From: Vicingaceae bacterium | Lineage (GTDB): Bacteria > Bacteroidota > Bacteroidia > Flavobacteriales_E > Vicingaceae | Direction: 5' to 3' | DNA: 43,111 nt | NCBI GenBank assembly: GCA_019429185.1 | Contig: JAHYJH010000015.1 | Span: 1 to 43,111 of the forward strand | In this document: positions 1 through 43,111 of the stretch, piece after piece | Numbering within the stretch: the first letter of the stretch is position 1 | Layout: the number at the start of each line of letters is the position of its first letter | The notes under the pieces: generated by a model | What the model saw: only the letters and a program-made list of their open reading frames with translations | Database searches by the model: none | What the model was told of the DNA's origin: nothing | Program-made: the position numbers and the translations under genes

Positions 1-3000
1 AGCGCAAATTATTACCAGGTTGAGGGGCAACAATTTCTATCACTTCGTTGTATGGATTACGAATACCAACATTTTCTAACAATGCTTGTGCATTAGCAAC
101 TTCTTGTTGGTTGGTTGTAGCATCTGCCACTTCACCTACTAAGGTTGCTCTTGCTGTATCTGTTACGAGTGTAAATGTACATGCTGCTGTGGACATTACA
201 TCAACAACCACATTGTGTAATTTGCAAAAATCTTCATTCACTGGATTGACATCCAACGCATCCAATTGTTGACGTGCTGCTACCGAATCTTGATTAGCCA
301 TTCTAACCAATGCCAATAATTGCTCTTGCTCATTTGTTTTTGTAGGTTGTTGCAAAAGATAATCTTCTACCAACGCAAAACCATCACTGGTAACCTCATC
401 AAACAACAAATCTCTGATTAAATCATTTTCTGTACGTTGAAATTCCGATTGATAAACGCTAATTTCTTGTTGTAACAACTCCATAGCTGATTCGCCTGTT
501 TGTGCATTAGTTAGTTGGTTTTTAATGCCTTTTGGGAGAGTCATTCCTGCTAAATAAGCTGCCACTGCATCGCTTAGCGGACTGTTTGCCAACAAAATTT
601 GTTGGATGTGTCCATTGGCTGGATTGGTTGCCAAAAATGCCAACAACACGTCATCTGATAGATAAGGAGAAGCTGCCAACAAGGCGTTGTTAACATTTCC
701 ACCGGATTGGGTAGCAATGATGTTGAGCAACGCTGCTGTGCTTCCTGCATCAATTAAACCAGTAAGACTATCGATGGTTAATTTTAAACCACCGAGGGCT
801 GTCGTCAATTGAGCTCTTGTTCTTGTAACACGTTTGGGGCAAGAAGTTTCATCATTTAAAAATTTAGGAGAAGGAGATAAACACAAATTTAAAGTAGTAT
901 TATTTGTATTATAAAACCCATTTCGAGGTTCTAATGTAGAATTATTATCGCTAAAAGAATAAATACTGTTTAAAGTTACATTATTTTCCATCCAAAAATC
1001 ACCACCACCAGACACAACAGTATTGGAAAAAAAGTTATTTGCAGGTGTTGTTGGATTTAAGGAACAAAGCCCTTGTAATATTTTAACTCTTCCAGAAGAC
1101 ACTAAAATATCAAAGTTTGCAGTTTCAAAAAATTTATTACATCTGAATTCTAAACCTCTTTGACGAATAGCTAAAGGAGAAGTTCCTGCATTTATACCCG
1201 CTGCTTGTATTCCCACTTTAAGATCTGTAAATGTATTTCGATAAATTTCATTCGAGTTTTCTCCAGATTGAAAAGCGTAAATTCCTAAATAAGCATCATT
1301 TATAGTGGGAAAGATAGGTGAAACAAATGTGTTGTTTTCTACTTTATATCTTGTACATTGACTTAAATACAAACCATATGAAACAGTTGTTGGTGTTATT
1401 AAATTATTAAACGATTCTCCTACTTCAAAGTGATTATCTGTAACTTCGGGTACAGTTAATCCAGATAAAAGGATACTTCGCCAGTTATTTTTAAATTCAC
1501 TTTGAGTTACTCTTACCGTATAGGTAGGATTACTGCTTGAAGCCCTTATACCACCAGTTAGATTTTCAAAGAGACTTTTATCCAAGTTAGTACAAGGATT
1601 CGTTAGATTAAGGCAACGAGCAGTAACAACTATTTTACTATTAGCAGAACGTATTCCCAATCCTCTTCCAAGAAAAGTAAAAATACCTTGTGGGGCTGTA
1701 TTTTTAAAATCACAACCTGAAAAATTTATACCATTTACGCCTATCAAACGAGCATGAACCATTCCTCCGTTCAGTGCCGGATTATTGAGTGAATTATCCG
1801 TTTCAAAAGTTACATTTATAAAACGAGATATATCATTAATGCTATTTCCATTAAAAACCGATTCATAAGGGTTAAATGCCACATCAACTAAATTGTTTCT
1901 AAAAGTTGTATTGGTTGCTCTGATTATTCCTCCATTATTCGCATTTACAGGTGGGACAGTAGTACCTCCAGAGGTTGCTACTGGTTGTCTAAAATTAACT
2001 GCTCCTTCTAAGGCATGTTCTATTAATGAATTATTAGCGGTAAACCATCCAGAAGTATTAACCTGATTGCTTCCTGTGCCTGTACCCCAAACTTCAACAC
2101 CTTGCCACATAGCATTAGGGTTACATTCATAATTTACGGTAAGGGTGGTATTATTAATAGTTAATCTTGCACCATTCTCAACAATTAGCTTAGCATCAGA
2201 AGCAAATTCAAATTGCATATTGTTGATGATAATGTTGGCCCCTTGCTTTATCACTAATTGTTCTTCTACAGTTACTGGATTATTGGTGTTGTTAAAAGGA
2301 TTACTTCCAGGACTCCAAGTTTGTGAACCAATATATTCCGTATTTTGTTTTTGATTTTTTACTTCAAACTCTGTAAAACTTAAACAACAAGCTACACTTG
2401 AATTAAATGAGGCAGTATAATCCATGCCGTCTATTTGGTCGGGGAGAATAAAGGTTTCTAAAAAGGTATGACCTAAAAATGATTGATTAGAATTATAAAC
2501 AATAGGAATCGCATTATCAACAAATATCGGTGTTGTTGGATTGTTTGGATTATTAAGTGTTGCTAATCTGTTGTTTGAAGCAAAATATAATTTACCATCT
2601 TTGCCTAATTCTATTTGACTTTTTCTGAAATCGTATGTGTTTGGCACATTGAGTCCTTGCTTTATTAATGTAGGTTGTGATAAATCAAAATAATCAATAC
2701 TAGGAATAACAGGTATGTTATTACCGAAAGGTAAATCTTGAGTAACGTAAACATAGTTTAAATCAGGAGAGAATTCAACTCCTTTAAGTTCTGTTCCAAA
2801 AGTATAAGAATAAGTTTTTTCACTCGATGGAATCAAATTTCCTGTATTATAATCAATCTCAGCAACATATAATGACGGATCATAATTGTACTGTCCTAAT
2901 AGTGCTAACTTATAGCGTTTTTGATTGGTTATAGGGTCTAAATATTCTACAACTTCCATTTCACCTCTTATTATATGTGTTCCTGCCGCAGTAACTAATA

Positions 3001-3682
3001 AAGGTACTGTAGAAAAAGTTAACAGATTTACTCCGTTCCCATCTATTTGCACAGTTACAATTTTACCGTTTATATTTATAAACAGCCACCTGCTTCCATC
3101 ATCCCTTATTTTAGTAGCTGCATATTGATTTATACCTGAAAATGACATATTCCATTGTAATGGAAAAGGAATAAATGGTGCATCTCCACCATAAGTAACA
3201 ACTGGATTAATAGGATTAGGGTATGAAAAATCAAGCACTGTCATTTGAGGTACTCCCCAATAGTATGAAGGTGGCCATTGCTGATCTGGGTACACTACTA
3301 TTCTGTCGTAGAAAATATAAAAACGTTTACAATTTGCAGGGTCAGGAATAATAACGATTTCATTTGATGGGGCAAGTAGTTAATCCATTCCCATTCCATT
3401 TTTATCATAAATTATCTCATCAACAATAAAAAACAGTAAATCTCCATTTTGATCTTGCATCGCATGATGAGTAGTATAGCCTGCTTGTTGTCCATAATAA
3501 TTCGGAAGTCCATTTGCTGGATTTAAACTGCCAAATGGCTGCGTGGGGAGGGGGAGGAGTGTTGGAAACCCTATTATAGGAAATTTAGCATAATTAGGAG
3601 GTAAACTCCATATAGCATTTTGTTGAGCAAATAATGATGTGAGGATAAGCAAATGTGCGAATATGAGGATAAGTTTTTTCAT
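1..3682 (-). pseudogene. Large secreted beta-helix protein, interrupted by one in-frame TAA and cut by the window edge
   Basis: The N-terminal piece (3380-3682, 100 residues) starts with a signal peptide, MKKLILIFAHLLILTSLFAQ. The frame stops at a TAA at 3380-3382. It then stays open for 1126 more codons, to base 2, in the same frame and with coherent protein sequence, so I read it as one gene of more than 1220 codons. After the stop there is a beta-strand region resembling an N-terminal propeller, with LYFASNN-like motifs. About 500 residues of right-handed beta-helix follow, seen as repeated N-x-F turns such as NNTF, NTFTDL and FKNTA. A leucine-rich helical part near 480-830 contains SPYLSDDVL and SPLSDAV. 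The C-terminus, where a T9SS sorting domain would be expected, lies outside the window. The family is inferred from fold-like patterns only. The TAA could be a real nonsense mutation, a polymorphism or a sequence error. The promoter should lie in the 130-bp divergent spacer. Confidence 0.7.
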
Positions 3683-3779
3683 AATAATTAGTTTTAGATG
3701 AATAAATTAAAATGTCCGACTAAAATACTTAAAAAAAAAAAACATGAGCAAATTTTTATTCAAAAAGTTATGAACAATT

Positions 3780-3809
3780 TTGTTAAAACTTTAATTTTAT
3801 GTACTTTTA
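3780..3809 (+). promoter_or_regulatory. Bacteroidota-type promoter of the type B T9SS gene
   Basis: TTG at 3780-3782 is followed by 19 nt and then TACTTTTA at 3802-3809, one base off the TAnnTTTG consensus. Transcription would begin at about 3813-3817, right at the ATG pair at 3814/3817. This argues against the upstream ATG at 3799, which lies inside the promoter. Confidence 0.55.
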
Positions 3810-3813
3810 CAGC

Positions 3814-5862
3814 ATGATGCTTTTCAAATCACTTGGTGTATTTTTTTTATTGCTGTGTTGCCAATTTTTACAAGCCCAGCAGTTGGTGTATTCTAATATA
3901 CTTTATGGTGGAGTTACTGGTAACGGAGGTAGTGTAGCTAATGGTTCAGGCACTATCAACTTTCCAGTACAAATACCCTCCAACAGTACCATAAAAAAAG
4001 TCTATTTAATTGCTGCCCGCGATAGTTTGGCTGACGATATTACTGTAACTTTAAATGGAAATAATTATACTTTTTCTGATGTAACAATAATTACAGATGG
4101 ATTTAATGCTTTTAATAATGGAAGTTCGAATAGACCAAATTCTAGTATACATATGTTAGATATTACAAGTGATATTGATTCATCAGTTAATACCTACTCT
4201 TTAACTATACCTCCACCCAATAATTCTTTCAAGGGAGTTTATACTTTTTATTATCTTTATATTGTGTATGAAAATTTATTTTTATCAAAAATAAATTGCA
4301 ATTTATTTTTGAACTATAAAGATGTTGCCCCCATTACAACTTATAATCTAACCAATTTAACCCCTATTAACAACACTAATTCTGTGAGTTTAGCTATAAA
4401 TGCTTTACAGTTTTGTGATACTATACAGGATGGTTCTTATGTAGATGTAAACGGAAATACGATTGGATTAATTGGAGGAGAAGACTTAAATTCCAATTTA
4501 TGGACTTGTGTAGGCCCTTGGGCTAATTTTGCTCATTACAATGATAGTTTGTTTGGTTTGGATGATGATACTTCTGATAGTTTAATGGGTGGCACTGATG
4601 CGTTGGCAGACATTAAAAGTTACGTTAATAATGGAGATACGGCTGTTGATATCGTTTTTACTTATCAAACATTAAACAATTCCAATGGTGGCATATTAAC
4701 CAATCCCATACGAGCCGTAATGCTATCCTATTCCACCCCTTGCGATACCTTTAGCACCGCAGCAACAGCTACCCAAGATACTATTTGCTTAGGAGATAGT
4801 GTACAATTGAGTGCCACAGGCGGAGCAACCTACAGTTGGTATGGATCTTTTGGTGGGTTAAGTGATACGAGCATTGCCAACCCTATGGCAAGTCCACCAC
4901 AAACCACCACCTACATTGTTACCATAAAAAACGATAGTGGTTGTGTAAAAACAGAACACGTTAAAATTTGGGTAATCCAACCCATAGATAGTATTTCTAC
5001 TACACCCACCACTTGTGGTAATGCAACAGGTAGTATTACCTCCCATTTTAACACCAATGCCAATTACAACTTTACGCTGTATGATAATAACTTTAACTTA
5101 TTAAGTAGCAATATCACAGGAACTTTTAATCAATTAGCAGAAGGAACCTACATAGTAGAAAACATCCTACATAACTGTACTTTTTATGATACTGTAATGG
5201 TAAATGCCGTTAACAACGTAACAGCTAGTTTTTACAATGCACCCCAAGCACCATTTAGCAATCCTAACCAATCTTTGGGCAAAGCACCAATGGAAGTAAG
5301 TTTTATGAATACTTCGCAAAATGCCAATATGTTTGCGTGGAGTATTGCAGAGATTGCTTCGTACCTCGCAATGACGGGTCCGAAGGATACGCTTATTCAA
5401 CATTCAACATTCAACACGCAACACTTTTTTACAGAAGGAGGAACTTTTGAAGTTTGTTTAATTGCCTATAATAACTTGCCCCAATGTGCCGATACGGTTT
5501 GTAAAACCATTTTTATAGACAACAATGAAAACGTGAGTGTGCTTATTCCTAATGTATTTACCCCAAATGGAGATAATGAAAATGATAATTTTGTTATTCA
5601 AGTGTTGGGAGCAAATTTATTAGAAAGGTTGGAAGTTGAAGTGTTTAATCGGTGGGGGCAAGAGGTTGGAAGCAGGAAGTTGGAAGTTGGAAGTTTGGGA
5701 GAGATTCCTGTTTTTTCAGGAATGACGGAAGTGGTAATTTGGGATGGCACAACAACCTCAGGCAAAAAAGCAGCAGAAGGCACGTATTTTTATGTGGTAA
5801 CCTACACTACCAAACAAGGCGAAACGGTAACTGAAAAAGGAAGTGTAACACTTTTGAGGTAG
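3814..5862 (+). CDS. T9SS substrate with type B (CHU_C) sorting domain
   Basis: This is a secreted protein of about 682 residues. I prefer the ATG at 3814 (or 3817) over 3799, because the promoter overlaps 3799 and because the signal peptide, MMLFKSLGVFFLLLCCQFLQA, then begins properly. The N-terminal half is beta-rich and I do not recognise it. The middle has a PKD/Ig-like segment beginning ICLGDSVQLSATGG, and a second PKD-like segment around SFMNTSQNANMFAWSI. The C-terminus is a gliding-motility type sorting domain, with VFTPNGDNENDNF, VFNRWGQ, WDG and EGTYFYV. Such domains direct export through the T9SS and surface attachment or release. Two short palindromic elements and two tandem-repeat stretches lie in frame near 5349-5416 and 5665-5728, adding low-complexity residues. 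It is convergent with uvrD, 52 bp away. Its function is unknown beyond being a surface or secreted protein. Confidence 0.85.
   Translation: MMLFKSLGVFFLLLCCQFLQAQQLVYSNILYGGVTGNGGSVANGSGTINFPVQIPSNSTIKKVYLIAARDSLADDITVTLNGNNYTFSDVTIITDGFNAFNNGSSNRPNSSIHMLDITSDIDSSVNTYSLTIPPPNNSFKGVYTFYYLYIVYENLFLSKINCNLFLNYKDVAPITTYNLTNLTPINNTNSVSLAINALQFCDTIQDGSYVDVNGNTIGLIGGEDLNSNLWTCVGPWANFAHYNDSLFGLDDDTSDSLMGGTDALADIKSYVNNGDTAVDIVFTYQTLNNSNGGILTNPIRAVMLSYSTPCDTFSTAATATQDTICLGDSVQLSATGGATYSWYGSFGGLSDTSIANPMASPPQTTTYIVTIKNDSGCVKTEHVKIWVIQPIDSISTTPTTCGNATGSITSHFNTNANYNFTLYDNNFNLLSSNITGTFNQLAEGTYIVENILHNCTFYDTVMVNAVNNVTASFYNAPQAPFSNPNQSLGKAPMEVSFMNTSQNANMFAWSIAEIASYLAMTGPKDTLIQHSTFNTQHFFTEGGTFEVCLIAYNNLPQCADTVCKTIFIDNNENVSVLIPNVFTPNGDNENDNFVIQVLGANLLERLEVEVFNRWGQEVGSRKLEVGSLGEIPVFSGMTEVVIWDGTTTSGKKAAEGTYFYVVTYTTKQGETVTEKGSVTLLR
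5349..5377 (+). repeat. Short palindromic element inside a coding sequence, copy 1
   Basis: AGAGATT...AATGACGG with arms ATTGC (5353-5357) and GCAAT (5368-5372). It shares its GAGATT and AATGACGG ends with the element at 5701-5728. It resembles the widespread GAGATTGCTTCG/CGCAATGACG type of dispersed repeat. It is read in frame as EIASYLAMTG. Confidence 0.6.
5395..5416 (+). repeat. Tandem ATTCAAC heptamers inside a coding sequence
   Basis: Three consecutive ATTCAAC units lie 18 bp downstream of palindromic copy 1. They are read as IQHSTFNT. Repeats of this type are normally intergenic in Bacteroidota genomes. Confidence 0.5.
5677..5698 (+). repeat. Tandem AAGTTGG heptamers inside the sorting domain
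   Basis: AAGTTGG at 5677-5683 and 5684-5690 is followed by the variant AAGTTTGG at 5691-5698, immediately upstream of palindromic copy 2. It is read in frame as KLEVGSL. Confidence 0.55.
5701..5728 (+). repeat. Short palindromic element inside a coding sequence, copy 2
   Basis: GAGATTCCTG, TTTTTT, CAGGAATGACGG. The 7-bp arms ATTCCTG (5704-5710) and CAGGAAT (5717-5723) pair perfectly around a T6 loop. The ends match copy 1. It is read in frame as EIPVFSGMTE between the NRWGQ and WDG motifs of the CHU_C domain. Confidence 0.65.
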
Positions 5863-5914
5863 CCTTCCTCCTCTTAAGATACTATACTGAAGCACATGTA
5901 GAAATAAATTACCA

Positions 5915-8233
5915 TTAATTAACTATAGTCAGCTTAGCGAATTTCAATAGGATTTGTTTTGTGTTTCCATCTTGAAAGTTAATGGTAGCCTTTCCATTTT
6001 CTAGTTCATTAATTATTCCGTTGCCAAATCGTTCATGATTTACCATCATTCCAGTTTTTAGGTTGAGGTTTTCGGCAGAACTGTTGCCTAATGTTGAAGC
6101 GGTTATTTTCTTTAAATTTTTAGGAACAACAGTTGGTTTTTGTTGAATGGGTTGTGGATTAGTAGCACTCAATTTGTTTGGTTTATTTGCATAAGCAGAA
6201 GGAAAAGATTTTTTTTCAAAATCAAAATCATCGGCATCACTTGAATAAGAGGGTGTGTTTTGCGAAAATTTAAAGTCTAAAAAGTCATCATCAATCTCGG
6301 AAATAAATCTACTTGGTTCGCTAAATTGCAAACTTCCCCACTTATATCTGCTCGAAGCAAAAGAAAGTACTAGGTTTTTTTCGGCTCGCGTAACGGCAAC
6401 ATAAAAAAGTCTGCGTTCTTCTTCTAAATCTGCCCTTGAGGTAAGTGCCATTTGCGATGGAAATAAATTTTCTTCTAACCCAACAACATACACATAAGGA
6501 AATTCCAACCCTTTTGCGGAATGAATGGTCATCAATGTAACTTTATCTTTTTCTTCGTCTTTTTCATTGTCGGCATTAGTTAGTAAGGCAACATCTTGCA
6601 AAAATTCAGGTAATCCTCTAGGTGTAACGTCCTCTTCTAATTCATTTTGCGTTTCCGAAAACTCTTTTAATCCATTTAATAATTCTTGAATATTTTCATA
6701 CCGGCTAATTCCTTCGGGAGTTCTATCCGTAAAAAGTTCTTTTAGAATGCCTGATGTTGCTGCAATTTCATTTCCTAAATCAAACGCATTTTTTAGTTGA
6801 AGTTGAGTTGAAAAACTCTGAATCATAGCAACAAAATTTCCTATTTTGGTTCGTATTCCATTGTTTAAATCTACATTAAATTGATTCAAATTTAAAATAA
6901 CCTCCCATAAGCTTTTTTGATGATTAACGGCTGCAATTGAAATTTTATCTAACGAAGTTCCTCCAATTCCTCTAGCTGGGTAATTGATAACTCTTTTTAT
7001 TGCTTCTTCGTCATTCGGGTTTATTGTTAATCTGAAATAAGCAATTACATCTTTAATTTCTTTGCGTTGATAAAAAGATAATCCACCATAAATTTTATAA
7101 GGAATGTTTTTTCGCCTGAGGGATTCCTCCATCGAACGAGATTGGGCATTGGTTCTATATAAAATAGCAAAATCTTTAGGTTTTGCATGGTCTTTTTGTT
7201 GAGCATCATAAATTAAGTTCGCAATTATTTTACCTTCTTCATTGTCTGTAGCTGCTCTGTGTACTTCAATTTTATTTCCAACACTATTTGAAGTAAAAAC
7301 ATTTTTTTCGATTTGGTCTTTATTGTTTTTAATAATACAATTTGCTGCTTGTACAATATTTTTTGTTGAACGATAATTCTCTTCTAATTTGAATGTTTTT
7401 AAATCGGGATAATCGGTTTTAAAATTTAAAATGTTTTGAATATTAGCTCCTCTGAAAGCATAAATACTTTGAGCATCATCGCCAACCACACAAATATTTT
7501 GAAAAACAGCAGCCAATTTTTTAACAATAATGTATTGCGAAAAATTAGTATCCTGATACTCATCAACCAAAACGTATTTAAACCGATGCTGGTACTTGTG
7601 CAACACATCTAAATGATCACGAAAAAGCACATTGGTTTTAAAAAGTAAATCATCAAAATCCATAGCCGATGATTTAAAACACCTACTTTCATAAATTTTA
7701 TAAACTTCACCAATTTTTGGCTTTGCTGATTGTCGGTCTTCACTTTGAATGGTAGTATCGGAACTATATTTAGAAGCCGTAATTAAATTATTTTTTGCTG
7801 ATGAAATTCTGTTGTAAACGAGGTTTGGCTTATAAATTTTCTCATCTAATTGCAATTCCTTTAAAATGGTTTTGATAAGGTTTTTTGAATCTTGCGTATC
7901 ATAAATTGTAAAATTTTTGGGGTAACCAATTTTTTCAGCTTCAGCACGTAAAATTTTTGCAAAAACCGAGTGAAAAGTTCCCATCCAAAGGTTTCGGGCT
8001 TCAGAAAAACCAACAATTTTACCAATACGCTCCTTCATTTCTTGAGCAGCTTTGTTGGTAAATGTTAAAGCTAAAATATTAAAAGGATCAACGCCTTTGT
8101 TTATGAGGTGTGCAATTCTGTAAGTTAGTACTCGGGTTTTTCCAGAGCCTGCCCCAGCAATAACCATAACTGGACCTTCGGTTGTTTCGACCGCTTGTTT
8201 TTGAGGTGTGTTTAATTCGTTAAGGTAATTCAT
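5915..8233 (-). CDS. uvrD: ATP-dependent DNA helicase UvrD/PcrA
   Basis: A superfamily 1A 3'-5' DNA helicase of 772 residues, acting in nucleotide excision repair, mismatch repair and removal of stalled RNA polymerase or RecA. The motifs are in order: Walker A AGAGSGKT (26-33), TFTNKAAQEM (57-66), Walker B VDEYQDT (223-229), GDDAQSIYAFRGA (251-263), ENYRST, TIHSAKGLEF and FYVAVTRAEKNL. The last 45 residues (GMMVNHERFGNGII onward) look like the Tudor-like RNA polymerase-binding tail of PcrA/UvrD. The length is normal for the family and no key residue is missing. It is transcribed alone, divergent from the protease gene. The start ATG lies only 4 nt from a perfect TAnnTTTG element, so the message may be leaderless. 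Confidence 0.95.
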   Translation of the reverse strand: MNYLNELNTPQKQAVETTEGPVMVIAGAGSGKTRVLTYRIAHLINKGVDPFNILALTFTNKAAQEMKERIGKIVGFSEARNLWMGTFHSVFAKILRAEAEKIGYPKNFTIYDTQDSKNLIKTILKELQLDEKIYKPNLVYNRISSAKNNLITASKYSSDTTIQSEDRQSAKPKIGEVYKIYESRCFKSSAMDFDDLLFKTNVLFRDHLDVLHKYQHRFKYVLVDEYQDTNFSQYIIVKKLAAVFQNICVVGDDAQSIYAFRGANIQNILNFKTDYPDLKTFKLEENYRSTKNIVQAANCIIKNNKDQIEKNVFTSNSVGNKIEVHRAATDNEEGKIIANLIYDAQQKDHAKPKDFAILYRTNAQSRSMEESLRRKNIPYKIYGGLSFYQRKEIKDVIAYFRLTINPNDEEAIKRVINYPARGIGGTSLDKISIAAVNHQKSLWEVILNLNQFNVDLNNGIRTKIGNFVAMIQSFSTQLQLKNAFDLGNEIAATSGILKELFTDRTPEGISRYENIQELLNGLKEFSETQNELEEDVTPRGLPEFLQDVALLTNADNEKDEEKDKVTLMTIHSAKGLEFPYVYVVGLEENLFPSQMALTSRADLEEERRLFYVAVTRAEKNLVLSFASSRYKWGSLQFSEPSRFISEIDDDFLDFKFSQNTPSYSSDADDFDFEKKSFPSAYANKPNKLSATNPQPIQQKPTVVPKNLKKITASTLGNSSAENLNLKTGMMVNHERFGNGIINELENGKATINFQDGNTKQILLKFAKLTIVN

Positions 8234-8237
8234 AAAA

Positions 8238-8245
8238 CAAAGGTA
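8238..8245 (-). promoter_or_regulatory. -7 element TACCTTTG of uvrD
   Basis: A perfect TAnnTTTG on the minus strand whose last base is 4 nt before the uvrD ATG at 8233. No TTG is seen at the expected -33 distance, so only the -7 half is supported. Confidence 0.5.
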
Positions 8246-8311
8246 AGGGTATGATTAGTATTATTTGTCTATTGTGGAAAACTTTGTTTGAATTATATTT
8301 CGTTAACGAGA

Positions 8312-8336
8312 ATCCCGAAAGTTTAACTTTCAGGAT
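8312..8336. repeat. Near-perfect 25-bp inverted repeat in the divergent spacer
   Basis: Arms ATCCCGAAAGTT and AACTTTCAGGAT flank a central T, with one mismatch. It lies between the uvrD and protease promoters, so it is not a terminator for either gene. It looks like a dispersed palindromic repeat; an operator is possible. Confidence 0.6.
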
Positions 8337-8392
8337 AGATTAACTTTCCAATATTACAAGATATTTTAAAAAAAAATTTTGTTACGATTGTT

Positions 8393-8421
8393 TTGTTTAA
8401 TCTGAAATAGTATTATCTTTA
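8393..8421 (+). promoter_or_regulatory. Candidate promoter of the subtilisin-like protease gene
   Basis: TTG at 8393-8395, 18 nt, then TATCTTTA at 8414-8421 (one base off TAnnTTTG). It predicts a leader of about 30 nt before the ATG at 8460. Confidence 0.5.
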
Positions 8422-8459
8422 TCGTTAAATAATTTAAATTTAACTAAAAATAACTAAAA

Positions 8460-11400
8460 ATGAAAAAAATACTACTCTTTTTAAGCACGGTTTTTATCTT
8501 AAATATTGCTTACGCTCAAACTCAATATCATGATTATATTGATGGACAAATTTTTTTAAAGTTAAAGAATTTTGTTCCAGTAAAATCAGCTGAACTTTAT
8601 CGAATAGATGAACATTCGTTTAGTCAGAAAGAAAAAATTTCTAATTACCCTAAGTTGGCAGAAGTTCTTTCGAACTATCATATTGAAAAATTTGAGCGTC
8701 CTAGTTATTATACTGGAAAGCAAGAATTAATGAAAATTTATCAAATAACTTTTTCTGATTTTTCAAAAGTTGATAAAATAATAAAGGAATTACAACTAAT
8801 AGAAGGTATAGAATATGCTGAAAAAGTACCTTTATATTATGTTGATTTTGTGCCTAATGACCCTCAACATACAGGTACAAATAAATGGTATCATACGTTG
8901 GTTGGTTCAGAAAATGCTTGGAATATTAGCTTAGGTAGTAATACGGTTAAAATTGCAGTAGTTGATAATGCAGTTGCTGCAAACCATACAGATTATACAA
9001 TTTTTGCTCAACGAGATGTAGCAGATAATGATAATGACCCAACACCTCCAACTGTTTATACAAGTAATCAAGGTTGGTCGCACGGAACTCATGTTGCAGG
9101 ATTAGCAACTGCTGATATCAATAATGGAATAGGAATAGCTTCATTAGGAGGAAATGCCGAACTTATTGCGGTAAAAACAAGACAAAGCGGAAGTACAAAT
9201 GCTGGATTAACTCATACTTATCAAGGCGTTCAGTGGGCAGCACAAAATGGAGCCCATATTATAAACATGTCTTTTGGTGGTACAGGATTTAGCCAAACAT
9301 GGCAAAATTTAATCAATTCTTTTCCAAATATTGTTTTTGTTGCAGCTGCTGGAAACGATGGCGTTACCACTCTTTTTTATCCTGCTGCTTATGCTAATGT
9401 GATTTGCGTTGGTTCTGTTGATGCAAATGATAGTCGTTCAAGCTTTTCAAATTACAATGGATCAACCCCTTATGTTGATATTGCTTCTCCAGGTGGATTT
9501 TCTAATGGAGGTTTGTTAAGCACGGTTTATACTACGGGAGGAAACACGTATGCAAAAATGTCAGGGACATCAATGGCTTCTCCATTTGCGGCTGGTTTGA
9601 TGGGCTTGATGTTGAGCATTAATCCTACATTAACTCCTGCTCAAATATTAAATTGTTTATTAACCACAGGAGTCAATATTAATCAAAATATAGGGCCAAG
9701 AATCGATGCGTTAGCTGCACTGCAATGCGTACAATCAACTGTTACAGGAGATCCAATTCCTATGTTTTCTGGAGTTCCTGTTTCAATTATAGAAGGTCAA
9801 AGTGTTTCTTTTACAGATGCATCTGCCAATGGTGGTAATCCTATTACAAACTGGACATGGACTTTTCCTGGAGGAACACCTGGTTCTTTTGTAGGGCAAA
9901 CACCTCCAGCAATTACTTACCCAACAGCAGGGGTTTATGATGTTACTCTTTCTGTAACCAATTCTCAAAGTACACAATCATTAACTAAAACAGGGTACAT
10001 TACAGTTACTTTACAACCTTTTGGTGCATGGATTAAACAAAATTCAGGATTTACTACAGCCGCTAGAGGTATTAATTACATTTCTATTGTAGATGCTCAA
10101 ACTGTATGGGCAACAGCTTATGATGGATCAGGAAATAATGCAAATATTCAACAATTTACTAAAACTATTAATGGAGGTACAACATGGACTCCAGGAACTA
10201 TAAATGTGGGGAATACCAATCTAGGTATTTCAATGATACATGCTTTTAATGCTAGTACAGCATGGGTAGCAGCCTATCCTAGAGCAGCAGGACAAACAGG
10301 TGGTATATGGAAAACTACAAATGGTGGTACAACATGGACAAGACAAAATACTGCTACTTATAATAATGCTGCATCATTTACTAATGTAGTTCATTTTTGG
10401 GATGCGAATGTTGGTTTTGCTCAAGGAGATCCAATAAATGGAGAGTTTGAGCTTTATACCACAACTAATGGAGGCACAACATGGACTCCTGTTCCTGCAG
10501 CTAATATTCCTAATCCTTTAAATGCAAATGAATTTGGATATGTTCGTCAAATTGAAGTAATAGGGGATAATGTTTGGTTTACAACAAGTGTGGGAAGAAT
10601 TTACCATTCAACCAATAAAGGTGTTAATTGGCAAGTATATCAAACACCTATTTCAGATTTTGGAGGAGCTGTTAATGCTAATTCATCAGCTGTTTTATCG
10701 TTCGCCTCCTCAACAACAGGATTAATTATTGATAATAATGCGAATGTTTATAAAACAACAAACAGTGGAGCAATATGGACACTATTAACTACTAGTGGAT
10801 CTGTATTTACAAATGGATTATGCTTTATTGAAGGAACAAACATTGCTTTTTCCACAGGTGCGTCTCCTGCAGGGTCTTCTTTTAGTCAAGATGGAGGTCT
10901 TACTTGGAACATTATTGATACCGACCAGCATTTATATGTTGAGTTTAAAAATCCTTCCATAGGTTGGTCAGGATGGTTTAACGCGAGTGCAACCCAAGAT
11001 GGTATGTGGAAATGGAATAATCTTTCTAGTGCTTTAATTGCTGATTTTCAAGGCTCACCATCAAATATTTGTGTAGGAACAACAGTTAATTTCACTGATT
11101 TAACAACCGGTTCAACACCAACATCATGGTTATGGAACTTTCCAGGAGGAACGCCTACTTCGTCAACAGTCCAAAATCCATCAATAGTATATAATACACC
11201 TGGTTACTACACAGTATCTCTTACTGTTGATGATGGAAATGGACCAACAACCGTTACAGATTCAGCACATTTAACAGTTGTTGGTCAGCCAACTATGCCA
11301 AGTGTTATTACAGGAAATACAAATCCTTGTCCAAATGTGATGCAAGTTTATTCTGTTGTAAATAATCCAAATATGCTTTATACTTGGACATTGCCTGCTG

Positions 11401-12017
11401 GCTGGTTAGGTTCAAGCACTTCAAATAGTATTAATGCCACCAATGATAATACTTCAGGAACTATTTCTGTTACTGCAGATAACATTTGTGGAAGTAGTTC
11501 CCCAAGAACGCTTAATGTAACTATACTACAAGGACCTGTTGCAGCATTTTCTGCTGTGGATGTTGCAGGAACAGTAACTTTTACTGATGCTTCTACTGGA
11601 GCTACATCTTGGACTTGGGATTTTGGAGATGGAAGCCCAACATCTTCTCAGCAAAACCCAGTTCATACTTACACAGTTTCAGGAAATTATATAGTAACAC
11701 TAACTGTAACTAATTCTTGTGGTACTGACATAATAACTCAAAGCATAAATGTAGTGGTTACGAGTATTAACGAGTTGGAAAATTTAGGTATTAAAATTTA
11801 TCCTACTATAGCTACCAATCAAATAATTATTGAAGGATTAAATACATCTTCAATTCAAAATAAGGAAATAAAAATTATGGATGTGTTGGGTAAACAACAT
11901 TATGTTTCAATTATTACAACATCAAAAGAAGTGATAGATGTTTCTTTTTTATCTAGTGGAGTATATTTTATTTTACTGGATGAAGGTAGAATCAATCAAA
12001 AATTCTTTAAAAAATAA
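8460..12017 (+). CDS. Secreted subtilisin-like (S8) serine protease with PKD domains and type A T9SS sorting domain
   Basis: A 1185-residue secreted endopeptidase. It has a signal peptide (1-20, ending AYAQ) and a prodomain to about residue 130. The S8 catalytic domain runs from about 140 to 425, with all key residues present: Asp169 in VVDN, His208 in SHGTHVAG, oxyanion Asn299 in AAAGNDG and Ser371 in SGTSMASP. A PKD domain follows (about 430-515). Next is a propeller-like stretch (about 520-860) with recurring NGGTTWT/GGLTW motifs, as in BNR or photosystem-II-assembly-like repeats. Then come two more PKD domains, one with WDFGDG, with an Ig-like segment between them. The tail (about 1103-1185: IKIYPTIATNQIII, VLGKQ, SGVYFILL, KKFFKK-like end) is a type A sorting domain. 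It should be exported by the T9SS and displayed or released to degrade protein. No terminator is visible before the next gene. Confidence 0.93.
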   Translation: MKKILLFLSTVFILNIAYAQTQYHDYIDGQIFLKLKNFVPVKSAELYRIDEHSFSQKEKISNYPKLAEVLSNYHIEKFERPSYYTGKQELMKIYQITFSDFSKVDKIIKELQLIEGIEYAEKVPLYYVDFVPNDPQHTGTNKWYHTLVGSENAWNISLGSNTVKIAVVDNAVAANHTDYTIFAQRDVADNDNDPTPPTVYTSNQGWSHGTHVAGLATADINNGIGIASLGGNAELIAVKTRQSGSTNAGLTHTYQGVQWAAQNGAHIINMSFGGTGFSQTWQNLINSFPNIVFVAAAGNDGVTTLFYPAAYANVICVGSVDANDSRSSFSNYNGSTPYVDIASPGGFSNGGLLSTVYTTGGNTYAKMSGTSMASPFAAGLMGLMLSINPTLTPAQILNCLLTTGVNINQNIGPRIDALAALQCVQSTVTGDPIPMFSGVPVSIIEGQSVSFTDASANGGNPITNWTWTFPGGTPGSFVGQTPPAITYPTAGVYDVTLSVTNSQSTQSLTKTGYITVTLQPFGAWIKQNSGFTTAARGINYISIVDAQTVWATAYDGSGNNANIQQFTKTINGGTTWTPGTINVGNTNLGISMIHAFNASTAWVAAYPRAAGQTGGIWKTTNGGTTWTRQNTATYNNAASFTNVVHFWDANVGFAQGDPINGEFELYTTTNGGTTWTPVPAANIPNPLNANEFGYVRQIEVIGDNVWFTTSVGRIYHSTNKGVNWQVYQTPISDFGGAVNANSSAVLSFASSTTGLIIDNNANVYKTTNSGAIWTLLTTSGSVFTNGLCFIEGTNIAFSTGASPAGSSFSQDGGLTWNIIDTDQHLYVEFKNPSIGWSGWFNASATQDGMWKWNNLSSALIADFQGSPSNICVGTTVNFTDLTTGSTPTSWLWNFPGGTPTSSTVQNPSIVYNTPGYYTVSLTVDDGNGPTTVTDSAHLTVVGQPTMPSVITGNTNPCPNVMQVYSVVNNPNMLYTWTLPAGWLGSSTSNSINATNDNTSGTISVTADNICGSSSPRTLNVTILQGPVAAFSAVDVAGTVTFTDASTGATSWTWDFGDGSPTSSQQNPVHTYTVSGNYIVTLTVTNSCGTDIITQSINVVVTSINELENLGIKIYPTIATNQIIIEGLNTSSIQNKEIKIMDVLGKQHYVSIITTSKEVIDVSFLSSGVYFILLDEGRINQKFFKK

Positions 12018-12064
12018 ATAATGGAGGTAAAGCAAAAGATGCAACTATATTTTTTATCCTTCAT

Positions 12065-12092
12065 GCAACCATTTAGTTTTTGCTTGCGTCTT
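12065..12092 (+). promoter_or_regulatory. ECF-sigma-like promoter upstream of the collagen-like gene
   Basis: GCAACC (12065-12070), exactly 16 nt, then CGTCTT (12087-12092). An AAC-type -35 and CGTC-type -10 at this spacing is the usual ECF-sigma promoter architecture. No TAnnTTTG promoter is seen in this 144-bp spacer. The predicted leader is about 60 nt. Confidence 0.45.
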
Positions 12093-12161
12093 CGTGGAGT
12101 AATTGAATTGAATTATTAAAATTGAACATATAAAAATAAACAAACTATAAATTAAAATATT

Positions 12162-13634
12162 ATGAAAAAAATTTTTCTAGCATTAGGTCTTATTTCTTTT
12201 ACAGCTATTGGATTTGCTCAAAATGTGGGTATAAACACAACTGGAGCTTTACCAAATGCCTCTGCGGGTTTAGATGTAAATTTCACAAATAAAGGACTGT
12301 TGGTTCCTCGAGTAACCTTAACTTCCACAACAGATGTGGTTACTATTCCTGCTCCAGCGACAAGTTTATTGGTATATAACACCAACGCAGCAATGACAGG
12401 TGGTGCAGTTGGGTATTGGTATTGGGATGGGGCAGCATGGGTACAAGCACTTGGCCCACAAGGTCCTGCCGGTCCACAAGGTCCAATAGGATTAACTGGT
12501 CCTGCTGGTCCTACGGGAGCAACAGGTGCGACAGGTCCTGCCGGTCCACAAGGTCCAATAGGATTAACTGGTCCTGCTGGACCCGCTGGTCCTACGGGAG
12601 CAACTGGTGCAACAGGAGCAACAGGTCCTGCTGGTCCACAAGGAATTCAAGGTATTCAGGGGCCTGTTGGGCCTATGGGGCCATCATGGACATTGACTAC
12701 ACCAACATTCAATGCCAATGGAACAGTTACAGTAAATGGAACTGCTGGTTCTGGTGGACCAGTAACATCCACTGCTGCGGCTTGGTTAACAACAGGAAAT
12801 AATCCTGTTGCAACCACTAATTTTATTGGCTCAATTAATGCCGCTGACTTAAAATTTAGAACTAGTAATATCGAAAGAATGACCATTGAAGCAAATGGGG
12901 ATATTGGGATTAGAACTACTACTCCCCTTACTAGTATTCATTATAGTTACAACACAGTTCTTTCTCAGTTTCATACTATGTGGGATTTTAATAATACTAC
13001 AGATGCAATTGCAAGAGCTCAAAGTTTAAATGCAGGAAATGGTAGTAGAGGTTGGTTTGGAATTACAAACTATAGTGGTACTGCTAATGCTGCAAATGGA
13101 TTGATAGGTCTTGCTATTAATGCTGCTGGTAATGCTGCTGGTGTAGAGGGTTTTGCTAATGGTAATTTAGGTGTAGGGATATTAGGTGGCGGAGTTGCTG
13201 CATCAACAACAGGTTGGGCAGGGTTCTTTAATGGAGATGTTGGTGCAACTGGTGCTTTTATTCCTTCTGATTCGAGACTAAAAAGAGACGTAAAACCACT
13301 TGGAAATGCAATGAATACTATAAATAAATTAAACCCTGTAACTTATTTTTATGATACTGATAAGTATCCTCATATTGGTTTTGATGATAGATTATCATAT
13401 GGGTTCATTGCTCAAGAATTAGAAAAAGTAGTACCCGAGATGGTCAAAAATAAAATTATTATTTTAAATGGCACAAACCCGCGTGACAATAACATGAGTG
13501 CTACTAGAGAGGCAGAAGAATTTAAGGTGGTAAATTATATTTCTTTAATTCCTATTTTAACTCAAGCATTAAAAGAGCAACAAGCTGTAATAGAAGCGTT
13601 AGAAAAAAGATTAGAAGCATTAGAAAATAGATAA
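12162..13634 (+). CDS. Collagen-like repeat protein with C-terminal S74 intramolecular chaperone domain
   Basis: A 490-residue secreted protein. It has a signal peptide (1-19, ending GFA), a short N-terminal domain, and about 25 uninterrupted Gly-X-Y triplets (98-174, rich in GPQ, GPA, GAT). A beta-rich stalk follows (about 175-365). The C-terminus has an endosialidase-type chaperone (peptidase S74) signature, SDSRLKRDV, with Ser369 and Lys374 spaced like the self-cleavage dyad. The motif [16 protein letters not shown] comes next. The protein ends in a coiled coil (about 462-490, with [11 protein letters not shown]). In phage tail spikes this domain trimerises and then cuts itself off, so a trimeric collagen-like surface fibre is a reasonable inference. 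No T9SS sorting tail is visible. It is probably co-transcribed with the next gene. Confidence 0.85.
12462..12580 (+). repeat. Direct repeats within the collagen-like region
   Basis: A 47-bp segment at 12462-12508 is repeated exactly at 12534-12580. The 72-bp period equals 24 codons or eight Gly-X-Y triplets, so copy-number change would keep the triplet register. Confidence 0.85.
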
Positions 13635-13691
13635 AAACACTTGTTTTGTTTTTATACTTACTTATATATAGAAATTTCAAAATATAGTAAA

Positions 13692-16600
13692 ATGAAGAAA
13701 CTAATATCTTTTTCTGTAGGGGTGTTTTTTGTTAGTAGTTTTTTAATGATAAACTCATTTAAAGCTCAAAACAATGCACTTGTTTTAAATGGAGCTGTAA
13801 CTGTTCTTAATGGAGGTACTGCTGCAACACCTATTTATATAGTAGTTAATCAAAATAATCCTTTAGGGATAGTTCGTAATGCGGGGCATATTCACTCAGA
13901 AAATCAATATAACTATGTAAGATGGGTAGCTGGAACTAATACAGGAAATTATGTGGTTCCTTTTGGTGTAGGCGGGAATTTATCTGATTATATTCCGTTT
14001 ACTTTTAATAAAACAACAGCAGGCTCAAGTAACATACAAACTTCAACTTGGTTTACCAATGTGCCTAATTTTCCTAAACCAGCAGCAACAAATGTTGGTC
14101 CTGTTACTAATATGTTCAACTTTGCCGATTCTGTTCAATATGCCATTGATCGTTTTTGGGATATACAAGCAGTTGCAACTGCCGATTTAACTTTTTCATA
14201 TAGAGGTGTTGAAAATACAACTATAAATCCAACAGGAAATGTAAGAACCCAACATTGGAATGGAACAACTTGGGATGCTCCAGTGCTACCAGGTAATCCT
14301 GGAGTAACAGCAGGCATTGGTTCAGCTGGACCTTTTGTTGGTCAAACTACTTTTTCCCCATGGGTATTGTCTGTAATTCCAATTTGTGAACAAGATACCA
14401 TTACCTATAATGGTCCTTTTTGTAATAATGTAACAACATTACAGAATGTAACACATACAGGAACTTTCACAGGAACTTTTACTTCGTCTCCAGCAGGATT
14501 ATCTATTAATGCATCAACAGGAGCAATTAACCCAAGTTTGAGTACAGCAGGAACATATACCGTAACATTTACAGTAGCAGCAACACCAACTTGTCCTCAA
14601 ATGATAGCAACAACAACTGTAACTATAACAGCTCTTGATGATGCTTCGTTTACTTATTCTCCAACCACTTTTTGTATAACAGGAACAAATCCAACACCAA
14701 CTGTAACAGGAGTTGCAGGAGGAACATTTACGATAACAACACCAGGAGTAATAAATGCTACAACTGGGGAAATTGATTTATCGGCAAGTGGTTTAGGAAC
14801 TTTTACAGTTTATTATAATACAACATCTGTTGGTAATCCTTGCCCTTCAATAGATTCAGTTCAGGTTACGATAACTGTAGCACCAAGTGCTAGTTTTAGT
14901 TATGATGCAGCTCAATATTGTCAGGATGCTGTTAATCCGATATTAACTTTTGGATCAGGAGCAAGTGGCGGTGTTTTTTCAACAAATCCAACTACTGGAT
15001 TAACCATAAATACATCCACTGGTGCTATTGATTTGTCAACAAGTTCATCAGGTATTTATACAGTTTATAACACCATTGCTGCTGCTGGTGGTTGTGCTGC
15101 GGCATTGGATTCGACAACAATTGAAATCCTTCAAGTTGATTCAGCATTGTTTAACTACACTCCTTCAACATTTTGTTTAACAGGAACAAATCCAACTCCA
15201 GCAATATCAGGAACAACAGGAGGAACATTTACTATTACTGCACCTGGAGTAATTAATGCTACAACTGGGGAAATTGATTTATCGGCAAGTGGTTTAGGAA
15301 CTTTTACAGTTTATTATAATACAACATCTGCTGGAAATCCATGTCCATCTATAGATTCTATGATTGTTAATATAGTGAACGCACCAGGAGCTACTTTTAC
15401 TTATAACAATTCTCCTTATTGTCAGGGAGATGCAAATGAATTACCCGTATTTGGCCCAAATAATTTTGCTGGAACATTTACCGCTGCTCCTGCTGGATTA
15501 CTATTTATAAGTTCAACAACAGGAGAGCTAGACTTAACAAATAGCTCAGCAGGAACATACATGGTTTATAATAACCTTGCTGCATCAGGTGGTTGTGCTG
15601 CCGCTGTAGATTCATTTCAAATAACAATTAATTCGAGTTATTTTCTTACGCAAGCAGTTCAAATTTGTCAAGGAGATAGCATTATGTTGGGTGGAGTATT
15701 CCAAACAACAAATGGTGTATATAATGATACTTCAGCTACTATAAATGGGTGTGACAGTATTATTTCAACAACACTTACTGTGAATCCAGTAGTAGTTTCA
15801 CAAACAACAGCAGGAATTTGTCAAGGAGATAGTATTTTGTTAGGAGGAGCATTTCAAACAGTAGCAGGAACTTATTTTGACACCTTTACTACTTCGCTAG
15901 GTTGTGATAGTATTATTGAAACAACATTAACAGTAAATCTTTTGGGTTCTATAACTGTTAATCCAGTGTTACCTGTTTGTTTTGGAAAACCAATTATCCT
16001 TACAGCAACAGGAAGTGGTAATGGAACTATTACTTGGTATAGCGATGCTGCTGGAACAATAATTATAGACACAGGAAGTACAATAATTGTTAATTCAACA
16101 GCATTAGGAACATTTACTTTTTATGCAAACGAGGTGGGAACTTGTTCTTCAACTATGGGTTCTGTAACAGTTATTGTTGGAGGTGTTCAAGCAATTATTA
16201 ATGCTACACCAACAACAGGGCCAGCTCCATTAAATGTAACTTTTGGTAATGGAAGTACAACAGGAGTTAGTTATTTATGGAATTTTGGTGATGGAGCTAC
16301 CGATACTGTATTTGAACCATCACACATTTATGGGAATTTAGGCTCTTATACGGTAACATTAATTGTTACTGATGGATTTTGTTCAGATACAGCAACAGTA
16401 GTCATAGATGTTTTTGGAGAGTCTTCTATTTTAATTCCAAATGTATTTACACCTAATGGAGATGGAAGTAATGATTTCTTTTCTGTTTTTGGAGAGAACT
16501 TGATTGAAGTAAAAGGAGAAATATTTAACCGTTGGGGACAGAAAATGTTCGCATGGGATAATGTGAATGGAAAGTGGGACGGAAGAACTTTATCTGGAAA

Positions 16601-16697
16601 TGAATCTCCAGATGGTACTTATTTCTTTATTATAGAAGCAAAAGGTGTTGATGGTAAAGAATATTTTGAAAAAGGAACGGTTTCATTAATTAGATAG
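13692..16697 (+). CDS. Modular T9SS protein with PKD and type B (CHU_C) sorting domain
   Basis: A 1001-residue secreted protein. I chose the ATG at 13692 over the one at 13641 because it begins a proper signal peptide: MKKLISFSVGVFF, followed by an SFKAQ cleavage region. After an N-terminal beta domain there are repeated Ig/PKD-like modules. Two modules carry GTNPTP and GVINATTGEIDLSASGLG, and alternate with GGCAAA-type modules. Two shorter modules carry ICQGDSIMLGG and ICQGDSILLGG with GCDSII. A PKD domain (about 831-910, with WNFGDGATD) precedes the sorting domain (about 911-1001: VFTPNGDGSNDFF, IFNRWGQ, WDG, DGTYFFII). It lies 57 bp behind the collagen-like gene with no promoter seen, so the two likely share a transcript. 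It is probably an adhesin or matrix-like surface protein; no enzyme domain is visible. Confidence 0.88.
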   Translation: MKKLISFSVGVFFVSSFLMINSFKAQNNALVLNGAVTVLNGGTAATPIYIVVNQNNPLGIVRNAGHIHSENQYNYVRWVAGTNTGNYVVPFGVGGNLSDYIPFTFNKTTAGSSNIQTSTWFTNVPNFPKPAATNVGPVTNMFNFADSVQYAIDRFWDIQAVATADLTFSYRGVENTTINPTGNVRTQHWNGTTWDAPVLPGNPGVTAGIGSAGPFVGQTTFSPWVLSVIPICEQDTITYNGPFCNNVTTLQNVTHTGTFTGTFTSSPAGLSINASTGAINPSLSTAGTYTVTFTVAATPTCPQMIATTTVTITALDDASFTYSPTTFCITGTNPTPTVTGVAGGTFTITTPGVINATTGEIDLSASGLGTFTVYYNTTSVGNPCPSIDSVQVTITVAPSASFSYDAAQYCQDAVNPILTFGSGASGGVFSTNPTTGLTINTSTGAIDLSTSSSGIYTVYNTIAAAGGCAAALDSTTIEILQVDSALFNYTPSTFCLTGTNPTPAISGTTGGTFTITAPGVINATTGEIDLSASGLGTFTVYYNTTSAGNPCPSIDSMIVNIVNAPGATFTYNNSPYCQGDANELPVFGPNNFAGTFTAAPAGLLFISSTTGELDLTNSSAGTYMVYNNLAASGGCAAAVDSFQITINSSYFLTQAVQICQGDSIMLGGVFQTTNGVYNDTSATINGCDSIISTTLTVNPVVVSQTTAGICQGDSILLGGAFQTVAGTYFDTFTTSLGCDSIIETTLTVNLLGSITVNPVLPVCFGKPIILTATGSGNGTITWYSDAAGTIIIDTGSTIIVNSTALGTFTFYANEVGTCSSTMGSVTVIVGGVQAIINATPTTGPAPLNVTFGNGSTTGVSYLWNFGDGATDTVFEPSHIYGNLGSYTVTLIVTDGFCSDTATVVIDVFGESSILIPNVFTPNGDGSNDFFSVFGENLIEVKGEIFNRWGQKMFAWDNVNGKWDGRTLSGNESPDGTYFFIIEAKGVDGKEYFEKGTVSLIR
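14754..15330 (+). repeat. 76-bp identical segments in the modular protein
   Basis: The 76 bp at 14754-14829 recur without change at 15255-15330, 501 bp (167 codons) apart. They encode NATTGEIDLSASGLG and what follows. Identity at synonymous sites suggests recent duplication or gene conversion. Confidence 0.85.
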
Positions 16698-16729
16698 GTT
16701 TTTAGATTAAAAAATAATAAATTTTTAAT

Positions 16730-16769
16730 ATAGTCATGAATAAATTTTTATTCATGACTATTTTTTTTT
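16730..16769 (+). terminator. Strong intrinsic terminator after the modular T9SS gene
   Basis: ATAGTCATGAATA (16730-16742) pairs perfectly with TATTCATGACTAT (16749-16761), followed by nine T residues (16761-16769). It separates the surface-protein genes from the ribosomal operon. Confidence 0.9.
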
Positions 16770-16906
16770 CTACTTATATACATTAAGTTTGATGGGTTTC
16801 GACAACTTAAATTTTCTTAATTACTTGATAAATTGGATTGTAACTTATGATTTTTTTGTTCTAACTATAGCTTAACAAATTATTCCCTAAAAAAATTAAC
16901 AACCTA

Positions 16907-16936
16907 TTGTTTATATAAAAATTAATTGTATTTTTG
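16907..16936 (+). promoter_or_regulatory. Main promoter of the ribosomal supercluster
   Basis: TTG at 16907-16909, 19 nt, TATTTTTG at 16929-16936. This is a full match to the Bacteroidota consensus TTG-N19-TAnnTTTG. The start should be near 16943, leaving a leader of only about 37 nt before rpsL. Confidence 0.85.
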
Positions 16937-16979
16937 CACTCCATTTTTTTAGAGATACTAACTAATACAATAAAATAAT

Positions 16980-17360
16980 ATGCCAACTATACAGCAATTA
17001 GTAAGGAAAGGAAGAACAACTTTAGATAAAAAAAGTAAATCTGCGGCTTTGGATTCATGTCCGCAAAGAAGAGGTGTTTGTATCAGAGTTTATACAACAA
17101 CACCAAAAAAACCAAATTCAGCAATGAGAAAGGTTGCAAGGGTAAGATTAACCAATCAAAAAGAAGTTAATGCTTATATACCTGGTGAAGGTCATAATTT
17201 GCAAGAACACTCGATTGTTTTAGTTAGAGGGGGAAGAGTAAAAGATTTGCCAGGGGTTAGGTATCATGTTGTTCGAGGTACTTTAGATACTACAGGAGTT
17301 GAAGGTAGAACACAACGAAGATCTAAATACGGAACAAAACGACCTAAAGTAAAAAAATAA
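16980..17360 (+). CDS. rpsL: 30S ribosomal protein S12
   Basis: Decoding-centre protein of the small subunit, 126 residues, normal length. The conserved [16 protein letters not shown] and [13 protein letters not shown] segments are intact. Both keep the lysines whose substitution usually gives streptomycin resistance, so the allele looks sensitive. It is the first gene of the supercluster, directly behind the main promoter, with no Shine-Dalgarno sequence. A palindromic hairpin follows before rpsG. Confidence 0.98.
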
Positions 17361-17368
17361 CTACTATA

Positions 17369-17392
17369 AACAAGGGGTTATAACCCCTTGTT
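17369..17392 (+). repeat. Perfect 24-bp palindrome between rpsL and rpsG
   Basis: The core CAAGGGGTTATAACCCCTTG is extended by AA/TT on each side. It would fold as an RNA hairpin in the transcript. No T-run follows (TTAAAAATAA), so it is not a standard terminator. It matches the hairpin at 32472-32491 except for one compensatory pair. Confidence 0.85.
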
Positions 17393-17406
17393 AAAAATAA
17401 ATAATT

Positions 17407-17877
17407 ATGAGAAAGTCAAGAGCAAAAAAAAGAGTATTACTTCCAGACCCTAAATTTAGTGACGTTTTGGTTACACAATTCGTTAACAATTTAATGTTGG
17501 ATGGTAAGAAGAGCGTTTCATTTAAAATATTTTATGACGCACTAGAAATTGTTGGACAAAAAGTAACAGAAGAAAATAATTTAGATGTTTTTAAAAAAGC
17601 ACTAAAAAATGTTACACCAGGAGTTGAAGTAAGAAGTAGAAGAATTGGTGGAGCAACCTTCCAAATTCCGCAACCTATTCGTGATGAAAGACAAGTTTCT
17701 ATGGGAATAAAATGGTTAATAAATTATGCCAGAAAAAGAAATGAAAAAACCATGGCACAAAAATTAGCTGGAGAAATTGTAGCTGGATACAAAGAAGAAG
17801 GAGCTGCTTTTAAGAAAAAAGAAGATACACATAGAATGGCAGATGCTAATAAAGCATTTTCACATTTTAGATTTTAA
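17407..17877 (+). CDS. rpsG: 30S ribosomal protein S7
   Basis: Head protein of the small subunit that nucleates assembly of the 3' domain of 16S rRNA and contacts the E-site tRNA. It has 156 residues, the usual length, starting MRKSRAKKR. The signature [20 protein letters not shown] and a C-terminal [15 protein letters not shown] are present. It lies 46 bp after rpsL, with a palindromic hairpin in the gap, and 23 bp before fusA. Confidence 0.98.
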
Positions 17878-17900
17878 TACAAGAAGTAAAAACAACAATA

Positions 17901-20006
17901 ATGGCAAGAGATCTTAAATTTACTAGAAATATTGGAATTGCAGCACATATTGATGCTGGAAAAACAACTACAACAGAACGTATTCTTTTTTACGGAGGCG
18001 TTAGTCACAAAATTGGAGAAGTTCATGATGGAGCTGCTACTATGGATTGGATGGAGCAAGAGCAAGAAAGAGGGATTACAATTACTTCAGCGGCAACAAC
18101 ATTAACTTGGCCTTATAGAGGACAAGATTATCATGTGAATATTATTGATACTCCTGGTCACGTTGATTTTACTGTAGAAGTAAACCGTTCATTAAGAGTT
18201 TTGGATGGATTAGTATTTTTATTTAGTGCTGTTGATGGTGTAGAGCCACAATCTGAAACTAATTGGAGATTAGCAAATAACTATAATGTGCCAAGAATTG
18301 GTTTTGTAAACAAAATGGATAGATCAGGAGCTGACTTTCTTAATGTTTGTAAGCAAGTTAGAGAAATGTTAGGAAGTCATGCGTTGCCATTACAACTAAA
18401 CATAGGTGCAGAGGATGATTTTAAAGGTGTTGTTGACTTAATTAATTTCAAAGGAATTACTTGGAATGAAGAAGATCAAGGAATGACATTTCAGGAAATA
18501 GATATTCCAGCTGATATTGTTGATGAAGCTAGAGAATTAAGAGGAAAATTATTAGAGGCAGTTGCCGAATTTGATGAAACCTTAATGGAAAAATATTTTA
18601 AAGATGAAAATTCTTTAACAGAAAGAGAAATATTAGACGCATTAAGACAAGCTACAATTGCTGGAAAAGTAGTTCCGATGATGTGTGGTTCCGCTTTTAA
18701 AAACAAAGGCGTTCAAGCCATGCTTGATATGGTAATGGAAATTCTTCCATCTCCAATGGATCAAGAAGCAATAGTAGGAATTAATCCTGATACAGATGCA
18801 GAAGAAAAAAGAAAACCTTCTGTTAATGAACCTTTTGCTGCACTAGCATTTAAAATTGCTACCGATCCATTTGTAGGAAGATTATGTTTTACTAGAGCTT
18901 ATTCAGGAAAACTAAATTCAGGTTCTTATGTGCTGAACACTCGAACAGGGAATAAAGAAAGAATTTCAAGAATTTTTCAAATGCATGCCAATAAACAAAA
19001 TCAAATTGATTGCCTAATGGCTGGAGATATTGCTGCTGTTATTGGATTTAAAGATATTAAAACAGGAGATACACTATGTGATGAAAAACATCCAATAGTA
19101 TTAGAATCTATGGTTTTCCCAGAACCTGTAATTGGAATCGCAATTGAACCCAAAACACAAGCCGATGTTGATAAAATGGGAATGGCATTATCTAAACTGT
19201 CAGAAGAAGATCCTACGTTAACTATTCATACTGATGAAGATTCAGGACAAACAGTTTTAAGTGGTATGGGTGAGTTGCATTTAGAGATTATTTTAGATAG
19301 ATTAAAAAGAGAGTTTAAAGTTGAATGTAACCAAGGTCAACCACAAGTTGCTTACAAAGAAACAATAACAGGGTCTGTTAATCATAGAGAAGTTTATAAA
19401 AAACAATCAGGTGGTAGAGGTAAATTTGCCGATATTGTATTCACAATTTCTGCTCAAGATGATAAAGAAAAAATAGGATTAGAGTTCGTAAATGAAGTTA
19501 AAGGTGGTAATATTCCTAGAGAATTCATTCCTTCAGTAGAAAAAGGATTTAAAGAAGCAATGAAAGCAGGAGTATTAGCTGGTTATCCAGTAGATAGCTT
19601 AAAAGTTGTGCTTACAGACGGTTCGTTTCACGCAGTTGATTCCGATGCACTTTCTTTTGAAGTTGCAGCTAAAATGGCTTACAGAAATTCTATGCCAAAA
19701 GCAAACCCAATTTTATTAGAACCAATAATGAAATTAGAGGTTGTAACTCCAGAAGAAAATATGGGAGATATCGTTGGTGATTTAAATAGAAGAAGAGGAC
19801 AAATAGATGGAATGGATGATAGAGCAGGAGCTAAAATTGTAAAAGCAAAAGTGCCATTGTCTGAAATGTTTGGATATGTTACTTCATTAAGAACAATGTC
19901 TTCAGGTAGAGCAACTTCAACAATGGAATTTTCACATTTTGAACCTTGCCCTAAAAACATAGCAGACGATGTTATTGCAAAAGCAAAAGGAAAAGTAGAA
20001 GCATAA
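17901..20006 (+). CDS. fusA: Translation elongation factor G
   Basis: A GTPase of 701 residues that drives translocation of tRNA and mRNA and, with RRF, ribosome recycling. The G domain shows G1 [12 protein letters not shown], switch region [13 protein letters not shown]3 DTPGHVDFT and G4 NKMDR. Domain IV and V segments follow ([38 protein letters not shown]). Length and motifs fit a standard housekeeping EF-G. tuf does not follow here, unlike the enterobacterial str operon; rpsJ comes directly, 23 bp later. Confidence 0.98.
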
Positions 20007-20029
20007 TAATTTTTTTTATATACAACAGA

Positions 20030-20335
20030 ATGAGCCAAAAAATTAGAATAAAACTTAAATCTTATGATTTTAATTTAGTAGATAGATCTGCTGAGAAAAT
20101 TGTAAAAACTGTGAAATCAACAGGAGCTATTGTTAGTGGTCCTATTCCATTACCAACTCACAAAAGAATTTTTACAGTATTAAAATCACCTCACGTTAAC
20201 AAAAAAGCAAGAGAACAATTTCAATTATGTTCTTATAAAAGACTAATTGATATTTATAGTTCTTCTTCAAAAACTGTTGATTCATTGATGAAATTAGAAT
20301 TACCTAGTGGAGTTGATGTTGAGATTAAAGTATAA
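20030..20335 (+). CDS. rpsJ: 30S ribosomal protein S10
   Basis: Head protein of the small subunit, 101 residues, and the first S10-operon gene, here fused to the str group. The long loop ([25 protein letters not shown]) that reaches into the 16S core and binds NusG/NusB in other bacteria is present. It starts [13 protein letters not shown]. No promoter is seen in the 23-bp gap from fusA, so it should be read from the rpsL promoter. Confidence 0.98.
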
Positions 20336-20385
20336 GTACTTTTTGAAAGTTAGAAAATAAATTAATAATAATAAAAATAAACAAA

Positions 20386-21000
20386 ATGCCAGGATTGATA
20401 GGGAAAAAAATAGGTATGACTAGCGTTTACAGTGCCGAGGGTAAAAATATACCATGCACAATTATTGAAGCTGGTCCTTGTGTGGTAACACAAGTCAAAA
20501 AGGTAGATACCGATGGCTATGAAGCTGTACAATTAGCTTATGGAGAGCGTAAAGAAAAAAATACGCCTAAAGCTATGCAAGGACACTTCAAGAAATCAAA
20601 CACTACACCAAAAAGAAAACTCGTTGAATTTGACGGTTTTAATGAAGCAAAATTAGGAGATGAAATTTTAGTAGATATTTTTGAAGCTGGAGAATGGGTT
20701 GATGTTGTGGGAACTTCTAAAGGAAAAGGATTTCAAGGAGTAGTTAAAAGACATGGTTTTGCAGGAGTTGGTCAATCTACACATGGGCAACATAACAGAT
20801 TGAGAGCTCCTGGTTCTATTGGAGCAGGATCTACACCTTCAAAAGTTGTTAAAGGAATGCGAATGGCAGGAAGAATGGGTGGAGAAAGAGTTAAACAAAC
20901 CAATCTTCAAGTTGTTAAAGTATATAACGAAAAGAATTTAATAGTAGTAAAAGGTTCTATACCTGGTGCTAAAGGTTCATTTGTATTAATTGAAAAATAA
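20386..21000 (+). CDS. rplC: 50S ribosomal protein L3
   Basis: Early-assembly protein of the large subunit whose loop approaches the peptidyl-transferase centre. It has 204 residues, starting [14 protein letters not shown]. The conserved loop [24 protein letters not shown] is present and contains the glutamine that PrmB methylates in other bacteria. It lies 50 bp after rpsJ and 13 bp before rplD. Confidence 0.97.
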
Positions 21001-21002
21001 AT

Positions 21003-21007
21003 AGGAG
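21003..21007 (+). promoter_or_regulatory. Shine-Dalgarno AGGAG before rplD
   Basis: AGGAG ends 6 nt before the rplD ATG at 21014. It is notable because most genes in this cluster have none. Confidence 0.6.
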
Positions 21008-21013
21008 ACCAAC

Positions 21014-21643
21014 ATGGAACTAGTAATTAAAAACATATCTGGAAAAGATACAAAGAAAAAAGCTTCATTAGATGAAACTGTTTTCGCAATAGAGCCAAAT
21101 GATCATGCTATTTATTTAGATGTTAAACAACATTTGGCAAATAAAAGACAAGGAACTCACAAATCGAAAGAAAGAGGAGAGGTAAAAGGTAGTACTCGTA
21201 AAATAAAAAAACAAAAAGGAACAGGAACTGCTCGTGCTGGGAATATCAGAAATCCATTATTTAAAGGTGGTGGAAGAGTTTTTGGACCAAGACCTAGAGA
21301 TTATGAGTTCAAATTAAATATTAAACAAAAAAGATTAGCAAGAAAATCTGCACTTAGTTATAAAATTAAAGAAGGTGTCGTTTCAATTGTAGAAGATTTT
21401 ACTTTTGATGCACCTAAAACTAAGCAATACACCGATTTTCTTACAAACTTTGATAGTTTGAATAAAAAATCTTTGTTAATTATACCAGAGTCAAATAAAA
21501 ATGTATATTTGTCATCCCGTAATTTGCAAGGAGTGAAAGTTGTAATGGCTTCAGAAATAAACACTTATGATTTAATGAACGCTAAAAGCGTTATTATTTC
21601 AGAGGGTTCAATAAGCAAAATTGAAGGAATATTAAGAAATTAA
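21014..21643 (+). CDS. rplD: 50S ribosomal protein L4
   Basis: Large-subunit protein lining the exit tunnel, 209 residues. The extended tunnel loop is visible ([19 protein letters not shown], then [13 protein letters not shown]). In enterobacteria L4 represses its own operon, but no such leader structure is visible here. It is one of the few genes in the cluster with a clear Shine-Dalgarno site. The stop is 1 nt before the rplW start, so translation is probably coupled. Confidence 0.97.
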
Positions 21644-21644
21644 G

Positions 21645-21938
21645 ATGATGGAAATTATAATAAAACCAGTTGTAACTGAAAAAATGACTGCTCAAAGCGA
21701 GAAGTTTAATCGTTACGCTTTTGTGGTAGATCAAAGAGCTAATAAGATTCAGATTAAAAATGCAGTAAAGGATATGTATAATGTTATAGTAGATAATGTT
21801 AATACCATGAATTATGCTGGGAAATCTAAATCAAAATTTACCAAAGCAGGTTTGATATCAGGGAAAACGAATAGATATAAAAAAGCAATAGTTACATTAT
21901 CAGAGGGAGAAACAATTGACTTCTATAGTAACATTTAA
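21645..21938 (+). CDS. rplW: 50S ribosomal protein L23
   Basis: Protein at the tunnel exit, the docking site for trigger factor and SRP, with 97 residues. It shows KPVVTEKMT near the N-terminus and the loop [14 protein letters not shown]. The start is ATGATG; the second ATG (21648) is equally plausible. It lies 1 nt behind rplD, and 65 bp separate it from rplB, the only longish gap in this part. Confidence 0.96.
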
Positions 21939-22003
21939 TTTTTATATATAAATATAGTATTAATTATACGGGGGAACATAACCCTCTAAAGAGACAAACA
22001 AAA

Positions 22004-22828
22004 ATGGCATTAAGAAAATTAAAGCCCACTTCACCAGGGCAAAGACATAAAATTGCTAATACTTTTTCTGAGATTACAACTAGTACTCCTGAAAAGTCAT
22101 TAATTTCTGGTAAATCAAAATCAGGTGGTAGAAATAACACAGGTAAGATGACCATGCGTTATATTGGTGGTGGTCACAAACAGAAGTTAAGAGATATCGA
22201 TTTTAGAAGAGAAAAAGATGGCATACCAGGTGTTGTTAAATCAATAGAATACGATCCAACAAGAACAGCAAGAATTGCATTGGTTTACTATAAAGATGGA
22301 GAAAAACGTTATATTATAGCTCCAAATGGAATTCAAGTTGGACAAGAAATAGAATCTGGTAAAAAAGCTGCTCCAGAAGTTGGTAATGCTTTATTTTTAT
22401 CCGATATTCCATTAGGAACAGTAATCCATAACATCGAATTAAGACCAAATCAAGGAGCAAAATTAGCTCGTAGTGCAGGTTCTTATGCTCAATTAACAGC
22501 AAAAGACGGTAAGTTTGTAGTTGTGAAATTGCCATCAGGAGAAACTAGATTAATTCTGGCAACTTGTAAAGCTACTATAGGAACTGTATCAAATTCCGAA
22601 CACATGCTAGAGCGTTCTGGTAAAGCTGGAAAAAGCAGGTGGTTAGGAAGAAGACCTAGAGTTAGAGGTGTTGTTATGAATCCAGTAGATCACCCAATGG
22701 GCGGTGGTGAAGGAAAAAATTCTGGAGGTCATCCAAGATCAAGAAATGGAATTCCAGCTAAAGGATATAAAACAAGAGCACCAAAAAATCAATCAAGTCA
22801 ATATATCATAGAAGGTAGAAAGAAATAA
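22004..22828 (+). CDS. rplB: 50S ribosomal protein L2
   Basis: One of the largest and most conserved large-subunit proteins, close to the peptidyl-transferase centre and needed for subunit association. It has 274 residues. The segments [19 protein letters not shown] and [20 protein letters not shown] are intact, including the conserved histidine in VDHP. The upstream 65 bp contain GGGGG and CCCTC runs that could pair weakly but show no clear regulatory fold. Confidence 0.98.
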
Positions 22829-22838
22829 TAGATAAAAT

Positions 22839-23120
22839 ATGAGTCGTTCATTAAAAAAACCTCCGTTTGTTCATTATAAGTTACAACAAAGAGTTGACTT
22901 ATCTCAACAATCAGGAAAGAAAACAGTAATAAAAACTTGGTCTAGAGCATCAATGATAACTCCTGATTTTGTTGGATTAACCATAGCTGTGCATAATGGA
23001 AATAAATTTATTCCAGTATATGTAACAGAAAATATGGTAGGACATAAATTAGGTGAGTTTTCTCCAACTAGAAATTTTAGAGGGCATGCTGGTAACAAAA
23101 AAGACAAAGGAAAAAGATAA
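22839..23120 (+). CDS. rpsS: 30S ribosomal protein S19
   Basis: Small-subunit head protein that pairs with S13 next to the A-site tRNA. It has 93 residues, starting [15 protein letters not shown]. The motifs [16 protein letters not shown] and [16 protein letters not shown] are present. The gaps are tight: 10 bp after rplB and 12 bp before rplV. Confidence 0.97.
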
Positions 23121-23132
23121 AATTACAAAGCC

Positions 23133-23528
23133 ATGGGTGTAAGAAAAAAAAATAGGTCAGAGCAAAATAAAGAAGCAAAAAAAACAATAAGTTTTGCTAA
23201 ATTAAATAATTGCCCTACATCTCCTCGAAAGATGAGAAAAGTTACTGATTTGATAAAAGGTCAGGATGTTTTTAAAGCTTTAGGGATTTTACAATTTAGT
23301 CCTCAAGATGCTGCAAAGCGTGTAGAAAAATTATTAAAATCTGCAATAGCTAATTGGGAGGCTAAAAATGAAGGTTCTAGACCTGAAGAAAGCAATTTGA
23401 TTGTTAAAGAGATTCAAGTTGATAGTGCTCGAATGTTAAAACGTATTCAGCCAGCACCACAAGGTAGAGCTCACAGAGTTAGAAAAAGATCAAATCATGT
23501 TACACTAATAGTTGATAGTTTAAAATAA
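23133..23528 (+). CDS. rplV: 50S ribosomal protein L22
   Basis: Large-subunit protein whose beta-hairpin forms the tunnel constriction with L4. It has 131 residues, about 15 to 20 longer than the E. coli protein because of a basic N-terminal stretch ([18 protein letters not shown]). The hairpin segment [24 protein letters not shown] is normal, without the deletions linked to macrolide resistance. It lies 5 bp before rpsC. Confidence 0.96.
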
Positions 23529-23533
23529 TATAA

Positions 23534-24271
23534 ATGGGACAAAAAGTAAATCCAATTTCAAACAGATTAGGAATCATTAAAGGATGGGATTCTAATTGGT
23601 ATGGCGGAAGAAATTATGCCGATAAAATAGTTGAAGATTTTAAAATTAGAGCGTATTTGATGGCTCGTTTGCAAAAGGCAAGTATATCAAAAATTATCAT
23701 TGAAAGAACACTAAAACTTGTAACGGTAACTATTAACACATCTAGACCAGGAATTATTATCGGCAAAGGTGGTCAAGAAGTTGACAAACTTAGAGAAGAG
23801 TTAAAAAAGATAACAAATAAAGATATTCAAATTAATATTTTTGAAATAAAAAGACCTGAGTTAGACGCAAAATTAGTAGCTGATAATATAGCAAGACAAA
23901 TTGAAGGAAGAGTTTCTTTTAGACGAGCAGTAAAAATGTCAATTGCTTCAACAATGAGAATGGGTGCAGAAGGAATAAAAGTATTGGTTTCTGGTCGTTT
24001 AGGTGGAGCAGAGATGGCTCGTTCCGAAGGTTATAAAGAAGGAAGAACACCATTACATACGTTTAGAGCTGATATTGATTATGCTTTAACTGAAGCACAT
24101 ACAACTTATGGAAGATTGGGTGTTAAAGTTTGGATTTGTAAAGGAGAAGTTTATGGTAAAAGAGATTTATCGCCTAATATTGGTTTAGATAAAGGAAAAC
24201 AACAAAGAAAATCAGGTGGGGGAGATAGACCAAAAAGAGCAAGAGGCGGCAACGATAATAAACGAAAATAA
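23534..24271 (+). CDS. rpsC: 30S ribosomal protein S3
   Basis: Small-subunit protein at the mRNA entry tunnel with helicase-related contacts. It has 245 residues, starting [13 protein letters not shown]. The KH domain GxxG loop is seen as [13 protein letters not shown]. The C-terminal domain has [19 protein letters not shown] basic, low-complexity tail ([23 protein letters not shown]) extends beyond the folded core. 61 bp with a small stem (GAGCT/AGCTC at 24283-24296) separate it from rplP. Confidence 0.97.
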
Positions 24272-24332
24272 AAAATAGAACCGAGCTTGCGAGCTCAATG
24301 AAGTTAATTTAAGAAGATTAAATAGATATACC

Positions 24333-24752
24333 ATGTTACAACCAAAAAAGACGAAGTATAGAAAAATGCAAAAAGGACACATGAAGGGTAATTCTCAAAG
24401 AGGCTCCCAGATTGCGTTTGGATCATTTGCTATAAAATCGTTAGAAGAGTGTTGGATGACAGCACGTCAGATAGAAGCAGCAAGGATTGCCGTTACTAGA
24501 TATATGAAAAGAGAAGGTCAAATTTGGATACGCGTATTTCCAGATAAACCAGTAACTAAAAAGCCAGCAGAGGTAAGGATGGGAAAAGGTAAGGGAGCAC
24601 CTGAATTATGGGTAGCAACTGTTAGACCTGGTAAAATTATTTTTGAAGCAGATGGAGTTCCTTTAGAAATAGCAAAAGAAGCGTTAAGATTAGCTGCACA
24701 AAAATTGCCCATTAAAACTAAATTTATGGTTAGAAGAGATTATACTGAATAA
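24333..24752 (+). CDS. rplP: 50S ribosomal protein L16
   Basis: Large-subunit protein at the A-site/tRNA elbow, required late in 50S maturation. It has 139 residues, starting [15 protein letters not shown]. The conserved [29 protein letters not shown] and [13 protein letters not shown] are present; the latter is the segment whose arginine is hydroxylated in E. coli. It is followed closely by rpmC. Confidence 0.97.
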
Positions 24753-24764
24753 CCAAAAACAAGA

Positions 24765-24965
24765 ATGAACATGAAACAAATAGATATAAAAGATCTTTCA
24801 CAGGATGATTTGAATGAAAAATTCCAAGAGCAAAAAACTACATTAACACGTATAAAATTGGCTCATGCAGTATCTCCTCTTGAAAATCCTTCTCAAATAA
24901 AACAAGTGAGAAGAACAGTTGCTAGATTAAACACTGAATTAAGAAAACGTGCAAAGCTATCGTAA
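24765..24965 (+). CDS. rpmC: 50S ribosomal protein L29
   Basis: Small helical protein near the tunnel exit, 66 residues. Helices KDLSQDDLNEKFQEQ and KQVRRTVARLNTELRKR fit the family. The start is uncertain: ATGAACATGAAACAA offers 24765 and 24771, and the second gives the more usual MKQ N-terminus. It lies 12 bp after rplP and 9 bp before rpsQ. Confidence 0.95.
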   Translation: MNMKQIDIKDLSQDDLNEKFQEQKTTLTRIKLAHAVSPLENPSQIKQVRRTVARLNTELRKRAKLS

Positions 24966-24974
24966 TAATAAATA

Positions 24975-25235
24975 ATGATGGAAAATAGAAATTTAAGAAA
25001 AGAAAGAATAGGTTTAGTTGTTAGTAATAAAATGGAAAAATCCATTGTTATTACTGTTGAACGAAAAGTAAAACATCCGATTTACGGAAAATTCGTTAAA
25101 AAATCGACTAAATTTATGGCTCATGACGAAAAAAATGACTGTAACATAGGAGATACAGTTAAAATTATGGAAACAAAGCCATTAAGTAAAAATAAATGTT
25201 GGAGATTAGTAGAAATACTAGAAAGAGCTAAATAA
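24975..25235 (+). CDS. rpsQ: 30S ribosomal protein S17
   Basis: Primary 16S-binding protein with an OB fold, 86 residues. It shows [38 protein letters not shown] and the C-terminal [18 protein letters not shown], all characteristic. It starts with ATGATG, so the second ATG is possible. Its stop is 1 nt before the rplN ATG. Confidence 0.97.
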
Positions 25236-25236
25236 T

Positions 25237-25605
25237 ATGATACAAGCAGAATCAAGATTAAAAATAGCTGATAACAGCGGTGCCAAAGAAGTTTTATGTA
25301 TTAAAGTTTTAGGTGGCTCAAAAAGAAGATATGCATCTATTGGTGATGTAATTGTTGTTTCAGTGAAACACGCCTTACCGTCAGGTAATGTTAAAAAAGG
25401 TGCAGTTCATAAAGCTGTGATTGTTAGAACTAGTAAAGAAATTAGACGAATGGATGGTTCTTATATCAGATTTGATGATAATGCAGCCGTAATTCTAAAT
25501 GATGCTGGTGAAATGAGAGGAACACGTATCTTCGGACCAGTGGCTAGAGAATTAAGAGAAAAATCTTTTATGAAAATAGTTTCTCTTGCACCAGAAGTAT
25601 TATAA
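25237..25605 (+). CDS. rplN: 50S ribosomal protein L14
   Basis: Large-subunit interface protein forming bridge B8 and the docking surface of the silencing factor RsfS. It has 122 residues, starting [19 protein letters not shown]. The conserved [13 protein letters not shown] block near the C-terminus is intact. It lies 1 nt behind rpsQ and 25 bp before rplX. Confidence 0.98.
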
Positions 25606-25630
25606 ATTGAAATAATTAGATAGTTAAGTT

Positions 25631-25957
25631 ATGACTAAGTTACACATAAAAAAAGGAGATTCAGTTAAAGTAATTGCTGGAGAATCTAAAGGAGCTGAAG
25701 GTGTTGTGAAAAAGATTTTTACACAAACATCTAGAGTTATAGTAGATGGAGATAAAATTAAAAAAATCTCAAAGCATACAAAACCAAATGCAGCAAATCC
25801 TAATGGAGGTATTGTGAAAGAAGAAGCAACTATCCATATTTCAAATTTAATGGTTGTTGACCCAAAATCTGGAACACCAACTCGAATTGGAAGAAAAAAG
25901 AATGCTGAAGGAAAAAATGTAAGATACGCTAAAAAATCAGGGGAGGTATTATCATGA
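25631..25957 (+). CDS. rplX: 50S ribosomal protein L24
   Basis: Assembly-initiator protein of the large subunit with a KOW motif ([19 protein letters not shown] near the N-terminus). It has 108 residues. [25 protein letters not shown] is typical of the bacterial family. Its last codon overlaps rplE in an ATGA junction (25954-25957), and a Shine-Dalgarno site for rplE lies inside its 3' end. Confidence 0.97.
25940..25946 (+). promoter_or_regulatory. Shine-Dalgarno GGGGAGG before rplE
   Basis: GGGGAGG ends 7 nt before the rplE ATG, within rplX. It accompanies the 4-nt ATGA overlap, suggesting re-initiation at the junction. Confidence 0.6.
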
Positions 25958-26502
25958 GTTATGTACCAAGGTTAAAAAAACAATATAGAGAAGAAATATC
26001 TATCTCTTTAAAAGATAAGTTCGCTTACTCTTCAGTAATGCAAGTGCCTAGACTTGAAAAAATTTGTATTAATCAAGGTGTTGGTGATGCTGTTACAGAC
26101 AAACGATTGGTTGAATCTGCAGTAGAAGAAATGACTAAAATTACTGGTCAAAAAGCAAATCCAACTTATTCTAAAAAGGATATTTCTAATTTCAAACTTA
26201 GAAAAGGAATGCCAATTGGAGCGAAAGTTACACTAAGAGGAGATAAAATGTATGAATTTTTAGATAGATTAATTTCTGTTGCTCTTCCAAGAACTAGAGA
26301 TTTTAGAGGAATTGAAACGAAAGGGTTTGATGGCAGAGGTAATTATACACTTGGAATTAAAGAACAAATTATTTTTCCTGAAATAGACATAGATAAAATT
26401 AAAAATGTGAGTGGAATGGATATTACATTTGTTACTACCGCAAAAACAAACGAAGAAGGAAAAGCATTATTAACAGAATTTGGTTTCCCATTTAAGAAAT
26501 AA
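25954..26502 (+). CDS. rplE: 50S ribosomal protein L5
   Basis: Protein of the central protuberance that binds 5S rRNA and contacts P-site tRNA. It has 182 residues, starting [15 protein letters not shown]. The blocks [32 protein letters not shown] and [20 protein letters not shown] are intact. It overlaps rplX by 4 nt and lies 8 bp before rpsN. Confidence 0.98.
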
Positions 26503-26510
26503 TAAAGATT

Positions 26511-26780
26511 ATGGCAAAAGAATCAATGAAAGCTCGTGAAAGAAAACGAGAAGCGATGGTTGAAAAATATGCAGATAAACGTGCAGCACTTAAAGCTGCT
26601 GGCGATTGGGATGCATTACAAAAATTACCAAAAAACTCTTCTAAAGTTAGATTACATAATAGATGTAAATTAACAGGAAGACCTAGAGGTTACATGAGAC
26701 AATTTGGTATTTCAAGGGTAACATTTAGAGAAATGGCTTCAAATGGATTAATTCCAGGAATAACAAAAGCAAGCTGGTAA
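26511..26780 (+). CDS. rpsN: 30S ribosomal protein S14, zinc-independent form
   Basis: Small-subunit head protein, 89 residues. This is the long form without the CxxC...CxxC zinc ribbon: only one cysteine ([15 protein letters not shown]) remains. The conserved C-terminus [27 protein letters not shown] is intact. It is followed by a 77-bp spacer with a Shine-Dalgarno site and a tiny ORF ahead of rpsH. Confidence 0.97.
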
Positions 26781-26810
26781 TAACAACAAAGAGCTAAAGG
26801 AGTATAACTG

Positions 26811-26852
26811 ATGATTAATCAAAGTGTACTTTTAACAATAATAATAAATTAA
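26811..26852 (+). CDS. Possible 13-residue leader ORF before rpsH
   Basis: ATG at 26811 opens [13 protein letters not shown] and stops at 26850-26852, 5 nt before the rpsH ATG. AAAGGAG at 26796-26802 lies 8 nt upstream of it, a textbook Shine-Dalgarno site in a cluster where these are rare. It is not in frame with rpsH. It could couple or tune rpsH translation, or be chance. Confidence 0.3.
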
Positions 26853-26857
26853 ATATA

Positions 26858-27253
26858 ATGACAGATTCAGTAGCAGATTACTTAACAAGAATAAGAAACG
26901 CTGTTAGTGCTAAGCACAAAGTAGTAGATATACCTGCATCAAACTTAAAAAAAGAAATGACAAAAATTTTGTTTGAAAAAGGTTATATTCTAAATTATAA
27001 ATTTGAAGATAATATTGTTCAAGGTAACATAAAAATTGCATTGAAATATCATCCACAAACAAAAATATCAGCTATTTCTAAATTAATTAGAGTAAGTAAA
27101 CCTGGTTTAAGAAAATATGCTAATTCTACAACATTACCAAGAGTAATAAATGGATTAGGTATAGCCATTATTTCAACATCAAAAGGTGTGATGACAGACA
27201 AAGAAGCACGCACAGAAAAAGTTGGTGGAGAAGTTTTATGTTATATATATTAA
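26858..27253 (+). CDS. rpsH: 30S ribosomal protein S8
   Basis: Central-domain assembly protein, 131 residues, starting [16 protein letters not shown]. The C-terminal [26 protein letters not shown] block is typical. In E. coli S8 represses the spc operon by binding its mRNA. Here the spacer just upstream holds an unusual Shine-Dalgarno site and mini-ORF, which may be relevant to control but has not been shown to be. Confidence 0.98.
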
Positions 27254-27278
27254 TATATTAAATTAAAGATTAATAATT

Positions 27279-27833
27279 ATGTCAAGAATAGGAAAATCAC
27301 CCATAACTGTTCCTAGTGGAGTTGAAGTTAAAGTGGAAAAAGGTTTAGTTACTGTTAAAGGCACTAAAGGAGAGTTAACACAAGATATTGATACAGCGAT
27401 AACTGTTGAAGTTGAAGGGAGTACTGTTAATGTGTTACGTCATACAGAGCAAAAAGCACATAAAGCAAAACATGGCTTATATAGATCATTAATATCTAAT
27501 ATGATTGAAGGAGTTTCTAATGGGTTTAAAGTACAGCAAGAATTAGTTGGTGTAGGTTATAGAGCAAATGTACAGGGTCAACGATTAGATTTAATGGTTG
27601 GATATTCTCACAATATTATTTTGGAAATTCCAAAAGAAGTGAAAGTATCAACGGAAGCAGAAAGAGGTAAAAATCCAATTATTACATTAGAATCTCATGA
27701 CAAACAATTAATAGGTCATGTGGCTGCAAAAATTCGCTCACTTAGAAAACCAGAGCCTTATAAAGGTAAAGGTATTAAGTTTGTTGGAGAAATATTAAGA
27801 AGAAAAGCTGGAAAATCAGCTGCAAAAAAATAA
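27279..27833 (+). CDS. rplF: 50S ribosomal protein L6
   Basis: Large-subunit protein near the sarcin-ricin loop and factor-binding site, 184 residues, starting MSRIGKSPITVPSGVEV. It has two tandem alpha-beta domains. The signature KIRSLRKPEPYKGKGIKFVGE is present at the C-terminus, with a short basic tail (RRKAGKSAAKK). It is flanked by gaps of 25 and 27 bp. Confidence 0.98.
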   Translation: MSRIGKSPITVPSGVEVKVEKGLVTVKGTKGELTQDIDTAITVEVEGSTVNVLRHTEQKAHKAKHGLYRSLISNMIEGVSNGFKVQQELVGVGYRANVQGQRLDLMVGYSHNIILEIPKEVKVSTEAERGKNPIITLESHDKQLIGHVAAKIRSLRKPEPYKGKGIKFVGEILRRKAGKSAAKK

Positions 27834-27860
27834 TTAAATCAATCATAATAACAAATTGTT

Positions 27861-28214
27861 ATGGCACTAAGTAGAAAAGACAGACGACTAAGAATCAAAA
27901 GAAGGATTAGAAAAGTTGTAAAAGGAACAAACGAACAACCAAGGTTGTCTGTATATAGAAGTAATAAAGAAATTTATGCTCAAATAATTAATGATTTATC
28001 AGGAACAACTTTGGTTGCAGCTTCTTCAAGAGATAAAGATGTTAAAGCAAAAGGGACAAAAGTAGAAGTAGCTACTATCGTTGGTAAAGCTATCGCAGAA
28101 AAAGCAGTGAAAGCAGGAATTACAAATATTGCTTTTGATAGAAATGGTTATTTATATCATGGAAGAGTTAAGGCTTTAGCTGATGCAGCACGTGAAGCAG
28201 GTTTGAAATTCTAA
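27861..28214 (+). CDS. rplR: 50S ribosomal protein L18
   Basis: 5S rRNA-binding protein of the central protuberance, 117 residues. It has an N-terminal basic [19 protein letters not shown] stretch followed by [18 protein letters not shown]. The C-terminal [26 protein letters not shown] is characteristic. It lies 28 bp before rpsE. Confidence 0.98.
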
Positions 28215-28242
28215 TAAGATAGATTTAGATATATAAAATATT

Positions 28243-28761
28243 ATGGCAAAAACAGAAAATAAAATAGTAAGAGCTACGGAAACAGAATTAAAAGACAGAT
28301 TAGTAGCTATTAATAGAGTAACGAAAGTAACTAAAGGGGGTAGAAATTTTAGCTTTTCAGCAATAGTTGTTGTTGGAGATGAAAAAGGTGTTGTTGGACA
28401 TGGATTAGGAAAAGCGAATGAAGTTACTGAAGCAATTACTAAAGGTATTGAGTCTGCAAAAAGAAATTGTATTAGAGTACCTATTATTAATGGTTCTATA
28501 CCTCACGAACAAAATGGTAAATTTGGTGGAGCAAGAGTTTTTATTAGACCTGCAGCACACGGAACTGGAGTAATAGCCGGAGGTGCGATGCGTGCAGTTT
28601 TTGAAAGTGTTGGAATTACTGATGTGTTAGCTAAATCTAAAGGTTCATCAAATCCTCATAATGTGGTAAAAGCCACTTTAGATGCATTGGCTCAATTAAG
28701 AGATGCTTATACTGTTGCAGAACATAGAGGTGTAGATTTGAATACGGTGTTTAACGGATAA
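28243..28761 (+). CDS. rpsE: 30S ribosomal protein S5
   Basis: Small-subunit protein important for decoding accuracy and the target of spectinomycin-resistance changes. It has 172 residues. The dsRBD-like N-terminal region has [25 protein letters not shown]. The C-terminal domain has [23 protein letters not shown] and [20 protein letters not shown] 77-bp spacer with AAACCTC tandem repeats separates it from rpmD. Confidence 0.98.
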
Positions 28762-28804
28762 ATATAAAAGCAATTAGGTGAAAGATTGAGGCTTTCATAA
28801 CTTT

Positions 28805-28831
28805 AAACCTCAAACCTCAAACCTTAAACTT
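28805..28831 (+). repeat. AAACCTC-type tandem heptamers between rpsE and rpmD
   Basis: AAACCTC, AAACCTC, AAACCTT and AAACTT in tandem. This low-complexity repeat type sits in the intercistronic gap without breaking the operon. Confidence 0.6.
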
Positions 28832-28838
28832 AAAGAAA

Positions 28839-29015
28839 ATGGCAAAGATTAAAATTAAACAAGTTAAAAGTCAAATTAAAAGACCAGAGCGTCAAAAAAG
28901 AACTTTAAAAGCTTTAGGCTTAAAAAAATTAAACAATGTGATTGAACATGAAGCAACTCCACAAATTCTTGGAATGATAGCAAAAGTGAGTCACTTAGTT
29001 GAAGTAGTTAAATAA
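28839..29015 (+). CDS. rpmD: 50S ribosomal protein L30
   Basis: A short gene of 58 residues read directly from the sequence. It starts MAKIKIKQVKSQIKRPERQK and continues RTLKALGLKKLNN, the family signature, ending in SHLVEVVK and TAA at 29013-29015. It is a small alpha-beta protein of the large subunit. The position between rpsE and rplO is the expected one in the spc group. Confidence 0.95.
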   Translation: MAKIKIKQVKSQIKRPERQKRTLKALGLKKLNNVIEHEATPQILGMIAKVSHLVEVVK

Positions 29016-29042
29016 GTTAAGAAAAATATAATATAAAGTAAA

Positions 29043-29489
29043 ATGGACTTATCAAATTTAAAACCTGCAGAAGGATCAACCAAACAAGGTAAACGTATCG
29101 GAAGAGGACAAGGCTCTGGAAGAGGTGGTACCTCAACAAGAGGACACAAAGGAGCAAAATCTAGATCAGGTTACAAACGAAAAATTGGATTTGAAGGTGG
29201 ACAAATGCCACTTCAAAGAAGAGTTCCAAAATTTGGATTTACTAATATCAATAGAGTTGAATATAAAGGAGTTAATCTTGATGTTCTTCAAATGTTAGCT
29301 GATGAAAAAGGACTTACAGAAATAAATGTAACTACTTTAAATGAAAATGGCTTGGTTGCTAAAAAAGATTTAGTTAAAATTTTAGGTAGAGGAGAACTCA
29401 AAGCAAAATTAGATATCACTGTTCATGCATATTCTAAAACAGCTAAAGCTGCAATAGAAGCTGCTGGAGGTTCTGCTAAAGAACTATAA
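29043..29489 (+). CDS. rplO: 50S ribosomal protein L15
   Basis: Large-subunit assembly protein, 148 residues, starting [22 protein letters not shown]. The glycine- and arginine-rich N-terminal extension ([22 protein letters not shown]) that threads into 23S rRNA is present, as is [15 protein letters not shown]. It lies 27 bp after rpmD and 15 bp before secY, the normal order. Confidence 0.98.
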
Positions 29490-29504
29490 TTTTATAAAAA
29501 CAGA

Positions 29505-30851
29505 ATGAAAAAGTTTATAGAAACTATAAAAAATATTTTAAGCATTGAGGATTTAAGAGCTAGAATCATAACAACTTTAGGGTTGTTATTGGTTTATAGG
29601 TTAGGTTCTTATGTTGTTTTGCCAGGTGTTGATTCTACTGTCTTGGAAGCTGCTAATGCTAATAATGCAGGTGGTGGAATTATGGATTTGATTAATATTT
29701 TTGCAGGAGGAGCTTTTAATAGAGCATCCATTTTTGCTTTAGGAATTATGCCATACATTTCGGCTTCTATTGTAATTCAATTGTTAGGAATGGCAATTCC
29801 TTACTTCCAACGCCTACAAAAAGAAGGAGAAAGTGGTAGAAGAAAAATTAATCAAATTACAAGAGTACTTACAATTGCAATTACAGGATTTCAAGCTCCA
29901 GGTTATATAGCAACACAAGTTGCAAATTATCCAGGTGTTGTTCCAAACGAGGGTCCACTATGGTGGTTTTCAACCGTATTGTTATTGATAACAGGAACTA
30001 TGTTTGTGATGTGGATAGGAGAACGAATTACAGAAAAAGGTATTGGAAATGGTATTTCATTGCTTATTATGATAGGAATTATAGCTAATTTACCATCAGC
30101 TTTCGTTTTTGAAATAGGATCTCGTTTTGGTATAGGTGGAGTTGGAGGGCCTATCATCCTTCTTGTTGAAGTTGCAGTTTTGTTAGTTGTTATATTAGTT
30201 ACTATTTTGTTAGTTCAAGGTACAAGAAAAATTCCAGTACAATATGCAAAACGAATAGTAGGTAACAAACAATATGGAGGAGTTAGAGATTATATCCCTT
30301 TAAAAGTAAATGCAGCAGGAGTTATGCCTATCATTTTTGCTCAAGCAATTATGTTTATTCCAATGACTTTAGCTGGTTTTGGAGACTCAGATGCAACAAG
30401 TTGGATAGTTACCACATTTAGTAACCCAAATGGATTTGCATATAACTTTACGTTCTTTTTAATGATTATTGCATTTACCTATTTTTATACAGCCGTTACT
30501 ATTAATCCAAATAATATGGCAGATGAGATGAAGCGAAGTGGAGGATTTATCCCAGGCGTTAAACCAGGGAAGAAAACAGCTGACTTTATTGATGGAGTAA
30601 TGTCAAAAATAACATTACCAGGATCTATGTTTTTAGGATTGGTAGCCATATTACCTGCATTTGCAGCGATATTAGGAGTAAATCAAGCATTTTCTTATTT
30701 CTACGGAGGAACATCGTTGTTAATTATGGTGGGCGTAATTTTAGATACCTTACAACAAATAGAAAGTCATTTATTAATGCGTCATTATGATGGATTAATG
30801 AAAACAGGAAAAATAAAAGGTCGTTCATCACGAATGGGAATGGCAGGTTAA
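29505..30851 (+). CDS. secY: Preprotein translocase channel subunit SecY
   Basis: Central subunit of the SecYEG channel in the inner membrane, 448 residues with about ten membrane segments. It shows RLGSYVVLPGVD in the first helix region, ALGIMPYISASIVIQLL (lateral-gate helix 2), GTRKIPVQYAKRIVGN and NPNNMADEMKRSGGFIPGVKPG (cytosolic loops that contact SecA and the ribosome). The T9SS substrates in this window would all pass through this channel before outer-membrane export. It lies 15 bp from both neighbours. Confidence 0.98.
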   Translation: MKKFIETIKNILSIEDLRARIITTLGLLLVYRLGSYVVLPGVDSTVLEAANANNAGGGIMDLINIFAGGAFNRASIFALGIMPYISASIVIQLLGMAIPYFQRLQKEGESGRRKINQITRVLTIAITGFQAPGYIATQVANYPGVVPNEGPLWWFSTVLLLITGTMFVMWIGERITEKGIGNGISLLIMIGIIANLPSAFVFEIGSRFGIGGVGGPIILLVEVAVLLVVILVTILLVQGTRKIPVQYAKRIVGNKQYGGVRDYIPLKVNAAGVMPIIFAQAIMFIPMTLAGFGDSDATSWIVTTFSNPNGFAYNFTFFLMIIAFTYFYTAVTINPNNMADEMKRSGGFIPGVKPGKKTADFIDGVMSKITLPGSMFLGLVAILPAFAAILGVNQAFSYFYGGTSLLIMVGVILDTLQQIESHLLMRHYDGLMKTGKIKGRSSRMGMAG

Positions 30852-30852
30852 A

Positions 30853-30858
30853 AAGGAG
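30853..30858 (+). promoter_or_regulatory. Shine-Dalgarno AAGGAG before map
   Basis: AAGGAG ends 8 nt before the map ATG at 30867, just after the secY stop. Confidence 0.6.
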
Positions 30859-30866
30859 ATTTTGGA

Positions 30867-31652
30867 ATGAGTAAAGTAATTTACAAGACTGATGAGGAAA
30901 TAGAGTTACTAAGAGAAAGCGCTTTACTTGTTGCGAAAACTTTAGCAGAAGTAGCTAAGTTGATTAAACCTGGTGTAACGACACTAGCGTTAGATAAAAT
31001 GGCTGAAGAATTTATTTTAGACAACAATGCAAAACCTGGCTTTAAAGGTATGTATGGCTTTCCAAATACATTGTGTGCTTCACTAAATGAAGCCGTTGTA
31101 CATGGGATTCCAAATAAAGTACCATTAAAAGATGGAGATATTATCTCAATTGATTGTGGCGTTTTGAAAAATGGATTTTATGGTGATGTTGCTTATACTT
31201 TTGAAGTAGGTAATGTAAAACCTGAAATTAAAAAATTGCTTGATGTAACTAAACAATGTCTTGCAAATGCAATAGAAATGGCAGTAGCAGGGAATAGATT
31301 AGGAGATATTGGTTTTGCTGTTCAAAGCTTAGCTCAAGAAAATGGATATGGAGTTGTAAGAGAGCTAGTAGGACACGGATTAGGAAAAGATTTGCATGAA
31401 GATCCTCAAGTACCAAATTTTGGTAAAAGAGGAACGGGTTTAATGTTAAAAGAAGGAATGGTTATAGCCATTGAACCTATGATTAACTTAGGAGTAAGAA
31501 ATGTTAAGGAGGCAAAAGATGGATGGACAATTGTAACCGCTGATAAAAAACCTTCAGCACATTTTGAACATGATGTAGCAATTAGAAAAGGAAAGGCAGA
31601 TGTGCTATCATCGCACAAATTTATTGAAGAAGTACTTAATAATAACAAATAA
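30867..31652 (+). CDS. map: Type I methionine aminopeptidase
   Basis: Removes the initiator methionine from nascent proteins in the cytosol. It has 261 residues in a pita-bread fold. The five metal ligands and helper histidine are all visible: His79 (VVHGIPN), Asp96 (SIDCG), Asp107 (YGDVAY), His170 (VGHGLG), Glu203 (AIEPM) and Glu234 (HFEHDVAI). It has no N-terminal zinc-finger extension, so it is the short bacterial class. It lies between secY and infA as in many bacteria. Confidence 0.98.
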   Translation: MSKVIYKTDEEIELLRESALLVAKTLAEVAKLIKPGVTTLALDKMAEEFILDNNAKPGFKGMYGFPNTLCASLNEAVVHGIPNKVPLKDGDIISIDCGVLKNGFYGDVAYTFEVGNVKPEIKKLLDVTKQCLANAIEMAVAGNRLGDIGFAVQSLAQENGYGVVRELVGHGLGKDLHEDPQVPNFGKRGTGLMLKEGMVIAIEPMINLGVRNVKEAKDGWTIVTADKKPSAHFEHDVAIRKGKADVLSSHKFIEEVLNNNK

Positions 31653-31666
31653 TTAGTAACTAATAC

Positions 31667-31885
31667 ATGGCAAAACAAGCATCGATAGAACAAGATGGAA
31701 CAATAATAGAAGCATTATCAAATGCACTATTTAGAGTGGAGCTTGAAAACGGACATACAATAGTGGCTCATATTTCTGGTAAAATGAGAATGCACTACAT
31801 TAGAATTTTACCAGGAGATAAAGTAAAAGTGGAGATGTCTCCTTATGATTTAAGTAAAGGAAGGATATCTTTTAGGTACAAATAA
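31667..31885 (+). CDS. infA: Translation initiation factor IF-1
   Basis: A one-domain OB-fold factor that occupies the ribosomal A site during initiation, 72 residues, normal length. It shows [20 protein letters not shown], then [30 protein letters not shown]. No Shine-Dalgarno site is seen. It lies 14 bp after map and 17 bp before rpmJ. Confidence 0.98.
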
Positions 31886-31902
31886 AATTAAAAATACATA
31901 CA

Positions 31903-32019
31903 ATGAAAGTAAGAGCATCAATAAAAAAAAGAAGTGCAGATTGTATTATCGTTCGAAGAAAAGGACGTTTGTACATTGTAAACAAAAAAAATCCTAAATT
32001 CAAACAAAGACAAGGATAA
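31903..32019 (+). CDS. rpmJ: 50S ribosomal protein L36, zinc-independent form
   Basis: A 38-residue gene read directly from the sequence: [20 protein letters not shown], then [18 protein letters not shown]. The zinc form has three cysteines and a histidine. Here Cys11, Cys27 and His33 are Ser, Asn and Phe, with only Cys14 left, so it cannot form the usual zinc site. It is the last piece of the 50S core near the L7/L12 stalk base. A 68-bp spacer with repeat-like sequence follows. Confidence 0.95.
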
Positions 32020-32087
32020 TAAAAGTTCGAAGTTTATAGTTCGGTGTTTGAGCGTTAAACTCTTTAAACCTTAAATTTAATAATAAT

Positions 32088-32465
32088 ATGGCAAGGATTG
32101 CAGGTATTGATTTACCAAAACAAAAAAGAGGAGTAATTGGATTAACTTATATCTTTGGTATAGGAAGGTCATCTTCTAAACAAATTTTAGATAAAGCTGG
32201 TATTGACGAAAATAAAAAAGTTCAAGACTGGGATGATGATGATTTGGCTAAAATAAGAAAAATTATTACAGAAGACTTTAAAATTGAAGGGGCTCTACGT
32301 TCAGAAGTACAACTACACATTAAACGATTAATGGATATTGGTTGCTACAGAGGAGTTAGACATAGATCTGGCTTACCTTTAAGAGGTCAACGTACAAAAA
32401 ATAATTCAAGAACACGAAAAGGTAGAAAGAAAACCGTTGCTAACAAGAAAAAAGTTACTAAATAA
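32088..32465 (+). CDS. rpsM: 30S ribosomal protein S13
   Basis: Head protein forming inter-subunit bridges and touching P-site tRNA through its tail, 125 residues. It starts [26 protein letters not shown] and carries [26 protein letters not shown]. It opens the alpha group. A palindromic hairpin (32472-32491) follows in the 45-bp gap before rpsK. Confidence 0.98.
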
Positions 32466-32471
32466 TAATAA

Positions 32472-32491
32472 CAAGGGGTCATGACCCCTTG
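32472..32491 (+). repeat. Perfect 20-bp palindrome between rpsM and rpsK
   Basis: CAAGGGGTCATGACCCCTTG. It is identical to the core of the rpsL-rpsG palindrome except for one compensatory pair (T-A to C-G). No T-run follows it. Confidence 0.85.
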
Positions 32492-32510
32492 CCTATAAAA
32501 GACAAAAAAT

Positions 32511-32897
32511 ATGGCAAAGTCAAATGCAAAAAAGAAGAAAAAAGTAAATGTTGAAGCTTATGGAGAAGCTCATATACATGCTTCTTTTAATAATATCATT
32601 ATCAGCTTAACCAACAATAATGGACAAGTAATTTCTTGGTCATCAGCTGGAAAGATGGGATTCAAAGGCTCCAAAAAGAACACGCCTTATGCAGCTCAAT
32701 TAGCAGCAGCAGATTGTGCAAAAGAAGCCTATGAAAATGGATTAAGAAAAGCAAAAGTTTATGTGAAAGGACCTGGAGCAGGAAGAGAATCTGCAATTAG
32801 AACATTACATAATAGCGGTATAATAATTACTGAAATAGTAGATGTTACTCCACTGCCTCACAACGGATGTCGTCCTCCAAAAAGAAGAAGAGTATAA
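32511..32897 (+). CDS. rpsK: 30S ribosomal protein S11
   Basis: Platform protein lining the mRNA exit channel, 128 residues. The lysine-rich N-terminus ([16 protein letters not shown]) leads into [42 protein letters not shown]. The C-terminus [18 protein letters not shown] is the classic signature. The 95-bp gap to rpsD is the longest inside the cluster. Confidence 0.98.
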
Positions 32898-32992
32898 TAA
32901 TAAATTAAAAATAATAAATAAACAATCGAAGAATTAGTTGTCGAAGGATAGTGACCTTAATTCATAATTAATTCTTTTTAAACTCAAAAAAA

Positions 32993-33601
32993 ATGGCAAG
33001 ATACATAGGTCCCAAGTCAAAAATCTCTAGAAAATTTAGAGAACCAATTTTTGGTCCTGATAAGGTATTAGAAAAAAAGAATTATCCTCCTGGACAACAT
33101 GGTCCAAACAAAAGAAGAGGTAAACAATCTGAGTATGCAATTCAATTAGCAGAAAAGCAAAAAGCAAAATATACGTATGGTATATTAGAAAAACAATTTG
33201 CTAATATTTTTGAAAAAGCTTCAAGAAAAACTGGAATAACCGGTGAGTTGTTACTTCAATTCTGTGAAAGAAGATTAGATAACATCGTTTTTAGGTTAGG
33301 TGTTGCACCAACAAGAAGTGGTGCTAGACAATTAGTAAGTCACAGACATATTACCGTGAATGGAAAAATAGTTAATATTCCTTCCTATACATTAAATGTA
33401 GGAGATGTTATTGGTGTTAGAGAAAAATCTAAATCGTTAGAAGCGATATCTTCATCATTAGCTACAAGATCTGTTAACAAACATGAATGGTTAAGTTGGG
33501 ATGGAGCATTGATGTCTGGAACAATTATTAATTTACCAGAACGCCAGCAAATTCCTGAAAATATCAAAGAACAATTAATCGTAGAGCTTTACTCTAAATA
33601 A
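32993..33601 (+). CDS. rpsD: 30S ribosomal protein S4, zinc-independent form
   Basis: Primary 16S-binding protein and assembly initiator, 202 residues. The N-terminus lacks the zinc-binding cysteines of the C+ form. The S4 RNA-binding domain ([39 protein letters not shown]) is intact. In E. coli S4 represses the alpha operon, but no pseudoknot-like leader could be recognised here. It lies 19 bp before rpoA. Confidence 0.98.
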
Positions 33602-33620
33602 ACTTTAAATATATAAAATT

Positions 33621-34613
33621 ATGGCAATTTTAGATCTCCAAAAACCTGATAAAGTAATTATGAATAGTTCTGACGACTTTTTTGGTTCGTTTGAATTCAG
33701 ACCTTTAGAGCCAGGTTATGGTATAACTGTCGGTAATGCACTTAGAAGAGTTTTATTAAACTCGCTTCAAGGTTATGCAATTACAACAGTAAAGATTGAG
33801 GGTGTTGACCACGAATTTTCAGCAATTAAAGGTGTTGTAGAAGATGTGTCTCAAATTATCCTTAATTTAAAACAAGTACGTTTTAAACAACAAATTGAAG
33901 ATATAGATAATGAAAAAGTAATCGTAAACATTAGCGGTCAAGATATGTTAACTGCTGGTGATTTAGGTAAATTTACTTCGGCTTTTCAAGTATTAAATAC
34001 TGATTTAGTGATAGCTCACATGGAAAAATCAGTTAAAATTCAATTAGAAATAACAATTAATAAAGGAAGAGGATACATCCCTTCGGAAGAAAACAAACCA
34101 AATGATGCTAATATCGGAGTTATAGCTATTGACTCTATACACACTCCAATCAGGAATGTAAAATATACGATTGAAAACTTTAGGGTTGGTCAAAAAACGG
34201 ATTACGAAAAATTAGTTTTTGAAATAGCAACAGATGGTTCAATTCATCCTAAAGATGCTTTGAAAGAAGCTGCAAAAGTGTTGATTTATCACTTCATGTT
34301 GTTTTCTGATGAACGAATTACATTGGATTCACCAGAAAGTTCTTCAGCAGAAGAGTTTGATGAAGATTCATTACACATGAGACAGTTGCTTAAAACTAAG
34401 TTAGTTGATATGGATTTATCCGTAAGAGCTCTTAACTGTTTGAAAGCTGCCGATGTTGACACATTAGGAGATTTAGTATCGTTCAATAAAAATGATTTGT
34501 TAAAGTTCAGAAATTTCGGAAAAAAATCATTAACCGAATTAGATGAATTAGTTGAAAGCAAAGGATTAACATTCGGGATGAATGTTGCTGCCTATAAATT
34601 AGATAAGGAGTAA
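33621..34613 (+). CDS. rpoA: RNA polymerase alpha subunit
   Basis: Alpha subunit that nucleates RNA polymerase assembly and contacts promoter UP elements and activators. It has 330 residues. The N-terminal domain has [31 protein letters not shown]. The C-terminal domain (about 255-330) has [21 protein letters not shown] and [19 protein letters not shown], the helix-hairpin-helix that binds DNA. An acidic linker, [14 protein letters not shown], joins them. Its 3' end carries the Shine-Dalgarno site of rplQ. Confidence 0.98.
34605..34610 (+). promoter_or_regulatory. Shine-Dalgarno AAGGAG before rplQ
   Basis: AAGGAG at the very end of rpoA, 8 nt before the rplQ ATG at 34619. Confidence 0.6.
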
Positions 34614-34618
34614 TAACC

Positions 34619-35305
34619 ATGAGACACGGAAAAAAAGTAAACCACTTAAGCAGACAAGCACCACATAGAAAAGCTATGTTGGCAAATATGGCTTGTTCTC
34701 TTATTGAACATAAAAGAATTAACACAACAGTTGCAAAAGCAAAAGCGTTACAAAAATACATTGAACCGCTTATTACAAAATCTAAGACTGATTCAACCCA
34801 TTCTAGAAGAACTGTTTTTAGTTATTTAAAAAGCAAAGAATCTGTAACAGAACTTTTTAGAGAAGTTTCAACTAAAGTTATGGATAGACCAGGAGGATAT
34901 ACCCGTATTCTTAAAACAGGTTTCAGATTAGGTGATAATGCACAAATGTGTTTTATTGAGCTAGTAGATTACAATGAAAATATGTTGAAAGACAGTAAAT
35001 CTAAGAAAGCTACTTCAAAACGAAGAAGAGGTGGGTCTAAAAAAACAGATGAAAAAATAGTTTCTGCTGTTGAAACAAAAGTGGAAGATGTTGCAGTGGT
35101 AGAAGAACCAAAAGCTGAAAAAGTTGTAGAAACAAAAGTTGAAGATGTAGTAGTGGTGGAAGAGCCGAAAGCTGAGGAAACAATTATAGTTGAAGATGCC
35201 AAGGTTGAAGAACCAAAAGCTGAAGATACTGAAGATACTCAGGAAGCAGCAAATTCTAACGATGAATCAACGAATGAAGATACAGAAGAAGAGAAAAAAG
35301 ATTAA
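34619..35305 (+). CDS. rplQ: 50S ribosomal protein L17 with long acidic C-terminal tail
   Basis: Tunnel-exit side protein of the large subunit. Residues 1-122 are the normal L17 core ([46 protein letters not shown]). A basic linker (124-142, [16 protein letters not shown]) is followed by an acidic tail of about 85 residues (144-228). The tail contains two copies of an [15 protein letters not shown] unit (152-167 and 171-186) and ends in DTEEEKKD. The E. coli protein has 127 residues, so 100 residues are added. Extended L17 tails are known in Bacteroidota, but their role is not. It is the last gene of the supercluster, followed by a strong terminator. Confidence 0.97.
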
Positions 35306-35334
35306 GAATTGATGTTAAATCATTATAAAAACAG

Positions 35335-35370
35335 AAAAGGATAGTGTAATTTTACACTATCCTTTTTTTT
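35335..35370 (+). terminator. Intrinsic terminator of the ribosomal supercluster
   Basis: GGATAGTGTAA (35339-35349) pairs with TTACACTATCC (35352-35362), extended by AAAA/TTTT, and runs into eight T residues (35363-35370). It ends only 8 nt before the carA start. Confidence 0.9.
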
Positions 35371-35378
35371 ACAATTTT

Positions 35379-36503
35379 ATGGAAGACAAAGCAATATTAC
35401 TACTCGAAGATGGTACTGTTTTTTATGGTAAGCACGCAGGTTATAAAGGAACAACAACCGGAGAAATTTGTTTTAATACAGGAATGACAGGCTATCAAGA
35501 AATTTTTACAGACCCATCCTATTATGGTCAGATTTTAGTTGCAACAACTTCTCATGTAGGTAATTATGGAATTACTAATGAAGAAGTAGAATCTGATGGA
35601 ATTAAAATTGCAGGTTTAGTTTGTAAAAAATTTTCTGATATGTTTTCTAGAGCTAGAGCTGATAAATCCATTGATACTTATTTTAAGGAAAATAAAATAG
35701 TTGCTATTTCTGATGTTGATACCAGAGCTATTGTGCGTCATATTAGAAATAAAGGAGCAATGAATGCTATCATTTCTTCTGAAACTGATAACATTGAAGC
35801 ATTAAAACAACAATTAACCAAAGTTCCATCTATGGAAGGGTTGGAATTATCTTCAAAAGTTTGCACAAAAAAATCTTATTTTTTTGGAAATGAAAATGCT
35901 AAATATAAAGTAGCTGTTTTAGATTTGGGTGTGAAGAAAAACATATTAAGATGTTTGGCAGAGAGGGATTGTTATTTAAAAGTGTTTCCTATGGACGCAA
36001 CTTTGGATGAAATGATGCAATGGAAACCAAACGGTTTTATGCTATCTAATGGACCAGGAGATCCTTCTGTAATGAAACCTCAAATTGAATTAGTTCAACA
36101 AATTGTAAATTCCAATTTACCTGTATTTGGAATCTGTTTAGGACATCAAATTTTGGCATTATCAGCAGGACTTTCAACTTCCAAAATGCACAATGGACAT
36201 AGAGGTTGCAATCATCCTGTGTTGAATTTAGAAACAGGAAAAGGAGAAATTACTTCTCAAAATCATGGTTTTGTCGTTAATTTTGATGATGTTCAAAATA
36301 ATACTGAGGTAGAATTAACACACAAGCATTTGAATGATAATACCGTAGCAGGCATCAAGTTTAAAAATAAAAATGTATTTTCTGTTCAGTACCATCCTGA
36401 ATCATCACCAGGTCCACATGATTCAAGATATTTATTTGATAATTTTATTGCTAACATTGTAAATAGTATGCAAGATGTTGGTCGTAAAATGAATGTACTT
36501 TAA
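35379..36503 (+). CDS. carA: Carbamoyl-phosphate synthase small (glutaminase) subunit
   Basis: Hydrolyses glutamine and channels ammonia to CarB for carbamoyl phosphate, used in pyrimidine and arginine synthesis. It has 374 residues. The N-terminal CarA domain has [13 protein letters not shown] and [21 protein letters not shown]. The C-terminal class I glutaminase domain has Cys253 in GICLGHQ, with His339 and Glu341 in QYHPESS completing the triad. carB is not in the window. The ATG lies 8 nt after the T-run of the upstream terminator, so its promoter is not obvious and some expression may be read-through. clpX follows 17 bp later. Confidence 0.97.
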
Positions 36504-36520
36504 TAAAAAACATAAATATT

Positions 36521-37759
36521 ATGGAAAATAAACAAGTTAAATGTTCTTTTTGTAGCAGATCTAAAAACGAAGTTGATGTAATGATAGCAGGTGTTTCAGG
36601 ACATATCTGTAACCATTGTATAGCACAAGCACAACATATTGTTAAGGAAGAAACTGTTGGAAAAACAGCTAAAGAGTTAGCCAATCAATTGGTACTTTTA
36701 AAACCAGCAGAAATAAAAAGTCATCTTGATGAGTATGTTATTGAACAAGATAGTGCTAAAAAAGTACTTTCAGTTGCAGTTTATAACCATTATAAAAGAT
36801 TAACTCAACAAGGAATTAAATCCAACGATGATGTTGATATTGAAAAATCAAACATACTTTTAGTAGGGGAAACCGGAACTGGAAAAACATTGTTGGCTAA
36901 AACAATTGCTAAAATATTGAAAGTTCCATTTTGTATTGCTGATGCTACCATTTTAACAGAAGCAGGTTACGTTGGAGAAGATGTTGAAAGTATTTTATCT
37001 CGTTTGCTTCAAGCAGCCGATTATGATGTGGAAGCAGCACAAAGAGGTATAGTTTTTATTGATGAAATTGATAAAATTGCAAGAAAAAGTGATAATCCTT
37101 CCATAACCAGAGATGTGAGTGGAGAAGGAGTTCAACAAGCACTGTTGAAATTATTAGAAGGTTCTGCTGTAAACGTACCACCTCAAGGTGGAAGAAAACA
37201 CCCGGAACAAAAAATGATTTCTGTAGAAACTAAAAACATTCTTTTTATTTGTGGTGGTGCTTTTGATGGCATAAAATTAAAAATAGCCAGAAGATTAAAA
37301 ACACACGTTATTGGTTATAAAAATATAGAGCAAGAACAAGTTGATGAAGATAATTTATTGCAATACATTACGCCATTGGATATAAAATCTTTTGGTTTAA
37401 TACCTGAATTAATAGGAAGATTACCCGTGTTGAGTTATTTAGATCCATTAAGCAAACCTGCTTTAAGAAGAATATTAACTGAACCCAAAAATGCAATCAT
37501 TAAGCAATATGTAAGACTTTTTGAGCTGGATAACATAAAACTTTCGTTTGATAAAGCGGCATTAGATTTTATAGTAGATAAATCTATGGAATTTCAGTTG
37601 GGAGCTAGAGGGTTGCGTTCTATTTGCGAGGCAATTATGTTAGATGCTATGTTTGAACTACCTTCACAGCAGGATGTTAAAGAATTAAAAATAACCTTAA
37701 ACTATGCTAAAAATAAATTTGAAAAATCTAAAATTAGCAATAAGTTGAAAGTAGCATAA
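36521..37759 (+). CDS. clpX: ATP-dependent Clp protease ATPase subunit ClpX
   Basis: Hexameric AAA+ unfoldase that feeds substrates to ClpP, 412 residues. The N-terminal zinc domain has Cys8, Cys11, Cys30 and Cys33. The ATPase has Walker A GETGTGKT (116-123), pore loop GYVG (149-152), Walker B VFIDE (178-182), the RKH pore loop (225-227) and sensor 2 GARGLR. The ClpP-docking tripeptide, IGF in E. coli, reads IGY (264-266) here, which I believe is common in Bacteroidota. clpP is not adjacent. It is probably co-transcribed with carA. No terminator is visible in the repeat-rich 242 bp that follow. Confidence 0.97.
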
Positions 37760-37790
37760 TTAAATGGGGAATGAGGTGTTAGTGATTAGT

Positions 37791-37853
37791 GTCATTCTGA
37801 ACAAAATTTTTCGTTCCGAAGTATGAGGAATAGAAAAATGAAGTGATGAATCT
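37791..37853. repeat. Dispersed-repeat-like sequence after clpX
   Basis: It begins GTCATTCTGAAC and ends GAAGTGATGAATCT, resembling the ends of the common GTCATTCTGAAC...GAAGAATCT dispersed repeat with a divergent middle. Assignment is by resemblance only. Confidence 0.35.
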
Positions 37854-37986
37854 AATTTCTAATGACTAATTTCTAATGACTAATTTCTAATGACTAATTT
37901 CTAATGACTAATTTCTAATGACTAATTTCTAATGACTAATTTCTAATGACTAATTTCTAATGACTAATTTCTAATGACTAATTTCT
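37853..37986. repeat. 14-bp tandem repeat, nine perfect copies
   Basis: AATGACTAATTTCT is repeated nine times without a mismatch (37861-37986), preceded by a partial copy TAATTTCT (37853-37860). The array ends 15 bp before the flippase start. Perfect identity suggests recent expansion and a copy number likely to vary. Confidence 0.95.
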
Positions 37987-38001
37987 AATTTCTTTAAACA
38001 T

Positions 38002-39498
38002 TTGGGAATCATACAACGACAAGCCTTACTGAACACCATTGTTAATTATCTCGGAATAATTATAGGGTTTGTTAATGTAGTTATTCTATTTCCTTTATTT
38101 CTTTCACAAGAAGAGTTTGGGCTAACTCGTTTGGTACTTTCGTTAGCAACAACAATGGCTCAGCTTTCTTCATTTGGAGTACATCGTATTGCCATTAAGT
38201 TTTTTCCTATTTTCAGAACAGAACCGCATAAAAATAATGGTATTCTGTTACTTTTATTAATCATTTCTAGTGCAGGATTCATCGTAGTTACTTCTATCTA
38301 TTTAATTTTTAAACCTACTATTATTCAGTTTTATAGTGATGATTCTGCCCTTTTTAGCAATTATTATAGTTGGATACCATTGGTAACATTGGGGTTTTTA
38401 CTTTTTTTGGTGTTTGAATCTTTTTTACAAGCACTTCGCAAAACAGTGTTTACGAACCTCTTGAGAAATGTGATTATTCGAATTTATTGGCTTGTAACTA
38501 TACTTTTTTACTATTATGGTTTCTGCACTTTCTTTCAATTCATGCTAATTTTCATGATGGGTTATTTTTTAACCGCAGCACTTTGTGTGCTTGAATTGAT
38601 AAAGAGCGGTGAATTGGTTTTTGATACTAATCCAAATTTTTATAAAAAAAGAATATTAAAACCATTATTGAATTATGGTACGTATTCCATTTTAAGCGGA
38701 GTTACGTTGATTTTGGTTATAAATGTAGATTTATTAATGATAGGAGCACTTTTACCTGAAAACAAACTAGAAAGCGTGGGTATTTATGCTATTGCTACCT
38801 ATATAGTATCCATTATATATATTCCAGCCAATGCGTTATCTAGAATTTCTGCTCCTATTGTGGCGTATGATTGGAAACATAAAAACTTACAAAACATAGC
38901 TGATTTTTATAAAAAAAGCTCTGTAATATTGGCTTTTCTGGGAATGTTGCTTTTAGGCTGTTTAGCTATAAATATTGATAATTTATTAGCATTAATGAAA
39001 CCTGAGTTTATTCAAGCAAAATATATTATACTGACGTTAGGTTTAGCTCGTATTTTTGATATGGCTTCGGGATTAAACTTAGTTATACTTACTGTTACTC
39101 GTTTTTACCGAGCAGAAGCCATATTAGCAATTCTTTTACTAACATTAGTGGTAATTACCAACCTAATTTTAATACCTATTTATGGGATTTATGGTGCAGC
39201 TATAGGAACTACAATTGTTTTTTTAGTATTTAATGTTATTGTGTTTATTTACATCTGGCAAAAATTGAAAATGCAACCATATAGTTGGGCAACTTTTTTT
39301 ATGTTGCTTTTAGGGTTTTTAGCAGGGGTAATTGTTTTTTATATGCCTATAAATTTTGATTCCAAACTATTAGAAATTATAATAAAATCAATATTGTTTA
39401 TAGGCTTGTATTTCTTACCTGTTTATTTTTTCAACATATCAGATGATATTAATTTAATGGTAAATAAATTTCTTCCTAATACCATTAGGAAGAAGTGA
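38002..39498 (+). CDS. Wzx-type polysaccharide flippase (MATE/MOP superfamily)
   Basis: An integral inner-membrane protein of 498 residues with about 12 to 14 hydrophobic segments. It is predicted to flip lipid-linked oligosaccharide units for O-antigen, capsule or exopolysaccharide. The N-terminus GIIQRQALLNTIVNYLGIIIG, with FPLFLSQEEFGLTRL after it, fits the Bacteroidota oligosaccharide flippase family. The start is TTG at 38002; no ATG is available because the upstream frame is closed in the tandem repeat. It opens the surface-glycan genes. The 3' end overlaps a perfect hairpin. The sugar specificity cannot be told. Confidence 0.85.
   Translation: MGIIQRQALLNTIVNYLGIIIGFVNVVILFPLFLSQEEFGLTRLVLSLATTMAQLSSFGVHRIAIKFFPIFRTEPHKNNGILLLLLIISSAGFIVVTSIYLIFKPTIIQFYSDDSALFSNYYSWIPLVTLGFLLFLVFESFLQALRKTVFTNLLRNVIIRIYWLVTILFYYYGFCTFFQFMLIFMMGYFLTAALCVLELIKSGELVFDTNPNFYKKRILKPLLNYGTYSILSGVTLILVINVDLLMIGALLPENKLESVGIYAIATYIVSIIYIPANALSRISAPIVAYDWKHKNLQNIADFYKKSSVILAFLGMLLLGCLAINIDNLLALMKPEFIQAKYIILTLGLARIFDMASGLNLVILTVTRFYRAEAILAILLLTLVVITNLILIPIYGIYGAAIGTTIVFLVFNVIVFIYIWQKLKMQPYSWATFFMLLLGFLAGVIVFYMPINFDSKLLEIIIKSILFIGLYFLPVYFFNISDDINLMVNKFLPNTIRKK
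39470..39494. terminator. Hairpin between the convergent flippase and SDR genes
   Basis: TTCTTCCTAAT (39470-39480) and ATTAGGAAGAA (39484-39494) pair perfectly over 11 bp with an ACC loop, overlapping the last flippase codons. No T-run follows on either strand, so termination is only inferred from the convergent position. Confidence 0.4.
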
Positions 39499-39528
39499 GA
39501 ATTGAAAGTGGAGTATAACAAAAAATGC

Positions 39529-40215
39529 TTAACGATTGGAGTAATATTTTTCTATGAGATTACTGTTGTAAGTAGGTTGAACTTGAAAATTTATCTCCTT
39601 TAAATAGTTTGTAAATTTAATATTATTAGGAGTGTAACATCCTCCACTTTCTCTTATAGTGTAAAGTGCTTTTTTATTAATTATCTTCTCAAAAATAGAG
39701 ACAAGTTCAAGTATACTTATTCTGTTATTAAAGCAAATATCTAATATTTGGTTATCAAATTCTCCTGAATCGATCATATTAGAAAGTATAAAACCCAAAT
39801 CATCAATATCTATTAAATAACGATGGGCTTTATCAAATAAAGTAAATTTCTCGCTGTTTTTTATTTTATTGAATAAAAAATTAGTCAGCGTGAAAGGGTT
39901 AACATTGTTTCCAACTACTATAGGTAAACGAAAGATGATGAAAGAATAAAAATTTTCAGAAATATATTTTTCAACGGAAAGTTTATGACGAATATATGCA
40001 GACTCTTTTAAGCTTTCATCCATTACGCTACAAGTACTAAAATAGATTAGTTTTGAATTACTAGAAACATATTGTTGAAGAAGTTTAAATTCCCTTTCAA
40101 ATTCCGCAGCATTAGATTCTCCCGAATTAGAAACGCCAGAAGCAAATACTACAACTTTAGAATCATCTGAATAATGGTTAAACGCACTTGCTATAAGTCC
40201 TCTTCCTACTAACAT
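39529..40215 (-). CDS. Short NAD-dependent epimerase/dehydratase (SDR family)
   Basis: 228 residues, compact for an extended SDR (often about 300). The N-terminus MLVGRGLIASAF supplies a reduced nucleotide-binding loop (Gly4, Gly6, Ala9) instead of the usual GxxGxxG. STCSV (60-64) supplies the catalytic serine region, and Tyr74/Lys78 (YIRHK) the active-site YxxxK. RLPIVVGNNV and YLIDIDDL are also typical of sugar-nucleotide epimerases. It should act on a nucleotide sugar in the cytosol for the surrounding glycan locus; the substrate is unknown. The ATG lies 4 nt after a TATTTTTA element (40220-40227), so the message may be leaderless. It is convergent with the flippase. Confidence 0.8.
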   Translation of the reverse strand: MLVGRGLIASAFNHYSDDSKVVVFASGVSNSGESNAAEFEREFKLLQQYVSSNSKLIYFSTCSVMDESLKESAYIRHKLSVEKYISENFYSFIIFRLPIVVGNNVNPFTLTNFLFNKIKNSEKFTLFDKAHRYLIDIDDLGFILSNMIDSGEFDNQILDICFNNRISILELVSIFEKIINKKALYTIRESGGCYTPNNIKFTNYLKEINFQVQPTYNSNLIEKYYSNR

Positions 40216-40219
40216 ATTG

Positions 40220-40227
40220 TAAAAATA
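40220..40227 (-). promoter_or_regulatory. Possible -7 element of the SDR gene
   Basis: TATTTTTA on the minus strand, one base off TAnnTTTG, 4 nt before the ATG. No TTG is seen at the proper -33 distance. Confidence 0.3.
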
Positions 40228-40323
40228 TAAATTTTTATTCCTTTTTTGTTTTTTAATGTTTAATTAAATATGTAATTGAGTGAAACTTAAATTCTAGTAT
40301 TCTAAATTATCTAACTTTATAGT

Positions 40324-40349
40324 CATTTACAAATGTACATTTACAAATG
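40324..40349. repeat. Two 12-bp near-palindromes in the divergent spacer
   Basis: CATTTACAAATG at 40324-40335 and again at 40338-40349, separated by TA. Each is an inverted repeat of five bases around AC, and the junction AAATGTACATTT is itself a perfect palindrome. The layout is operator-like, but no regulator is known here. Confidence 0.5.
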
Positions 40350-40351
40350 AA

Positions 40352-40525
40352 ATGGGCAAGGATTATTTAATAAATGTGAAGCTGGTGAGTTCAACTATAT
40401 TAGAAAGATTTTTACTTAAATTTAGATATAAAGTTTTATCTTTGACAGCAGTTAATTTAAGCTATAAACTATATAGTTTAAATAAGTTTGTATTTTTCAG
40501 AACCTACATATTAATTGAAACCTAA
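40352..40525 (+). CDS. Doubtful 57-residue ORF before the glycosyltransferase
   Basis: ATG at 40352 opens MGKDYLINVKLVSSTILERF and runs to TAA at 40523-40525, overlapping the glycosyltransferase start by 11 nt. I recognise no family. It may be a small coupled gene, a remnant of a glycan gene, or chance in AT-rich DNA. It spans a perfect 16-bp palindrome (40465-40480). Confidence 0.2.
   Translation: MGKDYLINVKLVSSTILERFLLKFRYKVLSLTAVNLSYKLYSLNKFVFFRTYILIET
40465..40480. repeat. Perfect 16-bp palindrome upstream of the glycosyltransferase
   Basis: TAAACTATATAGTTTA, 35 bp before the TTG start. It could be an operator; in DNA this AT-rich, chance is a real alternative. Confidence 0.4.
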
Positions 40526-41573
40526 AATCTTATATTTTCATACGGTATCTATTTCTTTTGTAAGAAATGATATTTCATTATTATCAAAACACTTTGAAAT
40601 TAAGACATTTTCGTTTCGACCTTCAAAAAAGATTTTAACTCCTTTTGTCTTTATAAAGCAGTTTTTCTTTATACTTTTTAATATACGAGAAACTTCAATA
40701 GTAATAAGTCAATTTGCAGGATATCACTCTTTTTTGCCAAATTTATTTGCGATTATTACAAAAAAAACATCACTAACAATACTTGGAGGAACTGAATGTG
40801 TTTCTTTTCCATCAATAAATTATGGTAATTTTAACAGACATCTTTTAGGGTTGTTTACAAAATGGTCATTAATGCTATCCAAGCATCTTTCTCCTGTTCA
40901 TGAAAGTTTAGTTTTATCAGACTATACTTATACAGATAAAGATTATCCAAAACAAGGGTATAAATATTTTTGTCCTGAAGTGAAAACTCCTCATACTACA
41001 ATTTGTTACGGTTATAATTCAACCCAATTTTTAAAAACAAAAGATAGAAATATTAATTCTTTTATTACCGTTGGTCAAATGAATGCACCCAATTTTTATC
41101 GAAAAGGTGTTGATTTAATATTTGAAATGGCAAAACGATTTCCAACTTGTACTTTCACAGTTGTTGGAAGCACCTCAAAAATGAAGTATCCTAGTGTTCC
41201 ACCTAATGTAACTTTAATACCTTTTGTTCCATATGAGGAATTAAAAGATTACTATAGTTCACATGAATTTTATTTTCAACTGTCAATTTGCGAGGGATTT
41301 CCTAGTGCAATTTGTGAAGCAATGCTTTGTGAATGCATACCTATTGGGTCTAATGTTGCTGCTATTCCAGAGATAATAGGAAACACTGGTTATATACTTA
41401 AAAAGAGAGATGAAAATGAATTAGAAAAATTAATATTACAGGCGTTATCTTCTGAAAGAAAAAATCTTGGGTTAAAAGCGAGAGAGCGAATTATAGATAG
41501 ATATCCTCCAACAGAAAGAGAGAAGTTAGTGAATTTAGTTAACAAATTGATTTCTGATAATAACGATAAATAG
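40515..41573 (+). CDS. Glycosyltransferase, GT4-like (GT-B fold)
   Basis: 352 residues, cytosolic or peripheral membrane, predicted to add a sugar from a nucleotide donor to a growing glycan. The C-terminal half has ITVGQMNAPNFYRKGVDLIFEMA and FTVVGS. It also has the EX7E donor-binding motif, with Glu260 and Glu268 in CEGFPSAICEAM. The N-terminal half is divergent, starting KPKILYFHTVSISFVRND. The start is TTG at 40515, immediately after an in-frame TAA, so it cannot begin further upstream. The FkbM gene follows 20 bp later in the same direction. Donor and acceptor are unknown. Confidence 0.85.
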   Translation: MKPKILYFHTVSISFVRNDISLLSKHFEIKTFSFRPSKKILTPFVFIKQFFFILFNIRETSIVISQFAGYHSFLPNLFAIITKKTSLTILGGTECVSFPSINYGNFNRHLLGLFTKWSLMLSKHLSPVHESLVLSDYTYTDKDYPKQGYKYFCPEVKTPHTTICYGYNSTQFLKTKDRNINSFITVGQMNAPNFYRKGVDLIFEMAKRFPTCTFTVVGSTSKMKYPSVPPNVTLIPFVPYEELKDYYSSHEFYFQLSICEGFPSAICEAMLCECIPIGSNVAAIPEIIGNTGYILKKRDENELEKLILQALSSERKNLGLKARERIIDRYPPTEREKLVNLVNKLISDNNDK

Positions 41574-41593
41574 TAAATATCTTCATTGTTTTA

Positions 41594-42508
41594 ATGCAAA
41601 TTCTCATGAAACTAATTTATAAAATAATATATCAACCTACTATTAATTTCATTTTAAGAAACTTTTTTAAAATGAGTGGTAAGTTGTTGTTAAAGCCGAT
41701 AGTTATTTCTGTTAGTGGAAAGTTAAAAGTAAGTTATAAAAAACATATATTATTTCTTCATACTAATCAGACGTGTTATGTATCAAAGGAAATTTTTTAT
41801 AATGGGGCTAAAAATTACGAATTTACAACCCTTTTTGAATATTTAATTAAGCAATCAAATGTTTTTTTTGATATAGGGGCTAATATTGGATATTTTTCTG
41901 TTTTAGGAGAAAAAATTAATCCTTCCGTAAAAATATTTGCTTTTGAACCTTCTGTAGGACCTCTTCATTATTTGAATAAAAATGTAAAAGAAAATAAATT
42001 AAAAAATGTTACAGTAATAAATAAAGCTGTTTCAAATATAGATGGACGACTTGAGTTTTATGATGTGATTAATAAAAAATATCCATGGTTGAAACATAAT
42101 TTGAATGGATCGAATAGTCTTCAGAATAAATTTGGATTAATAAAATCTTCTTCATATTTAGTTGATGTAACTACATTACAAAGTGTTATAAAAGACAACG
42201 AAATTAAACAGATTGATTTAATTAAACTAGATACAGAGTGTACTGAACATCTTATTTTACAAAGTAGTTTAGATGTGATTAATAAATTTCAACCTATAAT
42301 TATTTGTGAAGTTTATGATGTAATTGAAAAAGAGGTTCAAGAGTGTATTGATAAAATGACAGATTATAAATTGTATCATTACATTGAGGCAACAAAGAAA
42401 TTAAACTTGATTTCTTCTTTAAATGAAGTGAAAAAAGATACTTATAATAGAAATTTTGTTTTCTGCCCAGATAATAAAGTGGATAAATTGGATGGCTTTA
42501 TTAGTTGA
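41594..42508 (+). CDS. FkbM-family SAM-dependent methyltransferase
   Basis: 304 residues. The family usually O-methylates sugars or similar hydroxyls, so glycan decoration is the likely role here. Motif I is seen as FFDIGANIGYFSVLG (91-105), with an acidic residue in AFEPS (116-120) for SAM binding. IDLIKLDTECTEHLIL (207-222) is the FkbM signature. The start could be 41594 or the ATG at 41606 (MKLIYKIIYQP); the first is kept without strong evidence. It is very AT-rich, like its neighbours. It ends 8 bp from the convergent methyltransferase remnant. Confidence 0.87.
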   Translation: MQILMKLIYKIIYQPTINFILRNFFKMSGKLLLKPIVISVSGKLKVSYKKHILFLHTNQTCYVSKEIFYNGAKNYEFTTLFEYLIKQSNVFFDIGANIGYFSVLGEKINPSVKIFAFEPSVGPLHYLNKNVKENKLKNVTVINKAVSNIDGRLEFYDVINKKYPWLKHNLNGSNSLQNKFGLIKSSSYLVDVTTLQSVIKDNEIKQIDLIKLDTECTEHLILQSSLDVINKFQPIIICEVYDVIEKEVQECIDKMTDYKLYHYIEATKKLNLISSLNEVKKDTYNRNFVFCPDNKVDKLDGFIS

Positions 42509-42516
42509 GTAAATTA

Positions 42517-43111
42517 TTACTTTTCCACCACCACAAAATAACCCAAAGGAAATTTTTCAGCAGTTTTTTTAGAAACTTTTTTACCAATACCTGTTTTTAA
42601 AAATAAACGGGTAATAAACTGACTTAATAAAACGATAGGTTTCCCTATAACAGGAACAGCTAACGCATTTTTACAAAAAATATCGGTCATTATTTCCGGC
42701 ACTCCACCCATAGGTTCAAGTTTTAGTACTTTAAAACCGGCATCTTCTAACATCGATTGAAGGGCAAATTTAGTGTATCTAAAATAATCAAAAGGTTACT
42801 CATGTAACCAATAGAAAAAAGGAACATTCAACATAAATTTCCCATTAGGCTTCATTATTCTGTGGATTTCCGCAATCAATTCTTCAGGTTTTCTGATATG
42901 TTTCAAAACATCGGATAAAATTACTGTGTCAAAAATTTCGTTTTCAATAGGAAGTGGTTGGTTAATATCAGTTTCAATATCTAAGTGTTAAGTTTCACAA
43001 GGTTGTTCCTTAAAGTCTTGTTTACTATTACTCTTCAAAAGTAGTATTTTTTCTTTAAACACTGCTGGCTTTTCCTTAAAAATTTTAGGTTCGAGTTCAA
43101 ACCACTTTTCT
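42517..43111 (-). pseudogene. Class I SAM methyltransferase with two in-frame TAA codons, cut by the window edge
   Basis: The minus-strand frame from 43110 to 42517 reads as one methyltransferase: INQPLP, FDTVILSDVLKHIRKPEEL, RIMKPNGKFMLNVPFFYWLHE, PFDYFRYTKFALQSMLEDAGF, then a C-terminal tail ending GYFVVVEK. It is interrupted by TAA at 42988-42990 and at 42796-42798. The second sits in a conserved spot, HE-stop-PFDYFRYT, where relatives usually have one ordinary residue; CAA (Gln) to TAA is the simplest change. The 78-residue piece from the ATG at 42753 is only the C-terminal end and lacks SAM-binding motifs. The upstream start is beyond the window. It is either a decayed glycan-locus gene or affected by sequence errors. 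Confidence 0.75.

Follow-up and report, generated by a model that had tools for sequence, protein, structure and literature searches.

The CGTC REP superfamily spans five phyla, including Bacteroidetes, and its members, which have no dedicated transposase, form dimers and are found within genes in several species (Di Nocera et al. 2013, PMC3733652). Each element comprises a stem of 8-9 bp that starts with complementary A,T, a loop of 4-5 nt and an unpaired CGTC (or TGTC/CCTC) tag, and most copies are intergenic (PMC3733652). Its members include RPE-4 and RPE-6 of Rickettsia conorii, and the recB genes of Xanthomonas campestris and X. oryzae hold distinct REPs at nearly the same position (PMC3733652). 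In-frame insertion of RPEs is summarized by Minnick 2024 (PMC10969869); among the papers searched for in-frame REPs in Bacteroidetes, Di Nocera 2013 alone was directly relevant.

Here we follow two palindromes that lie in frame inside one gene of the window, by which we mean the whole 43,111-nt stretch of Vicingaceae DNA under analysis, and their relatives across the source genome and its family. Like CGTC REPs, these elements have a CGTC tag, a stem starting with A,T, inverted dimers, a mostly intergenic distribution with some copies in frame, and no tied transposase. Unlike them, the window copies pair stems of 5 and 7 bp (8-9 bp in the superfamily) with loops of 10 and 6 nt (4-5 nt in the superfamily), the tail is CTC instead of CCA and, as a further contrast, each of the 22 doublets in the genome has its CGTC ends facing outward. 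With RPE-4 and RPE-6 they share the presence of short palindromes in frame in unrelated genes for which insert-free orthologues exist; set against the descriptions of RPEs, they differ in being from Bacteroidota, in stem and loop, and in the sharing of sites among palindromes of several types and heptamer arrays. The occupation of one orthologous site by different palindromes recalls the Xanthomonas recB REPs, here in three genes, across genera and including non-CGTC palindromes. Membership of the REPIN/RAYT group (GTAG REPs) was considered and rejected, given the CGTC tag and the fact that none of the six Y1_Tnp genes is flanked by copies. Judged from sequence, the elements come nearest to the CGTC REP superfamily, and the name that suits them best is CGTC-like REPs with RPE-like behaviour. 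The resemblance to Rickettsia palindromic elements put forward in the original prediction holds for behaviour and does not amount to demonstrated membership of that family.

Two palindromes in a secreted protein gene

The features of the host gene are as follows.

3799..5862, + strand: host gene of a 687-aa secreted T9SS cargo protein (N-terminal signal-like segment; open frame; orthologues)
Residues 323-390 of the host protein: Ig_7 domain
5350..5377, + strand: element 1, ATTGC/GCAAT arms (5 bp), sequence GAGATTGCTTCGTACCTCGCAATGACGG, in the loop upstream of the GGTFEVCLIAYN segment
5395..5416, + strand: heptamer array (ATTCAAC)x3, adjoining element 1; in the genome, here and on C29 only
5542..5853, + strand: CHU_C / T9SS type B sorting domain (PF13585 match, residues 582-685), split by element 2
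5665..5695, + strand: heptamer array (GTTGGAA)x4.4, adjoining element 2; elsewhere in the genome on C29 and at C31:3537-3584 only
5701..5728, + strand: element 2, ATTCCTG/CAGGAAT arms (7 bp), sequence GAGATTCCTGTTTTTTCAGGAATGACGG, in the CHU_C loop directly before VVIWDG

Both elements were predicted to lie in one T9SS gene and to keep its frame, and within the 687-aa frame they indeed read as EIASYLAMT (residues 518-526) and EIPVFSGMT (residues 635-643). The second occupies exactly the predicted positions; the first, placed at 5349-5377, begins one base later, at 5350. As had also been proposed, they share common ends, GAGATT and AATGACGG, around different arms, which enclose a loop of 10 nt in element 1 and of 6 nt in element 2. 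GACG at 5373-5376 and 5724-5727 reads CGTC on the opposite strand, and other genome copies end likewise. The pattern GAGATTN{6,25}AATGACG matches twice in the 43-kb window compared with 0.02 expected from shuffles, and 0 of 100 shuffles gave two matches. An Rfam search returned no match for the elements; a mir-395 hit with an E of 2.3 was set aside as chance.

Judged by codon substitution in its C-terminal flanks (NG86), the host gene is real and under purifying selection with both inserts in place: dN is 0.035 and dS 0.305 (dN/dS ~0.11) against the paralogue on C29, and 0.176 and 0.763 (~0.23) against the gene G011_C27 of a same-genus genome. The C29 paralogue also has both elements, at the same spacing of 351 bp, and its 3' segment is 93.5% identical to that of the window gene over 647 bp, with 5' parts that are far more diverged. 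Because the C29 elements sit inside this near-identical segment at equal spacing, they are duplicates and not separate insertions. An AlphaFold model of the C-terminal 222 residues had a mean pLDDT of 47.5, too poor to place the inserts in loops.

Exact triple heptamers number only two in the window: ATTCAAC at 5395 adjoins element 1 and GGAAGTT at 5675 adjoins element 2. At C31:3537-3584 (L230), an intergenic GGAAGTT array of ~7 units lies directly downstream of the stop codon of a gene that, from its sequence, we take to be metG-like; it adjoins a CCCCTCT/AGAGGGG palindrome, so that heptamers and palindrome are paired here as they are in the window gene, though between genes. In another family genome, G043, the corresponding loops of the gene contain different heptamer-like sequence.

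The window holds further repeats. A 14-bp tandem repeat, CTAATTTCTAATGA, made of two related heptamers, occurs in ten perfect copies at 37852-37989, just downstream of an open reading frame ending at 37759, and short tandem repeats with periods of 9, 18 and 36 at 12456-12682 encode collagen-like GGTCCTGCCGGT units in the open reading frame 12162-13634. On the minus strand at 2-3682, a large secreted-protein gene appears to be split into a 100-aa signal-peptide reading frame (3380-3682) and a long one (2-3295), probably by a frameshift or an assembly error.

A dispersed and mostly intergenic family

Exact pattern searches of the 3.66-Mb source assembly, together with the contexts of all 78 matches, provided the genome-wide count of coding and intergenic copies by which the prediction was to be checked. 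GATTGCN{4,40}GCAATGAC occurs at 66 places (reversed control, 1) and GATTCCN{4,40}GGAATGAC at 12 (reversed control, 0). About 61 of the 78 lie outside convincing genes, in agreement with the view that such palindromes are normally intergenic, and 17 are in frame within genes. Neighbouring copies form 22 inverted doublets in -+ order, against 0 in +- order, with a gap of mostly 15-17 bp. A third palindrome type, CTCCCCTTTAGGGGTTGGGG with its variants, is present at 17 distinct places, with 0 control matches.

The window gene and its C29 paralogue hold two in-frame copies each, ribD on C203 holds one, with an eroded doublet partner, and SpoIIE genes hold one on C114, one on C178 and four across two adjacent genes on C217. 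The remaining six, in a C39-peptidase ABC transporter, lie at contig ends (C18, C182 and C216), and these contigs jointly encode at least two copies of it; owing to this position, the transporter doublet is counted three times. Pfam backs the identities of the hosts as CHU_C proteins, RibD, SpoIIE and Peptidase_C39/ABC. The in-gene readings, EIASYLAMT/EIPVFSGMT, VIASEERTKQS, DCFVLLHSTRND and SLRGTKQS, cover at least four translation frames; since they differ, different orientations and frames have been retained, and most reading frames of the element are open. Reading frames of 122-143 aa over copies at C223, C32 and C46 were left uncounted as genes and look like chance frames, and the single matches of copy-poor relatives in ABC-F-like and other reading frames (L146, L147, L150, L157, L167) likewise look like chance.

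None of the six Y1_Tnp genes of the genome has an element copy in its flanks (up to ~1.5 kb). No clean target-site duplication was seen at the inserts, where the boundary with the old sequence is blurred on one side by heptamer repeats.

Occupancy of the two sites in orthologues

We compared the two sites across 46 genomes of the family, many of them incomplete. Orthologues free of the elements exist for both: site 1 is empty in G041, G016, G023 and G007, and site 2 in G041, G016 and G007. At site 1, the same element is found in C29 and in G011_C27, from the same genus (HGW-Bacteroidetes-12); in G017, which belongs to a different genus, this loop holds an ATTCC-arm element ~8 codons off. Orthologue loops are variable, and residue-level conservation between genera is absent at site 1.

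Three kinds of palindrome occupy site 2. The ATTCCTG-arm type is present in the window gene, C29 and G011_C370, and between the window gene and G011_C370 the arms are identical and the loop alone differs. G024 and G017 carry an ATTGC-arm element that shares the right junction, ACGGAA; the G017 copy, CGCAAAAACGG, has lost its arm pairing and keeps the frame intact. A CCCC..GGGG-type palindrome is found in G043 and G011_C27. Because the ACGGAA junction is shared, these alignments suggest a single old insertion whose arms were exchanged later, with repeated insertion as the alternative. The in-gene copy of G024 is the sole exact copy of that pattern in its whole genome, as expected for an old resident. 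Among 395 genomes of the class, a sample without G024 and G011, which carry related elements, the site-2 junction pattern occurs in the source genome only.

Neither outcome that would have spoken against in-frame capture was observed: no distant species was seen to carry the same residues at both sites, and further copies of the elements are abundant.

In-frame copies in enzymes and a transporter

In ribD, the insert falls within the linker between the deaminase and reductase domains. The doublet is present there in the source genome, G011, G044 and G017 (four genomes, three genera), a sharing that is probably due to common descent. The linker of G027 has a SFDSAQDD-encoding sequence and those of G043 and G045 a shorter segment with GAGATTGC; most others are short, including those of the same-genus genomes G009, G010 and G012. 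In the solved RibD structure 2hxv, only about 6 residues separate the aligned deaminase and reductase domains, and all insertions of at least 5 residues listed among 26 RibD orthologues are at this linker.

The C39 ABC transporter of the source genome carries a doublet in its peptidase domain. Six other orthologues are empty at this site, and in G045 it holds a segment that, judged from the protein sequence, derives from a different palindrome (SPNPSEGGELN ... GGSLPPSGELKG). Further on, the source-genome transporter has SPSGRLGG and SPPLRGG segments, so that the gene (L183 on C216, L099 on C182) contains at least three repeat-derived in-frame segments. A SpoIIE gene of G012 encodes VIANTVKQS in the same loop as the source-genome copy on C114. 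The in-frame inserts fit the idea that such insertions could create new segments in a surface protein, but the phenomenon is not confined to surface proteins, as ribD, SpoIIE phosphatases and the ABC transporter are also hit.

Origin of the in-frame copies

Very probably, these elements are dispersed REP-like palindromes that reside mainly between genes and whose rare in-gene copies survive in permissive loops. A CGTC-tagged REP-like palindrome would have spread through genomes of a Flavobacteriales-related lineage, mainly between genes, and copies landing in genes would almost always be lost. If its length suits and it falls in a flexible loop, an insertion would add ~9-36 residues and leave the protein unbroken, which would be tolerable because most frames of the element are stop-free; copies of this kind would be retained and from then on change along with the rest of the protein. 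The comparisons presented here document copies dispersed through the genome, their presence in frame in several unrelated genes, insert-free orthologues and purifying selection on the host gene, and from them we infer the act of transposition, the neutrality of the peptides and the favouring of loops by selection rather than by targeting. Weighing against this account are the Y1_Tnp genes with no element copy in their flanks, the failure to see a clean target-site duplication, the blurred insert boundary and the poor structural model described above. A chance origin of the palindromes in ordinary coding sequence could appeal to their short arms (5 and 7 bp), but two are seen in the window where 0.02 are expected and the genome has 78 copies, mostly intergenic, a copy number that effectively excludes it.

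It is possible, if rather unlikely, that the sites are true hotspots, to which a nuclease, a transposase preference or the heptamers direct palindromes, or at which palindromes are swapped by recombination through their GAGATT/AATGACGG ends. Site 2 does hold ATTCCTG-arm, ATTGC-arm and CCCC..GGGG-type palindromes in different orthologues, the transporter peptidase site has a REP doublet here and a different palindrome-derived segment in G045, the RibD linker has the doublet in four genomes and the SFDSAQDD-encoding sequence in G027, and the two exact triple heptamers of the window each adjoin an element. The ~8-codon displacement of the G017 element, however, argues against a fixed target at site 1, such clustering would also be expected if permissive loops were simply selected, and part of the same-site sharing, that of the ribD doublet, is probably common descent. 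We are equally doubtful of the more specific proposal that a few codon positions in conserved family genes are docking sites, at which unrelated palindromes and heptamer arrays were repeatedly inserted or swapped in frame. Retention of the hairpin for a nucleic-acid role within the gene, such as mRNA processing, pausing or protection, seems improbable. In its 3' part, the window gene has no 28-nt stretch identical to G011_C27 other than element 1 (2 of 495 such stretches compared), amid a synonymous divergence of 0.76, and at site 2 the arms, and not the loop, are identical between the window gene and G011_C370. Yet as single RNA hairpins the elements fold no better than shuffled sequence (z = -0.59 for element 1 and -0.80 for element 2), Rfam holds no match, and G017 lost the site-2 pairing with its frame intact; the identity of element 1 may reflect hairpin constraint, but equally gene conversion or the youth of the insertion. 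That the inserted peptides are domesticated adaptive modules, selected as protein segments, for example in surface-protein diversification, is about equally improbable: a secreted protein with two inserts, their duplication with the 3' segment in C29 and variable orthologue loops would fit, but the same insertions occur in RibD, SpoIIE and ABC proteins, and the peptides are unrelated, come from arbitrary frames and, at site 1, are not conserved residue by residue from one genus to another. The most likely reading is one of selfish insertions, which lasted only where a loop could accommodate them.

Implications

The kind of element is already known, and the original interpretation is right in outline. 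With these results, palindrome capture into proteins of the kind known from Rickettsia extends to a lineage of Bacteroidota with a larger genome (3.66 Mb), in which it affects housekeeping and secreted proteins alike. They also carry a warning for annotation, as VIASEERTKQS, EIASYLAMT and similar peptides of this lineage represent repeat DNA and not homologous protein sequence. What deserves attention is the occupation of the same site by different palindromes in orthologues of three genes: the host gene at site 2, ribD at its linker and the transporter at its loop. Orthologues that carry an insert, that lack it or that hold another palindrome in its place together form a natural series for the study of neutrality, targeting and persistence time. 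If the docking sites were real, these loops would be a continuing route from selfish DNA to protein sequence.
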